DNA of 64,000 nucleotides from Acetobacter musti (GTDB taxonomy: Bacteria; Pseudomonadota; Alphaproteobacteria; Acetobacterales; Acetobacteraceae), in the NCBI RefSeq assembly GCF_011516835.1, contig NZ_WOTB01000011.1, positions 1 to 64,000 on the forward strand. The letters run 5' to 3'. The notes beneath the pieces are model-generated. The model was not told where the DNA came from. It saw only the letters and a list, made by a program, of their open reading frames with translations, and did not search any database. Of this stretch, positions 1 through 64,000 are shown one piece after another (within the stretch, counting starts at the first letter, position 1; every line of letters begins with the position of its first letter). The position numbers were made by a program, and so were the translations under genes.

Positions 1-79
1 GAGATTGTCATCGACCTCTGTCCGGGCGCTAAGGATGACAGCCTGTTAATCCGTAACCGCACCGGTCAGGGTGAAACCT

Positions 80-96
80 CCATGACACTGTCATGG
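80..96. promoter_or_regulatory. 17-bp perfect palindrome (possible operator or hairpin)
   Basis: CCATGACA-C-TGTCATGG is a perfect inverted repeat with one central base, followed by a short T-run (CACTTTT). It lies beyond the 3' end of the guanine deaminase gene. It could be an operator for a gene left of the window or a weak terminator; nothing here decides. The rest of bases 1-154 shows no gene. Confidence 0.3.
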
Positions 97-154
97 CACT
101 TTTATGACAACGCTTTGCCCCGGCCTTCCGCCGGAAATGCTTTATGAGAAGAGC

Positions 155-1489
155 TCAGGCGAATGTGGCGCTGTCACGGTCCCAGACCCGCCGGCCATTT
201 GCCCAGGTCGCCCGCACGCAGCGTTCGTCGCCCAGCGTCATCAGCACAAAAAGCAGCTCCTCAACGCTCTCGCAGCGCTCCGTGCGCCAGGCCAGAAGCG
301 GTGTCGCACGCGGGTCGAGGATGCAGAGATCGGCTTCATATCCGGGAGCGACCGTGCCGATCATGTCATCCAGATGAAGAGAGTGCGCCGCACCTGCGGT
401 GGCCAGCCAGAAAGCCTGTGCGGCATGGAGACGGTGGCCCGACATCAGCGCCACTTTATAGGCCTCTCCCATGGTGCGCAGATGCGAGAGCGATGTGCCG
501 GCGCCGACATCCGTGCCGAGCCCGGTCCGCACCGGACGGCGCGGATCCAGCGCGTCGAACAGACGGAAAGCGCCACTGCCGAGGAAGAGATTCGATGTCG
601 GGCAATGCGCCAGCGCGGCATCACTCTCGTGGCACCGGCAGAATTCCGTCTCACCGATATGCACGGCATGACCAAAAACACTGCGCGGACCAACAAGGCC
701 GGCATGATCGTAGACGTCGAGATAGGAGGAACGTTCAGGGAAAAGGCGGCGGACCGTTTCGATTTCCTCCGTGTTTTCCGCAAGATGAGTCTGCATGAAA
801 ACGCCGGGATGACCGCGAAACAGCTCCCCGGCCGCCTCGAGCTGCTCGGGTGTGCTCGTAATCGCGAAACGGGGCGTGACGGCATAGAGCTGCCGTCCTT
901 TGCCATGCCACCGTCCGATCAGAGCCGCGGAGTCGTCATAGCCCTGTCTGACAGTATCACGCAGGTTTTCAGGCGCATTGCGGTCCATCAGGACCTTGCC
1001 GGCGATCATGCGCGTGCCGACCCGCTCTGATTCGGCGAGAAAAGCATCCACTGACCGGGCGTGAACCGTGCAGTAGACGGCTGCCGTGGTGGTGCCGGAA
1101 CGCAGGAGTTCGGCCATGAACCGCTTTGCAGTGTCTTTTGCGACTTCCGGATCGGCGAAAGCGGCCTCGGCAGGAAACACATAGCGTTCCAGCCACTCCA
1201 GAAGCTGCTCTCCCCAGGAGGCGATGACCGGGAGCTGCGGGTAGTGGACATGGGTATCGATGAAGCCGGCGGAGATCAGTGAATCGCCGTAACTGATCAC
1301 CTTCGTGTCGGGCGGGAGCGTGTCCGTCAGAACCGCCGCCGGGCCCACGGCGCTGATTTTCCCATCGACGATCAGCACCAGCCCGTCTTCTTCAGTAAGC
1401 AGACTGTCGGATGGCGCCACCACGAACGGACTGGCGCGAAATGTGACAACACGGCCGCGCAGAGCGACCGGACGGGATGCGGAATTCAC
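155..1489 (-). CDS. guaD: guanine deaminase
   Basis: Hydrolyses guanine to xanthine and ammonia in cytosolic purine salvage and catabolism. The protein is an amidohydrolase-superfamily TIM barrel with the metal motif DTHVHYPQ near the N-terminus, then THLAEN, HAVHIGE and a late GTDVGAGTSLS containing the metal-binding Asp. The GuaD-type stretch SWGEQLLEWLERYVFP is present. An upstream GTG at 1540 is possible but has no ribosome site; the GTG at 1489 follows GGAGCG by about ten bases and gives 444 residues, close to the usual size. It is divergent from the K+ channel gene, with the 1541-1686 gap holding both promoters. Confidence 0.9.
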   Translation of the reverse strand: MNSASRPVALRGRVVTFRASPFVVAPSDSLLTEEDGLVLIVDGKISAVGPAAVLTDTLPPDTKVISYGDSLISAGFIDTHVHYPQLPVIASWGEQLLEWLERYVFPAEAAFADPEVAKDTAKRFMAELLRSGTTTAAVYCTVHARSVDAFLAESERVGTRMIAGKVLMDRNAPENLRDTVRQGYDDSAALIGRWHGKGRQLYAVTPRFAITSTPEQLEAAGELFRGHPGVFMQTHLAENTEEIETVRRLFPERSSYLDVYDHAGLVGPRSVFGHAVHIGETEFCRCHESDAALAHCPTSNLFLGSGAFRLFDALDPRRPVRTGLGTDVGAGTSLSHLRTMGEAYKVALMSGHRLHAAQAFWLATAGAAHSLHLDDMIGTVAPGYEADLCILDPRATPLLAWRTERCESVEELLFVLMTLGDERCVRATWANGRRVWDRDSATFA

Positions 1490-1686
1490 GTGACACACGC
1501 TCCATGGAAAAATCCGCGCGCTGGCGGGACTGAAAGACACGATGCGTTGAATGGTCGCCTGTTAGCCTGAACAAACGCGGGTGTTCCATGCATAAACGAC
1601 CCGTGGTCGGTATTTTAACCGCCGCCTAATGGAGAGACCGAAAGCAGACCTGTCGGAAAAGGCTCTGCACGACGGGAGAAGAGACG

Positions 1687-2760
1687 GTGAAGCGGATCTG
1701 GCGGCGCCTGAATACGCAGCAGGCAGCATCTCATGGCAGAGGCAGGGAGCGGACTGACAGGACGGACGCGGAAGATCAGACGGAAACCGGCGAAACGCAA
1801 AGTGCCGCGGATGGGAAAAAGACACGCTCGATCACCACGAAAGAGGCTGTCCGCCGGTTCAGGACACATGGTCTCAACGGCAGGGAGGAGGCACATGACA
1901 ACGTCGTCAGAGTCGGGCTTAAAGATGCCCTGTGGTCCGATCTTTACCATCACGCTCTGACCGCAAACTGGGTCACATTCACACTCTGGGCCGTCGGTTC
2001 TTATATAGCGATCAATCTTTTCTTCGCCTTTCTCTACGCCATGGTGCCCGATCAGGTCTCGGCGCCCCATCCGCCCACTCTGGCCGATCTGTTCTTTTTC
2101 AGCGTACAGACGCTTTCCACCGTAGGTTACGGCGTCATGGCCCCGTCAGGTCCGGTGGCGAATACGATTGTCTCGGCGGAAGTGCTGATCGGGATGATGA
2201 TCAATGCACTCGCCACCGGCGCGGTCTTTGCAAGAATTGCGCGTCCGCGTGCCCGGATCATCTTCAGTAACAAAGCGGTCATTTCAGATGAAAACGGCGT
2301 GCCGGCCCTGTGTATCCGGATCGCGAACTGCCGCCGGAGCGTCATTCTGTCGCTCGACGTGGAAGTGGCGCTTTCACGTCTGACAGTGACGCAGGATGGC
2401 CATCTCGAACGCCAGTTCGAACCGCTGCTGCTGGTGCAGGCGCATGTTCCGGTCCTGCGCCATGCCTTCGTTCTTGCGCATGTCATCACCGGGATCAGCC
2501 CGTTGCATGTGCACAGCATCCAGGAGCTGGATGCCGAGGAAGGCGAGATCATCGTCACCGTGACCGGAACGGACGAGGCGATGGGCCAGACAGTGTTCGC
2601 CCGGACGTCCTATGCCTTTGACCGTGTCATGAATCATCATCGCTTTGTCGACATCGTACACAGCACCCCTGGCGGCACGATCTCAGTCGACTATTCACGC
2701 TTCCACGATATTGAAACACATGCGCCAAAAGCCGACGCAGAACCGGCGCACGCTGATTAA
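1687..2760 (+). CDS. inward-rectifier K+ channel, KirBac type
   Basis: Inner-membrane tetrameric potassium channel. The order is a cytoplasmic N-terminus, an amphipathic slide helix (DLYHHALTANW, about residues 85-95), TM1 (about 97-119), pore helix and selectivity filter TVGYG (145-149), TM2 (about 157-184), and a C-terminal IRK beta-sandwich to residue 357. The GTG start follows GGGAG by eight bases. The first ~75 residues are charged and rich in Arg, Asp, Glu and Thr, longer than in typical KirBac proteins, so the true start may be internal. The gene stands alone; its 3' end runs into a repeat shared with the convergent glycosyltransferase. Confidence 0.9.
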   Translation: MKRIWRRLNTQQAASHGRGRERTDRTDAEDQTETGETQSAADGKKTRSITTKEAVRRFRTHGLNGREEAHDNVVRVGLKDALWSDLYHHALTANWVTFTLWAVGSYIAINLFFAFLYAMVPDQVSAPHPPTLADLFFFSVQTLSTVGYGVMAPSGPVANTIVSAEVLIGMMINALATGAVFARIARPRARIIFSNKAVISDENGVPALCIRIANCRRSVILSLDVEVALSRLTVTQDGHLERQFEPLLLVQAHVPVLRHAFVLAHVITGISPLHVHSIQELDAEEGEIIVTVTGTDEAMGQTVFARTSYAFDRVMNHHRFVDIVHSTPGGTISVDYSRFHDIETHAPKADAEPAHAD

Positions 2761-2880
2761 GAGACTGTTTCAGAAGCCTGATCGTGAACCTTCTGGTTAA
2801 TTATAAAGAAGTTTCAGAAGACGCCGCCTTTTTGAAAAAAGGCGGCACCCAAAAACTTTTGTTATTTCGTCAGAGATTTA
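2761..2880 (+). repeat. R1 dispersed repeat, copy A (internally deleted)
   Basis: Starts GAGACTGTTTCA and contains the GCCGCCTTTTT/AAAAAGGCGGC hairpin and the CACCCAAAAACTTTT right arm shared by all R1 copies. The GAAGCTTTTT/AAAAAGCTTC hairpin and part of the left arm are missing (AAAGAAG joins TTTCAGAAGAC directly). It lies between the convergent channel and GT61 genes. Confidence 0.85.
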
Positions 2881-2933
2881 TTGCTAAGCGCCCTTTGATC
2901 CTGCTGAGGTGAGCAGAGCTTTTCAGATCAGCA

Positions 2934-2990
2934 AACCGGGATCAAAGGGACCGCGTCCCTTTGCGGGGCCGGAGCAAAGCCCCGAAACCT
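2934..2990 (+). repeat. R2 palindromic repeat, copy a (partial)
   Basis: Contains the AAAGGGACCGCGTCCCTTT hairpin and GGGGCCGGAGCAAAGCCCC, preceded by AAACCGGGATC. The same modules recur near 30590, 46020 and 51716. Position between two convergent genes suggests transcription termination. Confidence 0.75.
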
Positions 2991-3025
2991 CGGACGCCCT
3001 GATTAAAACATCGGGAGAACCGGGT

Positions 3026-4819
3026 TTAATCCTGTCCACCATTGCCTTCAGGCGGGGCTTCGGAAAAAACATCCTCCGGCAGCAGTCCGGAAAGCGGGCC
3101 GTCCGGTCCTGGCTCCGAAGAGGCCGGTCCATCGCCGGCAGGCACACCATAAACCTCCACCTGTTCCAGGCTCAGGGAATCCCGGCTTTCAAGGAAGACC
3201 TTCACCCAGCGTGCCGTAATCCTGCTTTCCCTCCGGTGGCTCGCGGGCTCACGGAGGTGACCCGGCCGCCAGACAAGCGGGGCACCATCCGCTCCGCCAA
3301 AAAGGCCGTGATCGGTCGGGGTCATGATCGTGGTCCAGTCCGTGCCATTGCGCGAGACTGCAATGCCCAGCGCCGCAACCCGCGCCATCACATCGGCCGT
3401 GCCCATCCGGTTGAAAAGCCGGATTTCCCGCAGATCGAAAAGACCGCCGAGATCGACCTGCCACCAGGGGCCGTTTTCCACCTTTGTCTGAAAACAGTTC
3501 TTCCCGCTGATAACGCCGTTGACGCCCTGAGCGGCGTCCTCTTCCCGCGTGGGCGCCACCGACCAGAACGAAATGGAACTCTGCATGGCCGGACGGTGAC
3601 GGGCTATGTTCGGGCATTCTTCGTTTTCCGCCGTCAGCGTCTCCTTCCGGAAATTGGGATGGCTGAACTGCTCGTCGAGACAGGCACGGAAAGGGGGAGC
3701 ATCGAACCTGATCCCGGTCGGGTCATCCGGCACGGATTTTCCGAAAATATAGCCCGTGATCTGCCCGATGCGCTCGCTGATCCCGGATTGCAGAACATCG
3801 AATGTCTGGGGAAGCTGCGCGTGAATGGCGGCGACTTTCGCGCCTGGCCGGCTGAAGATCGAGGAATGGAGCGCCGATCCGTAGGGACCGACGATCTCCC
3901 GCGCTCCCCGGAACAGGGCGATCTGTTCGGAGATGGGCAGTTCTTCAGGCCGGACGATCGTGAAATCGTGCGCGCGGGCAATCTCCTCGGCCTCCACGAT
4001 CCCGTAAAGCCGCCGTCCGAACTGGGGACCCCGGGTGACGAAAATCCGCCGCAGGGACGCATCCGGCACGGCGCGCGTCCGGTCGATCATCTCATTGATG
4101 GTGGCAACGGCATCCGCATACATCGGATGGCAGCGTCCGGCCTGCCGCAGGGTGGTCGGCACAATCAGCGTCCGGCACTGAAGCACTTCCGCGTCGGGAT
4201 CGTGCTCCAGAAGCTGGTCTTCCCGGATGCCCATGGTCAGCATCATGTCGCGGGCAAACGCGCCCATATTCGTGGGCAGAAGAATGCGCACTTCGTTCAG
4301 GCTGATCCCGGCGAGGGCCAGGAGATGGAACTTGGGAAGGAAATCCACCAGCCAGTGGCCGAAAATCTGATGACCGTTCGTGGCCAGCAGCACAACGGGT
4401 TCGTCGATCGCGCGCAGCACGCGATTGCCCGCGCGTCGCTCAGCGATGTCCTCGCTGAATCGCTCAAGCGAGGCTTCATCCTCCGGATTGAGCGCAATAT
4501 CGTTGCATTTCAGCCGGATGCCGTTCTGCACCAGCAGCGCGCCCGACCGGAACCACGGACCGATCACCGTCACGTCGCGCAGGCCATAGACGTACACGTC
4601 CGGCATGCCGTCCTGGCCACGATAGTGGCGCAGCGACTCCTCAGGAAATTCACCGTAAATAAAGGCCGGATCAGGGCGCGGGCTGCGCAGTCCGCGGGCC
4701 AGAAGCAGACTCTCCGCGACCGGCGGTTCCGCCTGGCGGGGTGGCCGGGTACCGAAATGAATCTGGTTGTCTCCGGCGACCTCGCGGATATCGGCGACCC
4801 CTTCGAATCCTTCCGTCAC
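3026..4819 (-). CDS. GT61-family (DUF563) glycosyltransferase with C-terminal F5/8-type (discoidin) domain
   Basis: Probable capsule or exopolysaccharide glycosyltransferase. The central part (about residues 140-370) shows DUF563/GT61 hallmarks: NGHQIFGHWLVDFLPK at 148-163, RRIFVTRG near 258-264 and GPYGSALHSSIFSRPG at 311-326. Residues about 405-560 look like an F5/8-type C (discoidin) sugar-binding module (SISFWS, GPWWQVDLGG, IRLFNRMG, ARWVKVFLES). No signal peptide is seen, so it probably acts in the cytoplasm. It has no transport or sugar-nucleotide genes beside it. Family assignment is firm; sugar specificity cannot be read. Confidence 0.75.
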   Translation of the reverse strand: MTEGFEGVADIREVAGDNQIHFGTRPPRQAEPPVAESLLLARGLRSPRPDPAFIYGEFPEESLRHYRGQDGMPDVYVYGLRDVTVIGPWFRSGALLVQNGIRLKCNDIALNPEDEASLERFSEDIAERRAGNRVLRAIDEPVVLLATNGHQIFGHWLVDFLPKFHLLALAGISLNEVRILLPTNMGAFARDMMLTMGIREDQLLEHDPDAEVLQCRTLIVPTTLRQAGRCHPMYADAVATINEMIDRTRAVPDASLRRIFVTRGPQFGRRLYGIVEAEEIARAHDFTIVRPEELPISEQIALFRGAREIVGPYGSALHSSIFSRPGAKVAAIHAQLPQTFDVLQSGISERIGQITGYIFGKSVPDDPTGIRFDAPPFRACLDEQFSHPNFRKETLTAENEECPNIARHRPAMQSSISFWSVAPTREEDAAQGVNGVISGKNCFQTKVENGPWWQVDLGGLFDLREIRLFNRMGTADVMARVAALGIAVSRNGTDWTTIMTPTDHGLFGGADGAPLVWRPGHLREPASHRRESRITARWVKVFLESRDSLSLEQVEVYGVPAGDGPASSEPGPDGPLSGLLPEDVFSEAPPEGNGGQD

Positions 4820-4951
4820 AGATTTTCTTTCCCTGTTGTTACGGTCTTCCCGCGGACCATACCCGCCGCAGGACCATCACCCGATATGGGGGTTATATGT
4901 CATGCCCGGTGTGATACGTCACCGGGCCGCGGCCCCAGGCTTTCCCCAGGC

Positions 4952-5383
4952 TCAGTTCTGCCATCCGCCCATCTGGCACAGCAGATTCCAGTGTTCCGGT
5001 GAAACCGGCACGACGGACAGGCGTGACTGACGGACGAGCGCAAGATCGGCCAGGGCAGGCTCAGCCCTGATCCCGGCCAGCGTCACCGGACGGGGCATCG
5101 GTCCGACGGCCTTCACATCAACGCAGACCCATGAGCCGCTTTCCGCCGTCGGGTCCGGGTAGCCCTCGCGGACGATTTCCACCACGCCGACAATCTCGCG
5201 TCCCTCATTCGAATGATAAAAGAAGGCGAGATCCCCCTTTTTCATCGCCGCGAGATTCTTTTTCGCCTGATGGTTCCGGACCCCGGTCCAGGGTTCAACA
5301 TCATTGGCAACCTGCTCATCCCAGGAAAACGCGTCGGGTTCCGATTTGACCAGCCAGTATGACCGTGAAGCGGCCTCGCTCAT
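4952..5383 (-). CDS. EVE domain-containing protein
   Basis: A single EVE domain (PUA-like fold) across nearly all 143 residues: YWLVKSEPDAFSWDEQ at the N-terminus, WTGVRNHQAKKNLAAMKKGD, then FFYHSNEGREIVGVVEIV. These are typical of the thymocyte nuclear protein 1-like family, which is thought to bind modified nucleobases. Its ATG overlaps the stop of the upstream YciI-like gene by four bases, so the two are translationally coupled. No restriction or modification genes adjoin it, so a housekeeping role is more likely than defence. The biological substrate is unknown. Confidence 0.9.
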   Translation of the reverse strand: MSEAASRSYWLVKSEPDAFSWDEQVANDVEPWTGVRNHQAKKNLAAMKKGDLAFFYHSNEGREIVGVVEIVREGYPDPTAESGSWVCVDVKAVGPMPRPVTLAGIRAEPALADLALVRQSRLSVVPVSPEHWNLLCQMGGWQN

Positions 5384-5673
5384 TCAGCAAGAGCCCCGTC
5401 ACGGAAGACGGTGCGCAGAGGCCGGACGATCACGCTCTCGAACAGCCCGACTTTCGCATAGGGATCGCTCTCGGCAAAACCCTCAGCAGAGGCCTTGTCG
5501 GGAGCCTCCAGCAGAATCATGCTGCCCGACGGCCTGCCGTCCGGCCCCATCATCGGTCCGGCGAACTGAATCCGGGCTGCGTAAGTCTTGAGATAGGCCA
5601 GATGGTCCCCACGTGTGGCGGACCGGGTTTCGAACAGGCCGGGTTTGTCGGTGCAGATGATTGCGAACAGCAT
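5380..5673 (-). CDS. YciI family protein (YCII-related domain)
   Basis: A 97-residue ferredoxin-like alpha/beta protein. Visible family marks are the N-terminal strand MLFAIICTDKPG, R-x3-R-x2-HLAYLKTY, FAGPMMGPDGRPSGSMILLEAPDKASAEGF and the acidic SDPYAKVGLFESVIVRP segment, where the His/Asp pair of the family is partly visible. Function is unknown in general; some relatives act on chlorinated aromatics, but nothing here points to that. First gene of a two-gene unit with the EVE protein. Divergent from ccmC across about 200 bases that hold both promoters. Confidence 0.9.
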   Translation of the reverse strand: MLFAIICTDKPGLFETRSATRGDHLAYLKTYAARIQFAGPMMGPDGRPSGSMILLEAPDKASAEGFAESDPYAKVGLFESVIVRPLRTVFRDGALAE

Positions 5674-5874
5674 ATCGGGCTCCGTGTTGAGATCAGGGAG
5701 GGCCGCCTATGCGCCGGACGACCCGTGCCAAACGTTTTATGATAGTGTAGGAGAAGCCTCCGCACGACCCCCGGCCCTGTTCACGTTCCGTCTTTCGCGT
5801 CTGCGGGCGGTCCGCCATACAGGAACAGCATTCTAACGGGCGTCCTCTCTCGCCCAGGCAGGAACGGACAGATT

Positions 5875-6678
5875 TTGAGCGCGACGCCGACACTGACAGA
5901 GCGGGCAGGAGCCCTGTTTCACCGCTATGCCAATCCCGGTCGTTTCCTGCGCCTGGGAGTGAAGCTGCAGCCCTGGCTGACATGGCCGGCTCTCATCCTT
6001 AGCGTGACCGGCCTCGTCTGGGGCCTGTTTTTCTCTCCGGCTGACTGGCAGCAGGGCGATTCCGTGCGGATCATGTATGTCCATGTCCCCTGCGCCTGGC
6101 TCGCCTCCTCGGGTTATTTCGCCCTGGCTGTCTGTTCGGTGCTGTCCCTCGTCTGGCGTCATCCGCTGGCCGATCTGGCCGCCATGGAAATCGGTCCGGT
6201 CGGCGCCTGCGTCACCGCGACCTGCCTTGCGACAGGATCTCTCTGGGGGAAACCCATGTGGGGCACCTGGTGGGTGTGGGATGCTCGGCTGACCTCCGTA
6301 CTGGTGCTTTTCTTCCTCTATCTCGGCCATATCGCGCTGATCCGCGCCTTCGATGACCAGCAGCGCGGCTACCGGGCCGCCGCCATCCTGGCTCTCGCCG
6401 GCGCCGTCGATCTGCCGATCATCAAATTCAGCGTCCAGTGGTGGAACACCCTGCATCAGCCGGACAGCATCACCCTGCGCGGTGCGCCGACCATGTCGCA
6501 CGCCATGCTCTGGCCCCTTCTGGTCTGCACGCTGGGCTTTACGCTCGGCTTCGCCGCCATCGTCGTGGCCCGTCTGCGGGCCGGCGTGATGGAAAGCCGG
6601 ATTCGCAGCCTCCTCTCAAGCCCGCGCCGGGGCATGCAGTCCTCCTCCGGCAGCGCCGTCGGGGAATACGCGGCATGA
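5875..6678 (+). CDS. ccmC: heme exporter/handling protein CcmC
   Basis: Inner-membrane component of cytochrome c maturation System I that presents haem to CcmE. The 267-residue, six-helix protein has the tryptophan-rich motif WGTWWVWDARLT at 129-140 and the periplasmic haem-ligand histidines (YVHVP, H70; MSHAMLWP near 208). The start is TTG, chosen because GCAGGAACGG lies just upstream and no in-frame ATG is near. First gene of a tightly packed operon; ccmA and ccmB, often immediately upstream, are not here. The stop overlaps the ccmD start by four bases. Confidence 0.95.
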   Translation: MSATPTLTERAGALFHRYANPGRFLRLGVKLQPWLTWPALILSVTGLVWGLFFSPADWQQGDSVRIMYVHVPCAWLASSGYFALAVCSVLSLVWRHPLADLAAMEIGPVGACVTATCLATGSLWGKPMWGTWWVWDARLTSVLVLFFLYLGHIALIRAFDDQQRGYRAAAILALAGAVDLPIIKFSVQWWNTLHQPDSITLRGAPTMSHAMLWPLLVCTLGFTLGFAAIVVARLRAGVMESRIRSLLSSPRRGMQSSSGSAVGEYAA

Positions 6679-6842
6679 CCCATCTGCCTTACATCGTCGC
6701 CTCATACGGCCTTGCGATCGGCCTTGCGACTTTTCTCTCCGTCGGCGCGGCTGTGCGTCTGCGCCGTGACCGGGTCCGCCTCGCCACCCTTGAGGCTGCG
6801 CGCGGCGGTGATCGCCGCTCCGCACGGGAAGAGACGGTATGA
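6675..6842 (+). CDS. ccmD: heme exporter protein CcmD
   Basis: Small 55-residue membrane protein that stabilises the CcmC-CcmE haem complex. One N-terminal helix (HLPYIVASYGLAIGLATFL) is followed by a basic cytoplasmic tail rich in Arg, as is usual for CcmD. The ATG overlaps the ccmC stop (ATGA) and its own stop overlaps the ccmE start in the same way. Identification rests on length, topology and position rather than on strong sequence motifs. Confidence 0.85.
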   Translation: MTHLPYIVASYGLAIGLATFLSVGAAVRLRRDRVRLATLEAARGGDRRSAREETV

Positions 6843-7357
6843 AGCGCAAAACCCGTCGCCTCTGGCTGGTCATCGCCTGCGTCGGTGCGCTCGGAACAGC
6901 CGCCGGCCTTACCCTGACGGCCTTTTCCTCCAACATTCAGCTTTTCATGACCCCTTCGCAGGTCGCGGCGAAACCGCCGCCGGCCGACCGGACGGTCCGT
7001 CTCGGCGGCATGGTCGTGGCCGGGTCCGTAAAGCGGGACCATAAGGGCGATACCCCGATCAACCGCTTTGACGTGACCGACGGCCAGTCCGCCGTGACCG
7101 TGAGCTTCGAGGGAATTCTGCCCGATCTGTTCCGCGAGGGACAGAGCGTGGTGGCTGTGGGGTCCATGGCGCCGGACGGGGGCTTTACCGCCTCCGAAGT
7201 GCTGGCGAAGCATGATGAGACCTACATGCCGAAAGAAGTCGCCGAGGCCCTGCAGAAATCCGGCAAATGGGACCCGAAATTCGGCCCGCCGCCAGATGCC
7301 GCCAGCTGGAACACGATGACGCAGAAAGAAGCTTCAGCCACGGTGCAGGGTAAATGA
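6839..7357 (+). CDS. ccmE: cytochrome c maturation heme chaperone CcmE
   Basis: Periplasmic, membrane-anchored haem chaperone that carries haem covalently from CcmC to CcmF/H. An N-terminal anchor (about 8-29) is followed by an OB-fold domain starting RLGGMVVAGSV. The haem-attaching histidine is H125 in VLAKHDETYMP, the family signature. The 172 residues fit the family. Start ATG overlaps ccmD. A 55-base gap with no obvious element precedes ccmF. Confidence 0.97.
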   Translation: MKRKTRRLWLVIACVGALGTAAGLTLTAFSSNIQLFMTPSQVAAKPPPADRTVRLGGMVVAGSVKRDHKGDTPINRFDVTDGQSAVTVSFEGILPDLFREGQSVVAVGSMAPDGGFTASEVLAKHDETYMPKEVAEALQKSGKWDPKFGPPPDAASWNTMTQKEASATVQGK

Positions 7358-7412
7358 GCCTGATGATGACTGCTCCTGTGATTTCAGTGCTCCGGAAACG
7401 GAATTCAGCCAT

Positions 7413-9392
7413 ATGAGCCCTGAACTCGGCCGGTTCGCCCTGTCTCTGGCCTGCGTCTTCGCACTGGCTCAGGCCATCCTGCCCCTCATCGGTGCTCAGC
7501 GCCGTGACCGGCGCCTGATGGCCATCGCGCCGGGGCTGGCCGTCGGTCAGCTGGTCGCCCTCGCGGCCTCGTTCCTGTGTCTGGTCAACGCCGCGATCAC
7601 CAACGATTTCTCGGTGTCCAACATTCTCGAGAACAGCGCCGTCGCCAAGCCGCTGCTCTACAAAATCACCGGCGTCTGGGGAAACCACGAAGGCTCGATC
7701 CTGCTCTGGGCCATGATCCTCGGCATCTGCGGCGCCGCCGTCGCCGCATTCGGGCGCAACCTGCCTTCCGCTCTCAGAGCCCGCGTGCTTGCCGTGCTCG
7801 GCGGTGTGGCGGCCGGATTCGAACTGTTCTGCCTCACGACATCCGATCCGTTCGACCGTGTCTGGCCCGCGCCACTGGACGGGCAGGGGATGAACCCGCT
7901 GCTCCAGGACCCGGGCCTGGCCTTCCATCCCCCCATTCTCTACACCGGTTACGTCGGATTCGCCGTCCCCTTCGCCTTCGCCATCGCCGCCCTGATCGAA
8001 GGCCGTGTCGACGCCGCCTGGGGCCGCTGGGTCCGTCCCTGGGCCGTCGCCGCCTGGGCCTTCCTGACCTGCGGCATCGCGCTCGGCTCCTGGTGGTCCT
8101 ATTACGTGCTCGGCTGGGGCGGTTACTGGTTCTGGGATCCTGTGGAAAACGCATCGCTGATCCCATGGCTCTCCGGCACCGCCCTGATGCACTCCGCCAT
8201 CGTGGTCGAGAAGCGCGAGGCGCTGAAGATCTGGACCGTGCTGCTCGCCATCGGCACGTTCTCCTTCTCTCTGTCCGGCACCTTCCTCGTCCGTTCCGGC
8301 ATCCTCAACTCCGTCCATGCCTTCGCGCAGGACCCGGCCCGCGGCATCTTCATCCTCGGCCTGCTCGGTCTCGTGATCGGCGGATCGCTGGTCCTGTTCG
8401 CCTGGCGCGCCCCCTCGCTCACGGCAGGCGGCCTGTTCGCGCCCGTTTCGCGTGAAGGCGCGCTGGTGCTGAACAATATCCTGCTCTGCTCGCTCTGCGC
8501 CGTGGTGCTGACCGGCACGATGTATCCGCCCTTCATGTCGCTGCTGTTCGGCAAAACGATCTCAGTCGGCAAACCGTTCTTCGACGCCGCCACCATTCCG
8601 CTGGCCATCCCGCTCTTCGCGGTCATGGGCTTCGGCCCGATGCTTCCCTGGAAGCGCGCGCAGCTCTGGCCCGTCATGCGTCGCCTCTGGGTCGTCGCTC
8701 TTGTCACGCTCGCGGCTTTCGCCGTCAGTCTGTGGGGTCTCTCCGGCGTCCTGCCGGTCCTCTGTGCGACCTTTGCCGTCTGGGTTATCGCCACCAGCGC
8801 CACCGATGTCGCAAACCGTATCGCCCTGTTCCGTGAGCCGTTCTCACGCAGCCTGCAGCGCGCCCGCTCCCTGCCGCGTTCGGCTTTTGGCGCGGCCCTG
8901 GCTCATGCCGGCGTCGGTGTAACGGTGCTCGGGCTGGCGGCGATGTCTCAGGCGCAGCATCGCGTCGTCGAGGTTCATATCGGGCAGACCGAACGCCTGG
9001 CCGGATATGACTGGACCCTGACGAACGTGCAGACCGAGCCCGGCCCGAACTATGTTGCGATGGTGGCGACCATCGAAATTCGCCACAACGGCCATATCGT
9101 GACGGTGATGCATCCCTCGAAACGCAGCTTCAATTCCCAGAATCAGACCACGACCGAGGTGTCGATTCACACCAACGGCCTGTCCGATCTGTACGGCGTG
9201 ATCGGCGACAGACACGGTACGGATGCAGATCCGACCTATGTGCTGCGTCTGCATTACAATCCGCTGGCGCCATGGATGTGGTTCGGCGCCCTGATCATGG
9301 CGATCGGCGGTGCCCTCTCGCTCTCCGACAGGCGGATGCGCATCGGAGCGCCCCGTCGCGCCCCTCTGGCTGACGTGGTGGCCGCGGAATGA
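7413..9392 (+). CDS. ccmF: heme lyase CcmF/NrfE family subunit
   Basis: Large inner-membrane subunit of the System I haem ligase that attaches haem to apocytochrome c. The WWD domain GWGGYWFWDPVENAS (about 234-248), GNHEGSILLW (90-99) and many hydrophobic segments are clear. A periplasmic domain with VHIGQTERLAGYDWTLTNV lies near the C-terminus before the last helix. At 659 residues it is full length. The stop overlaps the ccmG start by four bases (ATGA). Confidence 0.97.
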   Translation: MSPELGRFALSLACVFALAQAILPLIGAQRRDRRLMAIAPGLAVGQLVALAASFLCLVNAAITNDFSVSNILENSAVAKPLLYKITGVWGNHEGSILLWAMILGICGAAVAAFGRNLPSALRARVLAVLGGVAAGFELFCLTTSDPFDRVWPAPLDGQGMNPLLQDPGLAFHPPILYTGYVGFAVPFAFAIAALIEGRVDAAWGRWVRPWAVAAWAFLTCGIALGSWWSYYVLGWGGYWFWDPVENASLIPWLSGTALMHSAIVVEKREALKIWTVLLAIGTFSFSLSGTFLVRSGILNSVHAFAQDPARGIFILGLLGLVIGGSLVLFAWRAPSLTAGGLFAPVSREGALVLNNILLCSLCAVVLTGTMYPPFMSLLFGKTISVGKPFFDAATIPLAIPLFAVMGFGPMLPWKRAQLWPVMRRLWVVALVTLAAFAVSLWGLSGVLPVLCATFAVWVIATSATDVANRIALFREPFSRSLQRARSLPRSAFGAALAHAGVGVTVLGLAAMSQAQHRVVEVHIGQTERLAGYDWTLTNVQTEPGPNYVAMVATIEIRHNGHIVTVMHPSKRSFNSQNQTTTEVSIHTNGLSDLYGVIGDRHGTDADPTYVLRLHYNPLAPWMWFGALIMAIGGALSLSDRRMRIGAPRRAPLADVVAAE

Positions 9393-9997
9393 GCAACGAT
9401 ATCTCCCCGTCAGACAAAATCTCCCCGTCTGGCAGATCGGGCGGCGTCACACGACGGCGCGTCATGATGGGGCTCCCGCTCGTCGGTGCGGGCGTGTGCG
9501 GCGTCGCGTTCTGGAAGATGCTGGCCGGAATGCAGACGGGCTCCTTTAATCCGCATGACATCAACGCGCCGGTCACAGGCCGTCCGGTTCCCTCCTTCAC
9601 CCTGGCCGATCAGCCGCCGGGAGCCGGTTTCACCGCCGCGGACCTGAAAGCGCTGTCGAAGCCGGTTCTGATCAATTTCTTCGCGTCCTGGTGCATCCCC
9701 TGCATCGCGGAAATGCAGGCTCTGCTCACGGTGCAGAAGCGCCTGCCCGTCTGGGGCGTGGCCTATAAGGACAAACCCGACAATGCGGCCGGCCTGCTGA
9801 AACATGCCGGCAACCCCTATGCGCGGATCGGCAGCGATCGCGAAGGCCGCGTCGCCATCGACTGGGGCGTCTCCGGCGTGCCGGAAAGCTTCCTGATCGC
9901 CCCCGGCGGCACGATTATCTGGCACAGCGCCGCGGGGCTGGATAATGACGAGGTCATGGCCGGTCTGGACGCGACGCTGAAAAGGATCGGCGGGTGA
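9389..9997 (+). CDS. ccmG: thiol:disulfide interchange protein CcmG/DsbE
   Basis: Membrane-anchored periplasmic thioredoxin-like reductase that keeps the CXXCH cysteines of apocytochrome c reduced. A basic stretch TRRRVMM leads into one anchor helix (about 28-45); the redox motif is WCIPC at 101-105 within FFASWCIPC, followed by the cis-Pro region GVPESFLIAPGG. Cytochrome-specific thioredoxins usually carry CxPC, as here. The N-terminus is a little longer than usual (repeat of SPSDKISPS), so the start could lie downstream. Coupled to ccmF and ccmH by overlaps. Confidence 0.95.
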   Translation: MSNDISPSDKISPSGRSGGVTRRRVMMGLPLVGAGVCGVAFWKMLAGMQTGSFNPHDINAPVTGRPVPSFTLADQPPGAGFTAADLKALSKPVLINFFASWCIPCIAEMQALLTVQKRLPVWGVAYKDKPDNAAGLLKHAGNPYARIGSDREGRVAIDWGVSGVPESFLIAPGGTIIWHSAAGLDNDEVMAGLDATLKRIGG

Positions 9998-10470
9998 AGA
10001 CCGCCTTACGTCTTCGCCGTTTCGCGGCACCGTTTCTCGTGGTGGCGCTGACCGGCGCTCCGCTGGTGGCGCTCGCCGTCGATGACCCGGCCGAAATGCT
10101 GCCGGACCCGAAGCAGGAAGCCCGGGCCGAAGCCATCGGGTCCCAGCTCCGCTGCCTCGTCTGTCAGAACGAGTCCATCGAGGACAGCAGCGCCAGCCTG
10201 GCAAAAGATCTGCGCAAGGTCGTGCGGGAGCACGTGGCCGCCGGTGAAAGCAATAAGCAGGTCGTGGACTGGATGGTCGCCCGCTATGGCAACTTCATCC
10301 GGCTCAGCCCCCCCGTCACCGTCGCCACCCTGCTGCTCTGGGGAATGCCCGTGCTCGCGCTGGTGACCGGCCTCCTCGCCGCGTTTCTCGTGTTTCGTCG
10401 CCGGCCGCAGGTCGCGCCCCTCAGCGATGCCGAACGCGCGCGTCTCGACGAGCTGACGCGTGGCCGCTGA
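9994..10470 (+). CDS. ccmH: cytochrome c-type biogenesis protein CcmH
   Basis: Membrane-anchored thiol oxidoreductase of the haem ligase complex. A signal/anchor sequence (1-29) precedes the redox motif LRCLVCQN (C54, C57), then the three-helix domain AKDLRKVVREHVAAG and YGNFIRLSPPV, and a C-terminal membrane helix (about 105-128). Starts at GTG overlapping the ccmG stop. This is the short CcmH form, with CcmI as a separate protein downstream. Confidence 0.96.
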   Translation: MKTALRLRRFAAPFLVVALTGAPLVALAVDDPAEMLPDPKQEARAEAIGSQLRCLVCQNESIEDSSASLAKDLRKVVREHVAAGESNKQVVDWMVARYGNFIRLSPPVTVATLLLWGMPVLALVTGLLAAFLVFRRRPQVAPLSDAERARLDELTRGR

Positions 10471-10514
10471 TCGCCACTGGCCGCACTTCCTCCCTATGGT
10501 TTCCGGACTGCTTC

Positions 10515-11246
10515 ATGATCTGGCTTAGTATCGCCTGCCTGAGTCTTCTCGCTCTGCTTCCCGCCGCCTTCATTCTCTGGCGGCGTGCTGTCGCGCGGGA
10601 TGAGCGCAGCGCCGCGCTGGAACTGCATGAGGCCCAGCTTGCCGAACTCGACAGAGATCTCGCCTCGGGCATGATCGCGCCGGCGGAACATGCGGTCGCA
10701 CAGCTCGAAATCCAGCGGCGTATTCTCGTCGCGGACCGTGCGCCGGCTGAAATGGCTGATCGCTCGGCCAGAAACCGGGTCATCATCGCCCTGGTCCTGC
10801 TGCCGGTCGTCGCGACCGGCCTTTATCTGGCCGGCGGCGGTCATCCGCGATTCCCCGCGCAGCCCCTGGAGCCGCGACTGAAGGAAGTCCAGGCGCGTGA
10901 CGCGCGGGCCGCGAAAGCGATCGCCCAGCTCAGAGAGGCACTCGCCACGATCCCGCCGGGAGACCCGAGCCTGCGCCAGGGGTATCTGCTTCTGGGCCAG
11001 GCCGAGGCATCCCGTGGCCATGACGCCGATGCGGCGGCCGCCTGGCGAAAGGCGCTCGATCTCGGATTCGATCCCGAACTGGCTTTGCAGGTCGCGGAAG
11101 AGCAGGTCCGGTCCGAAAAGCACATCAGCGCCGACAGCCTGTCCCTCTACCGGCGCGCCCTTGACGCGGCTCCGAAGGACGCGCCCTGGAAACAGGCCGT
11201 TCAGCAGCGCATCGCCCAGGGTGAACACGATCAGGAACAGCCCTGA
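10515..11246 (+). CDS. ccmI: c-type cytochrome biogenesis protein CcmI
   Basis: Apocytochrome c chaperone of System I. The first helix (MIWLSIACLSLLALLPAAFI) and the family stretch AQLAELDRDLASGMIAPAE are diagnostic. A second helix (about 90-110) is followed by a TPR-like periplasmic region (residues about 120-240), though shorter than in long CcmI proteins. It ends the ccm set; its stop overlaps by one base the start of a zinc-ribbon gene. An internal 44-base gap separates it from ccmH. Confidence 0.9.
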   Translation: MIWLSIACLSLLALLPAAFILWRRAVARDERSAALELHEAQLAELDRDLASGMIAPAEHAVAQLEIQRRILVADRAPAEMADRSARNRVIIALVLLPVVATGLYLAGGGHPRFPAQPLEPRLKEVQARDARAAKAIAQLREALATIPPGDPSLRQGYLLLGQAEASRGHDADAAAAWRKALDLGFDPELALQVAEEQVRSEKHISADSLSLYRRALDAAPKDAPWKQAVQQRIAQGEHDQEQP

Positions 11247-11590
11247 TGGAGACCGGTCCTTCAGACCCCGGCGGCAATCCTCAGCCCGGACGACCCTCCC
11301 TGCCGATGAGGGCGCCGGAGGTGTCCGGTATCCAGCTCTGCCCCGTCTGTCACGGCAAGATGCGTCAGACCGCTGAAATCTGCCCACATTGCGGTGCCGA
11401 GAAACATTTTGGCGCCACACCGTGGGAAGCGGTCCGTTTCACGCTGGGTGGCCTCGTAATCGGTATTCTGTTCACGATTGTAACACGAGCCGGCTGGGCC
11501 GTCGGAGCGGTCGCAATCCTGGCCTGCGTGACCATCGCATTCATCGTCTGCCAGAGCCGTCACGGGCATCGCTGGATGAAACGGCCATAA
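11246..11590 (+). CDS. zinc-ribbon membrane protein of unknown function
   Basis: A 114-residue protein with a zinc ribbon (CPVCHGKMRQTAEICPHCGAE, two CPxC knuckles, about residues 32-54) followed by two membrane helices (about 66-100). I do not recognise a named family. Its ATG overlaps the ccmI stop, so it is co-transcribed with the cytochrome c maturation genes and may be an accessory, but this is inference from position only. Convergent with the large polysaccharide gene downstream. Confidence 0.7.
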   Translation: METGPSDPGGNPQPGRPSLPMRAPEVSGIQLCPVCHGKMRQTAEICPHCGAEKHFGATPWEAVRFTLGGLVIGILFTIVTRAGWAVGAVAILACVTIAFIVCQSRHGHRWMKRP

Positions 11591-11681
11591 TCCCACTGAC
11601 GTTTCACTCTGGCCGGAAAGCGGATGCCAGCGGCTGAATGCGAAACAGTGAAGACGCTGACGGAAAATCAGGTCAGACGCA

Positions 11682-14600
11682 TCAGGACTGCCGAAGCCCG
11701 GCCGGCTCCGCCGCGGCGACCGGATTGTCCGTTCCGGCAGGCCGCGCGGGCGCATCCGTGACGGGTGGTCCAGGCGCGAAGTGCCGCGCCACGTCCTCAA
11801 GATAGGCCTTCTGGCGTTTCCTGAGTGTCCTGTCCGGCCTGACGACATCATGGATCAGCCGGTGAATGCGGCTGATCTCAGCCAGATGCGCGTCCGGCGC
11901 CAGCTTCCCCGTTGCCGATCCCTGATGACGACGATGCACGTTCAGGGTATCCGCAACGTAAGCCACCTGCGTTCCGGGCTGACTGAGCAGTTCGATATAA
12001 AGACGCCAGTCGCCCGCGATCCGGAAGCTTTCAAGATCCGCGCATCGTGCCAGCGCCGCCCGGAGCGCGTCACAGCGGAAAAGGACAGCACTGGCATTGA
12101 GAATCAGATTCCGCTCCCCGAGACAGCCGGCCACGAAGGCGGGGCCGTCATGAATGCCGTCATTCTCAAGCGCTGAGGCCACAGCAGCCGCATAATAAGG
12201 CTTGTAACTCTCATAAAGCGGCGCACCGTCAGCATCGATGGCGCGGCTGTCGCAGAACGCCATGACGGCCTGTGGCGCAGCATCGAGCGCCGCGCCGAGA
12301 CGGGTCAGAAAGGCCGGCTCGGCGATATCGTCGGCCTCCGCAATCCAGATCAGGTCGCCACGCGCCATATCAGCCGCGCGCCGCCACTGCGCGAAGACAG
12401 AGCCGGAACCCCTGCGCGAGGAAACGATGCGGACCTGCCGGTCCCATTCCGCCGCCGTCGCCTTCGCGACCGCCACGCTGTCATCCGTGGACGCATCATC
12501 GAGAACGATGATCTCCTGCACAGGACTGGTCTGGGCGAAGACCGAACTGAGCCGCGCCGCGAGATAGCGGGCGTAATTCCATGACAGCACAACAACCGAG
12601 ATCCGTCTGCGGTCGGGGACGGCCAGATCAAGCAGGCGCCCGGCATAGTGATCGAACGGGAAAAGTCCGGCTGTCCGCCGCGCAAGGCGACCCCGCTCGC
12701 GCAACCCGTCATTCAGACTGCGGGTCGCCAGCGCCACCGCCCGTCGCGTCAGGCGGGTCGTGTCGGCAAGCGGCACGACCGCCGCGATATCGTCAGTGCC
12801 CAGCTCATCCGCGACCCTGGCAAGAAGATCCGGCGTGCCGCCGGTTCCCTGGAAAGCAACGCAGGGAAGCCCGGCGGCGAGCGCTTCCATCACGACGGAG
12901 GGGTATGGATCTTCACGCGACGTCAGCACGAACACGTCGGCGGCGGAAAGATAATCCTGCACGATATCCACATGACCAGGCAGGTGAAAGCGGCCGCTTT
13001 CAAGAGCCCGCCCGATCTCCGGTCCGAGCCAGTCCCGCAGGCCGGGATCTGTCTCGCCCAGCCAGACCAGATGGGTCACGCCCCGGATGTTTTCATCGAC
13101 GGAATCGGTCTGACACCAGAGCTGAAGGAACAGATCGAAGCCCTTGCGCATGTCGCCATAGCCGGACCCAAGAATCAGCCGGTCCGCCGGCCCGATCCCC
13201 AGCGCGTTCCGAATGGCCTGACGTCGTTTCGGAAGGAACTGTACCGGCGTGCAGAGTCCCTGAGGAAGAATCTCAGTGGCTCGCGGCGTGGCCGGCAGCA
13301 TGTCCAGGACGCGGGCCGCGACATCCGCCGCAGGAAAGACGGTCACGCGCGCGGCCGCGACAGAGCTGGCAAGAGGTTCGGTCAGCCGACGGCTGGCCAG
13401 GATCGCCGGCAGCTCATGCACAAGCTGGACAAAGCGGATGCCCGCCTCCGTCAGAGCCTCCGCCAACGGCGAGGCGCCGGCGGTATTGACGATCGCACTG
13501 ACGTAACCTTCCCTCGCCAGCTGCTCCAGCCGGCAGGGCGTGGCCGGGTCATCGGGTGAGAGGAACTCCACGCCGCCGACCTCGCGGTAGCGCCCGGTCA
13601 GAGCCCCGCCGTCCAGCAGCACAAAAAGAATATCCAGCCCGTGATTGCGGCGCAGGGTCCGGCCGATCTGCAGAAGCAGCATCTGCGCGCCCGCCGGGAA
13701 TGTATCGTGACCGACAAGCATCAGCCGCCGTGGCGCGGCATCCGCAAAAAAACCGGTCACAGCCCTGGCCGTTGCATTCAGATAAGCCGCCCCGAAATGC
13801 TGATCGGGTTCGAGATACGCTCCTTCGGCCCATTCGTTCCAGGCGTTGATGCAGACCAGAGGCTGCCCGAAAAACGGCGTCCGCCGGGCCTGTTCGATCA
13901 GCCCGGACAGCCATCGCTCGTACTGCGCCGGCGTGGAGCCGTGCAGGACCAGCCCTTTCCCCTCACGCCGCGCATCGTTGTCCCATGACGGGGCCGCGGT
14001 GCGGATCAGCGGGAAAGACGGCGCGGGCATATCGAGAGCGTTGTCGACGACCTGGCTGTAATCGTAGATCTGCCCGGTAAACTCCGTATCGAACAGCGCC
14101 ATCTGCGGGTTGATGCAGGAAAGGCCGCCAACGACCTTATGCGGCGGAAATTCAATGGCGCCGTCAATGCCGAATTCACCCGGATCGTGATCGCCGAAAG
14201 ACTGACTCATCACGAAAACCGGGTCTGCGCCACAGGCTTCGCGGAACAGGCGTCGCCAGCGGGCGATGGTGATCGCGCAGTCGGGAATGACTCCCGGCCG
14301 GTAGAGCATCAGCAGCGGCCGGCCATCAACATGGATGTAGCGCGGGTCCCGGAAATGGCGAACGAAACACGCGATGAGCGCCGCTTCGTCACCGGCCCGG
14401 AAATCCTGGGCGATCAGCACATCGTCCTCGGACCCGTCCCAGCGCCGGCTCCAGTTCTCATTCGCCCACATCAGACAGAAAGGCAGATCGATGTCCGGGC
14501 TGGCCAGCAGCATTTCCAGCGGGCTTTCGAGCAGCCGCGTCCCGTTGAACCAGTAAAAGTAAAAGACGAATCCCCAGATCCCGGCTTCACGCGCCATTTT

Positions 14601-15539
14601 CGCCTGCTCACGCAGAATGTCGGGATTGTCCAGAGTGTAATGCCCCAGATCCCGGGGAATGCGTGGCTGATAATGTCCCAGGAAACGCGGCATTCCGCGC
14701 GCCACATTGGTCCATTCCGTAAAGCCGGTGCCCCACCATTCGTCATTCTGCGAAATCCGGTGGAACTGCGGCAGATAGTAAGCAAGGACACGCGCCCGCC
14801 GGACCGCGGAGGATGGCAGCGGCCGGCGTGTTTCGAACAGCGGCCTCGGTCTTGTGTTGCGCCGCTGTTCACTGAACACGCTGGATTCGTCGGGCGGCGC
14901 GCTGGCATGCACGCCCGGACGGTGGCGATGCTCCAGATAATGCAGCAGCGGGTTGGCGTCCGGATCGGTGGCCAGGTAGCGCGCGCGATAGAACAGCGGA
15001 TCGAATCCGGCGAAGGGCCGCCGCGCCTCACGGAAACCCTGGACCATGTAATGCTCAAGCGGGTCCACGCCCGCCTGAGCGATATCGGGATAAATCCTGA
15101 GATAAAAGGCCGGATCAAATCCCGGCAGCGGGCTGACATCGCTCCGGTGCCTGTTCAGCAGATAGTGCCGCAGAAGCAGCATGCCGTCGGGCACCGGATA
15201 TGTGTCACGATACCAGACCGGATCAAACCAGGGGATCGGGCGCCGTCCTTCGGCCTCGCCCGTCGTGATGTAGTGCAGCAGAGGATCGCCGGTCACGTCC
15301 GGGTTTTCGGCGACATACCAGTGCGGATCGAAATATGGATTGGGGCGTCGCCCCTCGCGCCAGCCATGCTCGATATAGTGCGTGAGAGCGCCGGTGCCGA
15401 GGTCGGAAAGATCAGGATATGTGCCGGTGTAATACGCGATATCAAAGAGTCCGGAATGCCCGATGATCCGGAGAAGCGTGATGTCCGGCTCCTGCTGCGG
15501 AGATCCGGAGGCATCCGCGGTGTCGCGGGACTCACTCAT
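11682..15539 (-). CDS. multidomain polysaccharide enzyme: repeats + GH99-like (WbsX) + GT4 + GT2
   Basis: A 1285-residue protein probably building or trimming surface polysaccharide. Residues about 30-215 carry five imperfect repeats of the form FDPxWYxxxYPD...PLxHYxxxGxxEGRxP. Residues about 247-600 are a glycoside hydrolase 99-like/WbsX domain (YYLPQFHRISQND, GTGFTEWTNVARG, FCLMWANENWSRRWDG, CINAWNEWAEGAYLEPD). Next comes a GT4-like domain (about 605-950: ILGSGYGDMRKGFDLFLQ, SREDPYPSVVMEALAAG). The end (about 965-1210) is a GT2 domain (ISVVVLSWNYARYLAARL, IIVLDDASTDDS, WIAEADD). No signal peptide. It is isolated from other polysaccharide genes and divergent from metX. Confidence 0.85.
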   Translation of the reverse strand: MSESRDTADASGSPQQEPDITLLRIIGHSGLFDIAYYTGTYPDLSDLGTGALTHYIEHGWREGRRPNPYFDPHWYVAENPDVTGDPLLHYITTGEAEGRRPIPWFDPVWYRDTYPVPDGMLLLRHYLLNRHRSDVSPLPGFDPAFYLRIYPDIAQAGVDPLEHYMVQGFREARRPFAGFDPLFYRARYLATDPDANPLLHYLEHRHRPGVHASAPPDESSVFSEQRRNTRPRPLFETRRPLPSSAVRRARVLAYYLPQFHRISQNDEWWGTGFTEWTNVARGMPRFLGHYQPRIPRDLGHYTLDNPDILREQAKMAREAGIWGFVFYFYWFNGTRLLESPLEMLLASPDIDLPFCLMWANENWSRRWDGSEDDVLIAQDFRAGDEAALIACFVRHFRDPRYIHVDGRPLLMLYRPGVIPDCAITIARWRRLFREACGADPVFVMSQSFGDHDPGEFGIDGAIEFPPHKVVGGLSCINPQMALFDTEFTGQIYDYSQVVDNALDMPAPSFPLIRTAAPSWDNDARREGKGLVLHGSTPAQYERWLSGLIEQARRTPFFGQPLVCINAWNEWAEGAYLEPDQHFGAAYLNATARAVTGFFADAAPRRLMLVGHDTFPAGAQMLLLQIGRTLRRNHGLDILFVLLDGGALTGRYREVGGVEFLSPDDPATPCRLEQLAREGYVSAIVNTAGASPLAEALTEAGIRFVQLVHELPAILASRRLTEPLASSVAAARVTVFPAADVAARVLDMLPATPRATEILPQGLCTPVQFLPKRRQAIRNALGIGPADRLILGSGYGDMRKGFDLFLQLWCQTDSVDENIRGVTHLVWLGETDPGLRDWLGPEIGRALESGRFHLPGHVDIVQDYLSAADVFVLTSREDPYPSVVMEALAAGLPCVAFQGTGGTPDLLARVADELGTDDIAAVVPLADTTRLTRRAVALATRSLNDGLRERGRLARRTAGLFPFDHYAGRLLDLAVPDRRRISVVVLSWNYARYLAARLSSVFAQTSPVQEIIVLDDASTDDSVAVAKATAAEWDRQVRIVSSRRGSGSVFAQWRRAADMARGDLIWIAEADDIAEPAFLTRLGAALDAAPQAVMAFCDSRAIDADGAPLYESYKPYYAAAVASALENDGIHDGPAFVAGCLGERNLILNASAVLFRCDALRAALARCADLESFRIAGDWRLYIELLSQPGTQVAYVADTLNVHRRHQGSATGKLAPDAHLAEISRIHRLIHDVVRPDRTLRKRQKAYLEDVARHFAPGPPVTDAPARPAGTDNPVAAAEPAGLRQS

Positions 15540-15712
15540 TGTCGCTCACAATCGCGCCAGTTACAGGCGGTCTCTGTAAATCGTTAATTAACCGTTAAGC
15601 AAAAAGCGGTCAATCAGCCCTCTCCGAGCGAAAAAATGCTTCACTCCCTGTTGTTCTTGATCCTGACGGCGTTCGCCCGTATGTCGCTCTGTCTCAAGGG
15701 GTCGCCGGGTTT

Positions 15713-16978
15713 ATGGACCAGACTGACATTTCCGCGCCGGTCGAGCATGATCGCGCCGTGTTTCCTGATGGACTGATGCTCGACTGCGGCACCGTTCTGG
15801 CGCCCGTCGAGATTGCGTACCGCACCTATGGCGTTCTGTCCCCGGACCGGAATAACGCCATTCTGGTGTGCCATGCCCTGACGGGCGATCAGTATCTTGC
15901 CGAAACGCATCCGGTGACAGGCCGCAAAGGCTGGTGGGACCGGATGGTCGGTCCGGGAAAGCCGATAGACACGAACCGTTTTTTTGTCATCTGCTCGAAC
16001 GTGCTGGGCGGCTGCATGGGGTCCACCGGCCCGCGTTCGCCCAGGCCTTCCGCCATCGGGGCGCAGGACGACAGCGGGGCCGCTCCTGTCGCTGAACCGT
16101 GGGGAACGGATTTTCCCCCCATTACGATCCGCGACATGGTCCGCGCGCAGAACGCGCTCGTGCGCCATCTCGGCATTGAGCGGCTCTTCGCTGTCGTCGG
16201 CGGATCAATGGGGGGTATGCAGGTGCTCGAATGGGCCGCGACCTATCCGGACATGGTTTTCGCGGCCGTGCCGATCGCCACCGCGCCTTTTCACTCCGCC
16301 CAGAATATCGCCTTCAACGAAGTCAGCCGTCAGGCCATCTTCGCCGATCCGGAATGGCACGGCGGCCGTTACTGGGAAGTCGGAGCCGTCCCGGCCCGCG
16401 GACTGGCGGTCGCCAGAATGATGGCGCATATTACCTACCTGTCGGAAGAAGCGCTGACCCGGAAATTCGGCCGCCGCGTCCGTCGGGAGAGCATGCCGCC
16501 CGCGACACCCTGCACGGTCGCGGAACCGCAGTCCCTGTCTCTGTTCGGTGAGATTTTCGAGGTGGAGTCCTATCTGCGCCACCAGGGGTCCAGCTTCGTT
16601 CGCCGTTTCGACGCCAATTCGTACCTGACCATCACCCGGGCCATGGACTGGATGGACCTCGGCGCAGAGCATGACGGCGATTATGGCGGTCCGTTTGCCG
16701 GTACCCGGACGCGGTTCTGCGTCATCTCGTTTTCCTCGGACTGGCTGTTTCCGACATCCCAGTCGAGGATTCTCGTCCGGGCTCTGAACCGTGCCGCCGC
16801 CAACGTTTCCTTCGTGGAAATCGAAAGCGATAAGGGGCATGACGCCTTCCTGCTCGACGAGCCGGATTTTGACCGGACCGTGCGTGGCTTCCTGTCCGGA
16901 GCGGCGGAACATGCCGGGCTGGAATGCAGTGTTGCGAAGGCAGAGGGCATAAGAGGCGACGGTGTTGTCCTGCCGTAA
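15713..16978 (+). CDS. metX: homoserine O-acetyltransferase MetX
   Basis: Acylates homoserine (acetyl-CoA donor by family) in the first committed step of methionine synthesis. Alpha/beta-hydrolase fold with HALTGDQ near residue 54, the nucleophile GGSMGGMQ (S165), Asp in [11 protein letters not shown] and His in DKGHDAFL completing the triad. The segment [17 protein letters not shown] is typical of MetX. At 421 residues it is slightly longer than average. It leads a three-gene unit with metW and a sugar kinase. The 173-base upstream region was inspected for a SAM riboswitch and none was recognised. Some MetX-like enzymes use succinyl-CoA; this cannot be told here. Confidence 0.95.
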
Positions 16979-16992
16979 GGGAGCGTTCTGAC

Positions 16993-17658
16993 ATGCGGCT
17001 TGATCAGCGCCTGATCGCCGGGATGATCACACCGGGCACACGGGTCCTGGATATCGGCAGCGGCGATGGCACGCTGATCGATCATCTGTTCCGGACCAGA
17101 GGATGTGACGCGCGCGGCATCGAAATCGACATGGGGGAAGTGACACGCTCCGTGGCGCACGGTCTGCCCGTTGTGCATGGCGATGCGGATCACGATCTCG
17201 CGCATTATCCCGATGGCAGTTTCGATTATGTCGTGCTGCAGCGGACTCTTCAGGCCGTCGAACGCCCGCGCGAGGTTCTGCGGCAGATGCTCCGTATCGG
17301 TCGTTACGCCATCGTGTCCTTCCCGAATTTCGGACACTGGGAACTGCGGCTGAAACTGCTGACCAGTGGCCGCATGCCCAATACGGCCGTGTGGAACACG
17401 CCCTGGTACGCCACACCCAACATTCATCCCTGCACAATCAGGGATTTTCTGGCTCTGTGCACGGAAGAAGGATATCGCGTCCATAACTGGATGGCCGTTG
17501 ACGAAGAGGGAGAGCGGGCGCCGTGGCGGCGCTCGATCCGTCTCGCCAATCTGTTTGGTGAGCAGGCGCTTTTTCTGCTCGGCAAGGAATCCGGAGAGAC
17601 GGATGAAAATCATCATCGCGTGAACACGTCCCGGCCAGACAGGGCGAAGAAAAAGTGA
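16993..17658 (+). CDS. metW: methionine biosynthesis protein MetW
   Basis: SAM-dependent methyltransferase-fold protein that in many proteobacteria works with MetX. The SAM-binding motif VLDIGSGDGTLIDHL is near the N-terminus, followed by ARGIEIDM, FDYVVLQRTLQAV and the MetW-like stretch VSFPNFGHWELRLKLL. The ATG at 16993 follows AAGGGAG by nine bases; longer in-frame starts would run inside metX. The 221 residues fit the family. Just 14 bases downstream of metX and overlapping the kinase start. Confidence 0.93.
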   Translation: MRLDQRLIAGMITPGTRVLDIGSGDGTLIDHLFRTRGCDARGIEIDMGEVTRSVAHGLPVVHGDADHDLAHYPDGSFDYVVLQRTLQAVERPREVLRQMLRIGRYAIVSFPNFGHWELRLKLLTSGRMPNTAVWNTPWYATPNIHPCTIRDFLALCTEEGYRVHNWMAVDEEGERAPWRRSIRLANLFGEQALFLLGKESGETDENHHRVNTSRPDRAKKK

Positions 17659-18587
17659 CCATCCCGTCGTCCCTGTCATCGGTTTCGGGAATTCCGACAC
17701 TTCTGGCGGCCATTGACGGCGGCGCCACGAAAACAATTCTCCGCCTTGCCCTGCCCGACGGGTCGGTAATCGGAGAAGGCCGCGGCGGGGCTGGCAATAT
17801 CGCAAGCGATATCGACATGGCCCGCGCGTCAGTCCGGACGGCGCTTGACGACGCGCTCCGTGCTGCCGGACTGTCCTGCGCCGATCCTGCTTCCGGCGCT
17901 GTCCGGATTTTTGCCGGAGCCGGCATGGCCGGAGCGGAAGCCGCGGACTGCGCGCAGCGATTCACCCGTCTGTGCGATGATTTCGCGAAGCTTGAGGTCA
18001 GAAGCGATTCCTATACCTCCTGTCTCGGTGCGCACGGCGGAGAGGATGGCGCTGTCATAGCGGTCGGAACCGGAAGTGTTGCTTATGCCATCTGCGGTCC
18101 CGAGGAGCGCCGTGCCGGCGGATGGGGATTTCCTCAGAGCGACGAAGGCGGAGGTGCATGGGTCGGTCTTGAGGCCATACGCCATATGCTGGCTGTGCAG
18201 GACGGCCGGGTTTCCGAAACCGGCCTGTCCCTGGCGCTGCGTGCGCATCTCATCAGCGCGGGTCATGATCCGTTGTCCTGGAGTGTGGGTGCGTCCGCCA
18301 CGCGTTTTGCCTCGCTGGCGCCGGTGCTCGTGAAGGCCGCACAGGCAGGGGATGCCGCCGCCATGGATATTCTGAATCGCGCCGGGGACGAGCTGGGGGC
18401 TCTTGCGGATTCGTTGCTGTCGGAGAACAGGTTTTCGGCATTGCCCCTTTGCCTGCTTGGCGGCCTGGCGCCGGTGCTGATGCCCCGTCTGCCCTGCGGC
18501 GTGCGTGAAAAACTGGTTCCGGCGCAGGGAAGCGCCGTCGATGGCGCGATGATGCTGGCACGCAGAGTCTGTGGAAACCCGCTCTGA
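17655..18587 (+). CDS. BadF/BadG-type kinase, probable N-acetylglucosamine/glucosamine kinase
   Basis: ASKHA-fold ATPase family protein. Phosphate-1 loop AIDGGATKT, the central GTGSVAYA adenosine/phosphate segment, and GGWGFPQSDEGGGAWVG are characteristic of bacterial GlcNAc/GlcN kinases (GspK/NAGK-like). Length 310. Starts at GTG overlapping the metW stop, so it is the third gene of the metXW unit, an odd partner for methionine genes. A role in cell-wall amino-sugar recycling is inference; related 2-hydroxyglutaryl-CoA dehydratase activators share the fold but have Fe-S cysteines that are absent here. Confidence 0.8.
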   Translation: MTIPSSLSSVSGIPTLLAAIDGGATKTILRLALPDGSVIGEGRGGAGNIASDIDMARASVRTALDDALRAAGLSCADPASGAVRIFAGAGMAGAEAADCAQRFTRLCDDFAKLEVRSDSYTSCLGAHGGEDGAVIAVGTGSVAYAICGPEERRAGGWGFPQSDEGGGAWVGLEAIRHMLAVQDGRVSETGLSLALRAHLISAGHDPLSWSVGASATRFASLAPVLVKAAQAGDAAAMDILNRAGDELGALADSLLSENRFSALPLCLLGGLAPVLMPRLPCGVREKLVPAQGSAVDGAMMLARRVCGNPL

Positions 18588-18967
18588 AGAGTGGCCCCGC
18601 GTGTTGCGCTGACTGAAAAGTTTCGTTGGATTCACAGGATAAATAGCAACGCCCTGCGGCGTGTAAAATAAAATATATGAGACCAGGCCCGTCAGAGGGC
18701 AAAAACCCCTGGCGGAGCGCTTGAAAATCATGCCAATTCGGCATAGGATAAATGCGTTTGGCGAGGTCGATATTCTTGCCGGTTCGGAAAATCCGGCTCT
18801 GTTTCTAAAATTGGTAATGTCGCACAAGGATCAGCATTCGCGCCGGAACAGGCTGTGACTGCTGTCAGCCTCGCAAAGCCGGGCTACAGACATAACCCTA
18901 CTTTGAAAAGGTGAAGGCGTCAGATAAGCCTCGCCGTTTCTTGCGCACCAGGAGGCGTTCTACCTAA
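18588..18967 (+). other. 380-base leader region upstream of rhlE
   Basis: No convincing gene. Base composition drops around 18600-18830. It contains the candidate promoter at 18721-18749, giving an untranslated leader of roughly 210 bases, and the rhlE ribosome site AGGAGG at 18950-18955. Long leaders are common for DEAD-box helicases that are cold-regulated, but no known RNA motif is recognised here. Confidence 0.5.
18721..18749 (+). promoter_or_regulatory. candidate sigma70 promoter for rhlE
   Basis: TTGAAA, 17-base spacer, TAGGAT. The spacer includes the dyad ATGCC-AATTC-GGCAT. Orientation and distance fit transcription of the helicase gene. Prediction from consensus only. Confidence 0.45.
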
Positions 18968-20227
18968 ATGACGACGTTTGCCGATCTCAAGCTTGCCGAG
19001 CCGTTGCTGCGTGCCCTCAATGAGGAGGGGTACACGACCCCGACCCCGATTCAGGCACAGTCTATCCCTTATCTTTTACACGGCCGCGACCTTCTGGGAC
19101 TTGCCCAGACCGGAACAGGCAAGACGGCTGCGTTCGCGCTGCCCATTCTGCAGCATATTCTGACGCACCGGCATGCCCCGACCCCGAAGGGCGCGCGCGT
19201 GCTCGTGCTCGCGCCCACCCGCGAACTCGCATCACAGATCGATGCCAGTTTCAAGGCTTATGCGCGTCATATGAAGTTCTCGCATGCCGTCATCTTCGGC
19301 GGCGTGGGACAGGGGCGTCAGGTCGAGGCGATGCGGCGCGGGGTCGATGTCCTTGTCGCTGCTCCGGGGCGTCTGCTGGATCTTATGGGCCAGGGCCATA
19401 TCGATCTGCATAGTCTGGAAATTCTCGTCCTCGACGAGGCCGACCGCATGCTCGATATGGGATTTGTGCGCGATATCCGGCGCATCGTTGCCGCTCTGCC
19501 ACGCGAGCGTCAGACATTGCTGTTCTCGGCCACCATGCCGCGCAGCATCTCCGAGCTGGCGAATTCGCTTCTGCGGGACCCGGCCACGGTCGAGGTCACG
19601 CCTCCGTCCAGCACCGTCGACCGCATCCGTCAGGCTGTGATGTTTGTCGAGCAGGACAAGAAGAAAGACGCGCTCCTCCTGCTGATGAACTCCCCGAAGG
19701 TCGCCAGAGCCGTCGTGTTCACGCTGATGAAGCATGAAGCAAATAAGGTATCGGAATTCCTCAATAAAAACGATATTTCCGCGGAAGCCATCCACGGCAA
19801 TAAGTCTCAGGGCGCCCGTGAGCGCGCGATGTCCGGCTTCCGTTCAGGCAGCGTAAAAGTTCTCGTTGCGACGGATATCGCGGCACGCGGTATCGATGTT
19901 GACGATGTCAGCCACGTTTTTAACTACGATCTTCCGAATGTCCCGGAAAGCTATGTGCACCGGATTGGGCGGACAGCCCGCGCCGGCCGGGAAGGCTGGG
20001 CCGTCTCGTTCTGTGACCCGGAACAGCGTGCATGGCTGCGCGATATCGAAAAGACGATCGGTAAAAACGTGCCGGTCGTAAGAGATCATCCGTATCATTC
20101 CGATGCCGCCGAAAACTCGACGATGCGGCCACCTGTTCTGGGTGGCGGCGGCCGGGGTCGTGGTGGTCCGCCAAGAAATGGCGGCCGTCATGGCAGATCC
20201 GGCGGCGGAGCACGTCGCGTCGCCTGA
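18968..20227 (+). CDS. rhlE: DEAD-box ATP-dependent RNA helicase, RhlE group
   Basis: Unwinds RNA duplexes in ribosome assembly or RNA decay. All superfamily 2 motifs are visible: Q motif PTPIQAQ, motif I AQTGTGKT, PTRELASQ, LDEADRMLDMGF, SATMP, VATDIAARGIDVDDV and HRIGRTARAGR. The C-terminal tail (about 395-419) is Gly/Arg-rich (GGGRGRGGPPRNGG), as in RhlE proteins. Start ATG follows AGGAGG by about twelve bases. The gene has its own leader and is followed by an R1 repeat. Exact subgroup (RhlE versus CsdA-like) is by overall motif style. Confidence 0.93.
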   Translation: MTTFADLKLAEPLLRALNEEGYTTPTPIQAQSIPYLLHGRDLLGLAQTGTGKTAAFALPILQHILTHRHAPTPKGARVLVLAPTRELASQIDASFKAYARHMKFSHAVIFGGVGQGRQVEAMRRGVDVLVAAPGRLLDLMGQGHIDLHSLEILVLDEADRMLDMGFVRDIRRIVAALPRERQTLLFSATMPRSISELANSLLRDPATVEVTPPSSTVDRIRQAVMFVEQDKKKDALLLLMNSPKVARAVVFTLMKHEANKVSEFLNKNDISAEAIHGNKSQGARERAMSGFRSGSVKVLVATDIAARGIDVDDVSHVFNYDLPNVPESYVHRIGRTARAGREGWAVSFCDPEQRAWLRDIEKTIGKNVPVVRDHPYHSDAAENSTMRPPVLGGGGRGRGGPPRNGGRHGRSGGGARRVA

Positions 20228-20283
20228 TCCGAACAGACCGGCGGCCCTGTGCCGTCCGGCTGTATTTCGGTAAATATCCTGAA

Positions 20284-20412
20284 GACTGTTTCAAAAATCT
20301 GCCCGTAAGATCTCCTGCAGATTACAAAAGTTTTTGGTGAAGCTTTTTTCAAAAAGCTTCAGAAGACGCCGCCTTTCTGAAAAAAGGCGGCACCCAGAAA
20401 CTTCTGTTTTTA
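20284..20412 (+). repeat. R1 dispersed repeat, copy B
   Basis: Left end GACTGTTTCA, outer arm AAGTTTTTGGTG, hairpin GAAGCTTTTT-TC-AAAAAGCTTC, second hairpin GCCGCC...GGCGGC (one mismatch, TTTCTGAAAAAA), and right arm CACCCAGAAACTT. It sits directly 3' of rhlE and may terminate it. Confidence 0.9.
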
Positions 20413-20514
20413 AGAATCTGTCACTAAAAGCTCTCAGATCCTGACTGAAACGAACAGGTGCCGGGACTCAAAAACCATAACATCGTCAGTTTGTTAAAAA
20501 AATTTTTGTCCATT

Positions 20515-20545
20515 GAGACTGTTTAAACCAGTCTCTCTATATAAT
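20515..20545 (+). promoter_or_regulatory. dyad GAGACTG-N7-CAGTCTC next to a TATAAT box
   Basis: A perfect 7-bp inverted repeat (20515-20521 and 20529-20535) lies just upstream of a consensus TATAAT at 20540-20545. TTGAGA overlaps the left arm, but the 21-base spacing is too long for a normal -35. GAGACTGTTT is also the left end of R1 repeats, so this may be an R1 fragment. A promoter for the lipoprotein gene or a very short RNA is possible. Confidence 0.4.
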
Positions 20546-20556
20546 CAGAGGTTCAC

Positions 20557-20592
20557 AAGGGCGCCCGCTGTTTCAGCGCGGCGCCCTTTTCT
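20557..20592 (+). terminator. rho-independent terminator-like hairpin
   Basis: AAGGGCGCC pairs with GGCGCCCTT, and inside it CGCTG pairs with CAGCG around a TTT loop with one bulged C; four T residues overlap the 3' arm. It lies only about 12 bases beyond the TATAAT box. Apart from this, the R1 copy and the dyad, the 20228-20648 gap holds nothing recognisable. Confidence 0.65.
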
Positions 20593-20648
20593 GTTGTGAA
20601 GACAGGCAGAATGTCGCCTCGTGTTCACAGGATCTGACAGTTACATTT

Positions 20649-21110
20649 GTGTATCATCCCCGAATCTCATTCGTTATTTTTTCGTTTTTATGCTGTCTGA
20701 TCTGTAGCGGCTGTACCCCTTTCCTGCCAGAGCACGCACGCACCGCGCTGGTCGCCATGCCATTGCCCGATCTTCTGTCATGTGCAGGAAAACCATCTCA
20801 TACAATGCAGATTTCGGAAGCAGACTGGATTCTGTCCTACGATCAGAGCGAACCCGTGCAGCCAGCCATTACTCTTTCTTCCGTGCTTCCCGGCGGTATC
20901 ACGCCAAGCATCTCCCTTGGCGCAAGCGGCACCTGTCATACGATCATCCGCGTTCACGGCGGTTATGTCGCGGCAGTACATTTCACCGGTGTGACGCTGA
21001 CCATGGCAGGTCCGACAGCCGCCTGCGTGCCGCTCATCCGTGAGTGCGTCAGAAATGCCGACAGAACATCCATGCCCGCCGGTTACGATGCCGGGAGATG
21101 GCTGCGATGA
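20649..21110 (+). CDS. small predicted lipoprotein, function unknown
   Basis: A 153-residue exported protein. The N-terminal signal ends in the lipobox LICSGC, with the lipidated Cys at about 22. The body has no motif I recognise; LLSCAGKPSHTMQISEADWILSY and TCHTIIRVHGGYVAAVHF suggest a small beta-rich domain similar in style to SmpA/outer-membrane assembly lipoproteins, but this is only an impression. Start is GTG. Its stop overlaps the start of a 51-residue reading frame by four bases. Confidence 0.65.
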   Translation: MYHPRISFVIFSFLCCLICSGCTPFLPEHARTALVAMPLPDLLSCAGKPSHTMQISEADWILSYDQSEPVQPAITLSSVLPGGITPSISLGASGTCHTIIRVHGGYVAAVHFTGVTLTMAGPTAACVPLIRECVRNADRTSMPAGYDAGRWLR

Positions 21111-21262
21111 CGTCCTGGTGCACGGGCGGCTGGTATGCCTGGCGAACTCCCGAAGGAAAGAGAGTCCTGCTGCGCTACGTCGCCGGAGACTGGTCGGATG
21201 AGCATGGCAGACTCTCTGACGAGCCGGCTCTTCTGGCGCAGGGATGGCGGCCCGAAGCCTGA
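21107..21262 (+). CDS. small conserved-looking hypothetical protein (51 aa)
   Basis: Starts at the ATG overlapping the lipoprotein stop (ATGA), giving a 51-residue protein rich in Trp and Arg (GGWYAWRTPEGKRVLLRY, ALLAQGWRP). No signal, membrane segment or motif is recognised. The overlap and the sensible composition argue that it is translated; its function is unknown. YbaK follows 54 bases downstream. Confidence 0.5.
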   Translation: MTSWCTGGWYAWRTPEGKRVLLRYVAGDWSDEHGRLSDEPALLAQGWRPEA

Positions 21263-21316
21263 CTGCGCGTTCCCGGCCAGGCTTTGCCGGAACGGACAGT
21301 GTGATACGATGTCCGC

Positions 21317-21799
21317 ATGACGAAGACCACGCCCGCGACAGCTTTTCTCAGACGCAGGAATATTGCCTTTGAGACCTTCGTCTATGACTATGACCCGTCC
21401 GTGGAGAAACTCGGCGTGCATGCCGCCGCAGCCGTGGGCGAACCCCCGGAGCGGGTGTTTAAGACCCTGATGGCCGAAGTGGACGGAAAACCCGTCTGTG
21501 TCGTCATCCCGGTAGCCCGGGAACTCAGCATGAAAAAACTGGCCGCCGCTTTTTCGGGCAAGAGCGCGAAAATGATGAAACCCGCCGATGCCGAACGGAT
21601 CACCGGATACAGGGTGGGCGGCATCAGCCCGTTCGGGCAGCGAAAGCAGATCCCCACGGTCCTGGCGCAGGAAGCGCTGGAACTGCCTTATATCCTGACA
21701 AACGGAGGCGGCAGAGGCGTGCAGGTGAAACTCTCTGTTTCCGACGCGCTGACCGCCATGGACGGAAAGACAGCCGATCTTCTGGCTTCCGCGGACTGA
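21317..21799 (+). CDS. ybaK: Cys-tRNA(Pro)/Cys-tRNA(Cys) deacylase YbaK/EbsC
   Basis: Trans-editing enzyme that hydrolyses Cys-tRNA(Pro) made by prolyl-tRNA synthetase. The 160-residue YbaK domain shows TPATAFLRRRNIAFETF at the start, PERVFKTLMAEVDGK with the catalytic-region Lys, KLAAAFSGKSAKMM, ITGYRVGGISPFGQ and the GRGVQVKLS end. Full length for the family. Cytosolic, stand-alone gene. Confidence 0.95.
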   Translation: MTKTTPATAFLRRRNIAFETFVYDYDPSVEKLGVHAAAAVGEPPERVFKTLMAEVDGKPVCVVIPVARELSMKKLAAAFSGKSAKMMKPADAERITGYRVGGISPFGQRKQIPTVLAQEALELPYILTNGGGRGVQVKLSVSDALTAMDGKTADLLASAD

Positions 21800-21883
21800 C
21801 ACTCCGTCATTCCTGTCCGGAAAAACACTTTTCTGTAAAGGACATAACCCGGAGACCGGGGACAGTTACGATCGGGCTTCGAC

Positions 21884-21915
21884 GACCGGCGCACCGTTAA
21901 AACGGTGCGCCGGTC
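21884..21915. terminator. perfect 15-bp stem-loop 3' of ybaK
   Basis: GACCGGCGCACCGTT and AACGGTGCGCCGGTC are exact complements separated by AA. No T-run follows, so it is a terminator candidate without a tail, or a processing/stability hairpin. A GTG inside the right arm is in frame with the next gene, which makes that GTG an unlikely start. Confidence 0.6.
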
Positions 21916-21943
21916 ATCCCAGCCAGATCCGGAGATTCCCCTT

Positions 21944-22654
21944 TTGACCGGCCAGAATTTTGATGCCTGCCTCGATTTCGTGCGCACCGCGGAAGGCGGG
22001 TACAGTGATGATCCTAAAGACACGGGTAACTGGCTGCCCGACGAAAAGGGTGAGGACACCCTGATCGGGAGCTGTTACGGCGTATCCGCCCCTCTGCTCG
22101 CGGCATGGATGAAACCTGCGAAAGTTACCGCAGAGGACATGAAGAATCTCGATCTCGGGACATTCGACGCCATCGCGCGCTCCCGTTTCTGGAATCCGCT
22201 GTCCTGCTCGGCCCTTCCCGCCGGAATCGATCTCATGGTGTTCGATTTCGGATGGAACTGCGGCGTCGGGACATCAGCGCATCTCCTGCAGCGCATGGCC
22301 GGCACGACACCGGATGGCCAGATCGGCAACCGGACCCTGGAAGCGCTGAACCAGGCGGAAATCGACGACATCCTGCCCCAGATCGACCCGGACGCCCTCT
22401 CGGTCCTTCATGCCCGCCTCGGCCTGCCTCCGAGCAGCGGCATCGGACCCGAAGTGCGCCGCGCCCTCGCCCGGCGGGGCGGGATGACTCTCCTCATGGT
22501 GCTGGTGCTCTCCGGGATGCAGGAGCGCGAATATCGCGCGCGCGCGGATTTCAGACGCTGGGGAAAAGGATGGCTGGCCCGCACACGGCGTCGCACCGAG
22601 ACGGCGCTCGCCATGGTGACAGCCGCCGCCGTGCGTGACGCCCAGCCCTCCTGA
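21944..22654 (+). CDS. GH108-like muramidase / secretion activator family protein
   Basis: Peptidoglycan-cleaving enzyme of the phage lysozyme-like family GH108, with a putative peptidoglycan-binding second half. The catalytic Glu is in TAEGGYSDDPKDTGN; GSCYGVSAPLLAAWM, RFWNPLSC, and LMVFDFGWNCGVGTSAHLLQ, then TPDGQIGNRTLEAL, follow family order. TTG at 21944 is chosen since GGAG lies nine bases upstream and the earlier GTG sits in a hairpin. The segment before the DTLIG/CYGVS region is rearranged compared with the usual GGxTxxGIT. No other phage genes adjoin it; no signal peptide is visible, as in holin-dependent enzymes. Confidence 0.75.
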   Translation: MTGQNFDACLDFVRTAEGGYSDDPKDTGNWLPDEKGEDTLIGSCYGVSAPLLAAWMKPAKVTAEDMKNLDLGTFDAIARSRFWNPLSCSALPAGIDLMVFDFGWNCGVGTSAHLLQRMAGTTPDGQIGNRTLEALNQAEIDDILPQIDPDALSVLHARLGLPPSSGIGPEVRRALARRGGMTLLMVLVLSGMQEREYRARADFRRWGKGWLARTRRRTETALAMVTAAAVRDAQPS

Positions 22655-22719
22655 TTTCGAAACCGATATGATACGCGGTGCGATTGACCGCACCGCCACC
22701 CCCTCGTCATGATGCTGCC

Positions 22720-23124
22720 ATGACGAAGCCCGCCACAGATGCCGCCGCACGCCTCACGACCCTGCTGACCCGTCTGGCGGAGGACGTCAGGGCAGAAGAC
22801 GTCAACGCAGAAGACGGAAGGACAGCGGACGCCAGGACAGACGACAGGCCTGGCGCCGCCGCCGGGTTCGGGGCCGTCTCCGTCGAATGCGCCATTGCAG
22901 CGGTCGCGGGGGATCGTCCCGGCGTCGTGCGCGGCAGCGCCGCCTTTATGGAGGCTCTGTTCAGACTCTGGGCCGAACAGGACCTCGATCCCGAAGCCGT
23001 ATGGAATGAACTCCACGCACGGATCGAAATGGGCGAACTCAGTCTCCGTCTGAGCCGCGCGCCCGGACGGCACCGGACAAGACGGGTCGGGCCATGGAGA
23101 GTGGCGACAAGTAAACTTCCTTAA
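22720..23124 (+). CDS. HisE/MazG-fold-like protein, apparently without catalytic acidic residues
   Basis: 134-residue protein of unknown role. The segment VECAIAAVAGDRPGVV...AAFMEALFRLWAEQDLDPEAVWNEL resembles the core of phosphoribosyl-ATP pyrophosphatase (EVVIAALAGDR...AADLLYHLLVLL..RG..LEDVL), but the metal-binding EExxE and ExxD positions are not kept. Residues about 20-43 are encoded by a degenerate 15-base tandem repeat (22777-22848; A-E-D-V-R/N). Fold assignment is inference from pattern similarity. Separate from the his genes. Confidence 0.5.
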   Translation: MTKPATDAAARLTTLLTRLAEDVRAEDVNAEDGRTADARTDDRPGAAAGFGAVSVECAIAAVAGDRPGVVRGSAAFMEALFRLWAEQDLDPEAVWNELHARIEMGELSLRLSRAPGRHRTRRVGPWRVATSKLP

Positions 23125-23233
23125 AGGGTTTATGTGGCATTAGCTGTCTCCTGATGGCATAAGCGGCCCCGGCGCGGAGGTCGCCGGCTTTGTGTAGCGA
23201 CACGATGCGTCGTGTCGGAACCGTCCTGCGCGC

Positions 23234-23911
23234 ATGGACACTGTCGTAGCTGCGAATATCGTGAACATGTGGTCTCGTTTTGTGCCGGACTGGGCCTCGG
23301 TGGGAGCCGCGGCTCAGTATTCCATAACCGTCATCAGGACGGACCCGACAGGCGCGCCATCCGTTTTTATCTGCCTCATTCTGCTCGTTTCCATCTTCTT
23401 CGGCGCAAAGCGGGGACTGTCACGTGAACTGATTTCAGCGGCGGGCTGGATTTTCGCGCCATTCGCATCCATGTACTGGCAGAAGCCTTTCGCACAGTGG
23501 GCCTTTCCCGGAATCCAGCCTGCCATGATGGCTGATCTGATGGGCTTCTGTTCAGTGTTCGTGATCGTTCTGGTCGTCTCGTCCCTGCTGAGCAGTCTGT
23601 TTTCGCGGATGATCCGCAAATCGGTCCTGGCCAGCACCGATGTCTTTCTCGGAGGCGTATTCGGAGCCCTGCGGGGCTCTGTCATCGTTGTGACGCTCTA
23701 TTTCGTCAGTGCCTGGATCACACCGGGCGGCGCGCTGCTCTCCAGCCTGGAAGGAGACACGTCCACGGCGGGGCTCTCCACGGCGCTGACCTATCTTGCG
23801 CCATTGTTGTCCAGAATCGTGCCGTCTGATCTTGCGCAGCAGGCCGGCACGCGTCATGACCTCGACGGGCAGCAGGACCTGCCCGATCCGGCGCATACAC
23901 AGAACCCCTGA
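23234..23911 (+). CDS. cvpA: CvpA family membrane protein
   Basis: Inner-membrane protein with four predicted helices (about 35-53, 62-80, 98-125, 150-172). The CvpA signature FGAKRGLSRELISAAGW is clear. Named for colicin V production in E. coli, where it also precedes purF; its molecular role is unsettled. Fifty-one bases upstream of purF and probably co-transcribed. The last ~50 residues are hydrophilic. Confidence 0.9.
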   Translation: MDTVVAANIVNMWSRFVPDWASVGAAAQYSITVIRTDPTGAPSVFICLILLVSIFFGAKRGLSRELISAAGWIFAPFASMYWQKPFAQWAFPGIQPAMMADLMGFCSVFVIVLVVSSLLSSLFSRMIRKSVLASTDVFLGGVFGALRGSVIVVTLYFVSAWITPGGALLSSLEGDTSTAGLSTALTYLAPLLSRIVPSDLAQQAGTRHDLDGQQDLPDPAHTQNP

Positions 23912-23962
23912 CGTTACTGACGCGTGATGCGTGGCAGACGGTCAGGGAGGGATTAATGATCA

Positions 23963-25462
23963 ATGTCCGACACGCTTTCCTCCAGGCATGCTCTGACCAC
24001 TCATCCCTGGTCCGGCGCCACAGCTGACGGTGACGACAAATTCCACGAAGAATGCGCCGTCTTCGGCGCATGGAACGTGGCGGACGCATCCGCGATCGCG
24101 GCACTGGCCCTGCATGCCCTGCAGCATCGTGGCCAGGAGGCGTCCGGCATCGTCAGTTATGACGGAGAGAAATTCTCATCCCATCGCGGGCTCGGCCTGG
24201 TCGGCGACGTGTTCAGCGATCCGCGGGTCATGGCCGGACTGCCCGGCTCTAACGCCATCGGCCATAACCGCTATTCGACGACCGGCGACACCCTTCTGCG
24301 AAACGTACAGCCGCTCTTCGCCGAATTCGAGTTCGGCGGTCTCGCGGTCGCCCATAACGGCAATCTGACCAACGCCAATACACTCCGCCGGGCTCTGGTC
24401 CGCCGGGGCTGCCTGTTCCAGTCGACAACCGACAGCGAGGTGTTCATCCACCTCATCGCCATCTCGCTCTACGCCACCGTCGAAGACCGCCTGATCGACG
24501 CGCTCAAGCAGGTGCAGGGCGCCTATTCCCTCGTCGTCCTGTCACAGAATGCACTGATGGGCGTGCGCGACCCGCTCGGTGTACGTCCGCTGGTGCTCGG
24601 CAAGATGCCCGGCGCCGCCGACAACGATGCCTCCGGCTGGATTTTCGCCTCCGAAAGCTGCGGCCTGGACATTGTCGGCGCCGAGTTCGTCCGCGATGTC
24701 GAACCCGGCGAACTGGTCATCATCGACCGCGACGGAATCCGCTCGGTTCGTCCGTTCTCCGCTGAACGCCCCCGGTTCTGCGTGTTCGAATACATCTATT
24801 TCGCCCGCCCCGACTCGGTGCTGGACGGCGTCCCCGTCTACAGCGCCCGCAAGCAGATCGGCGTCGAACTGGCCCGCGAAAGCGCCGTGCCGGCGGATGT
24901 CGTCGTACCGGTGCCGGATTCCGGCGTGCCCTCCGCCATGGGATATGCGCAGGAAAGCGGCATCCCCTTCGAGCTCGGCATTATCCGCAACCACTATGTC
25001 GGGCGCACCTTCATCGAGCCGACGGATCAGATCCGCAATCTCGGCGTGCGCATGAAGCACTCCACCAACAGGCCCGTGCTGGATGGCCGGCGCGTCATTC
25101 TTGTGGACGATTCCATCGTTCGCGGAACCACGTCCCGCAAGATCGTCGATATGGTCCGCGCCGCCGGAGCGAAGGAAGTCCACATGCGGATTTCCTCACC
25201 TCCGACCCGTCATTCCTGCTTCTACGGAATCGATACGCCGGAACGCAGCAAACTGCTCGCGGCCCAGTACGATATCGAAAAAATGGCCGAACTGATCGGT
25301 GTCGACAGCCTGGCGTTCATCTCGCTCGACGGGCTCTATCGCGCGCTCGGTCACAAAGGCCGCGACGCGGAGCGTACCCGCTACTGCGATGCCTGTTTCA
25401 CCGGCGATTATCCCATTCCTCTCGTCGATCACGATGCCGAATTCGGACCCGGAACAGCCTGA
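23963..25462 (+). CDS. purF: amidophosphoribosyltransferase PurF (Fe-S, propeptide type)
   Basis: First step of purine synthesis: PRPP + glutamine to phosphoribosylamine. The N-terminal glutaminase nucleophile is C31 in KFHEECAVFG, so the first 30 residues form a propeptide. The phosphoribosyltransferase part has the PRPP loop VILVDDSIVRGTTS. Cysteines in RFCVFEYIYFARPDS, HSCFYGID and RYCDACFTGDYP match the four ligands of the B. subtilis [4Fe-4S] form, implying oxygen-sensitive stability control. Length 499. Followed seven bases later by an SDR gene. Confidence 0.97.
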   Translation: MSDTLSSRHALTTHPWSGATADGDDKFHEECAVFGAWNVADASAIAALALHALQHRGQEASGIVSYDGEKFSSHRGLGLVGDVFSDPRVMAGLPGSNAIGHNRYSTTGDTLLRNVQPLFAEFEFGGLAVAHNGNLTNANTLRRALVRRGCLFQSTTDSEVFIHLIAISLYATVEDRLIDALKQVQGAYSLVVLSQNALMGVRDPLGVRPLVLGKMPGAADNDASGWIFASESCGLDIVGAEFVRDVEPGELVIIDRDGIRSVRPFSAERPRFCVFEYIYFARPDSVLDGVPVYSARKQIGVELARESAVPADVVVPVPDSGVPSAMGYAQESGIPFELGIIRNHYVGRTFIEPTDQIRNLGVRMKHSTNRPVLDGRRVILVDDSIVRGTTSRKIVDMVRAAGAKEVHMRISSPPTRHSCFYGIDTPERSKLLAAQYDIEKMAELIGVDSLAFISLDGLYRALGHKGRDAERTRYCDACFTGDYPIPLVDHDAEFGPGTA

Positions 25463-25469
25463 CACAGTC

Positions 25470-26183
25470 ATGCCCGGTCAACCCGGTCATGACAGCAGCG
25501 CTCCTCTCTCCGGCCGTGTGGCGCTCATCACCGGCGCAAGCCGGGGGATCGGGCGCGCCACCGCGATCGCCCTCGCCGGATACGGCGCGCACTGCGTCCT
25601 CACAGCCCGGACAGCGGGCGGTCTTCATGAAACGGATGACCTGATCGCAGCCCGGACCGGACGTCGCGCGACGCTGCTGCCGCTCGATCTGGCCGACGGC
25701 GCGAAAACCGATCTGCTCGGTCCATCCCTCGCGGAACGTTTCGGCCGGCTCGATATCCTCATCCATGCCGCCGCGCATTTCACAACACCCACACCCGTCG
25801 CCCATATCCGCGACAGCGACTGGACGCGCGCGCTGACAGTCAATGCCGGCGCCACCATGCGGCTGCTGCGGACCACCACCCCGCTGCTCCGGCAGGCGCC
25901 GGCAGGGCGGGCGATCGTTCTGACGAACGACAGCCTGAACAGACCGGCCCCCTTCCACGCCATCGGCGCGGTATGTGGCGCGGCGGTGACGGCGCTGGTC
26001 AGCACATGGCGGCTGGAAATGGCCGACTGCCCGTCTTTCGCGGCGCATCTTTTTGATCCCGGCCCGACGGCAACGCGCCTGCGGGCTCAGGCGTTTCCGG
26101 CGGAAGAGAACGATACCCTGGCCACACCCGAAAGCGTCGCCCGTCATATCGCCGGTCTCTGTGTCGAAACAGTTCCGGGATAG
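25470..26183 (+). CDS. SDR-fold protein lacking the YxxxK catalytic pair
   Basis: Rossmann-fold short-chain dehydrogenase/reductase family, 237 residues from the ATG seven bases after purF. The cofactor loop TGASRGIG and the LDILIHAAAHF segment are normal, so a nucleotide probably still binds. Where the family has YxxxKAAV, this protein reads GAVCGAAVTAL: both Tyr and Lys are replaced by Gly, and the catalytic Ser region reads VLTNDSLNRP. It may be a non-catalytic or repurposed SDR. Close position downstream of purF suggests co-transcription. Confidence 0.85.
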   Translation: MPGQPGHDSSAPLSGRVALITGASRGIGRATAIALAGYGAHCVLTARTAGGLHETDDLIAARTGRRATLLPLDLADGAKTDLLGPSLAERFGRLDILIHAAAHFTTPTPVAHIRDSDWTRALTVNAGATMRLLRTTTPLLRQAPAGRAIVLTNDSLNRPAPFHAIGAVCGAAVTALVSTWRLEMADCPSFAAHLFDPGPTATRLRAQAFPAEENDTLATPESVARHIAGLCVETVPG

Positions 26184-26207
26184 CCCTGCCCGGAGGAAAG
26201 AGGTCAC

Positions 26208-27257
26208 ATGTTCCTCCGACGTCTCGCCGCCGATATTCCGATTATTCAGGCGCCCATGGCCGGCGTTTCCAGCCCGGCTCTGGCGGCCGCCGTGTCTGAC
26301 GCCGGCGGCATCGGCTCGCTCGGCATCGGCGCCATGACGGTGGAGACGGCCCGCGCGGCGATCCGGGAGACACGCCGCCTGACCAGACGCCCTTTCGGCG
26401 TCAACGTCTTCTGCCACCGGTCCGTCACGCCGGACGCGGAATGCGTGACGCGCTGGCTGGACTGGCTGCGACCGGAATTCGCGCGTTACGGAGCATCCCC
26501 TCCGCAGACGCTGCGCAGGATTTACCCGTCATTTTGCGACAGCAACATCCCGTGTGACATGCTGGTGGAGGAACGCCCGGCGCTCGTCAGCTTCCATTTC
26601 GGACTTCCCGGACCCGCCGCGATTTCCGCCCTGCGCCATGCGGGGATCATGCTTGCGGCAACAGTGACATCGCCGGCGGAGGCGCTTCAGGCGACGCAGG
26701 CCGGCATCGACGCCCTGATCGTGCAGGGTTATGAAGCCGGCGGCCATCGCGGAATATCTGACCCGGCTGCGGAAGATCTCAGGTCCGACACCCACACCCT
26801 GCTGCGACAGGTCGCGGCCTGCACAGCGCTGCCTCTGATCGCCGCGGGCGGTATCATGGACGGCCATGACATCGCCGCCGCCCTGCGGAGCGGTGCCGCC
26901 GCAGTGCAGATGGGAACGGCGTTCGTCGCCTGCGATGAGAGCCTGGCCAGCCCCGCTTACCGCGCCGCGCTGCTGACCGCCGGACAAAACGGAACCGCCA
27001 TGATGTCCGCCATTTCCGGCAGGCCGGCCCGCGGTCTCATCAATCGGTTTACGATGCTCGATACACGACCGGACAGACCGGCGATCCCGCCTTATCCCTA
27101 TACCTATGATGCAGGGAAAGCCCTGGACGAAGCCGCACGCGCCGTCGGCGAGACAGGTTATGGCGCATTCTGGGCAGGACAGGGCACCGGGCGCGTCCGG
27201 CCGATGCCCGCCGCGCGCCTGATCGCCCTTCTCGCCGCGGAGACCGGAACGCCATAA
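26208..27257 (+). CDS. nitronate monooxygenase (2-nitropropane dioxygenase family)
   Basis: FMN-dependent TIM-barrel enzyme that oxidises nitronates such as propionate 3-nitronate. IIQAPMAGVSSPALAAAVSDAGG at the N-terminus, FGVNVF, DALIVQGYEAGGHRG with the catalytic His, and IAAGGIMDGHDIAAALRSGA with VQMGTAF for phosphate binding are all standard. 349 residues. RBS AGGAAAGAGG precedes the ATG. Twenty-four bases after the SDR gene, likely the same transcript. Confidence 0.92.
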   Translation: MFLRRLAADIPIIQAPMAGVSSPALAAAVSDAGGIGSLGIGAMTVETARAAIRETRRLTRRPFGVNVFCHRSVTPDAECVTRWLDWLRPEFARYGASPPQTLRRIYPSFCDSNIPCDMLVEERPALVSFHFGLPGPAAISALRHAGIMLAATVTSPAEALQATQAGIDALIVQGYEAGGHRGISDPAAEDLRSDTHTLLRQVAACTALPLIAAGGIMDGHDIAAALRSGAAAVQMGTAFVACDESLASPAYRAALLTAGQNGTAMMSAISGRPARGLINRFTMLDTRPDRPAIPPYPYTYDAGKALDEAARAVGETGYGAFWAGQGTGRVRPMPAARLIALLAAETGTP

Positions 27258-27393
27258 AGACGGATCGTTTTCTGAGACGATTAAGACCCGATCCGGCTGG
27301 ACGATGTTATCAGAATGTTGAATATCCGGAGCTTAAATCGCTCCTCCGCGGGTGTTGTTGCACCCTGGTGCTAAAGGCAATAAAGATCAGATC

Positions 27394-28554
27394 ATGGCAG
27401 CTGAACCTTCTGAACCGGCAACATACCTGACGCTTCCGATCGAAAAGACTTCCGATTTTACACTGGAAGACTTCGCCGGCAATCATCAGGCGATGAATTA
27501 TTACCACACCTATAAAGCAGACACGCTTCAGCATGTGTTTACTCTCGCAAATATTCTGCACATGCATAAACTCGTCAGAGAGGCCGCGAATTTTTACGGC
27601 CTCGCCTATAATATGCATTCGAAAAAGCCGGATGATTATCCACTGGCCTCCTCACTGCTGCAGGTCCGGCTTCTCTGTCTCCTAAAAGCGGGAATGGAGC
27701 CGCCACGGGATGAGCTCGAACAGCTCCGCGCGCTGTCGAAGACCATGTACGACTACATCAGCGGCATCGAAATCGCCTGGCGCGGCCATGATCCCGTCGC
27801 CGCGCTGAAGCGTATGGATAACTGCTTCGAAATCTTTCACACAGGCGAGGAAGTCGACGTCCTCTATCTTGAGACGGCGCTGTCGGTCCTGCCGCCCGCC
27901 ACGCCAGCAGAATCCCAGCCTGAAGCTCAGAAAATTCCGCGCAAAATCTACATGTACTGGGATAAAAACCCGCCGCCGGAAGTCGAGGAAAATTACGACT
28001 ATCATTGCGACCTCGGGACGTTCGACGTCCATCTCTTCGACCGCGAGGAAGGGGCCGAATGGATCTGGGATTATTACGGCAAGGAAGCGCGGGATCTGTT
28101 CCTGGGCGCGAAACACGCGGCCGAGGCCGCGGACTTCCTCCGCGTTCATGTCATTCAGGAATTCGGCGGATGGTGGCTGGACGCCGATATCCGGATCACA
28201 TCGCCCGAAACGCTTGAGAACTACATCGCCAGAGACCCGTCACATCTGTTCTTCGTGACGGACAATTATTACGTCCATAACGATTTCTTCGGAAGCCGGC
28301 GTAACAGCCCGATCCTGCAGGACTGTCTCCTGTCGCTCTACCGGAACAGTTACCTGCATCACGGGCTGTATATCGCCTACAAAACCGGTCCCGGCGTCTT
28401 CAACCGCGCCCTGAACCGAAAACTGCATACCGCCTTCCGGACCGGCAAACCGTTCGATCCGACGGTCATGATTCAGCGCTCGCCGGAGTTCGACAGCATC
28501 ATCCAGGACATGGATATGGCATATAAAAAGGGCGGCGGCTGGCACGCGGCCTGA
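27394..28554 (+). CDS. GT32-like glycosyltransferase with DXD motif
   Basis: Probable cytoplasmic sugar transferase. The C-terminal half has KIPRKIYMYWDKNPPPE, then AAEAADFLRVHVIQEFGGWWLDADI, the GT32/OCH1-like pattern with the metal-binding DAD. NDFFGSRRNSPIL and GPGVFNRAL follow as in this family. The N-terminal ~185 residues are helical, TPR-like in look, and not recognised. ATG at 27394 gives 386 residues; an upstream TTG would add 14. No neighbouring polysaccharide genes. Local base composition around the 5' end is lower in GC than the surroundings. Confidence 0.75.
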   Translation: MAAEPSEPATYLTLPIEKTSDFTLEDFAGNHQAMNYYHTYKADTLQHVFTLANILHMHKLVREAANFYGLAYNMHSKKPDDYPLASSLLQVRLLCLLKAGMEPPRDELEQLRALSKTMYDYISGIEIAWRGHDPVAALKRMDNCFEIFHTGEEVDVLYLETALSVLPPATPAESQPEAQKIPRKIYMYWDKNPPPEVEENYDYHCDLGTFDVHLFDREEGAEWIWDYYGKEARDLFLGAKHAAEAADFLRVHVIQEFGGWWLDADIRITSPETLENYIARDPSHLFFVTDNYYVHNDFFGSRRNSPILQDCLLSLYRNSYLHHGLYIAYKTGPGVFNRALNRKLHTAFRTGKPFDPTVMIQRSPEFDSIIQDMDMAYKKGGGWHAA

Positions 28555-28664
28555 TGCTTTAGCTGACGCGGGATGGTTTTCCGGCTATAGGGCGCCCACA
28601 TCAGCGGGTACAGCGTTCCTGCGCTGAACCCCAGGCCCCTGTTCAAGAGCAGAAAGACCTTCTC

Positions 28665-30527
28665 ATGTCCGGTTACCGTTCCCGCACGACCACTCATGGC
28701 CGCAACATGGCCGGGGCCCGCAGTCTGTGGCGCGCCACCGGCATGACGGACAGCGATTTCGGCAAACCGATCATCGCCGTCGCCAATTCCTTCACCCAGT
28801 TCGTCCCCGGCCACGTCCACCTGAAGGATCTCGGCCAGCTCGTCTGCGGCGCCATCGCCGAAGCCGGCGGCGTCGGGCGCGAGTTCAACACCATCGCCGT
28901 CGATGACGGAATCGCCATGGGCCATGGCGGCATGCTCTACAGCCTGCCATCGCGCGAACTGATCGCCGACGCCGTGGAATACATGGTCAATGCCCACTGC
29001 GCCGACGCGCTGGTTTGTATCAGCAACTGCGACAAGATCACTCCCGGCATGCTGATGGCCGCGATGCGCCTGAACATCCCGACCGTCTTCGTCTCCGGCG
29101 GCCCGATGGAAGCCGGCCGCGTGATGGAAGGCGAGATCGAGAAACACGTCGATCTCGTCACCTCCATGGTCGCCGCCGCCAGCCCCGCCGTCAGCGAGGC
29201 CGAATCAGAGATCATCGAACGCTCCGCCTGCCCGACCTGCGGCTCCTGCTCGGGCATGTTCACCGCCAACTCCATGAACTGCCTCACCGAAGCCCTGGGC
29301 CTGTCCCTGCCCGGCAACGGCAGCCTCGTCGCGACACACGCGGACCGGAAAGAGCTGTTCCTCCGCGCCGGCCGCCTCGCCGTCTCCCTGGCGAAGCAGT
29401 TCTATGAGAATGGCGACAGCCGCGTCCTGCCCCGTTCGATCGCCACATCAGAGGCGTTCGAAAACGCCATGACCGTGGACATCGCCATGGGCGGCTCCAC
29501 GAACACGGTCCTGCACCTGCTCGCCGCCGCGCATGAGGGCGAGGTGCCCTTCACCATGGCCGACATCGACCGCCTCTCCCGCCGTGTCCCCAATCTCTGC
29601 AAGGTCGCACCCTCGAAAGCCGACGTGCATATGGAAGACGTGCATCGCGCCGGCGGCGTTCAGGCCATCATGGGTGAACTGGATCGTCTCGGCCTGCTGC
29701 ATCGCAACGTCCCGATGGTCCATGCGCCTTCTCTGGCGAACGCCCTGGTCGAATGGGATATCGGCAGCGAGACCGCCACGGATGCTGCAAGAGACTTCTA
29801 CCGCGCCGCCCCCGGTGGTGTTCGCACAACGGAGGCTTTCTCTCAGGCCAGCCGCTATAAAGAGCTGGATACCGACCGGAAGTCCGGCGCCATCCGCACC
29901 GGCGAACATGCTTTCAGCAAGGATGGCGGTCTGGCCGTTCTTTACGGCAACATCGCCGAAGACGGCGCCATCGTAAAAACCGCCGGCGTGGCGCCAGACC
30001 TTCTCACCTTCTCCGGTCCTGCCCGCGTCTTCGAAAGCCAGGACGCCGCTGTCTCCGCCATTCTCGGCGGCCGGATTATCGCGGGCGATGTCGTCGTCAT
30101 TCGTTACGAAGGCCCGAAAGGCGGTCCGGGGATGCAGGAAATGCTTTACCCGACCAGCTACCTGAAATCGAAAGGTCTGGCCGAATCCTGCGCCCTGATC
30201 ACCGATGGCCGCTTCTCCGGCGGCAGCTCCGGTCTCTCCATCGGCCATATCTCGCCGGAGGCCGCCGAAGGCGGCGCCATCGGCCTGATTGAGGAAGGTG
30301 ACATCATCGAGATCGACATTCCGTCCCGCGTTCTTCGCACTGCCGTGCCAGACTCAGAACTGTCCACCCGGCGAGCCAGAATGGATGATCGCGGCACTGA
30401 AGGCTGGAAACCGGTGCGTGACCGGGTGGTGTCAACAGCGCTGCAGGCTTATGCGGCTCTGACGACCAGCGCCGCCCGCGGCGCCGTGCGGGACCTGGCC
30501 CAGCTGGCCCGACGCACACCCCGGTAA
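28665..30527 (+). CDS. ilvD: dihydroxy-acid dehydratase
   Basis: Fe-S dehydratase of branched-chain amino acid synthesis, converting dihydroxy-isovalerate or -methylvalerate to the 2-keto acids. [22 protein letters not shown] at the start, [17 protein letters not shown] (cluster Cys), [23 protein letters not shown] and [21 protein letters not shown] are signature segments. The 620 residues match the E. coli-type (long) enzyme. Stand-alone gene followed by a hairpin terminator. Confidence 0.97.
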
Positions 30528-30553
30528 AAGGAATCCGGGCTCTCGCCGGCCTT

Positions 30554-30576
30554 GGCAAAGGTCAAAAACCTTTGCC
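30554..30576 (+). terminator. hairpin terminator 3' of ilvD
   Basis: GGCAAAGGT-CAAAA-ACCTTTGCC is a perfect 9-bp stem, followed after AG by CCATTTTATT. It lies 27 bases after the ilvD stop. Confidence 0.7.
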
Positions 30577-30589
30577 AGCCATTTTATTA

Positions 30590-30656
30590 AACAAACCGGG
30601 ATCAAAGAGGCTGCGCCCCTTTGCGTGTTTCAGGGCAGAGCCCTGAAACACCCGGA
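30590..30656 (+). repeat. R2 palindromic repeat, copy b (partial)
   Basis: AAACCGGGATCAAAG, the hairpin AGGCTGCGCCCCTTT (degenerate) and TTTCAGGGCAGAGCCCTGAAA are shared with R2 copies near 2934, 46020 and 51716. It lies between the convergent ilvD and catalase genes. Confidence 0.75.
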
Positions 30657-30672
30657 CAGGATCAGCTTCTCC

Positions 30673-32799
30673 TCAGACAGCGTGAACCTTACTCTCACGC
30701 TCCCAGAACCGGACCGCACGACAGGTCGTAATAAATCCGGCCGCATCGCCCGGCGCCGTAAGAGTGACAAAGCCCTTATCCATATCCGACGGCTGAAGCC
30801 CGGCGCGTGCAATCAGCGGGGTCGCATCCGGACCGACACCGATAAACTTGGCATGCGCATAGGCATCGTTGATGAAGTCCCGCGCCGTCGCCTCATGACT
30901 CAGCAGCTTCGCCCCGGCAGCGGAAGGCAGCAACACCACGGCATCGTAAAGAACCGAAGGACCACCGTTGATCTTCTGACCGAGCGGTACCATCGAACCA
31001 TCCGACAGCTTCACACCACCAACCTGAGGTCCGACCAGCTCGACATTGGTTCCCTCCGCTTTCGCAGCATCGCAGACAGCTTTCAGCAGCGCCGCATCCG
31101 TTCCGTCCGTCACCAGAATGCCGATCTTGCGCCCGGCAAAGGTCTTCGGACCATTTTTCAGAATACTGAGCGCCGGAGACGGAGGCAGATCATCGATCAC
31201 CGGGCGGGCAGGGGGAGCCGCTTCGGGCAGCTTCTCAAGTCCGATCCCTTTCGCCACAGTCAGAGCCAGTTCCTTATCGATATTCAGCAGATGTGACACA
31301 ACCCGCGAACGGATTGCCGGCGTCTCCACCTTGCTGAGCTCGAACGTATAGGCCTGCTGGATATGCACCTGCTCGGTCTTCGTCTGACTGATGTAAAACT
31401 GCCGTGTCTGACTGTAATGATCGGCAAAGAGTTCCGCCCGTTCCCGCCGCGTCTCACCACTCTCCTGAGCGACATAAGATTTGTAACCCCGCGCCGGGTT
31501 CTCACGCGCTCCGCCGACTTCCGGACCCCAGGAGTTCGGTTCGTAGTTCGCCCGCCCTTTCGGATTATGCATCGCCGCATGACCATCCTGCTGGAAGGTA
31601 TGGAACGGACATTTCGGAGCGTTAACCGGAATATGCGTGAAGTTAGGACCACCAAGCCGTTTCAGCTGCGTGTCGAGATAGGAGAAATTCCGGCCCTGCA
31701 GCAGCGGATCATTGGTGAAATCAATCCCGGAAACGACATTCTGGGTGCAGAACGCAACCTGTTCGGTTTCCGCAAAGAAGTTATCGACAACACGATCCAG
31801 AACAAGGCGACCGATCCGGCGCACGGGAACCAGCTCTTCGGGAATCAGCTTGGTCGCATCCAGAATGTCGAAATCGAAATTGTCTGCGAACTCGTCATCG
31901 AAAAGCTGAACGCCGAGTTCCCATTCCGGGAAATCACCGGAGGTGATCGCATCCCACAGGTCACGACGGTGGAAGTCCGGATCAGCGCCGTTGATCTTGA
32001 GCGCTTCATTCCAGACTACGGACTGGAGACCGGCTTTCGGTTTCCAGTGGAATTTTACAAAAGTCGAATTGCCTTCTTTGCTCACAAACCGGAATGTATG
32101 AACCCCGAACCCTTCGATAAACCGCAGGGAACGCGGAATGGCCCGGTCGGACATCGCCCACATGATGGCATGCATCGATTCCGGAGAAAGCGAGACAAAG
32201 TCCCACAGATTGTCATGCGCGGACTGCGCCTGCGGGAATCCGCGATCCGGCTCTTCCTTGATGGAATGCACAAAATCCGGAAACTTAATGGCATCCTGAA
32301 CAAAAAAGACCGGAGCATTATTGCCCACGATGTCCCAGTTGCCCTCTTTCGTATAGAGCTTTACGGCAAAGCCCCGAATATCACGGGGAAGATCCGAAGA
32401 CCCTCTGCCGCCGGCAACAGTCGAAAGCCGCACGAACGCCGGAACACGCTCACCCGGCCGCTGCAGCACATCCGCAGTCGTAATATCGGACAGCGAATCC
32501 GTCAGCTCGAAATAACCATGCGCCCCATAACCGCGCGCATGCACCACACGCTCCGGAATCCGCTCGTGATCAAAATGAAAAATCTTTTCCCGGAAATGGA
32601 AATCCTCGAGCAGGGCCGGCCCGCGCGACCCGACCCGAAGCGTGTTCTGGTCGTCGGCAACCGGAACGCCCTGCGCCGTTGTCAGCGTCGGCACCTCTCC
32701 CGTCGCCGTCTGATGGGTCTCCCCGCCTTCACCCCGTCCGAATGACTGATCGCCCACGGTTACCTGCTCGTAATCCGGTTTTTTCTCTTTTGTGCTCAT
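30673..32799 (-). CDS. katE: large-subunit catalase (HPII/KatE type)
   Basis: Monofunctional haem catalase destroying H2O2. The N-terminal arm leads to the distal-His segment [15 protein letters not shown] and [13 protein letters not shown]; the proximal haem Tyr is in [14 protein letters not shown]. After about residue 550 comes the flavodoxin/GATase1-like C-terminal domain ([16 protein letters not shown]) that marks clade 2 catalases. ATG at 32799 is preferred because GGAGGG is correctly placed; 708 residues. Monocistronic, with its promoter in the 32800-33017 gap. Confidence 0.96.
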
Positions 32800-33017
32800 G
32801 ATGCCCTCCACTTCCGAAAGGCAACGCGAGCCCATGTCGGATGGTTCCGGTTCCGGAGGGGGCAGCAGATCTGTGAGCGGCAGATCTTTTTTCCTGAAAG
32901 AAAAAACGCTCCTGAGTCTCCGGACTTTGCACAGAGGCTGTGGCTTTCCATCCGGCCTTTACGCGGAACTTCCGTCCCATGAGCCAGCGGCTTCTCCCGG
33001 GTCCGTACTCTCCGGGA

Positions 33018-35213
33018 TCAGTCGCTCAGCGCCCGCAGCAGACTTTCGGAAAACCGTTCCGGCGAAAACTCCGCCCGGATCAGGCGCCTGCCCTGATCCG
33101 AACGCTGCCGCCAGAGCGCATCATCCCGGATCAGGCTGATCAGGCCGGCGGCGAAATCTTCCGCCGTATCCGTGACGGTGCAGACGGCGCCGATCCCAGT
33201 CACCCCTTCCGCGCCAGTCGGCGTCGTGACAAGCGGCAGACCGTGATGCAATGCCTCCAGCACCTTGTTCTTCACCCCGGCTCCGAAGCGCAGCGGCACG
33301 GCCGCAACACGCGCGGCGGCATAAAGACGCTCAAGCTCCGCCTCGCTGACCGAACCGGTCACGACAGTCCGCTCATCCGCCAGCGCAAGAACGGCGGGAG
33401 CCGGATCCGACCCCGCGAGAACAAGCCGGACATCCGGCACATGCGTCCGGACCAGAGGCATGATCGTGTCTTTCAGCCAGAGCGCCGCGTCGACATTCGG
33501 CGGATGTGCGAATCCGCCAACAAAGAGAACGGTCGTTCCTTCGGTCACGGCTCTGGGTTCATGATCGGGAGCGAAGCAGAACGGCACGACAGTGCGTGCC
33601 GGCGCGCCGGGAACAAGCTCCCTGACAAGGTCGGCCTCATAACCGGACAGATAAATGACAGAGCTGAACTGCCGCCAGAGCCACGTTTCGAGACGCTGCA
33701 TGGACTGCGCCTCATGGCGCACGCCCTCGTCCCCCGTCACCTCCGCCTCACGCATCATGCGCAGGAAATGAATGTCATGGCCGTAATAGGACCGCCGGGC
33801 GGCAGTGCCGGCCACGACAGCCGCCAGAAATTCCCGAGCAACAACCGGACGCATGATCATGACATGATCGAGATCCCCGCCATTCCGCTCCAGCCATTCC
33901 GGAAAAGACAGCGGGCAGGTGTGATCCAGCACCTCGACGCCGGCGCGTTCGGAAATATGCGCCTGTCCCGTGCGGCCACGATCCAGAGGCCAGAACTTCA
34001 CCAGCCAGCCCGCCGCCACCAGAGCGCGGATGACACAGAGTGTCGCGCGCGATCCGGCATCCCGGTCCGGTTCGGGAACATAATGGTCGATAATCAGGAT
34101 GGTGCGCCGGTGGCGGGCATGCGCGCCGGCCCGGAGCATATGAACGCCCGGCGGATAGTGGTCCCTCTCCAGAACAGTTTTCCATCGCCGGAACATGATA
34201 TCCCGGTTGCGCGCCTGGTAAGCCTTGACGCCGCTGCTCTCGTCAGTGCCGTGCGAGACGCCTTCATGGTGAATGACAACCGAATCCGGCTCGAACACCA
34301 CCCGGTATCCGGCGGCGCGCACACGAAAAGCCAGATCCGTATCTTCGTAATAAGCCGGAGCAAAGAGTTCATCGAACCCGCCAAGCGACCGGAAAAGCGC
34401 GCCCGGAATGGCGATCGAAGCTCCGGAAATATAATCGACCTCCCGCCGCCAGCGATAGGCAGCCCGGTCCGGATCGGAATCACCGCGCCCGAAATTCATG
34501 CCGGATGCGTCGGCCCAGACAATCCCGCCCGCTTCCTGCAGAGTGCCGTCCGCAAACAACAGTTTCGATCCTGTCAGCCCAATGGTCGGATCTGAGGCAA
34601 GGAGATCCACAAGCGCGTCAAAAGCGCCGGGCAGAACCTCCGTGTCGTTGTTAAGAAAATGCAGATACGTGCCTGCTGCCGCGCCGGCCGCATCATTACA
34701 GTTCCGCAGAAAACCGAGATTGGTCTGCCGTTCCAGAAAGATGAGCCCCGGAATCGTCGCGAGCACGGCAATATCGGGATCGCCCGAGGCATCCTCCGCG
34801 ACAAGAACCTCCCAGGCGCAGGATGGCGGGTTCAGCATGATCGAGCGCAGACAGCGCAACAGCACCGGAACCTGTCCATAACTCGGAATGATGATGCTGA
34901 GCACCGGATCGGCATGACGGGGAAACTGCAGAAGACCGGCATTCTCAGCGCCATCTGGCCCAACAGCCACCGGATCTGGCGACGATGCCGCCGGCGCCCC
35001 GTCATCCGTGTTCCGCGCGGAGACAGGAGCACGGCTGAAGCGGGCCGCGACGCCCCGCAGCCTGCGCATCTGCCCGACCGCCACACGCGCCGGATAACTC
35101 AGACGCCAGAACGTGCTGCGCTCATAGGCTTCGATGCGCCGGCGCAGATCCGCGATCGTCGCCTCAGGATCAGTGCCGGAAGTGTCCGGATTGAAGTCGG
35201 AAGAAACAGTCAC
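33018..35213 (-). CDS. bifunctional glycosyltransferase, GT2 + GT4
   Basis: A 731-residue cytoplasmic enzyme for surface glycan synthesis. An N-terminal region with a short coiled coil (DLRRRIEAYERSTFWRLSYP) precedes a GT2 domain (about 95-330: LSIIIPSYGQVPVLLRCL, VLVAEDASGDPD, HFLNNDTEVLPGAFDAL, GASIAIPGALFRSLGGFDE, YYEDTDLAFRVRAAGYRV). A GT4-like domain follows (about 370-725), with LFVGGFAHPPNVDAALWLKD and VPLRFGAGVKNKVLEALHHG. The order matches O-antigen or rhamnan-type bifunctional transferases. It is alone, without sugar-nucleotide genes. Confidence 0.88.
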   Translation of the reverse strand: MTVSSDFNPDTSGTDPEATIADLRRRIEAYERSTFWRLSYPARVAVGQMRRLRGVAARFSRAPVSARNTDDGAPAASSPDPVAVGPDGAENAGLLQFPRHADPVLSIIIPSYGQVPVLLRCLRSIMLNPPSCAWEVLVAEDASGDPDIAVLATIPGLIFLERQTNLGFLRNCNDAAGAAAGTYLHFLNNDTEVLPGAFDALVDLLASDPTIGLTGSKLLFADGTLQEAGGIVWADASGMNFGRGDSDPDRAAYRWRREVDYISGASIAIPGALFRSLGGFDELFAPAYYEDTDLAFRVRAAGYRVVFEPDSVVIHHEGVSHGTDESSGVKAYQARNRDIMFRRWKTVLERDHYPPGVHMLRAGAHARHRRTILIIDHYVPEPDRDAGSRATLCVIRALVAAGWLVKFWPLDRGRTGQAHISERAGVEVLDHTCPLSFPEWLERNGGDLDHVMIMRPVVAREFLAAVVAGTAARRSYYGHDIHFLRMMREAEVTGDEGVRHEAQSMQRLETWLWRQFSSVIYLSGYEADLVRELVPGAPARTVVPFCFAPDHEPRAVTEGTTVLFVGGFAHPPNVDAALWLKDTIMPLVRTHVPDVRLVLAGSDPAPAVLALADERTVVTGSVSEAELERLYAAARVAAVPLRFGAGVKNKVLEALHHGLPLVTTPTGAEGVTGIGAVCTVTDTAEDFAAGLISLIRDDALWRQRSDQGRRLIRAEFSPERFSESLLRALSD

Positions 35214-35375
35214 CAGGAGCGGCCCGTCTGTCAGAATACGGAAATCATGCTCCCGGCCGCCCTTCTCCAGGCGTCACACCGGCTGTGTTGCCCGGCGTGA
35301 CGGAAGCACCGGAACGGGCAATACAACGACAGACCCTGATGGGGAAATACCGGAGACCGGGCCAGAGCCCGGCCG

Positions 35376-35789
35376 TCAGGCCGTGCCGGCGCGTCCGTGA
35401 CAGTGAGTGATGAGTTCCAGTTCGATCTTCACATCGGGAACATCGAAATCCTCGACGACCATCACCGTCGCCGCCGGGCGGTTGGCGCCCAGCGCGTTAC
35501 TGACGAACGGCGCGCACGATGTCAGCTGACCGGCGTCCTTGACGACGTAGATAACGCGCACCACGTCTTCCAGCGAAGCGCCGCGCGCGAGGAGAGCGGC
35601 GCTGCCCGCCGAGAAGGCCAGCCGGCACTGATCGGCAATCCGGGCGGGGAAACATCCGGAATGGCGGTCATATCCCCGGACCCGGCGAAGACGCAGACCT
35701 CCGCGCGCCTGCTCGCAGCAGGGCAGGATCGATTCGGTCGTCCGGGCCGGATCAGACGGATCGCGGCTGTTTCCGGCTGCTGTTTCCAT
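35376..35789 (-). CDS. Rid family protein (YjgF/YER057c/UK114)
   Basis: Small trimeric Rid-fold protein, likely a deaminase of reactive enamine/imines or a divergent Rid relative. CRLAFSAGSAALLARGASLEDVVRVIYVVKDAGQL, NRPAATVMVVEDFDVPDVKIELELI follow the family pattern, including the Arg before PAAT. The start ATG at 35789 follows GGAAGGGG; 137 residues. The N-terminal 40 residues are unusual, with several cysteines (ILPCC, SGC) and little family resemblance. Not clearly canonical RidA, so no symbol is given. Confidence 0.75.
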   Translation of the reverse strand: METAAGNSRDPSDPARTTESILPCCEQARGGLRLRRVRGYDRHSGCFPARIADQCRLAFSAGSAALLARGASLEDVVRVIYVVKDAGQLTSCAPFVSNALGANRPAATVMVVEDFDVPDVKIELELITHCHGRAGTA

Positions 35790-35906
35790 GGCTGGTCGCC
35801 CCTTCCGGAAGGTCACGGAATTGTCATAATTCCCGCCGGTCGAAAATGAAAGATGTTTCTCTGCGGTAATGCTTCAGGGTCGTAACGGTCTGGTGAGGAG
35901 TCTCCG

Positions 35907-36365
35907 ATGTCACTTACGCGACTTCATGCCTGCTGCGCCGCGCGCGATGAGGCCGGCGTGCTGATTTCCGGCGTTGCGGGAGCCGGAAAATCCGACCTGC
36001 TGCTCCGGCTGATCGGGCGCGGTTACAGGCTGGTGGCGGATGACAGGGTGGAGCTGGAGGACGGCCTTGCCCGTGCGCCGGCCGCCCTGCGCGGGCTGAT
36101 CGAAATACGTGGATGGGGTGTTATTCGTCGCCCGTTTATCGAAGCCGTCCGGCCGGTTCTGATGGTCAGGCTGGTCAGAGCGGGCGCCGGCGTGCCGCGC
36201 CTCCCGGACTGCCGCGAGGCGCATGACCCGGAAACGGATCTGCCGGTGCTCTGGCTGGACGGCATGCTGGCCTCGGCTCCGGACAGAATCGACGCCGCTC
36301 TGGACTGCCTGACCGGCCGGGCTTTTCGTCTCCCGCAGGGGGCCATGCTGACCGGCGATGACTGA
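35907..36365 (+). CDS. hprK: short HPr kinase/phosphorylase (C-terminal domain only)
   Basis: Phosphorylates HPr on its regulatory Ser. The 152-residue protein holds the P-loop GVAGAGKS (22-29), RLVADDRVELED and the loop RGLIEIRGWGVIRRPF. Alphaproteobacterial HprK proteins lack the N-terminal domain of the Gram-positive enzyme, as here. It begins a cluster with rapZ, EIIA, HPr and EI. The ATG follows GGTGAGGAG. Confidence 0.9.
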   Translation: MSLTRLHACCAARDEAGVLISGVAGAGKSDLLLRLIGRGYRLVADDRVELEDGLARAPAALRGLIEIRGWGVIRRPFIEAVRPVLMVRLVRAGAGVPRLPDCREAHDPETDLPVLWLDGMLASAPDRIDAALDCLTGRAFRLPQGAMLTGDD

Positions 36366-36563
36366 TACAGACAAAAGAGTGTCAAAGGTATCCGGATCTG
36401 ATATATTATGTCCAAACATTACGGTATGCGTTATCGTGGCGCGGCCTCATGACAGGGTGCCGTATGCGGTTTGTCTCTGAAACCCGGTGAGTCATGCGGC
36501 TGCCGGTCCGGCTCAGACCGGGTTCCCAGTTTTTGTTCCTCGTGCAGAGTGCCTGTCCGGTTC

Positions 36564-37649
36564 ATGGTGATACCTCAGACTGCTGACGATACACTGACGC
36601 CACGCCATATTCTGCTCGTTACCGGTCTGTCCGGTGCCGGTAAATCCTCGATTCTCAGGATACTCGAGGATCTCGGGCATGAGGTGATCGATAACCCGCC
36701 TCTCGGCATGCTTGACGAGATCGTAACCCGCGGCGACCGGCCGATTGCGATCGGTGTCGATTCACGGACCCGCGGCTTTGACGCGTCAGCCGTTCTGGCC
36801 GCCATCGCGCGGTTGCGGCTCAATCCGCATCTGCGGACGGAACTGCTCTATGCCACCGCGGATAAAGGGACGCTGCTGCGACGGTATACGGCAACCCGTC
36901 GCAGGCATCCTCTCGCGCCGCATGGCAGCGTCAAGGAAGGGATTGAAGCCGAAACCCGGCTGACCGCCGAACTGCGCGGCTGCGCCGATATGGTGATCGA
37001 CACATCGGACCTGTCGGCCCCGGAACTGAGACGTCTGGTCGAAACCCGCTTCGGAACATGGCACGGCGGTGCCGATGAAGGTCTTACGGTAGTGCTCATG
37101 TCCTTCGCCTTTCCGGCAGGACTGCCCCGCGAGGCGGACATGGTTTTTGATGCCCGTTTCCTGCGTAATCCTTATTATGATCCGGATCTGGCCCCCATGA
37201 CAGGGCTGGACCGGCCGGTCTCCGCCTACGTTGCCGCTGATCCCGATTACGAGCCCTTTCTGCGCCAGATCAGCGATATGCTTCATCTCGTGATCCCGCG
37301 TTTCGTCCATGAAGGAAAAAAATACGCCACCATCGCCATCGGATGTTCCGGCGGCCGGCATCGTTCGGTCACGCTGGTCGAGGCTCTGGCGGGAAAGCTC
37401 GTTGCCCCCGGGGCCAGCGGAACGGATGGTGAGTGGCCGATCGCGGTTGTGCATCGTGAACTGGCGCGGCAGGGAATTGCCGGACCCGGTGCGGCCGCCT
37501 GGCGGTGGGTCAGAAAACCATCCGAAACCGTGTCCGGGGAGCCGGTCGCGGACAGGATGAACGGGAATGATTTAAAGGTAACCGACGCGGCCGGAGAGGC
37601 CTCAGACGAAAGGAACGGGCACCTTTCAATGGTGCGGGGAGACGCATGA
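36564..37649 (+). CDS. rapZ: RapZ/YvcJ family P-loop NTPase (RNase adapter)
   Basis: Nucleotide-binding regulator; in E. coli it directs RNase E to the GlmZ small RNA. The P-loop is GLSGAGKSSIL (21-31); SRTRGFDASAV, FMSFAFP-type segment VVLMSFAFPAGLPREADMVFDARFL, and TIAIGCSGGRHRSVTLVE are family landmarks. The ATG at 36564 gives 361 residues, some 55 more than usual, with the excess in a polar C-terminal tail (about 305-361) of no known motif. Overlaps the EIIA start (ATGA). Confidence 0.92.
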   Translation: MVIPQTADDTLTPRHILLVTGLSGAGKSSILRILEDLGHEVIDNPPLGMLDEIVTRGDRPIAIGVDSRTRGFDASAVLAAIARLRLNPHLRTELLYATADKGTLLRRYTATRRRHPLAPHGSVKEGIEAETRLTAELRGCADMVIDTSDLSAPELRRLVETRFGTWHGGADEGLTVVLMSFAFPAGLPREADMVFDARFLRNPYYDPDLAPMTGLDRPVSAYVAADPDYEPFLRQISDMLHLVIPRFVHEGKKYATIAIGCSGGRHRSVTLVEALAGKLVAPGASGTDGEWPIAVVHRELARQGIAGPGAAAWRWVRKPSETVSGEPVADRMNGNDLKVTDAAGEASDERNGHLSMVRGDA

Positions 37650-38161
37650 TAGGAATTGTTCTGGTAACGCAGGGCGCACTGGGTGTGGCCCTGCGGGAGA
37701 CCATGGAGCATGTTGTCGGTCCGCAGACGCAACTCGCAACTGTCAGTGTCGGAGCGGACGACGATCTGCAGCAGCGCCGGCTTGAACTCGAGGCGCGGAT
37801 CGCCGAGGTCGACCATGGCGACGGCGTGATGCTGGTCACGGACATGTTCGGCAGCACGCCCTCCAATCTCGCCGTCGCCATGACGCTGCCCGGCCGCATT
37901 GAGGTCCTCGGCGGAGCCAACCTGCCAATGCTGGTCAAGCTCGCCCAGATGCGCGAGACGCATACGCTGGGCGAATGCACGGTCCTGGCCGAGGAGGCCG
38001 CGCGGAAATACATCAACTGCGCGTCACACCTTCCGCAGCAATGTCTCGACGGCGCCCGTCGCTGCGCCGAGGAAGCCGCCAGCCGGATTCACACCTTCCG
38101 CCCCCAGGTCGCCGGTTCTCCGGAACTGCCGGTCATCGCGCCACGCCGGATCGCCGGCTGA
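37646..38161 (+). CDS. mannose-family PTS EIIA-like protein with Gln at the phospho-His position
   Basis: EIIA(Man) fold: IGIVLVTQGALG at the N-terminus, EHVVGPQTQL, LVTDMFGSTPSNLAVAM and GANLPMLVKLAQMR. In the family the active-site His lies in VTHG; here the codon is CAG (bases 37670-37672), giving Q9, so phosphotransfer from HPr through this site should be impossible. The rest is well preserved, arguing for a maintained role, perhaps regulatory. 171 residues, with a ~25-residue tail longer than typical. Overlaps rapZ; HPr starts immediately after its stop. Confidence 0.88.
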   Translation: MIGIVLVTQGALGVALRETMEHVVGPQTQLATVSVGADDDLQQRRLELEARIAEVDHGDGVMLVTDMFGSTPSNLAVAMTLPGRIEVLGGANLPMLVKLAQMRETHTLGECTVLAEEAARKYINCASHLPQQCLDGARRCAEEAASRIHTFRPQVAGSPELPVIAPRRIAG

Positions 38162-38461
38162 ATGAACGCTCTGGCACCAGCCCGGCCGGAAGAACGCGAG
38201 CGGCCGGTCACAATCGTCAACGCGAAAGGTCTGCATGCCCGCGCCTCGGCGAAATTCGTGTCCGTGGCCGAGCAGTGGGACGCCGATATCAGCGTGGCCT
38301 ACGGCGAGGAGACGGTTCCGGCCTGCTCCATCATGGGGCTTATGATGCTGGGCGCCGGCGCCGGCGCCACAATCACGCTTCGGGCCACGGGCGAACAGGC
38401 CGAAGAGGCCCTGTCCGCCCTGGCCACGCTTGTCGAATCGGGTTTCGGCGAAGGCGAATAG
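38162..38461 (+). CDS. ptsH: phosphocarrier protein HPr
   Basis: Small PTS phosphocarrier. H25 in NAKGLHARASAKFV is the EI-dependent phosphorylation site and S56 in CSIMGLMMLGA is the HprK site; both are intact. 99 residues, with a ~10-residue N-terminal extension. The ATG abuts the TGA of the EIIA-like gene. Since no EIIB or EIIC is present in the cluster, the role is probably signalling rather than sugar transport. Confidence 0.95.
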   Translation: MNALAPARPEERERPVTIVNAKGLHARASAKFVSVAEQWDADISVAYGEETVPACSIMGLMMLGAGAGATITLRATGEQAEEALSALATLVESGFGEGE

Positions 38462-38554
38462 GATAAAATGGCGGATACAGGCGCCGGCCGGCCCGGAACC
38501 TGTAACCCGAACCCACGGACCGGTACCGCCACGGGAACTGCAGGCTGAAGACCC

Positions 38555-40372
38555 ATGAGAGAGGCAGGACGCGGCGCATCGGAACGGAACGGGTCTGAGC
38601 GGCTGTTTGAAGGCGAACCGGTCGGTCCGGGTTTCGCAATCGGTCCCGCGTTCATCACGGGGGAAACCCCGGTGCCCGAACCCGAAATCCGTCAGAGCAC
38701 CCGGACACCGGACCAGGAGCGTGACCGGTTCAACGATGCTGTCGGGCGGTCAATCTCGCAGCTGACAAAACTTCGCGGCAGACTGGCCCTTCTCCCCGAG
38801 GAAAGTCAGCTCGAGATCAGTCCCCTGCTGGACGTCTATCAGCGGATGCTCGGTCCCTCGCGGCTGCAGCGAGGCGTCATGGCCCGGATCGATGACGGGC
38901 TGACCGCGGAAGCCGCCGTGCATGATGAGACAGAAGCACTGGCTCTGGCCATGCTTGCCCCGCATGACGGCAAAAAACCTGTCGGAGAAGATGCCGCCGC
39001 CGCGGAGCGGCGCGCCGGCGAATTCCGTGAAGTCGGCCGCCGCCTGATCCACAATCTGACCAGAACTCCGTTTCTGGCTCTCAGACACCTTCCGGACGGC
39101 GCCGTTCTGGTCGCGGAAACACTCCGCCCCTCGGACGCCGCACTGATCGATCCGTCCCGTGTCGCTGCCGTCGTGCTGGAAGGGGGGGGCACCACCGGGC
39201 ATACAGCCATCATGCTCCGCGCACTGGGCATCCCGTCAGTCCTGGCAGTCCACGGTCTCCTGGACGGGCTGGCCGACGGAATGGCACTGGTGGTAGACGG
39301 CGACACCGGACAGGTCATTCGCGACCCCGACGCCAGAACCGTCAGACAGGCGCGCCGGCATGTCGCAGCCTATGCCCGGGAGCGACAGGAGCTTGGCCGC
39401 CTGAGACGGCTGTCCTCGCGCATGGCCAGCGGAGAAAAAATCCAGCTTCAGGCAAATCTCGAACTTCCGGGGGAACTGCCACTCATCGCCCAGTCCGGCG
39501 CCGCCGGAATAGGACTTCTGCGCACCGAATTTCTGTTTATCAATGCCGAAACCCTTCCTGACGAGGCCACCCAGTACGAAGTTTATTCCGGCGTTGTCTC
39601 CGCCATGGGATCCGACCCCACAACGATCAGAGTGCTCGACTGGGGTGGCGAAAAACAGAGTGATGCCCTCGCACAGGTCGGTTTTTCAGGCGACGGTGAG
39701 GATGAAAACCCGGCTCTGGGCCTGCGCGGCATCCGCCTGCTTCTGCGCCATCCCGCCCTGCTGGAAGCACAGTTCGCCGCGATCCTGAGGGCCGCGGCGA
39801 AGGGATCGGTGCAGATTCTGCTGCCCATGGTCACGCTGGCCGGAGAAATCGTCGTCGCGCGTGAAATCTACGAGCGCGTGGCGCGCCGTCTTAAAAGAAA
39901 AGGGATCGAAATCGGCGACCCGCTGCCCCCGCTCGGCGCAATGATCGAAACGCCGGCCGCCGCCCTGATGGCCGGGACCCTGGCCCGTCATGTCGATTTT
40001 CTCGCAATCGGCACCAACGACCTAACCATGTACACGCTCGCCGCCGACAGAGCTTCCGCGGAAGTGGCATCGCTCTACGATCCGCTGCATCCGGCAGTCC
40101 TGACAATGATTTCAGGTGTGGTCACGGCGGCCCTTCACGAGAGAAAACCGGTTTCCCTGTGCGGTGAAATCGCGGGCGATCCACGCATTACGCCGCTGCT
40201 GATCGGTCTCGGCCTCAGGTCCCTGTCGATGACAGCCTCGGCCGTGCCGCGCGTGAAACAGGTCGTTCGCTCCTCCCGTTACGAGGACTGTCACCGCCTT
40301 GCCCGGCGCGTTCTGGCGGAAACGGAAAAAGAAGATATCAGACGACTGCTTGAGGAATTCCGCGAGAATTAA
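38555..40372 (+). CDS. ptsI: phosphoenolpyruvate-protein phosphotransferase (PTS enzyme I)
   Basis: Transfers phosphate from PEP to HPr. The N-terminal domain starts GEPVGPGFAIGPAF; the phosphohistidine is H216 in GGGTTGHTAIMLR; the PEP-binding part has GIGLLRTEFLF, LDWGGEKQ (usual RTLDxGGDK is altered), FLAIGTNDLTMYTLAADR and SLCGEIAGDP with the catalytic Cys. No GAF domain, so this is PtsI rather than PtsP. 605 residues, with ~14 extra at the N-terminus. Ninety-three bases downstream of ptsH; an R1 repeat follows the stop at once. Confidence 0.95.
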   Translation: MREAGRGASERNGSERLFEGEPVGPGFAIGPAFITGETPVPEPEIRQSTRTPDQERDRFNDAVGRSISQLTKLRGRLALLPEESQLEISPLLDVYQRMLGPSRLQRGVMARIDDGLTAEAAVHDETEALALAMLAPHDGKKPVGEDAAAAERRAGEFREVGRRLIHNLTRTPFLALRHLPDGAVLVAETLRPSDAALIDPSRVAAVVLEGGGTTGHTAIMLRALGIPSVLAVHGLLDGLADGMALVVDGDTGQVIRDPDARTVRQARRHVAAYARERQELGRLRRLSSRMASGEKIQLQANLELPGELPLIAQSGAAGIGLLRTEFLFINAETLPDEATQYEVYSGVVSAMGSDPTTIRVLDWGGEKQSDALAQVGFSGDGEDENPALGLRGIRLLLRHPALLEAQFAAILRAAAKGSVQILLPMVTLAGEIVVAREIYERVARRLKRKGIEIGDPLPPLGAMIETPAAALMAGTLARHVDFLAIGTNDLTMYTLAADRASAEVASLYDPLHPAVLTMISGVVTAALHERKPVSLCGEIAGDPRITPLLIGLGLRSLSMTASAVPRVKQVVRSSRYEDCHRLARRVLAETEKEDIRRLLEEFREN

Positions 40373-40505
40373 AGACCCTTTCATAAGTCTTCTCGTGAAA
40401 TTTCCTGTAAATTATAAAGAAGTTTTTGGTGAAGCTTTTTTCAAAAAGCTTCAGAAGACGCCGCCTTTTTGAAAAAAGGCGGCACCCAGAAACTTTTATT
40501 GTTTT
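40373..40505 (+). repeat. R1 dispersed repeat, copy C (full structure)
   Basis: Best-preserved copy. Outer arms AAGTTTTTGGTG (40420-40431) and CACCCAGAAACTT (40483-40495) can pair; between them lie hairpin 1, GAAGCTTTTT/AAAAAGCTTC (40431-40452), and hairpin 2, GCCGCCTTTTT/AAAAAGGCGGC (40460-40483). A T-rich run (CTTTTATTGTTTTTT) follows. It lies between the convergent ptsI and the binding-protein gene. Confidence 0.92.
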
Positions 40506-40566
40506 TTATGATTTGCAGAAGATTTTGCAGACAGGAGACAAAGCAGGGCTCTGCCCTCACGCCACT

Positions 40567-41670
40567 TCAGCCCGACCGCCACCCCGGCGACCGTTCCGCA
40601 AGCCACCGCCGCAACGCCAGCACGCCCGAGAGATCCGGCGTCAGGCTCCGGAAGAGCGTCGCCACATCCGGGCCAGTGACCACGCGGGTGCCATACTGCC
40701 TTGCCAGAGCCGTGACCTCCGGACGAACCGCCGCAAGCTGAGCCGCGTGCCGCCAGCGGGCCGTCTGAGCGGGCGGCGTCAGCATCGGCAGGACGAGCGC
40801 GGCATCAATCCCCGCCGCCATCGCCGCGCCATAACAGGCCTGATACAGCGGGTGCTGCGGCGCATGTCCCCGCAACGCCGTGAACCGGCTGGTAAAATCG
40901 GGAACCGTACTGTCCGTCTGCTGCCCCAGCGCAAAGAGCGCCTCAAAACCCTCCCGCGCCAGATCCTGCAGCATCGCAGGCCGCGCCGCGTCCGGAGGCA
41001 GCTGCACGACATCGACCTCGCCTTTGCGGAGCGCGTCGAGCGCCGCTGCAGACGATGCGATACCGCTGACCGGAACCGGCCGCATCGACAGGATCGTCAT
41101 GGCGAGAAGGGTCGGCAGCTCAGGGCCGTCCGGCGTCGAGACCGCGACCCGAACCGGATGATCACCGATCAGCATCCGCAGGGAACGCCGGAAATCGACC
41201 CGCCCGACAACGACAGGGGAGCCGATACTCAGAAAAACCGGAAGCCAGCGCTGATAATCGAAATGTACCCGTGAACTTCCGGTAAGCGCCGCCACGATCG
41301 CCGTGCCCGGAACCAGAAGCGTGGTGCCGTTCTCGCCCGCGTTCTGAGATTCGAACTTGTTGGCGCCGGTGACACCATCGCGCCCCGCAGTGGGCTGCAG
41401 CGTGATGGCGCCGTCAGTCGGCAGCGTCTCGGAAAAAGCCGGAGCCAGCACGGGCGCCCAGAGGGCCGGACCGCTGGTTCCGGCCACGATCATCGTGGGC
41501 GCCACAACTGTCGGAGCGGGCCGGATATCGGCAATCGTCTGCAGATCGGCCAGACGGTCCGCCTGGGCGGCGCGGGCTACTCCCGCTGTCAGGGCGGTGG
41601 CCCCCGTTATCAGGGAGAGGGAGGCGCGAAGCACCGAACGCCGCGTCGCCGGAGGAAGCGGGCGGGTCAC
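40567..41670 (-). CDS. Tat-exported periplasmic binding-protein-like protein
   Basis: 367 residues with a twin-arginine signal (ATRRSVLRASLSLI, then a hydrophobic stretch and AGVARAA as cleavage site). The mature part reads like the tripartite tricarboxylate transporter (TctC/Bug) solute-binding fold: TIVVAGTSG-type strand, FESQNAGENGTTLLVPGTA, VHFDYQRWLPVFLS and LRKGEVDVVQLPPDAARP. No membrane partners are nearby, so it may be an orphan receptor or serve a transporter elsewhere. Assignment to the Bug family is tentative. Confidence 0.6.
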   Translation of the reverse strand: MTRPLPPATRRSVLRASLSLITGATALTAGVARAAQADRLADLQTIADIRPAPTVVAPTMIVAGTSGPALWAPVLAPAFSETLPTDGAITLQPTAGRDGVTGANKFESQNAGENGTTLLVPGTAIVAALTGSSRVHFDYQRWLPVFLSIGSPVVVGRVDFRRSLRMLIGDHPVRVAVSTPDGPELPTLLAMTILSMRPVPVSGIASSAAALDALRKGEVDVVQLPPDAARPAMLQDLAREGFEALFALGQQTDSTVPDFTSRFTALRGHAPQHPLYQACYGAAMAAGIDAALVLPMLTPPAQTARWRHAAQLAAVRPEVTALARQYGTRVVTGPDVATLFRSLTPDLSGVLALRRWLAERSPGWRSG

Positions 41671-41809
41671 GGAGGATGCGCTCTGGATGTCCGGGCCGGG
41701 CGCGACGGCATTGCTGCTCCGATTCTGTTCGACTGATGTCCGGCCTGAACGGGCCGGATGCTGGTACCGTGAAATCGCTGAATTCTCCTAATATCCGATC
41801 AAGGCCGGA

Positions 41810-42772
41810 TCATGGCCATTTCACCTCAGGCGGAAGACTCATGAGAATCGCCTCCGTGTGACCTCCGGTTTTCAGGCCGAATAACGTGCCCCGGTCATGA
41901 AGCAGATTGAACTCCACATACCGGCCCCGGCGAATAAGCTGTGCTTCCCGTTCTTCCGCTGTCCAGGGCTCCATCATGCGGGACCGGATGATCTCCGGAT
42001 AGACATCGAGAAAGGCAAGCCCCACGTCCCGGGTAAAGGCGAAATCCATGCCCGGATGACCACTGCTCAGATGATCGTAGAAAATCCCGCCAAGCCCGCG
42101 CGGCTCCATCCGGTGAGGAAGATAGAAATACTTATCGCACCAGGCCTTAAAGCGGGGATAATATTCCGGACTGTGCCTGGCGCATGAACGCTCGAAAGAC
42201 GCATGAAATTTCGCCGCGTCGTCCTGTGCCGCCCCGCTCTCCGGAAACATCGGCGTGATGTCGCCGCCCCCGCCGAACCAGCCCCGCGTGGTCACGATCA
42301 TCCGCGTGTTGAAATGCGCGGCCGGCACCAGAGGACTGCTCATATGCGCCACGAGGCTGATCCCGGTGGCGAAAAAGCGCGGATCTTCGGAAGCGCCCGG
42401 AATATTTTTCCGGAATTCAGGGCTGAATTCACCCTCGACGGTCGAGACGTTCACGCCAACCTTCTCAAAAACCCGCCCGCGCATCAGACTCATCACGCCG
42501 CCGCCTTCGGTGTGGGCGCCCTCATCCGGCACGCGCTGCCATGGCGTGCGTTCGAAACGTCCGGCCTTCTCCCGGCCCGGCAAAGTCTGGGAACGACGCG
42601 CCGTTCCCTCGTCCTCAATAGCCTCAAAAACCCCACATATCCGGTCGCGAAGTGTCTCGAACCACTCCCGCGCCTGCGGTCTGAGGGCTTCGTAATCCTG
42701 CCTCGTGGCCCCGGAGTCAGCGGATTCGGCGGCATATGACTGCCCGCTCCCCGTGTTTTCCGTTTCCGCCAT
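41810..42772 (-). CDS. hemF: oxygen-dependent coproporphyrinogen III oxidase
   Basis: Aerobic decarboxylation of coproporphyrinogen III to protoporphyrinogen IX in haem synthesis. Signature segments are [73 protein letters not shown] and [19 protein letters not shown]. 320 residues; the first ~30 are a variable polar extension. The window also holds hemN, the anaerobic counterpart, under a predicted FNR site. Divergent from the cytochrome b gene. Confidence 0.97.
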
Positions 42773-43082
42773 GGCCGGTTTCCTCCTGCTCTCGTCTCAC
42801 CCGCTCCGGTCGCCGCCATGCGCCCGGCCCGTCTGTCCGCACCCCTGTCGTCCGCGTCCCTGCTGCCAGATGACAGGCTGCCCAGGGTCATCCGCCCATG
42901 ACCATCGCCAGTGTGGCTGACTGCCCGTGCCAGACGGCGTCCGGTGCGTAAGGGCGACAAGGGGTGCGCTATCCCGTAAATCATTGCAAGAGCAACGTTG
43001 CCGCCGCTAAAGACACGGCGACCGGATCGAAACCGGAACAGGCAGACCGGTCGCAGAGGCGACCGGAGAACGGGGAGCAGCA
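42773..43082. other. 310-base divergent intergenic region hemF/petB
   Basis: No gene is visible in either strand; in particular there is no Rieske CTHLGC/CPCHGS coding segment. It presumably holds both promoters. A 10-base palindrome GCAACGTTGC at 42992-43001 is noted, without known meaning. Confidence 0.5.
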
Positions 43083-44348
43083 ATGGCGGGTTCGCCTTCC
43101 AGACACGAAACAGGGCCTGGTGTAACCGGCGAAGACATCCCGCAGAGCAGCAGAACCACCGGATTCACCGGCTGGCTCGATGCGCGCCTGCCGGTCATCA
43201 GCGCCTTCCGCAACGAGTATGTCAGCTTCCCGATGCCGCGTTCCCTGAACGCGCTCTGGACCGTCGGCGCCATGCTGACGGTCGTGCTCGTCCTGATGCT
43301 GCTTTCCGGCCTGGCGCTGGCCATGAACTATACCCCTACCGCCGCCGGCGCTTTCGCCTCCGTCGAGGCCATAGAGCGCCGCCTGCCCGCCGGCTGGCTG
43401 CTCCGGTCCATGCACATGACCGGCGCCAGCCTCTTTCTCGCCGCGCTCTACGTTCACCTCTTTCGTGGCCTCTATTACGGCTCCTACAAAGCTCCGCGCG
43501 AAGTGCTCTGGCTCGTCGGCGTCGCCCTGCTGGCCATGGTCATGGTCACCGCCTTCGCCGGCTACGTCCTTCCCTGGGGCCAGATGTCCTACTGGGGCGC
43601 GGATGTCGCAGGCAAAGCCATCGGCGCCGTTCCCGGCGTCGGACCGTTCATGGAGCGCCTCTTCCTCGGCGGCGACCAGCCCGGCGACACCACGCTTCAT
43701 CACCTGTTCGTGCTGCACTTCACCCTGGCGTTCGGCGTCCTCGGCGTCGTCGGCATCCACGTCGCCGCCCTCCACGTCGCCGGCCCGGGAAACCCGACCG
43801 GCGTTCCGGCGAAAGTCCCCGAACAGACCCTGCCGTTCCACCCGTATTTCACCGTCAAGGACGGCCTCGGCCTTGTCGTGTTCGCCATCCTCTTCGCCGG
43901 CGTGATGTTCTTCCTGCCCGGCCTCATCACCGAGCCCGAGAACTACCGCCCCGCCAACCCGCTGCACACGCCCGCCGATATCGAGCCGGAATGGTATTTC
44001 CTGCCCTTCTACGGCATCCTCCAGTCGATCCCCTCCAAATTCGGCGGCCTCCTCGCCTCCGTCGGCGCCATCCTCGTGCTGTTCATAACCCCGTGGCTCG
44101 ACACCTCACCCATCCGCTCCGCCCGCAACCGCCCGGTCTATCGCGCCGGAATGGTCGCGCTGGTGATCGCCTTCATCCTCCTCGGCTTCGCCGGTAAACA
44201 TCACGTCGAAGGCGTCTGGCTCTATGTCGGGCAGATCGCCACACTTTATTACTACCTGCATTTTCTCGTGCTGATGCCGCTCGTCTCCCGCCGCGAGAAA
44301 GCCGCCCTGGCCCACGCCTCCGCTCTCCGGACAGGAGAAGAAGCGTGA
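43083..44348 (+). CDS. petB: cytochrome b subunit of the bc1 complex
   Basis: Membrane quinol-oxidising subunit of complex III. Haem-ligand pairs are seen as HMTGASLFLAALYVH and LHFTLAFGVLGVVGIH (13 residues between ligands), and the Qo-site motif PEWYFLPFYGIL is intact. Eight membrane helices, 421 residues, which is normal for a three-subunit proteobacterial bc1. The first ~35 residues are a polar extension. The usual upstream Rieske gene (petA) is missing. petC follows with a four-base overlap. Confidence 0.96.
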   Translation: MAGSPSRHETGPGVTGEDIPQSSRTTGFTGWLDARLPVISAFRNEYVSFPMPRSLNALWTVGAMLTVVLVLMLLSGLALAMNYTPTAAGAFASVEAIERRLPAGWLLRSMHMTGASLFLAALYVHLFRGLYYGSYKAPREVLWLVGVALLAMVMVTAFAGYVLPWGQMSYWGADVAGKAIGAVPGVGPFMERLFLGGDQPGDTTLHHLFVLHFTLAFGVLGVVGIHVAALHVAGPGNPTGVPAKVPEQTLPFHPYFTVKDGLGLVVFAILFAGVMFFLPGLITEPENYRPANPLHTPADIEPEWYFLPFYGILQSIPSKFGGLLASVGAILVLFITPWLDTSPIRSARNRPVYRAGMVALVIAFILLGFAGKHHVEGVWLYVGQIATLYYYLHFLVLMPLVSRREKAALAHASALRTGEEA

Positions 44349-45133
44349 AAATCAGCCTGTTCCGCTCCGCCGCCGCGCTCTGTCTCGCAGCCGGTCTTCT
44401 CTCCGCGACCGGATCGTCCGAAGCCGCCGCGCCCGCCGCCGCAGGCCGTCTCGACCACGATCCGGTGCCGCATCAGCACTGGAGCTTCGACGGACCGCTC
44501 GGCAATTTCGACCTCGCCAGCGTCCAGCGCGGCTATACGGTCTATGCCGAAATCTGCTCTGCCTGCCACGGCATGCAGCATGTCCATTTCGGCGACCTGA
44601 CCGGCATGGGCCTTACCGCCGCCCAGGTCCAAACCATCGCCGCCAGCCACAAAATCCCGGACGGCATCGGCTCCGACGGCAAACCCGCTCTGCGCGCCGC
44701 CACAGCGGACGACGCCTTCCCGACGCCGCCCGTCGCTCAGGGCCTGATCCCCGGCGCCGTCATCCCGCCGGACCAGTCGCGTCTCGCTGAGGTCTATCCC
44801 GGCGGTCCCGACCGTATTTACGCCCTGCTGACCGGTTACGGACCGCCCCCTGCCGGCGTGACGCCGGCGCCCGGCCTGTTCTACAACCGCTTCGCCCAGG
44901 GCCGCGCCATCGCCATGCCGCCACCTCTGAGCGACGACGCCGTCGATTATCCGGACGGCACAAAAGCAACGACGGAGCAGGAAGCCCGCGACGTCACGAC
45001 CTTCCTCGCCTGGGCCGCGCAGCCGCATCTCGCCGACCGTCACCGCACCGGCGTCCGCGTCATGATCTATCTGGTGTTCCTCGGCGTTCTTCTCTTTGTC
45101 CTGAAACGGAGACTCTGGTCCAATGTCCACTAA
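44345..45133 (+). CDS. petC: cytochrome c1
   Basis: Haem c subunit of complex III facing the periplasm. Signal peptide with AGLLSATGSSEAAA; haem-binding motif CSACH (about residues 77-81, with EICSACHGMQHV); axial Met in AIAMPPPLSDDAVDYPDG; and a C-terminal anchor VMIYLVFLGVLLFVLKRRLW. Starts with GTG overlapping petB. The last eleven bases overlap the mtnP start. Depends on the ccm system encoded at 5.9-11.2 kb. Confidence 0.95.
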   Translation: MKISLFRSAAALCLAAGLLSATGSSEAAAPAAAGRLDHDPVPHQHWSFDGPLGNFDLASVQRGYTVYAEICSACHGMQHVHFGDLTGMGLTAAQVQTIAASHKIPDGIGSDGKPALRAATADDAFPTPPVAQGLIPGAVIPPDQSRLAEVYPGGPDRIYALLTGYGPPPAGVTPAPGLFYNRFAQGRAIAMPPPLSDDAVDYPDGTKATTEQEARDVTTFLAWAAQPHLADRHRTGVRVMIYLVFLGVLLFVLKRRLWSNVH

Positions 45134-46019
45134 AGCCGCCCACGAGGTTCACCCGGTCATCGGCATTATCGGCGGCTCGGGCCTCTACGACATCGCCGGC
45201 CTCGAAAACAAGGACTGGCGCACCGTGGTCACACCATGGGGCGCCCCGTCCGACAAGCTGCTGTTCGGCACGCTGGACGGCGTTCGCTGTGTCTTCCTGC
45301 CCCGGCACGGTCGCGGCCATCCGCTGCCGCCGTCCCGGCTGAATTACCGCGCCAATATCGCCGCGATGAAGATCGCCGGCGTGACGGACATCATCTCGCT
45401 CTCCGCCGTCGGCTCCCTGCGCGAAAACCTGCCGCCCGGTCATTTCGTCATCGTCGATCAGTTCATCGACCGCAGCTTCGCCCGTGAGAAAAGCTTCTTC
45501 GACACGGGCTGCGTCGCCCATGTCTCCGTCGCCGATCCCGTCTGTCCCCGCATCGGAGACGTTGCCGAGGCGAAGCTGAAAGAACTCGGCATCGCCCACA
45601 CCCGCGGCGGCACCTATCTGGTGATGGAAGGTCCGCAATTCTCCACCCGCGCCGAAAGCGAACTCTACCGGAGCTGGGGCTGCGCCGTCATCGGCATGAC
45701 CAACATGCCCGAAGCCAAACTCGCCCGCGAAGCCGAGCTCTGCTACGCCACCGTCGCCATGGTCACCGATTACGACTGCTGGCACGAAGGCCATGACAGC
45801 GTCACCGTGGACGCCGTCGTCAAGGTCATGCACGCCAACGCCGACCGTGCCCGCTCCCTCGTCAAAGCCATGATTCCCGAGCTCGGCAAAACACGCGGCC
45901 TGTGCCCCGCCGGCTGCGACCGGGCGCTCGAACATGCCCTGATCACCGCTCCGGCAAAACGCGATCCCGCACTGCTCAGCCAGCTCGAAGTCATCGCCGG
46001 GCGCGTGTTATCGGTCTGA
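45123..46019 (+). CDS. mtnP: S-methyl-5'-thioadenosine phosphorylase
   Basis: Phosphorolysis of methylthioadenosine to adenine and methylthioribose-1-phosphate, recycling sulfur from polyamine synthesis. IIGGSGLYDI, VFLPRHGRGHPLPPSRLNYRANI, DQFIDRS, TYLVMEGPQFSTRAESELYR and IGMTNMPEAKLAREAELCYA are signatures of the family; ATVAMVTDYDCWH separates MTA phosphorylase from related purine nucleoside phosphorylases. 298 residues. It overlaps petC by eleven bases, so is probably read from the bc1 transcript. Confidence 0.95.
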   Translation: MSTKAAHEVHPVIGIIGGSGLYDIAGLENKDWRTVVTPWGAPSDKLLFGTLDGVRCVFLPRHGRGHPLPPSRLNYRANIAAMKIAGVTDIISLSAVGSLRENLPPGHFVIVDQFIDRSFAREKSFFDTGCVAHVSVADPVCPRIGDVAEAKLKELGIAHTRGGTYLVMEGPQFSTRAESELYRSWGCAVIGMTNMPEAKLAREAELCYATVAMVTDYDCWHEGHDSVTVDAVVKVMHANADRARSLVKAMIPELGKTRGLCPAGCDRALEHALITAPAKRDPALLSQLEVIAGRVLSV

Positions 46020-46142
46020 AGGTTTCCGGGGCTCTGCCCCAGACCCCGCAAGGGACGCAGTCCCTTTGATCCGGGTCTGTTAAACAAAATGGTGTCCAGA
46101 GGTCCGCGACCTCTGGCGGGTTTCAGGGCAGAGCCCTGAGAA
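46020..46142 (+). repeat. R2 palindromic repeat, copy c (full, four hairpins)
   Basis: Contains GGGGCTCTGCCCC, AAGGGACGCAGTCCCTT, CCAGAGGTCCGCGACCTCTGG-type (CCAGAGGT/ACCTCTGG) and CAGGGCAGAGCCCTG hairpins in a row. Copy d near 51716 has the same order in inverse orientation. It follows mtnP directly. Confidence 0.85.
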
Positions 46143-46201
46143 AACGCAGGGACACCTATCCTCTCCACGTAACAACGCACCGTTCCGCACGTGGAGAGAG
46201 A

Positions 46202-46960
46202 ATGACAACACCCCATCGCAAACTCGGCAAAAAGCCTGCCCGCCTCGACCCGAGAACATACAAACTCACCGCCCCCATGGCCTTCCGTCTGCCGGAGCCC
46301 CCGCCTGCCGCCAACTGGGCGAAGGACGTGCAGTGGCCGATGTGGTGCAACGATACGCTCGGATGCTGCACCCAGGTCTCCGTCGCTTCCGCCATCCGGA
46401 CCTGGACCGGCGCCGCTCTGACCCCGGTCGAACTCAGCGACCAGGAGGTCATCGACAATTACAGCGCCGAATCCGGTTACGTCCCCGGCAATCCCGCCAC
46501 CGATCAGGGCGGCGTCGAAGTCGATGTCCTCTCCCGCTGGTGCCGCGCCGGCTACGAACGCCCCGGCCAGACCCGCGATTACCTGACCGCCTTCGGGTAT
46601 ATCAGCCCACGCGACACAGCCTCCGTTCACCGGGCCATCGCCATGCTCGGCGGCCTGTATATCGGCCTCTCGCTGCCGAATTATGCCTGCGAAGGGAATG
46701 ATGACTGGGTCATTGACCCGCAGGCCGACAACACCATCGCCGGCGGCCACGCCGTCTGGCTGCACGGCTACGATTCCGACTGGCTCTACCTCAACACCTG
46801 GGGCGCGCCGAGACGGATGTCTTACGAGTTCCTCGCCACATTCTGCGACGAAGCCTACGGTCTTATTTCACGCCAGAACTGGACAACGATTCAGGGGGCA
46901 TCGCCCGAACATGAAACGCTCGACAGCCTTGTGGAGGAACTGAAGGCAACCGCCGGCTGA
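46202..46960 (+). CDS. papain-like cysteine peptidase-fold protein
   Basis: 252 residues. The likely nucleophile is C56 (or C55) in NDTLGCCTQVSVASA; the His is in AGGHAVWLHGYD and the Asn in LYLNTWGAP, the order and spacing of C1 (papain-like) peptidases, where the third motif is NSWG. There is no signal peptide or propeptide, and the N-terminus is basic (HRKLGKKPARLDPRTYKL). Similar proteins occur in prophages and effector sets, but no such genes are next to it here. Substrate unknown; peptidase activity is inference. Confidence 0.65.
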   Translation: MTTPHRKLGKKPARLDPRTYKLTAPMAFRLPEPPPAANWAKDVQWPMWCNDTLGCCTQVSVASAIRTWTGAALTPVELSDQEVIDNYSAESGYVPGNPATDQGGVEVDVLSRWCRAGYERPGQTRDYLTAFGYISPRDTASVHRAIAMLGGLYIGLSLPNYACEGNDDWVIDPQADNTIAGGHAVWLHGYDSDWLYLNTWGAPRRMSYEFLATFCDEAYGLISRQNWTTIQGASPEHETLDSLVEELKATAG

Positions 46961-47084
46961 ACGGACAGAAAGACCGGCACAGGTCGCCGGCCTCTGCCGG
47001 ACCCCCGACATTGAGAACGGCCACTGAAACGGGGCACCGATCCCGGATCGTTCTCAGACCGGGCCGGGCGTTACAAACGCCGGA

Positions 47085-47852
47085 TCAGCCCTCTTCACCC
47101 TGCGCAATGGCTCTCAGCCGCGCGGGTGACGGTACGCTGATCGTATGGCCGGCATTCATCGTCACCAGACCATCCCGCCGCAGCCCGCTCAGCGTGCGGC
47201 TGACAGTCTCAACCGTAAGACCCAGAAAATCCGCGATATCGGCGCGGGTCATCGGAAAGCTGATTCGCGCGTCGGCGGGAATCACATCGCCATGATGATT
47301 TTCAAGCTGGCCATACAGAAAACTGGAGACACGCTCCCGCGCCGTCTTGCGGCCCAGTAACAGCATCTGGTCCTGAGCCGCCACAAGCTCATTGGCAGCC
47401 TCCGACAGAAGCCGCCGCTCCATGCGGGGAAATTCTTCCGTCAGGCTGTCAAGCTTAGGGCGGGAAAAGCGGCACAGCTTGACCTGATCAATCGCTTCGG
47501 CCCCGAATGCGTAGCGGTCGGAAACCGCAAGCCCGAGGAAATGACCGATACTGACAAATCCCGTAATCTGACGCCGCCCGTCAGGCAGAGATTTGAAAAG
47601 CTTCACCGTTCCGCCGGTGATGTTGAAGAAATCCGTCGCGCGCGACCCTTCCTCAATAAAAATATGGCCAGGCGGAACCGTTATGCGGACCGCAGCCCGC
47701 GCCAGACGCTCAAGCTCGTCATCGCGCAGCGCGCTGCAGATTCCGTTGGCGCGGACCTCGCATACCGAGCAGTTGGTGCAGCCCTCCATCCCCGCAATGA
47801 CAAGGCGCCTCGGGCGGACCGGCATGTTTTCAGCAGTCAGGGAAGGCGGCAT
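47085..47852 (-). CDS. FNR-type oxygen-responsive transcriptional regulator
   Basis: Crp/Fnr family. Cysteines C25, C28, C31 and C39 near the N-terminus plus C127 in VKLCRFSRPKL (aligned with FNR C122) allow a [4Fe-4S] oxygen sensor. The cyclic-nucleotide-like barrel includes PGHIFIEEGS. The HTH recognition helix reads TVETVSRTLSGLRRDG; E-x-x-S-R is the FNR pattern that reads TTGAT half sites. Exactly such a box lies upstream of ompW. 255 residues. A near-palindromic FNR/FixK-like site in its own upstream region suggests autoregulation. Confidence 0.9.
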   Translation of the reverse strand: MPPSLTAENMPVRPRRLVIAGMEGCTNCSVCEVRANGICSALRDDELERLARAAVRITVPPGHIFIEEGSRATDFFNITGGTVKLFKSLPDGRRQITGFVSIGHFLGLAVSDRYAFGAEAIDQVKLCRFSRPKLDSLTEEFPRMERRLLSEAANELVAAQDQMLLLGRKTARERVSSFLYGQLENHHGDVIPADARISFPMTRADIADFLGLTVETVSRTLSGLRRDGLVTMNAGHTISVPSPARLRAIAQGEEG

Positions 47853-47945
47853 CGTGTTTTCCTTCTCCGCGCCATGTGAGGGAACGAACCATCAGTCTTT
47901 AGCGCGAACGGCCGCAGATCACATCCCCTGTGTGCGGATAACAGC

Positions 47946-47959
47946 GTTGACCTAAGTCA
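47946..47959. promoter_or_regulatory. imperfect FNR/FixK-like site
   Basis: TTGAC-CTAA-GTCAT, matching the TTGAC-N4-GTCAA pattern with one change. It lies between the divergent FNR gene and the GNAT-like gene, so either could be controlled. Confidence 0.4.
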
Positions 47960-48002
47960 TTGCGGATTCCGAAGCATCCCGGCACCCGGTTCACAATATC
48001 CG

Positions 48003-48527
48003 GTGAAACCCGATGGATCCGCAGGAGTGCAGGACGCAGTGAACGGAGACGAGGACGATGTTTCTATACGGGTCGCCCCGATGTTCCCGGCAGACATTCC
48101 GCTTGTTTTCCCGCTGCTGCAGCTTCATGACCCATGCCTGACCCAGCGCGTCTGGCAGCGCAGGGGAATGCGGCTCGCACAGGCCGGTGAACTGAAGAAA
48201 AAAGGCGTTATTCTCGCGCGTTACGCGGAATGGCCCGGCCCGTGCGCCGCCGCTTTTTATCAGGTGGAAGCTGAAAACACCCGGCGAAAACGCCTGCTCA
48301 GCGTCGAAATGGTCACCGCGGCCATGCTCGGAACCGCATGGCCCGCCATGCGCGAACTCGCCCGCGCCAGCACCCGGATCGCCACACGGTTCGGATGCGA
48401 AGAAACCCGTCTGCAGATCACGACGGACAACCCGGCGCTGATTTCCAGATTTCGGACCGAAGGTTTCGCCGACGGTGTGATTCTGTTGCATAAAAATCTC
48501 ACTTCTCCGGAACTTTCGAAGAATTGA
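48003..48527 (+). CDS. hypothetical protein, possibly GNAT-like
   Basis: Up to 174 residues from a GTG; a second GTG at 48039 or the ATG at 48081 may be the true start. ETRLQITTDNPALISRFRTEGFADGVILLHKNL has the look of the last strands of a GNAT acetyltransferase (N-x-x-A-x-x-x-Y/F-x-x-x-GF), but the acetyl-CoA loop is not evident, so catalysis is doubtful. Located between the FNR gene and ompW; its stop codon lies inside the FNR box. Confidence 0.5.
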   Translation: MKPDGSAGVQDAVNGDEDDVSIRVAPMFPADIPLVFPLLQLHDPCLTQRVWQRRGMRLAQAGELKKKGVILARYAEWPGPCAAAFYQVEAENTRRKRLLSVEMVTAAMLGTAWPAMRELARASTRIATRFGCEETRLQITTDNPALISRFRTEGFADGVILLHKNLTSPELSKN

Positions 48528-48537
48528 TTCAGATCAA
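48524..48537. promoter_or_regulatory. perfect FNR box upstream of ompW-hemN
   Basis: TTGAT-TCAG-ATCAA, an exact match to the FNR consensus, 65 bases before the ompW start. It implies activation at low oxygen by the FNR protein encoded 0.7 kb away. Confidence 0.75.
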
Positions 48538-48602
48538 GGCCGCCCCGGACCAGACATGGTTTCCACCGCCCAACGTTCAGTTTTCGAAAGACGAGTGACA
48601 AG

Positions 48603-49403
48603 ATGATCAGGAAGTCCCGTTCCCTGCTGGCCGCAGCCCTTCTCGCGGGCAGCGCTCTCTGCGGTGCTGCAAAGGCACAGACCGCCAGCCCTGTCGCTCC
48701 GGCGCCCGCAGCCTCCGCCTATGTCAATGCCCCCGTCGCGGCCCCGGTTTCGGCTCCGGTCACACATAGCGGTCACTGCGGCCTTTTCGAAACCTGCTCG
48801 AGCACAAAGATCGGTCTCGGCAAGGGTGACTTTCTGATCCGTCTGTCGGCTCTCGGCGTGCTTCCGGAAGACCGCGACAGCAAGATCTGGCTGAACGGCG
48901 CAGCCATCCCGGGCCGCGTTAAAACCACCCGTCAGGTCATGCCGGAACTGACATTCGAGTATTTCTTCACCGACAATCTCTCGATCGACCTCATCGCCGC
49001 CAGCACCCGGCATGAAGTCGCCGCCGAAGGCACGCCGCTCGGCAAGATCGACGTCGGCAGCGCATGGGTTCTGCCGCCGACCGTCACCTTCGCCTGGCAT
49101 TTCCGTCCGCATAAGCGCTTCAACCCGTATGTCGGCGTCGGCGGAACCCTCGCCTGGTTCCATAACGTCTCCCCCGCCGGCGGCGTCGTTCAGAAGCTGA
49201 ATGTCGGCGTCACGGGCGGTCCGTCCTTCAACGCCGGTTTCGATTACCAGCTCGTCGGCAACTGGTTCTTCAACTTCGACGTCAAGCAGATGTTCATGCG
49301 GATGCACGCCTGGGCCAACGATCGTGGGTCGGGAGCCTTCATCAAGGCGCATGATTCTCTCGATCCGACCGTCGTCGGCGCCGGTATCGAATACCGCTTC
49401 TGA
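48603..49403 (+). CDS. ompW: OmpW family outer-membrane protein
   Basis: Eight-stranded outer-membrane barrel forming a small hydrophobic channel. Signal peptide to about AKAQ (26). Residues 27-55 are Ala/Pro/Val-rich. The barrel shows GDFLIRLSALGVLPEDRDS, MPELTFEYFFTDNLSIDLIAA, LPPTVTFAWHFRP, FNPYVGVGGTLAWF, GFDYQLVGNWFFNFDVKQMF and ends in AGIEYRF with the terminal Phe needed for Bam recognition. 266 residues. In other proteobacteria ompW is FNR-activated, consistent with the box upstream. hemN starts two bases after its stop. Confidence 0.93.
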   Translation: MIRKSRSLLAAALLAGSALCGAAKAQTASPVAPAPAASAYVNAPVAAPVSAPVTHSGHCGLFETCSSTKIGLGKGDFLIRLSALGVLPEDRDSKIWLNGAAIPGRVKTTRQVMPELTFEYFFTDNLSIDLIAASTRHEVAAEGTPLGKIDVGSAWVLPPTVTFAWHFRPHKRFNPYVGVGGTLAWFHNVSPAGGVVQKLNVGVTGGPSFNAGFDYQLVGNWFFNFDVKQMFMRMHAWANDRGSGAFIKAHDSLDPTVVGAGIEYRF

Positions 49404-49405
49404 TC

Positions 49406-50764
49406 ATGAACGCGGCCCTGCCGGCGCTCCTTGCGCGGTACGACGGCAATCTGCCGCGTTACACAAGTTATCCGACCGCCACCCGTTTTTCGGATGCGGT
49501 CGGCCCGAAGCAGGCGGCTGACTGGCTGGAAGCTCTCCCGGCCGGTGAGGCGCTTTCGCTTTATCTGCACGTCCCCTTCTGTGACGAACTTTGCAGCTTC
49601 TGTGGCTGCAACACCACCGTCATGCGTCAGGAAAGCGCCCGCGCCGCCTATGCCGGCCTTCTCCGCGAGAACCTGCGCCGCGCCGCCCGCCTCATTCCGC
49701 GTACTGCCTCAGGCAGCCCGCCGCTCACCCATATCCAGTTCGGCGGCGGCACCCCGACCACCCTCCCGGAAGCCGCTTTCCATGAAATCCTCGCCAGCAT
49801 CCGCGATCTCTTCACCATCCGTCCGGACGCCGAACTGAGCATCGAACTCGACCCCCGCCATTTCAGCCCGGCAATGGCCACCATGCTCGCCACGCTCGGT
49901 TTCACCCGCGGCAGCCTCGGCGTTCAGGATCTCAACCCCGCCGTTCAGCACGCCTGCGGCCGCATCCAGAGCGCCGGTCAGACCCGCGACTGCGTCGAAT
50001 CCCTCCGCGCCGCCGGTATCGCCGGCATCAATATCGATCTCATCTATGGCCTGCCTCTCCAGACCACGGAAAGCGTCCGCGACACCGCCCGTCAGGTCGC
50101 GGACCTCCGCCCCGACCGCCTTGCCGTGTTCGGCTATGCCCATGTTCCCTGGAAGGCGAAACGCCAGCAGCTCATGCCTGAGGCCGACCTCCCCGGCGCC
50201 CCGGAACGCATCGCCCAGCGTCAGATGATCGATCTGGTTCTGTGCGATGCGGGTTACATTCCCGTCGGCCTCGACCATTACGCCCTCCCCGAAGACAGCA
50301 TGGCCCGCGCCCAGGCGAACGGTACCCTGCACCGCAATTTCCAGGGCTACACCACAGACACCGCACGCTGGCTCATCGGTGTCGGCGCCTCCGCCATCTC
50401 ATCGCTTCCGGGCGGTTTCACCCAGAACATCGTCAGCCCCGCCGCATACGCCCGCGCCCTGTCCGACTCACCGGACCTTCCCGTTGCGCGGGGCGTCGCC
50501 TGCACCGAAGACGACCGCAAACGCGCCGCTCTCATCGAACAGATCATGTGCGGCCACACCATCGACCTGACCGGCCCCGACGATTACACGCCCGAACGGG
50601 AAAGACTCAGACAGTTCGCCGCCGACGGCCTCGTCGAACTTACCCGAACCACTCTGCGTGTTACCGAAACCGGCCGCCCGTTCCTCCGCAACGTCGCCGC
50701 CGTCTTCGACCGCTACCTGCCCGCGACCGGCGCCGGACCAGGCCAGCATTCCCGGGCGATCTGA
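49406..50764 (+). CDS. hemN: oxygen-independent coproporphyrinogen III oxidase
   Basis: Radical-SAM enzyme for anaerobic haem synthesis. The [4Fe-4S] motif C59-x3-C63-x2-C66 is in HVPFCDELCSFCGCN, with the HemN-type extra Cys following. Other landmarks are HIQFGGGTPTTLP, ELDPRHF, GVQDLNPAVQHACGRIQ, INIDLIYGLPLQT and the C-terminal HemN domain (QIMCGHTID). 452 residues, true HemN length rather than the shorter HemW. Downstream of ompW with two bases between, so under the same FNR box. Together with hemF it covers both oxygen regimes. Confidence 0.96.
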   Translation: MNAALPALLARYDGNLPRYTSYPTATRFSDAVGPKQAADWLEALPAGEALSLYLHVPFCDELCSFCGCNTTVMRQESARAAYAGLLRENLRRAARLIPRTASGSPPLTHIQFGGGTPTTLPEAAFHEILASIRDLFTIRPDAELSIELDPRHFSPAMATMLATLGFTRGSLGVQDLNPAVQHACGRIQSAGQTRDCVESLRAAGIAGINIDLIYGLPLQTTESVRDTARQVADLRPDRLAVFGYAHVPWKAKRQQLMPEADLPGAPERIAQRQMIDLVLCDAGYIPVGLDHYALPEDSMARAQANGTLHRNFQGYTTDTARWLIGVGASAISSLPGGFTQNIVSPAAYARALSDSPDLPVARGVACTEDDRKRAALIEQIMCGHTIDLTGPDDYTPERERLRQFAADGLVELTRTTLRVTETGRPFLRNVAAVFDRYLPATGAGPGQHSRAI

Positions 50765-51131
50765 CGCGCTTCTCAGTGCGGCCCGGCATTTCACAATCAG
50801 TTTTTGATAAAAAAGAAAGTTTTTGGGTGCCGCCTTTTTTCAAAAAGGCGGTGTCTTCTGAATCTTTTTGAAAAAAGCTTCACCAAAAACTTCTTTCGAC
50901 GGATCTGTTCTGTCCGCCCGGAAAGATGACACAGCAGGAGAAAACCCGCTCCGTCTGCCGGGATGCAGGAAAAGCGAAAATACAGTCGGGAAACGCTGTG
51001 GCAGGCTCAGGCCTTCCTGCGTTCCGGAGCAGTGCGGCCGCAGCATCCGGCGCAAACGGACCGCATCGTTGTCTGTTCCTGGAACGTGCATCACACTTGG
51101 CAGCCAGCCAGAGATATTGCACGGTAGATCA
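50765..51131 (+). other. 367-base gap hemN/NUDIX
   Basis: Holds R1 copy D (50800-50900). The remaining 230 bases show no gene or structure that I recognise; the NUDIX promoter is presumably here. Confidence 0.5.
50800..50900 (-). repeat. R1 dispersed repeat, copy D (inverted)
   Basis: Reads AAAGTTTTTGGGTG, GCCGCCTTTTTTCAAAAAGGCGG, then CTTTTTGAAAAAAGCTTC and CACCAAAAACTT, the reverse complement of the + copies. Located 3' of hemN. Confidence 0.9.
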
Positions 51132-51713
51132 ATGAAAAATTCAGGTCCCCGAAAGGATATCCCGGGCAGCTGGACAGTGCGTTCATCGAAGTATGTCCTG
51201 AAAGACCGGTGGATTTCGGTGCGGGCGGATGACTGTCTGACGCCGGACGGGACGGAGATCGCGCCGTTTTATGTGCTGGAGTATCCGGACTGGGTTCAGG
51301 TCGTGGCGCTGGACGGGGAGGATCATGTCATTCTTGTCGGGCAGTACCGGCACGGTCTGGGCGGGATGTCGCTGGAGCTCCCGGCGGGCGTCATGGAGCC
51401 CGGGGATGACGGTCCGCTGAGCGCCGGGGCGCGGGAGTTGCGGGAGGAGACGGGTTATGGCGGGGCGGAGTGGCGCTGTGTCGGCAGGCTTTCGCCCAAT
51501 CCCTCGACGCATAATAATTTCTGTCATGTTGTTCTGGCTCAGGGTGTCAGCTTTCTGGGAGAGCCGGTCGATGATCCGACGGAGCGCATTCGTGTCGTCC
51601 GGGTGCCTGTTGCCGAAGCGGTGCAGCTGGCGATGAGCGGTGGGATCGTGCAGGCGATGCATGTCGCCTCGCTGCTGATGGCGCTGAATGCGGCGGGGAA
51701 GGGGGTGTTTTAG
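51132..51713 (+). CDS. NUDIX hydrolase (ADP-ribose pyrophosphatase-like)
   Basis: Hydrolyses a nucleoside diphosphate linked to another moiety. 193 residues from the ATG at 51132. The Nudix box is ELPAGVMEPGDDGPLSAGARELREETGYGG read in two parts: PAG...GDDG then RELREETGY; the RE-x-x-E-E core is intact, while the usual G-x5-E position is Asp and one residue is inserted. VVALDGEDHVILVGQYRHGLG before it is typical of ADP-sugar pyrophosphatases. Codons end in G more often than in neighbouring genes. Stand-alone. Confidence 0.85.
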   Translation: MKNSGPRKDIPGSWTVRSSKYVLKDRWISVRADDCLTPDGTEIAPFYVLEYPDWVQVVALDGEDHVILVGQYRHGLGGMSLELPAGVMEPGDDGPLSAGARELREETGYGGAEWRCVGRLSPNPSTHNNFCHVVLAQGVSFLGEPVDDPTERIRVVRVPVAEAVQLAMSGGIVQAMHVASLLMALNAAGKGVF

Positions 51714-51715
51714 GC

Positions 51716-51836
51716 CTCAGGGCTCTGCCCTGCACCCGGAAGGGGTCGAGGACCCCTTCACCCCTTTAGTGTTTTAACAGACCGGGATCAAAGGGACTGC
51801 GTCCCTTTGTGGGGTGCGGGGCAAAGCCCCGTATAA
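51716..51836 (-). repeat. R2 palindromic repeat, copy d (full, inverted)
   Basis: CAGGGCTCTGCCCTG, GAAGGGGTCGAGGACCCCTTC, AAAGGGACTGCGTCCCTTT and CGGGGCAAAGCCCCG hairpins, with GTTTTAACAGACCGGGATC between, mirror copy c. It lies between the convergent NUDIX and HupE-like genes. Confidence 0.85.
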
Positions 51837-51838
51837 AG

Positions 51839-52396
51839 TTACGCTTTCCTGTCACCGATCTGAAAATCAAGCTGATAGGATGACTGATTTTCCGTGCGTG
51901 TTTGCCGGACAATATGAATAGCGGGGTCCTGCGGAAGCAGGCAGTTGACCAGCCATACGGTCTGTGGGCCGGAGACTTTGTTTGTATAGCTGAGACGATA
52001 CGATCCGTTGCTGAGTGTGGTTTGGGTGACGAACTGAAGGTCGATCGTGCCGTTGCCGGCGCGCATGGCGGCTTCGGAGGGGAAAGCGCCGGCTTCCGGT
52101 TGCAGGGACAGCGCTTTTCCGTTCAGGGACAACGAAAGTCCCTGCGCGACCGTGGCGGCGTAGGTCTGCTGTTCTTCCGGTGACAGAACTCCGTCGCCGT
52201 TGCGGTCGATGGTCCGGATGACCTGATCCGCGACATTGACGCCGGGTGTGAGGCGCAGATGCAGGGTGAGACCGTCCTGCGTCAGAGCGATGGTCGTTGC
52301 CTGGAGATACTGGTTCAGACGGTGCGCGGCCGCCGGGGAGGCGGCGGCCGTCAGGGCGAGGACGGCACACAGGGTCCGGATTTTTGCTGATATCAT
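51839..52396 (-). CDS. exported protein resembling the HupE/UreJ_2 N-terminal domain
   Basis: 185 residues from the ATG at 52396. Signal peptide ending AASPAAAH. The mature part (HRLNQYLQATTIALTQDGL, LRLTPGVNVADQVIRTID) resembles the periplasmic N-terminal region found before HupE/UreJ_2 membrane domains. It contains an EF-hand-like loop DRNGDGVLSPEE that could bind Ca2+. The membrane part is absent. It starts one base after the stop of the DUF3500 gene, so the two are coupled. Function unknown. Confidence 0.65.
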   Translation of the reverse strand: MISAKIRTLCAVLALTAAASPAAAHRLNQYLQATTIALTQDGLTLHLRLTPGVNVADQVIRTIDRNGDGVLSPEEQQTYAATVAQGLSLSLNGKALSLQPEAGAFPSEAAMRAGNGTIDLQFVTQTTLSNGSYRLSYTNKVSGPQTVWLVNCLLPQDPAIHIVRQTRTENQSSYQLDFQIGDRKA

Positions 52397-52397
52397 A

Positions 52398-53597
52398 TCA
52401 GGGCATCGTGAAACGGTTGCCGTAGCTGTTTGTCGGATCACGATAGACGGTGTGGACGTGCATGGTCGGATCGTCGCCCACGCCCTGCGGGGAAAATTCG
52501 ATCAGCAGATGCGGGCCCTGGATGCGGTAATAGGAGGAGCCGTTGCGGTCGGGCTCGTGGGTGAGGGGGCCGCTCCAGGCGAACCATGTCTCGTCAAGAT
52601 CGTCGCGGATTTCCTTCAGGCGGGGGGCGGCGTAGGCGTCGGAGATGATCCCGGCCCATTCGCCGATGATGCCCATCAGCAGGTCTTTCTGCGCGGCCGT
52701 CAGGGAAGAGCCTTTTATGCCTTCGGGAACGATCACTTCGCCGTCATGGCCGGGGCCGGAAACCAGATCCTCGACCTTATACGACAGGATGGCCTGTTTT
52801 TTCTGCGTGGCATTGAGGGAGTCCAAAAGGGCGAAGGCCTTGTCGTTTTCGCCTGCGAGCACGCGCACCGTTTTGCCGCCGGTCTGATAGACCGCGGGCT
52901 GGGCGCCGGTCAGGGTCGGGGTCATGACGCCGTGCGCGCCGTCGATGACCAGGTTGAGGCCGAGATGATGGCCGCCGAACTGGACCATCCACGGGGCTGT
53001 CGCGGAGGGTTCACCGAAGAGTGCGATGGTGTAGACGGCCTTGCCGGACGCGAAGGGCGTGCCGCTGTCGGCCAGGGCCTGATCCGAGCCCATGATGTCG
53101 AGGACTTTCTGACAGCCCTTCGCGCTGAGCAGCGTTTGCAGGAGGTGCATGGCCGCCTCACGCTGCGTGGCTGTCAGATGGCCCATCTGCAGGCCGGGGC
53201 GCGGTACGTCGCTGACCGGGAAGTTCGACCAGACGGATGTGCCGTAACGCTCGCCGATGAAGCCGCCGGGAGGCCCCATGCCGGGTCCGCGCATGGTCGG
53301 GGCCGCGGCCTGTGCGTCCGTGACCGGCAGGGAGGGGCCGTCGGGCGTGGTGCGGCGGAAGCGGGCCAGGGTGCCGTGTTTCGCGGCGACGAAGGGGAAC
53401 TGCACCGTGGCGCGGCTCTGTGCGTCGAACGTGGCGAGGAAGGCTTTTGCGGCGGTCACGGCGGACTGTGTCTGGCTGACTGACATGCTTTCTCCCGTGG
53501 ATGTGGAGGCTGTTTCCGCCTGCGCCGGACGGCTCTTGCCGATAACGGGCATTGTGACGAGAAGTAACGCGCCCGCGACGAAAAAAGTCTTTTGCAT
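52398..53597 (-). CDS. DUF3500 domain-containing exported protein
   Basis: 399 residues from the ATG at 53597, with a signal peptide (TFFVAGALLLVTMPVIG, cleavage near AQA). The mature region follows the DUF3500 pattern: AKAFLATFDAQSRATVQFPF, MGHLTATQREAAMHLLQTLLS, YTIALFGEPSATAPWMVQFGGHHLGLNL, DETWFAWSGPL, and FSPQGVGDDPTMHVHTVYRDP near the C-terminus. The function of this family is unknown; the GGHH and HVH motifs suggest a metal site. First gene of a pair with the HupE-like protein. Divergent from the tannase gene. Confidence 0.85.
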   Translation of the reverse strand: MQKTFFVAGALLLVTMPVIGKSRPAQAETASTSTGESMSVSQTQSAVTAAKAFLATFDAQSRATVQFPFVAAKHGTLARFRRTTPDGPSLPVTDAQAAAPTMRGPGMGPPGGFIGERYGTSVWSNFPVSDVPRPGLQMGHLTATQREAAMHLLQTLLSAKGCQKVLDIMGSDQALADSGTPFASGKAVYTIALFGEPSATAPWMVQFGGHHLGLNLVIDGAHGVMTPTLTGAQPAVYQTGGKTVRVLAGENDKAFALLDSLNATQKKQAILSYKVEDLVSGPGHDGEVIVPEGIKGSSLTAAQKDLLMGIIGEWAGIISDAYAAPRLKEIRDDLDETWFAWSGPLTHEPDRNGSSYYRIQGPHLLIEFSPQGVGDDPTMHVHTVYRDPTNSYGNRFTMP

Positions 53598-53789
53598 CAG
53601 AACTTTGCTTTCTCTCCGGTCTCCCGGGATTCTCTGCGTCTGGCAGCCCGGCGCCCGAACCCTGCCCTGCTGTGAGGGTATGATCAAGGGCTTTACCCGG
53701 GCCCGGATTCTGGGCTCTGAATAGGCTGAATGTCGTGCCGGAGCATGACACTGTGTCCCTTCAGACCGTCAGAAAACGGGAGATCTGTC

Positions 53790-55418
53790 ATGCCCCGACT
53801 TCAGCACCGTTCCCGCCCGGCAGCCGGCCGGAATGCTCTTTTCTGCGCGCTTGCCGCCGGAACGATGCTTGTCACTGCCGCGCCGGTTCTGAAGCCGGTC
53901 AGCGCCCGTGCGGCGACCTGCGCTGATCTGGCGCATCAGGCTCTGCCGGACGCGACGTTCACCACGGTGGAGACGGTGGAGACGGTGGCTGCCGGTGCCT
54001 GGCGGTCGCCGCAGACGCATCTGTCCCGGATCATGACGTCGCCGGGGATGAATCTGGCCGGTCTGCCGGCGCAGCCTGCGAACCCGACCTTTTGCCGGGT
54101 GGCGGTGACGCTGCATCCGTCATCGGACTCGCTGATCCGGACGGAGATCTGGCTTCCGTTGCAGGGATGGAACGGAAAGCTGCTGGGTGTCGGCAATTTC
54201 GGCTGGGCCGGTTCGCTGATGTATGACGGCATGGCGACGGGGGTCGGACAGGGCTACGCCGTGGCCAGCACTGATACCGGGCATGATGATTCCACGCCGG
54301 AAGGGCAGGGCGGGCGTTTTACGCTCGGCCATCCGGAAAAGCTGATCGACTATGCCTGGCGCGCCGATCATCTGATGACGGTGACGGCGAAGTCTCTGAT
54401 CCGTGCTTTTTATGGCAGGGCGGCGTCGCATGCGTACTGGATCGGCTGTTCGCTTGGCGGCCTGGAGGGGCTGATCGAGGCGAAGCGTTATCCTGAGGAT
54501 TATGACGGCATTGTTTCCGGCGCGCCGCCCAATCCGATCGTCAGCTTCAACGCCGAGCAGCTCTGGGCCGGGTGGATGAGCTATCACAATCCGGCGCTGC
54601 GGGTAGCGCGGGCGAAGTTTCAGCTTCTCAACAGGGCGGTGATGCAGGCCTGCGCCTCGCCGGTCGGGAAAAAGCAGGGTTTTCTCGATGAGCCTGACAA
54701 ATGCACCTTCGAGCCGCGTCAGCTTCTCTGCAAAGGGGCGGACAGCGCGGATTGTCTGACGGCTTCCGAGGTTCAGGCGGCGGAACAGATTTATCGCGGG
54801 CCGGTCAATCCGCGCACAGGGAAGGTGATTTTCCCCGGACCGGCGAAGGGGAGCGAGGACGGTTTCTCAGCCGATGGCAAAGCGTTTCCTGTGGCGCTGG
54901 ATCTTTTTAAATACGCGGCTTTTCAGAATCCGGACTGGGACTGGACGACACTGAACTGGGATACGGACATTGCGGAGGCGACGCGCAAAGTCGGGCCGCT
55001 GCTGCATGTGGATGACGATCTCAGTCCGTTCTTCCGGCATGGTGGCCGGCTGCTGATGTATATTGGCTGGAATGACGGGCATAATCCTGAGCAGCTTGCC
55101 GGCTATTATCAGGCGCTCGTCAGACATGCTGATGCTGACAACAAAAATTCCATGCGTCTGATCACCATTCCGGGGATGGGGCATTGTTACGGCGGGGCCG
55201 GGTGCGACACGTTCAGCAAGCTTGGCGCGATCGATGACTGGGTGACGGCGAACCGGGCGCCTGACACGCTGGTTGCGTCCCGTGTGGTGGACGGGAAAGT
55301 CGTTCGCACCCGTCCGCTCTGCGCCTGGCCGGCGGTGGCGCGCTATGACGGGCACGGGGATATGGAGAAGGCGGAGAGTTTCCGCTGCGTTACGGCAAGC
55401 CCCTCAGCCGGCCCGTGA
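53790..55418 (+). CDS. tannase/feruloyl esterase family protein
   Basis: Secreted alpha/beta-hydrolase that cleaves esters of phenolic acids. The signal peptide ends near SARAA. The nucleophile is in YWIGCSLGGLEGLIEAKRYP (GCSxGG with the flanking Cys of the family), followed by GIVSGAPPNP; the His is in GMGHCYGGAGCD, whose Cys probably pairs with the Cys next to the catalytic Ser. 542 residues from ATG 53790. In acetic acid bacteria it would suit plant-derived substrates, which is inference. An R1 repeat follows the stop. Confidence 0.9.
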   Translation: MPRLQHRSRPAAGRNALFCALAAGTMLVTAAPVLKPVSARAATCADLAHQALPDATFTTVETVETVAAGAWRSPQTHLSRIMTSPGMNLAGLPAQPANPTFCRVAVTLHPSSDSLIRTEIWLPLQGWNGKLLGVGNFGWAGSLMYDGMATGVGQGYAVASTDTGHDDSTPEGQGGRFTLGHPEKLIDYAWRADHLMTVTAKSLIRAFYGRAASHAYWIGCSLGGLEGLIEAKRYPEDYDGIVSGAPPNPIVSFNAEQLWAGWMSYHNPALRVARAKFQLLNRAVMQACASPVGKKQGFLDEPDKCTFEPRQLLCKGADSADCLTASEVQAAEQIYRGPVNPRTGKVIFPGPAKGSEDGFSADGKAFPVALDLFKYAAFQNPDWDWTTLNWDTDIAEATRKVGPLLHVDDDLSPFFRHGGRLLMYIGWNDGHNPEQLAGYYQALVRHADADNKNSMRLITIPGMGHCYGGAGCDTFSKLGAIDDWVTANRAPDTLVASRVVDGKVVRTRPLCAWPAVARYDGHGDMEKAESFRCVTASPSAGP

Positions 55419-55425
55419 AACCTCT

Positions 55426-55530
55426 TCTGAATTACAAAGAAGTTTTTGGTGAAGCTTTTTTCAAAAAGCTTCAGAAGACGCCGCCTTTTTGAAAAAAGGC
55501 GGCACCCAGAAACTTTTATTGCTTTTTATC
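55426..55530 (+). repeat. R1 dispersed repeat, copy E
   Basis: AAGAAGTTTTTGGTG, GAAGCTTTTT/AAAAAGCTTC, GCCGCCTTTTT/AAAAAGGCGGC and CACCCAGAAACTTTTATT are all present. It lies between the tannase gene and the GntR island and forms the left border of the island. Confidence 0.92.
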
Positions 55531-55640
55531 AAAGGTTTACCGTGAAACGCTTCTTTGCAGGCGGATTCTCACCGGCATCACATGCCATCATGAAGATGGA
55601 GAGGCTGCCGATAGCGGGAAGTGCAACTGACGTCATCACC

Positions 55641-55650
55641 GTGTATACGC
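55641..55650. promoter_or_regulatory. GntR operator-like site 1
   Basis: GTGTATACGC, one base different from the perfect palindrome GTGTATACAC at 59358. It lies 53 bases before the gntR start, where autoregulation would act. Confidence 0.45.
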
Positions 55651-55702
55651 AGCCCTGCATGCTGGCCCGCCGGACGGGCCTGAACAAGAGGTATCAACAC
55701 TG

Positions 55703-56410
55703 ATGAACAGGTCCGCCCGCTCCGCCTCCGGCACAATCCCGACCGTACGGCGTATGCAGGATCAGCCTGGAGCCACTCATGCTGAAAAAATACGCGAACA
55801 GCTTGAGCGTGAAGTCGCGTCCGGACATCTGCTGCCCGGCACGAGACTGGATGAGAGCGAAATCGCCGAACGGTTCGGCGTTTCCCGAACCCCGGTCCGG
55901 GAGGCCTTCCGCCTGCTCGCCGCCAACGAAATGGTGGAGCTTAAAGGGCGGATGGGAGCCACTGTCCGCAAACCCAGCGCTCAGACCGTCATCGAGATGT
56001 TTCAGGTCATGGCTGAACTGGAAGGCCTGTGCGCCCGCCTCGCGGCGCGGCGGATAACGCCTGAGCTGAGAAGCAGAATAGAACAGATTCACACGGCGCT
56101 GACCGACGCATCCCGTGAATCGGATGTCGACGTCTTTTACGACATCAATCAGGCGTTTCATGAGGCGATTTACGAAGCCGCCGGGAGCCATTATCTGGCG
56201 GAGCAGACACGCCGGCTCCGAAACAGGACCGCGGCCTATCGCCGCCGGGTCACGTTTCAGCCCAACCGGTTTGCAAGCACGATCGATGAGCACAGACGTG
56301 TCATGGAAGCGATCTTCTCGCATAACGAGGAAGAGGCGCATTCCACAATGCGCGATCACGTCAATCTGCTCAGCGACGACATGCGGGATTTTATTGCGTC
56401 TTTTCAATAA
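55703..56410 (+). CDS. GntR family regulator, FCD subfamily
   Basis: Transcription factor, 235 residues. N-terminal winged helix (about 25-95: LLPGTRLDESEIAERFGVSRTPVREAFRLLAANEMVELKGRMGATV read as consecutive motifs), then an FCD effector domain (about 100-230) with metal-site-like residues in DVFYDINQAFHEAIYEAAGSHYL and TIDEHRRVMEAI. FCD regulators usually bind small carboxylic acids and repress adjacent catabolic genes. It is upstream of an alpha/beta hydrolase and M20 hydrolase in the same direction. The first 25 residues are polar and the start could be the ATG at residue 19. Confidence 0.92.
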   Translation: MNRSARSASGTIPTVRRMQDQPGATHAEKIREQLEREVASGHLLPGTRLDESEIAERFGVSRTPVREAFRLLAANEMVELKGRMGATVRKPSAQTVIEMFQVMAELEGLCARLAARRITPELRSRIEQIHTALTDASRESDVDVFYDINQAFHEAIYEAAGSHYLAEQTRRLRNRTAAYRRRVTFQPNRFASTIDEHRRVMEAIFSHNEEEAHSTMRDHVNLLSDDMRDFIASFQ

Positions 56411-56415
56411 AAACT

Positions 56416-56435
56416 ATGTATGCATTATTATGCAT
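56416..56435. promoter_or_regulatory. GntR operator-like site 2 (ATGCAT pair)
   Basis: ATGTATGCAT overlaps ATGCAT-TATT-ATGCAT (56420-56435), 33 bases before the hydrolase start, in an AT-rich gap. It resembles the GTGTATAC sites upstream of gntR and the aldolase gene. Confidence 0.4.
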
Positions 56436-56468
56436 TGCGTATGCTGAATATGACGTGAGGACGGGAAA

Positions 56469-57359
56469 ATGAAAATCCAGGGTGACGGGGTCGGTCTGTA
56501 CGTCGAAGAGGACGGAAAAGGGACTCCGATCCTGTTCATCCATGAATTCGGAGGCACCTGGTCCAGCTGGGAACCCCAGATGCGATATTTCGCCCGGCGT
56601 TATCGCTGCATTACGTACGCAGCGCGGGGATATCCGCCTTCAGACGTCCCTGAGACGCCGGACGCCTACTCACAGGACCTCGCCGTGTCCGATGCGATCG
56701 CGGTTCTTAACGGACTCGGCATTGAAAAAGCGCATATTGTCGGGCTTTCCATGGGCGGCTTCACGGCGCTTCATCTGGGCCTGCGACACGCTGACCGATG
56801 CCTCTCCCTGACCATCGCCGGCGCCGGTTACGGCTGCGAGCCGGGCCGTGAAGAGTTTTTTCGCAATGTCTCTCTCACGGTAGCGGATAATTTTGAAAAG
56901 CTCGGCGCAAAGGATTTCGCCCGGATCTATGGCAGCGGGGCGAGCCGCGTGCAGTTCCAGAATAAAGATCCGCGCGGCTGGGCGGAGTTCGTCGCGCGGC
57001 TGGCAACGCACTCCACAACAGGCGCCGCGCTCACAATGCGCGGTGTTCAGGCACGCCGCCCTTCATTTTACGAGCTTGAGGCGGAACTGAAAGAAATGAA
57101 AGTTCCCTCGCTGATCATGAACGGCGATGAAGACGATCACTGCCTCCAGCCAGGATTTTATCTCAAGCGTATCCTTCCCGCCGCCGGCCTGGCCGTGCTG
57201 CCGAAAACCGGACATACCCTCAATCTCGAAGAACCTCAGCTGTTCAACACGATTCTCGGCGAATTTCTGGCACAGGTCGATGCCGGATGCTGGGGCGTGC
57301 GTGACCCCAGAGCTCGTCCCGATCAGGTCATGAAGACGCTCGATACGGATCAGATATGA
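56469..57359 (+). CDS. alpha/beta-fold hydrolase
   Basis: Cytosolic hydrolase of 296 residues. Oxyanion-hole region FIHEFGGTWSSW, nucleophile S94 in VGLSMGGFTALHL, Asp in MNGDEDDHCLQPG and His in KTGHTLNLEEP form a complete triad. It resembles enol-lactone or amide/ester hydrolases of catabolic operons (PcaD, RutD, NicD style), but the substrate cannot be read. Its stop overlaps the M20 gene start by four bases, so they are made together. Confidence 0.88.
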   Translation: MKIQGDGVGLYVEEDGKGTPILFIHEFGGTWSSWEPQMRYFARRYRCITYAARGYPPSDVPETPDAYSQDLAVSDAIAVLNGLGIEKAHIVGLSMGGFTALHLGLRHADRCLSLTIAGAGYGCEPGREEFFRNVSLTVADNFEKLGAKDFARIYGSGASRVQFQNKDPRGWAEFVARLATHSTTGAALTMRGVQARRPSFYELEAELKEMKVPSLIMNGDEDDHCLQPGFYLKRILPAAGLAVLPKTGHTLNLEEPQLFNTILGEFLAQVDAGCWGVRDPRARPDQVMKTLDTDQI

Positions 57360-58585
57360 TCATTTCCGCGCCGCGCCTCTGGTCCACCCTCATGGACCTC
57401 GCCGAGCTGGGAAAGTTCTGCGAAGGCGGCGTCAATCGGCAGGCGCTGTCCGAAGAGGAAATTCAGGCCTGGCGTCAGATCATTACCTGGGCGGAAGAAG
57501 CAGGTCTGGAAGTATCCACGGACCCGATGGGAAATCTGTTTATTGCGTTGCCGGGCGTACAGCGCGGCCTTCCGCCTTTGCTGATCGGCAGTCATACCGA
57601 CAGTCAGCCGACAGGCGGACGTTTTGACGGAGCGCTTGGTGTCCTGGCCGGGCTTGAGGTCCTGCGCACCATGGTCGATGACAATATCAGACCGGAACGC
57701 GATATCATCGTCGTCAGCTGGATGAATGAGGAAGGATCGCGTTTCGCTCCGGGTATGAGCGGCTCGGAGGCATTCGCCGGCGTTCGCGCGCCGGACGATG
57801 TTCTCGCCTGCAGAGACAGATCCGGAACGGGAACGCTGGGTGACGCTCTGGTTTATTTTCTGTCTCACTTTCAGAATCTTCCCCGACGCCCTCTGGGTTT
57901 CAGTCCTTTTGCCTATCTTGAACTTCACATCGAACAGGGACCGGAACTCGAACGGTGCGGAATCGATATCGGCGTTGTGACAGGGATACAGGGGAAGAAG
58001 ACATTCCGTGTCGTAATCGAAGGAGAGGCCGGTCACGCGGGCACGGTCCCGATGGGATCGCGCCGCGACAGCGTCCATGCTTTTGCCGATCTCGCCGCCG
58101 AATTGTTCCGGACAATGAAAAGTATCGATGACAGCGTGCGTTTTACAATCGGACAGGTCACCGTAACGCCTGATGCGCCTTCTGTCATACCGTCCGGTGT
58201 GCAGTTCAGTATCGATCTGCGTCACCCCGACTCAGAAATTCTCGATCACTGCGGGCGCGAAACAGAGCGGATCGTGGCGGATCAGCGCGGGCCGTGCCGG
58301 TTTGTCCTGACGCCCCTGGTTGACGCGGCTCCTAACAGATTCAGCGAAGAACTGCAGAATCGTATCATGGACGCCGCCCGGCGCTGCGGCTTTTCCAGTA
58401 TGCCCGTTCTTTCCACTGCGGGGCATGATGCCAGAAATATCGTAAAACTCTGTCCGGGAGCGATGATCTTCGTACCTTCAAGGCATGGCGTAAGCCACGC
58501 CCCTGAAGAATGGACCTCAGCTGAACAGGTCGCGGCAGGAGCCGAAGTTCTGGCAATGGTGGCACGGGAGATCGCTGAAGCATAA
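57356..58585 (+). CDS. M20-family Zn-dependent amidohydrolase/carbamoylase
   Basis: 409-residue member of the allantoate amidohydrolase / N-carbamoyl-L-amino acid hydrolase / ureidopropionase group. Metal and catalytic residues appear intact: GSHTDSQPTGGRFDGALGV, SWMNEEGSRFAPGMSGS, ELHIEQGPELE, STAGHDARNI and SRHGVSHAPEEW. The GHAGTVPMGSRRDS stretch is in the dimerisation domain. These enzymes release ammonia or a carbamoyl group from a C-N bond, so the pathway substrate probably contains nitrogen. Overlaps the hydrolase gene. Confidence 0.9.
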   Translation: MIISAPRLWSTLMDLAELGKFCEGGVNRQALSEEEIQAWRQIITWAEEAGLEVSTDPMGNLFIALPGVQRGLPPLLIGSHTDSQPTGGRFDGALGVLAGLEVLRTMVDDNIRPERDIIVVSWMNEEGSRFAPGMSGSEAFAGVRAPDDVLACRDRSGTGTLGDALVYFLSHFQNLPRRPLGFSPFAYLELHIEQGPELERCGIDIGVVTGIQGKKTFRVVIEGEAGHAGTVPMGSRRDSVHAFADLAAELFRTMKSIDDSVRFTIGQVTVTPDAPSVIPSGVQFSIDLRHPDSEILDHCGRETERIVADQRGPCRFVLTPLVDAAPNRFSEELQNRIMDAARRCGFSSMPVLSTAGHDARNIVKLCPGAMIFVPSRHGVSHAPEEWTSAEQVAAGAEVLAMVAREIAEA

Positions 58586-59084
58586 TCATTCAGGGAAAGA
58601 TGTGACGCCGTCGCTGTCCCGGATGAATCATCAGAGATGCCAATGCAGGACAAGTTCTGACTGAAATCGGGTGCCGATCAGGAATCTCACCGTCAGGGCG
58701 AGAATCTTTTCGGTCATGTGGCTTCACTTCATGGCAGATGGCAGTGAACCGTCAGGCGTAGTCTTGTCAGCCCGCACCTGAACGCAACACTCGCAAACAA
58801 CCCTTGCTCAGGACAGATCAGGTTCGGTTCGTTGCCTCGTAAGGCAGCAGGCGCGCACTGTTATCGTCACTGACGTTATCCGACCCGCGCTATCCTTCGG
58901 AAGTTATGAAGGCTGTAATGAAACAGAAGAGGATTCTGTATAGCCTGCCGACGAATAGTAAAAATCTGTTTTAAAACCCTTAAATGCACAAAAATTCTTA
59001 TAATAAACTGATAATATTATGTGTTTTGAGTCCTGTTACGCACTTGCATCACCCGGATTCGAAGAACCCACCACGATAAATCTT

Positions 59085-59222
59085 TGATGAGATTAATAAA
59101 AGTTTTTGGGTGCCGCCTTTTTTCAAAAAGGCGGCGTCTCCTGAAGCTTTTAAAAAAGCTTCACCAAAAATTTTTTTATAATTAAACGGAACCTTCACAG
59201 ACAGGCATTTGAAACAGTCTCT
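59085..59222 (-). repeat. R1 dispersed repeat, copy F (inverted)
   Basis: Reverse-complement R1 with the full left end (GAGACTGTTTCA, at 59211-59222), hairpin 1 with one mismatch (GAAGCTTTTAAAAAAGCTTC) and hairpin 2. It interrupts the catabolic island between the M20 and aldolase genes. Confidence 0.9.
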
Positions 59223-59336
59223 GAAAAGCCAGGAACAATTAAACGATATCTCCAGTCAGACGCATCGCTTCCAGGCCGGTTTACACGTGACACGGCCCAC
59301 ACCCTGCACGCAGCGGCCTGTGCGGATGCAAAAAAC

Positions 59337-59367
59337 TTGATCCGGCATCAGAACAGTGTGTATACAC
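59337..59367 (+). promoter_or_regulatory. promoter with overlapping GTGTATACAC palindrome (GntR operator-like site 3)
   Basis: TTGATC (59337-59342), 18-base spacer and TATACA (59361-59366). The perfect 10-bp palindrome GTGTATACAC at 59358-59367 covers the -10 region, the expected position for repression by a GntR protein. It lies 58 bases upstream of the aldolase start. Confidence 0.5.
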
Positions 59368-59425
59368 GAATTACGGTTTTGTATTCAGAATTCCCGCCCG
59401 CAATATCTGATGCCAGGAGATCTGC

Positions 59426-60184
59426 ATGAACGACGAGGAATGGCAGGCCCGCACCGACCTGGCCGCCTGTTATCGTCTCGTGGCCAGCATGGGGCTGGAT
59501 GATCTCATCTATAATCATATTTCAATGCGCGTCCCGGGAACGGACAATCAGTTTCTCATAAACCCCTACGGTATGCTCTTCGATGAAATTACTGCCTCTT
59601 GTCTGGTAAAAATCGATATCGACGGCAATAAGCTTGATGAATCTCCATATGAGGTGAATGCGGCAGGGTTCGTCATACACGGCGCCGTGCACGCCGCCAG
59701 ACCGGACGCGCATTGCGTCCTGCATGTCCATTCGACGGCTTCAGTCGCCGTATCGAGTCAGAAATCAGGACTCCTGCCCCTCAGCCAGTTCGCAATGTGG
59801 TTCTGGAAACGTCAGGGTTTTCACGATTACGAAGGTGTGGCGCTGGACCTGGATGAACGCTGCCGCCTCGTACGAGATCTGGGCAGTCACCCGGTGCTCC
59901 TGATGCGCAATCATGGCCTTCTGACGGTGGGACAAAATCCTGCCGCGGCCTTCATGATGCTCTATTACTTTGAAAGAGCGGCATCCATTCAGCTTGCCCT
60001 GCAGGCCACTGCCGCAGGTGGCCCCGATGCGATGCCGTGCATGCCGCCTGCGGAGGTCTGTGACAGGGCGGCGGAACAGTTCTGGGGTCACGCGGGAGAT
60101 ATTCTCAGCCCCGGCGTCCGGGAGTGGAACGGTCTGCTGCGGCGCCTGGAGCGGGCAGGTCAGAGTCCGGATTACCGCTCGTAG
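59426..60184 (+). CDS. class II aldolase/adducin family protein
   Basis: Zn-dependent aldolase or decarboxylase fold, 252 residues. Metal ligands are seen in VLHVHSTASVAV (HVH) and LLMRNHGLLTVG (NHG); GLDDLIYNHISMRVPG at the start and NPYGMLFDEI are typical of the group that includes fuculose-phosphate aldolase relatives and oxo-tetronate or aromatic acid decarboxylases. RBS GGAG is seven bases before the ATG. Followed by a flavin monooxygenase gene 43 bases later. Substrate unknown. Confidence 0.88.
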   Translation: MNDEEWQARTDLAACYRLVASMGLDDLIYNHISMRVPGTDNQFLINPYGMLFDEITASCLVKIDIDGNKLDESPYEVNAAGFVIHGAVHAARPDAHCVLHVHSTASVAVSSQKSGLLPLSQFAMWFWKRQGFHDYEGVALDLDERCRLVRDLGSHPVLLMRNHGLLTVGQNPAAAFMMLYYFERAASIQLALQATAAGGPDAMPCMPPAEVCDRAAEQFWGHAGDILSPGVREWNGLLRRLERAGQSPDYRS

Positions 60185-60227
60185 TCATATCCTCTGACAA
60201 AACAGATATTTTTCAGGAGAAGCAGAG

Positions 60228-61520
60228 TTGTCGTCCTCCGCACGCATGATGCATCTGGGTTTGTTCCTGCTCGGCACGGGCAGTCATGTCGCGGGCTGGC
60301 GATATCCCGGTGCCATAGACCGCTTTACGGATATCGAGGCGGTAAGAAAAACCTGTCAGCTCGCTGAAGCCGGAAAATTTGACTTCATTTTCATGGGCGA
60401 CAACCTCCACGCCGACGTCACAACCCATCCGTCCTACGCGGCGCGCTTTGAACCGATGACGATGCTCGCCAATGTAGCGGCCGTCACAAGCCATATCGGT
60501 CTTGGCGCAACAATGTCCACGACCTACAGCGACCCGTTTACAGTGGCCCGTATGTTTGCATCGCTGGATTTCATCAGTGGCGGTCGCGCCGCATGGAATG
60601 CTGTCACAACCGCCAGTCCGGCGGCGTCCGCGAATTTCGGCACAACCCATCCCGCTCACAGCTCCCGCTACGAACGCGCGGAAGAATTTATAGACGTTGT
60701 CACAGGACTCTGGGACTGCTGGGAGAAAGACGCGCTTGTTGCCGACAGAAAAAGCGGAATTTATATCGATGAAGCAAAACTCCATCCGCTGAAACATAAA
60801 GGGAAGTTCTTCGATGTCGAAGGACCGCTGAATATTCCCCGCTCCCCGCAGGGCAGGCCGGTGATCACCCAGGCGGGCGGCTCCGCTCCCGGAAGAAAAC
60901 TCGCCGCAAGGACGGCGGATGTCGTATTTTCAGTCGTCCAGGATATTGACGAGGCAAGATCAGCTTACACAACCGTCAAACAAGAAGTCGCTGAATTCGG
61001 ACGCTCTCCGGATGACGTCACATTTCTGCCGGGCGTCATGCCGGTTGTTGGCCGGACGGACAGGGAAGCTTTTGAAATTCTCAGTGAACTGCAGGGCTAT
61101 GTCGGCGAAAAGGACGCTCTTGGACTTCTCTCCGACCGGCTTGGGACCGATATGTCCGCTTATGATCTCGACGGACCGGTCCCCGATCTTCAGCAGGCCG
61201 ATACCTATCACAGCTTCTCGTCAGTGATGCTCGCAAAGGCAAAACGCGAGAACATGACATTGCGCGATCTCTACAACCTTGTCGCCTCGGCGCGCGGACA
61301 CTGGGTTCTCTGCGGATCTGCCGAAACAGTCGCAACGACATTGATCGAATGGTTCGAAACACGGGCGGCTGACGGATTCAATATCATGCCGCCCTATCTT
61401 TACGGTGGTCTGACATCGTTTATCGAAGGCGTCGTCCCCCGCCTTCAGGAACACGGCGTTTTCCGCTCTGATTATGCAGGCACGACGTTGCGTGAAAACC
61501 TGGGACTGCATGAAGGCTGA
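60228..61520 (+). CDS. LLM-class FMN-dependent monooxygenase, NtaA/SnaA/DszA family
   Basis: Two-component flavin monooxygenase of the bacterial luciferase superfamily, 430 residues. Landmarks are GWRYPGA, FDFIFMGDNLHAD, RFEPMTMLANVAAVTSHIGLGATMST, SGGRAAWNAVTT, HKGKFFDVEGPLNIPRSPQGRPVITQAGGS and FLPGVMPVVGRT. The TTG at 60228 is the likely start, as AGGAGA is eight bases upstream; the ATG at 60246 is the alternative. Relatives open N- or S-containing rings or cut C-N and C-S bonds and need a separate flavin reductase, which is not present here. Confidence 0.92.
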   Translation: MSSSARMMHLGLFLLGTGSHVAGWRYPGAIDRFTDIEAVRKTCQLAEAGKFDFIFMGDNLHADVTTHPSYAARFEPMTMLANVAAVTSHIGLGATMSTTYSDPFTVARMFASLDFISGGRAAWNAVTTASPAASANFGTTHPAHSSRYERAEEFIDVVTGLWDCWEKDALVADRKSGIYIDEAKLHPLKHKGKFFDVEGPLNIPRSPQGRPVITQAGGSAPGRKLAARTADVVFSVVQDIDEARSAYTTVKQEVAEFGRSPDDVTFLPGVMPVVGRTDREAFEILSELQGYVGEKDALGLLSDRLGTDMSAYDLDGPVPDLQQADTYHSFSSVMLAKAKRENMTLRDLYNLVASARGHWVLCGSAETVATTLIEWFETRAADGFNIMPPYLYGGLTSFIEGVVPRLQEHGVFRSDYAGTTLRENLGLHEG

Positions 61521-61560
61521 TGCCCGGAACAGCAGTCTGATAACTTCACCGCCATAGATC

Positions 61561-61660
61561 ACAATAAACTAATAAAAGTTTTTGGGTGCCGCCTTTTTTT
61601 CAAAAAGGCGGTGTCTTCCGAAGCTTTTTGAAAAAAAGCTTCACCAAAAACTTCTTTATG
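61561..61660 (-). repeat. R1 dispersed repeat, copy G (inverted)
   Basis: AAAGTTTTTGGGTGCCGCC, a hairpin with extended T/A run (TTTTTTTCAAAAAGGCGG), AGCTTTTTGAAAAAAAGCTTC and CACCAAAAACTTC. It lies between the convergent monooxygenase and ynfA genes and forms the right border of the GntR island. Confidence 0.92.
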
Positions 61661-61700
61661 ATCTTCGTCACTCCGGACAATGCACGGAGCGAAGGGTTAA

Positions 61701-62027
61701 TCAGACGGACCGTGGACCCAGAAGGATAATGCAGGCGCCGAGAATATTGACAGCAGCCCCGAGCACATCCCAGTGGTCGGGACGGACGCCCTCAACAGCC
61801 CAGGCCCAGACGAGACTGGCAACGATATAGACGCCGCCATAAATGGCATATGCGCGCCCGGCATTATCGGCGGGGCTGTAGGTGAGCAGCCAGGCAAAGG
61901 TGACAAGAGAGAGGCACCCCGGAACAAGCCAGAGAGGCGTCCTGCCCATGCGGAGCCACGCCCAGAAGGAGAAGCATCCGGCAATTTCGGCAAAAGCCGC
62001 CGGGATGTAAACGGCTGCTGTCATCAT
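61701..62027 (-). CDS. YnfA/UPF0060 family membrane protein
   Basis: 108 residues, four membrane helices in the small-multidrug-resistance-like topology. [67 protein letters not shown] and [17 protein letters not shown] are diagnostic of the family. Transport of cationic toxicants has been proposed for relatives, but the function is not settled. Stand-alone; 62028-62223 upstream contains nothing else recognised. Confidence 0.93.
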
Positions 62028-62223
62028 GCTGTTTTATGATCCTGTCTGAATGCGGGACCGGGACTGACGCGGGGCTTTCCCGGCAGGAGAGAAACTCTGT
62101 CGATTCCCGTATGTCACAACGCCGGTGACGAAACCACCGGCGAGAGAGACAGGCCGGACGCCACAAAACCCGTCAGACCGCGAGCGCAGGGAACACCCTC
62201 GCCGCAAGCGCCAGGCAGAACCG

Positions 62224-63243
62224 TCACCGTCTCCGCGATGCCGCAGCCGCCCTCGCCGCAATGACCGAGAGGTGCCGCCGGCACAGCAGCACATCCATCG
62301 CCCCCGTCTGCTTGCACGACAGCTCAAACGCCTGCGTCCGCGATGCCAGCTCCGCCAGCGCGGGCAGAGACCAGAGCTGAAGCGCCCGCTCAAAACTCTG
62401 CTGCTTTTTAAAAAATACCGGCGGCCGCAGAGAGCGCATCGCGTCAGCACGGGACACGCCCTGCTCCACCGCCGCCTTCACCCGACGCAGCCTGCTGATA
62501 TGCCCCAGCAGAACCCGCGCCACCGCCACAGGATTCGCCCCTTCCGACAAAGCCCGCTCCAGCGCCAGATCCGTGCCGGTCCGGTCGCCCTCCATGGCCA
62601 GAAACACCGAATCATCAATCGAGGCCGAGCCCGAATCCCCGATGCACACCCGGACATCATCCAGATCCAGTTCATGATCCGGACCGGCATACAGCGCCAG
62701 TTTCTCGATCTCGTTGCGAACCCCGGCCCGGTCCGCCCCCAGCTGAGACACCAGCCAGCCCAGCGCCTCGGCGGTAATCCCGACCTGCCGCTCCGCGAAC
62801 ATCCGGCGCACCGAAGCCTCCAGCGCCCGCCCTTCCTCCGGATAACACCCGACCGAAGCGGAATCCTTCCGCTCCTCCGCAAGCTTCCGCAGTTTACCCC
62901 GTGCCGGCAGAGGCCCCGCCTCGACAACGATCAGCGCCGACCCCGTCCCGTCCAGAACGCCGGATACCGGTCCGGCCAGAGTGTCAGTCCCTTCCCGAAC
63001 CCAGACCACCCGCTGCCCGCCATCCAGCGACAGCGCCGTCGCCTCTTCCTCAAACCGGTCATGCGTCTCGCGCGTCAGCGTTGCAACCCGGAACGGATCG
63101 TCCAGAGACCCGGCGACCCGCCGCACCAGATCCGACGCATATTCCCGGATCAGCCCGCTGTCGTCCCCATGCAGCAGCACAAAGCGCCACGCCTCCGGCG
63201 CGTTCAGAACTTTGCCGACCGATCGTGTGTCGATCTTCACCAT
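62224..63243 (-). CDS. holA: DNA polymerase III subunit delta
   Basis: Clamp-loader subunit that opens the sliding clamp. AAA+-like N-terminal part (FVLLHGDDSGLIREYASDLVRR, RVVWVREG) and a helical collar domain with ITAEALGWLVSQLGADRAGVRNEIEKLALY, followed by AVARVLLGHISRLRRVKAAVEQG and the C-terminal LPALAELASRTQAFELSCKQTG. 339 residues. Located 66 bases after lptE in the same direction, the common lptE-holA order. Confidence 0.93.
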   Translation of the reverse strand: MVKIDTRSVGKVLNAPEAWRFVLLHGDDSGLIREYASDLVRRVAGSLDDPFRVATLTRETHDRFEEEATALSLDGGQRVVWVREGTDTLAGPVSGVLDGTGSALIVVEAGPLPARGKLRKLAEERKDSASVGCYPEEGRALEASVRRMFAERQVGITAEALGWLVSQLGADRAGVRNEIEKLALYAGPDHELDLDDVRVCIGDSGSASIDDSVFLAMEGDRTGTDLALERALSEGANPVAVARVLLGHISRLRRVKAAVEQGVSRADAMRSLRPPVFFKKQQSFERALQLWSLPALAELASRTQAFELSCKQTGAMDVLLCRRHLSVIAARAAAASRRR

Positions 63244-63309
63244 GACGCCGCCGGAGTCAGAACCATCCCGGAGTCAGTCCCTCCGTTTCCGCGCAGGGCA
63301 GAGCCACGT

Positions 63310-63969
63310 CTAATTATTCGTCGGGTCACTGTCCGGGTCCAGCCGCCCGGTGGCCATCGCGGGAAGCCCGTCCTCACCGGCCCGCTCGACCGGCTGTTCC
63401 TGACTGGAGTTCGGAATGCCGTTCGGGATCGGATAGTAGGTCGGCGCTCTTTTCCGGCTTTTCGTGGTCGGCGCCTTCGTTTCGAACCAGATCGCCACCT
63501 GTTGCGTCACCGTCTCCGCGAGCGTCTCCGCCACACGGGTCTGCAAGGTCTCGGTGTTCAGACTCTGAGCAAAATACTGCTCGAACGTCCCGTTCATTCC
63601 ATCCATCGTCGTGGCATCACCCTCGGCAAGCAGCTTCGGATACCGGCCGACAGTGAACAGCCGCCAGTGAGCCCGGCCGACAACACGATTGCGGCCCGAG
63701 GTATTGTCGGCGTGGATATCGACCGCCTCGTTGCTCATCGAAGGACTGACATAAAGCGTATAGCCGTCAGGATCTTCCGGTCCCGCGCCCGCCATGTCCT
63801 GCTGCAGCGCCAGCCGCACAAGCTGCCCGTACCGATTGGGTATGCTCGCGACATAAATCCGCTTCAGCGTCTCGCTGACCCCGGCATGTTTCGCCGTATC
63901 TTCATAGAGCGGCCGAAACCCGCACCCTGTAACGCTGAGCGGCGCGATCAGCACGACCGCATACGCCAC
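63310..63969 (-). CDS. lptE: LPS assembly lipoprotein LptE (5' end may lie outside the window)
   Basis: Outer-membrane lipoprotein plugging the LptD barrel for LPS insertion. A signal region ends in the lipobox SVTGC (Cys about 16) followed by GFRPLY, the hallmark of LptE. YLKRIYVASIPNRYGQLVRLALQ-like and NAVVGRAHWRLF-like strands (read as LKRIYVASIPNRYGQLVRL and NRVVGRAHWRLFTVGRYPKLL) fit. The GTG at 63969 has no strong ribosome site and the frame stays open to base 63999, so the true start may be beyond the edge. The C-terminal ~45 residues are polar, Pro/Lys-rich. Confidence 0.85.
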   Translation of the reverse strand: MAYAVVLIAPLSVTGCGFRPLYEDTAKHAGVSETLKRIYVASIPNRYGQLVRLALQQDMAGAGPEDPDGYTLYVSPSMSNEAVDIHADNTSGRNRVVGRAHWRLFTVGRYPKLLAEGDATTMDGMNGTFEQYFAQSLNTETLQTRVAETLAETVTQQVAIWFETKAPTTKSRKRAPTYYPIPNGIPNSSQEQPVERAGEDGLPAMATGRLDPDSDPTNN

Positions 63970-64000
63970 CTTCGTCAGAAGAGCCGGGAAATGGCCGCGA

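Follow-up and report, generated by a model that had tools for sequence, protein, structure and literature searches.

The prevailing view of regulatory PTS chains in alphaproteobacteria is that signalling proceeds through phosphorylation of the EIIA proteins at their end. What, then, becomes of such a chain when the terminal EIIA carries glutamine in place of the phosphorylatable histidine? This question is raised by a gene cluster of Acetobacter musti located in a 64,000-nt stretch of contig NZ_WOTB01000011.1 (assembly GCF_011516835.1), referred to here as the window. The original prediction, made from the DNA letters, held that codon 9 of an EIIA(Man)-like gene reads CAG amid an otherwise intact cascade, so that the phosphate would stop at HPr or the EIIA would act as a constitutive signalling subunit.

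The cluster (window 35907-40372) comprises hprK, rapZ-like, EIIA(Man)-like, HPr and EI genes, all on the + strand (Table 1). Because it unites hprK with genes for an EIIA(Man)-like protein, HPr and EI, it belongs to the alphaproteobacterial regulatory PTS clusters. The rapZ-like gene located between hprK and the EIIA gene had gone unnamed in the original prediction. For this gene we judge the in-frame ATG at 36564 to be a more probable start than the TTG. It runs into the start codon of EIIA (ATGA overlap), and the HPr start immediately follows the EIIA stop. This overlap and the adjoining stop and start codons suggest coupled translation, and the products are probably made together. All five genes, rapZ included, are also present at the 13 other Acetobacter loci. 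In rhizobia, a chvI/chvG pair is located upstream of hprK, according to the accessible part of PMC3665714. Such a pair does not accompany hprK here, as the upstream neighbours match other families (Table 1). A promoter scan returned two promoter-like sites as compared to 1.0 expected and is given no weight here.

Table 1. Positions of the PTS cluster genes, key codons and upstream neighbours in the window.
Feature	Position	Strand	Evidence
ORF further out	33018..35213		glycosyltransferase families
Divergent ORF	35376..35816		Ribonuc_L-PSP, PF01042 (29.0 bits, cut-off 27.3)
hprK, short alphaproteobacterial-type HPr kinase, 152 aa	35907..36365	+	PF07475 (54.1 bits, cut-off 33.3)
HprK Trp70 codon	36114..36116	+	alignment
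rapZ-like gene, 392 aa from TTG	36471..37649	+	PF03668, PF22740
171-aa EIIA(Man)-like protein, Gln9 (proposed pseudo-EIIA)	37646..38161	+	PF03610 (E 2.4e-21)
EIIA codon 9, CAG (Gln); CAC or CAT (His) in relatives	37670..37672	+	sequence, alignments
EIIA Asp66 codon, GAC, retained	37841..37843	+	invariant in alignments A1 and A3
HPr (ptsH), 99 aa	38162..38461	+	PF00381 (97.1 bits)
HPr His25 codon	38234..38236	+	
HPr Ser56 codon	38327..38329	+	
Enzyme I (ptsI), 605 aa	38555..40372	+	PF05524, PF00391, PF02896
EI His216 codon	39200..39202	+	

The remainder of the chain is intact, as had been claimed. HprK retains its P-loop (GVAGAGKS), HPr retains His25 and Ser56, and EI retains His216 within GGTTGHTAI. 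The active-site His of EI is present in 36/36 aligned EI sequences, that is in 14 from Acetobacter and 22 from relatives.

The EIIA open reading frame starts with MIGIVLVTQG, placing Gln at residue 9. Its assignment to the EIIA(Man) superfamily follows from a PF03610 score of 76.5 bits as compared to the curated cut-off of 21.4. A moderately confident AlphaFold2 model (11 sequences, mean pLDDT 67.5, poor C-terminal tail) matches 3lfh, 3ipr, 2jzn and 1pdo with a Foldseek probability of 1.00, and the IIA domain of E. coli EIIAB(Man) has the same fold (1pdo, TM 0.84 by target length). In the alignment to the E. coli chain 1vrc, position 9 coincides with the active-site residue His10, which in E. 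coli accepts phosphate and hands it to EIIB. Thus, the predicted Gln codon is confirmed at the phospho-His position, both in the sequence and in the alignment, and A. musti differs from E. coli precisely at this residue. The 2jzn chain has Glu at the aligned active-site position, which we take to reflect an engineered form. Glutamine offers no site for a phosphohistidine and is closer to unphosphorylated His than to a phosphomimic. The remaining pocket features expected of a phosphate-accepting EIIA are in place: Asp66 and the TPxN loop (Thr71, Pro72, Asn74) are invariant in alignments A1 (21 sequences) and A3 (11 sequences), Asp66 being the position of the family's catalytic active-site Asp. 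Past the Pfam domain, residues 129-140 form a conserved C-terminal extension with two Cys (LP..CL.GARRC), which is common to near relatives with His9 as well. Position 9 further corresponds to His9 of the Brucella orthologue, the predicted phospho-site there according to the part of PMC2937029 available.

The substitution proved to be a property of the lineage. The EIIA gene is present in 14 of the 49 Acetobacter genomes searched, and all 14 encode Gln9 (CAG in 11, CAA in 3). Outside the genus, His9 was found in each of the 139 genomes whose residue 9 was read and Gln9 in none; of these, 18 belong to other families of the class and 121 to the family of Acetobacter itself. In the family search, 344/397 genomes matched, and residue 9 was read in a sample of these in which every one of the 91 other genera of the family with a genuine match is represented by one genome or more. 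One match (G133, E 4.6e-4) was excluded as non-EIIA, since it spans residues 27-92 only, at 35% identity. Two genomes of one family genus (loci L041 and L047, genus g80) have Phe or Cys at the usual Gly10 (THF, THC) and keep the His. In a further relative (L225, G148:C1:1665600-1666400) two matches in different reading frames make up the EIIA, owing to either a frameshift or a fault in the assembly. A tree of 36 EI sequences, 22 of them from relatives and 14 from Acetobacter, unites the Gln9 cascades in a single group (SH-aLRT 100, quick method), and the replacement of His9 by Gln requires one change on it. A sequencing or assembly error at codon 9 is refuted by these data, as Gln9 occurs in 14/14 genomes, in two synonymous codons and with ten separate public records among them; we regard its probability as negligible.

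Could Gln9 instead mark an EIIA that has lost its function, at the onset of a loss of the entire cascade as in the other 35 Acetobacter genomes? The absence of the native cascade from 35/49 Acetobacter genomes would fit such early decay. However, EIIA evolves as slowly as EI. Among the Acetobacter sequences the median pairwise dN/dS is 0.152 for EIIA (0.099 for residues 1-140) and 0.146 for EI, and in nine His9 relatives the values are 0.388 and 0.398, respectively. That is, EIIA tracks EI in both groups, and this comparison is what counts, dS being near saturation and the absolute values rough. For HPr, HprK and rapZ, the Acetobacter medians are 0.174, 0.223 and 0.141, respectively; short extracted sequences were dropped, which left 11/14 Acetobacter genomes for rapZ, and 5/9 relatives were used for this gene because the other four have no rapZ match at the locus. 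In addition, Gln was held across a fourfold-site tree of length 9.9 (14 Acetobacter tips), and a synonymous CAG/CAA change is seen at codon 9 itself. In simulations of a neutral codon, all 14 tips carried Gln in 0/20,000 runs at full or half tree scale, in 0.2-0.5% at quarter scale and in 8-11% at one-tenth scale, so that the simulation says nothing if the tree length is overestimated tenfold. A neutral codon would thus rarely remain Gln in all 14 genomes. The invariance of Asp66 and TPxN likewise speaks against decay, and so does the finding that no Acetobacter genome has separate EI and HPr without EIIA. Decay of EIIA is therefore rejected as the reason for Gln9, and we consider early decay of this kind very improbable.

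The distribution of the cascade within the genus bears on whether EIIA still depends on its partners. EIIA, HPr, EI and HprK co-occur in the same 14/49 Acetobacter genomes, and the set is absent from the other 35, which shows that members of the genus can do without the cascade. Matches to the HPr and EI families occur in 15/49 genomes and matches to HprK in 14/49. The extra genome (G019) has its EIIA (PF00359), HPr and EI matches inside one 852-aa open frame (L228, G019:C180:3000-7500), by its look a fructose-type fusion and perhaps acquired. On an ilvD tree, the 14 cascade genomes are located on one side of a branch with modest support (bootstrap/SH-aLRT 91/77), so that retention or loss of the cascade may represent few independent events, perhaps one.

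The main rival to an EIIA that works by docking is a constitutive, HPr-independent signal. In this case EIIA(Gln9) would always be in the dephospho state and act on its target regardless of HPr, whereas EI, HPr and HprK would serve a separate output and be kept by operon linkage only. This reading overlaps with the preferred one in its first half, and the likelihoods assigned to the two are not exclusive. The resemblance of Gln to unphosphorylated rather than phosphorylated His is in its favour, and an EIIA locked in the dephospho form could give a fixed TCA state, as may be compared with ManX/PtsN of Rhizobium leguminosarum in the part of the review PMC13104625 at hand. However, a strictly constitutive EIIA would not need EI and HPr, yet the four proteins occur together in 14 genomes and are jointly absent from 35 (the fused system of G019 apart). 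This co-retention speaks for an EIIA that remains coupled to the relay, probably through docking, and extra fixed changes beside the His of HPr, described below, hint at a coupled interface. The constitutive subunit of the original prediction goes beyond what these data show, and we judge an HPr-independent signal unlikely, though worth keeping in sight.

Alternatively, phosphotransfer might continue via another EIIA residue or to another protein. The kept active-site residues of EI and HPr would be in line with this, and EIIA contains a His22 that is invariant in A1 and A3. However, His22 is also present in the His9 proteins of A1 and is hence not a replacement. Within residues 1-140, no new invariant His or Cys accompanies Gln9 in Acetobacter as compared to 136 distinct His9 sequences, and a replacement nucleophile was therefore rejected. 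As for a second EIIA that does the job, a PF03610 search of the A. musti genome gave one match above the cut-off and another below it (E 0.416, 12.6 bits), and PF00359 (EIIANtr) gave none. The search covered these two EIIA families, which leaves some room for another recipient; across the 49 Acetobacter genomes, in turn, the PF00359 match in G019 is the only one. Another EIIA residue could take the phosphate, but on this evidence we consider a moved acceptor rather improbable.

We then asked which other changes are fixed in the Acetobacter cascade, a diagnostic position being one whose residue is shared by all Acetobacter sequences and does not occur in relatives (14 Acetobacter sequences against 22; for rapZ, 11 against 18). 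EIIA has seven such changes in 145 columns (9, 64, 89, 91, 119, 139 and 142). HPr has two in 99 columns, Lys22 and Ser29, both at most four residues away from His25. EI has one in 599, HprK two in 142 (position 70, within EIRGWG, and position 129) and rapZ five in 308, among them Met32, probably its actual start. The density in EIIA exceeds that in the other four proteins combined (7/145 vs 10/1148, Fisher p 0.0014). As EIIA was picked for Gln9, we also omitted this column (p 0.0054), and per Acetobacter-invariant column the value is 0.012; none of these tests takes phylogeny into account, and we regard them as no more than suggestive. Some of the changes may represent drift, the Acetobacter branch being long. 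As a side observation, the EIRGWG motif of HprK has Trp70 in all 14 Acetobacter genomes and Leu, Val, Met or Ile at this position in 25 relatives, which possibly alters the kinase/phosphorylase balance.

A substitution of single origin, a conserved gene and codon, a co-retained cascade and the finding of no further EIIA in the two families searched are best explained by a lineage-fixed pseudo-EIIA. In the branch of Acetobacter that keeps the regulatory PTS, His9 would have been replaced once by Gln. Selection would then have maintained the Gln, with the other pocket motifs (Asp66, TPxN, NLPM) and the other cascade members (EI, HPr, HprK) preserved. Phosphate would pass from PEP to EI and on to HPr; onward transfer at the canonical EIIA site is presumably blocked, because Gln cannot carry a phosphoryl group. 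To this extent the original prediction appears sound: position 9 can hardly pass on phosphate, and the chain plausibly ends at HPr. Selection on EIIA, the kept pocket, co-retention and the changes near the His of HPr together suggest that EIIA likely still meets HPr without taking its phosphate. We infer that EIIA(Gln9) remains unphosphorylated and has a dephospho-type output, most likely exerted by binding HPr and/or its target, and that the state of HPr (His-P, Ser-P or free) decides which EIIA complex forms. That the relay stops at HPr and EIIA acts in its dephospho form, probably by docking, is in our estimation the probable course of events. A bolder version can be offered more tentatively, as an attractive possibility on which we would not insist. 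In this version, the PTS relay is read without any phosphate transfer by an EIIA comparable to a pseudokinase. Docking would be its sole means of sensing the His-P, Ser-P or free state of HPr and hence of controlling a target in central metabolism, and changes on the EIIA and HPr sides of their interface would have co-evolved. The case for docking draws on the co-retention described above and on a small number of fixed changes.

Which target might be controlled? The candidate output, control of the 2-oxoglutarate dehydrogenase/TCA branch, comes from the rhizobial and Brucella literature only. In Brucella, the EIIA(Man)-like orthologue is phosphorylated in vitro by PEP, EINtr and NPr, with His9 as the site predicted by the authors, and binds SucA; its dephospho form is proposed to inhibit 2-oxoglutarate dehydrogenase (PMC2937029, as far as accessible). 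Thus, the Brucella protein has His9 and takes phosphate, whereas Acetobacter has Gln9. In R. leguminosarum, according to the accessible text of a review (PMC13104625), TCA activity falls with phosphomimetic ManX/PtsN and rises when the flow of phosphate is blocked. The two outputs point in opposite directions, and the sign of the output in Acetobacter is therefore not predictable. The profile of the 2-oxoglutarate dehydrogenase E1 component SucA (TIGR00239) matches in 49/49 Acetobacter genomes (47 above the cut-off), that is in genomes with and without the cascade, so that the presence of SucA does not discriminate. In one cascade-bearing genome (G032, G032:C1:281662-284483) the E1 match is in two pieces, neither above the cut-off, which may reflect a frameshift, a gene that is truly split or an error.

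The PtsM/ManX systems of Brucella, Sinorhizobium and Rhizobium resemble the one studied here in the EIIA family, in the hprK-EIIA-HPr type of neighbourhood and in the terminal phosphoacceptor position (PMC2937029, PMC3665714, PMC13104625), and the accessible parts of these sources describe no PTS permease for them. They use a GAF-bearing EINtr (PtsP) together with PtsN, in contrast to the A. musti system. In a Pfam profile search at E 0.001, EI gave no GAF domain and no family besides PF05524, PF00391 and PF02896, i.e. PEP-utiliser domains only; PF05524 has one match in the genome, as checked for a separate PtsP. The system is thus not a PTSNtr, which would combine GAF-bearing PtsP with an EIIANtr of PF00359. 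Consequently, the nitrogen link of the rhizobial PTSNtr is not simply transferable, and the rewired carbon or nitrogen signalling suggested by the original prediction would be conjecture. Closer kin offer likenesses: Gluconobacter oxydans has a regulatory PTS with an Enzyme I of the EI-R type and has lost ptsP (PMC2405797, part available), and Komagataeibacter xylinus is described in the accessible part of PMC6528568 with an orphan 'fructose EIIA' and other PTS genes, and no IIB/IIC/IID; these accounts do not touch on the phosphorylation site. The relatives outside Acetobacter differ in having His9 wherever it was read.

Taken together, the EIIA family, the PTS cluster and its regulatory role were already known, and the fixed non-acceptor EIIA at the end of the chain is the apparently new part. 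Among the PMC literature matches listed, we found no His-less EIIA in acetic acid bacteria and no fixed non-acceptor EIIA at the end of a regulatory PTS chain. A lineage with such an EIIA and an intact remaining chain represents a natural separation-of-function mutant, in which the outputs of phospho-EIIA, dephospho-EIIA and HPr itself can be separated. The likely outputs in acetic acid bacteria, which would include TCA flux and acetate overoxidation, are industrially relevant.
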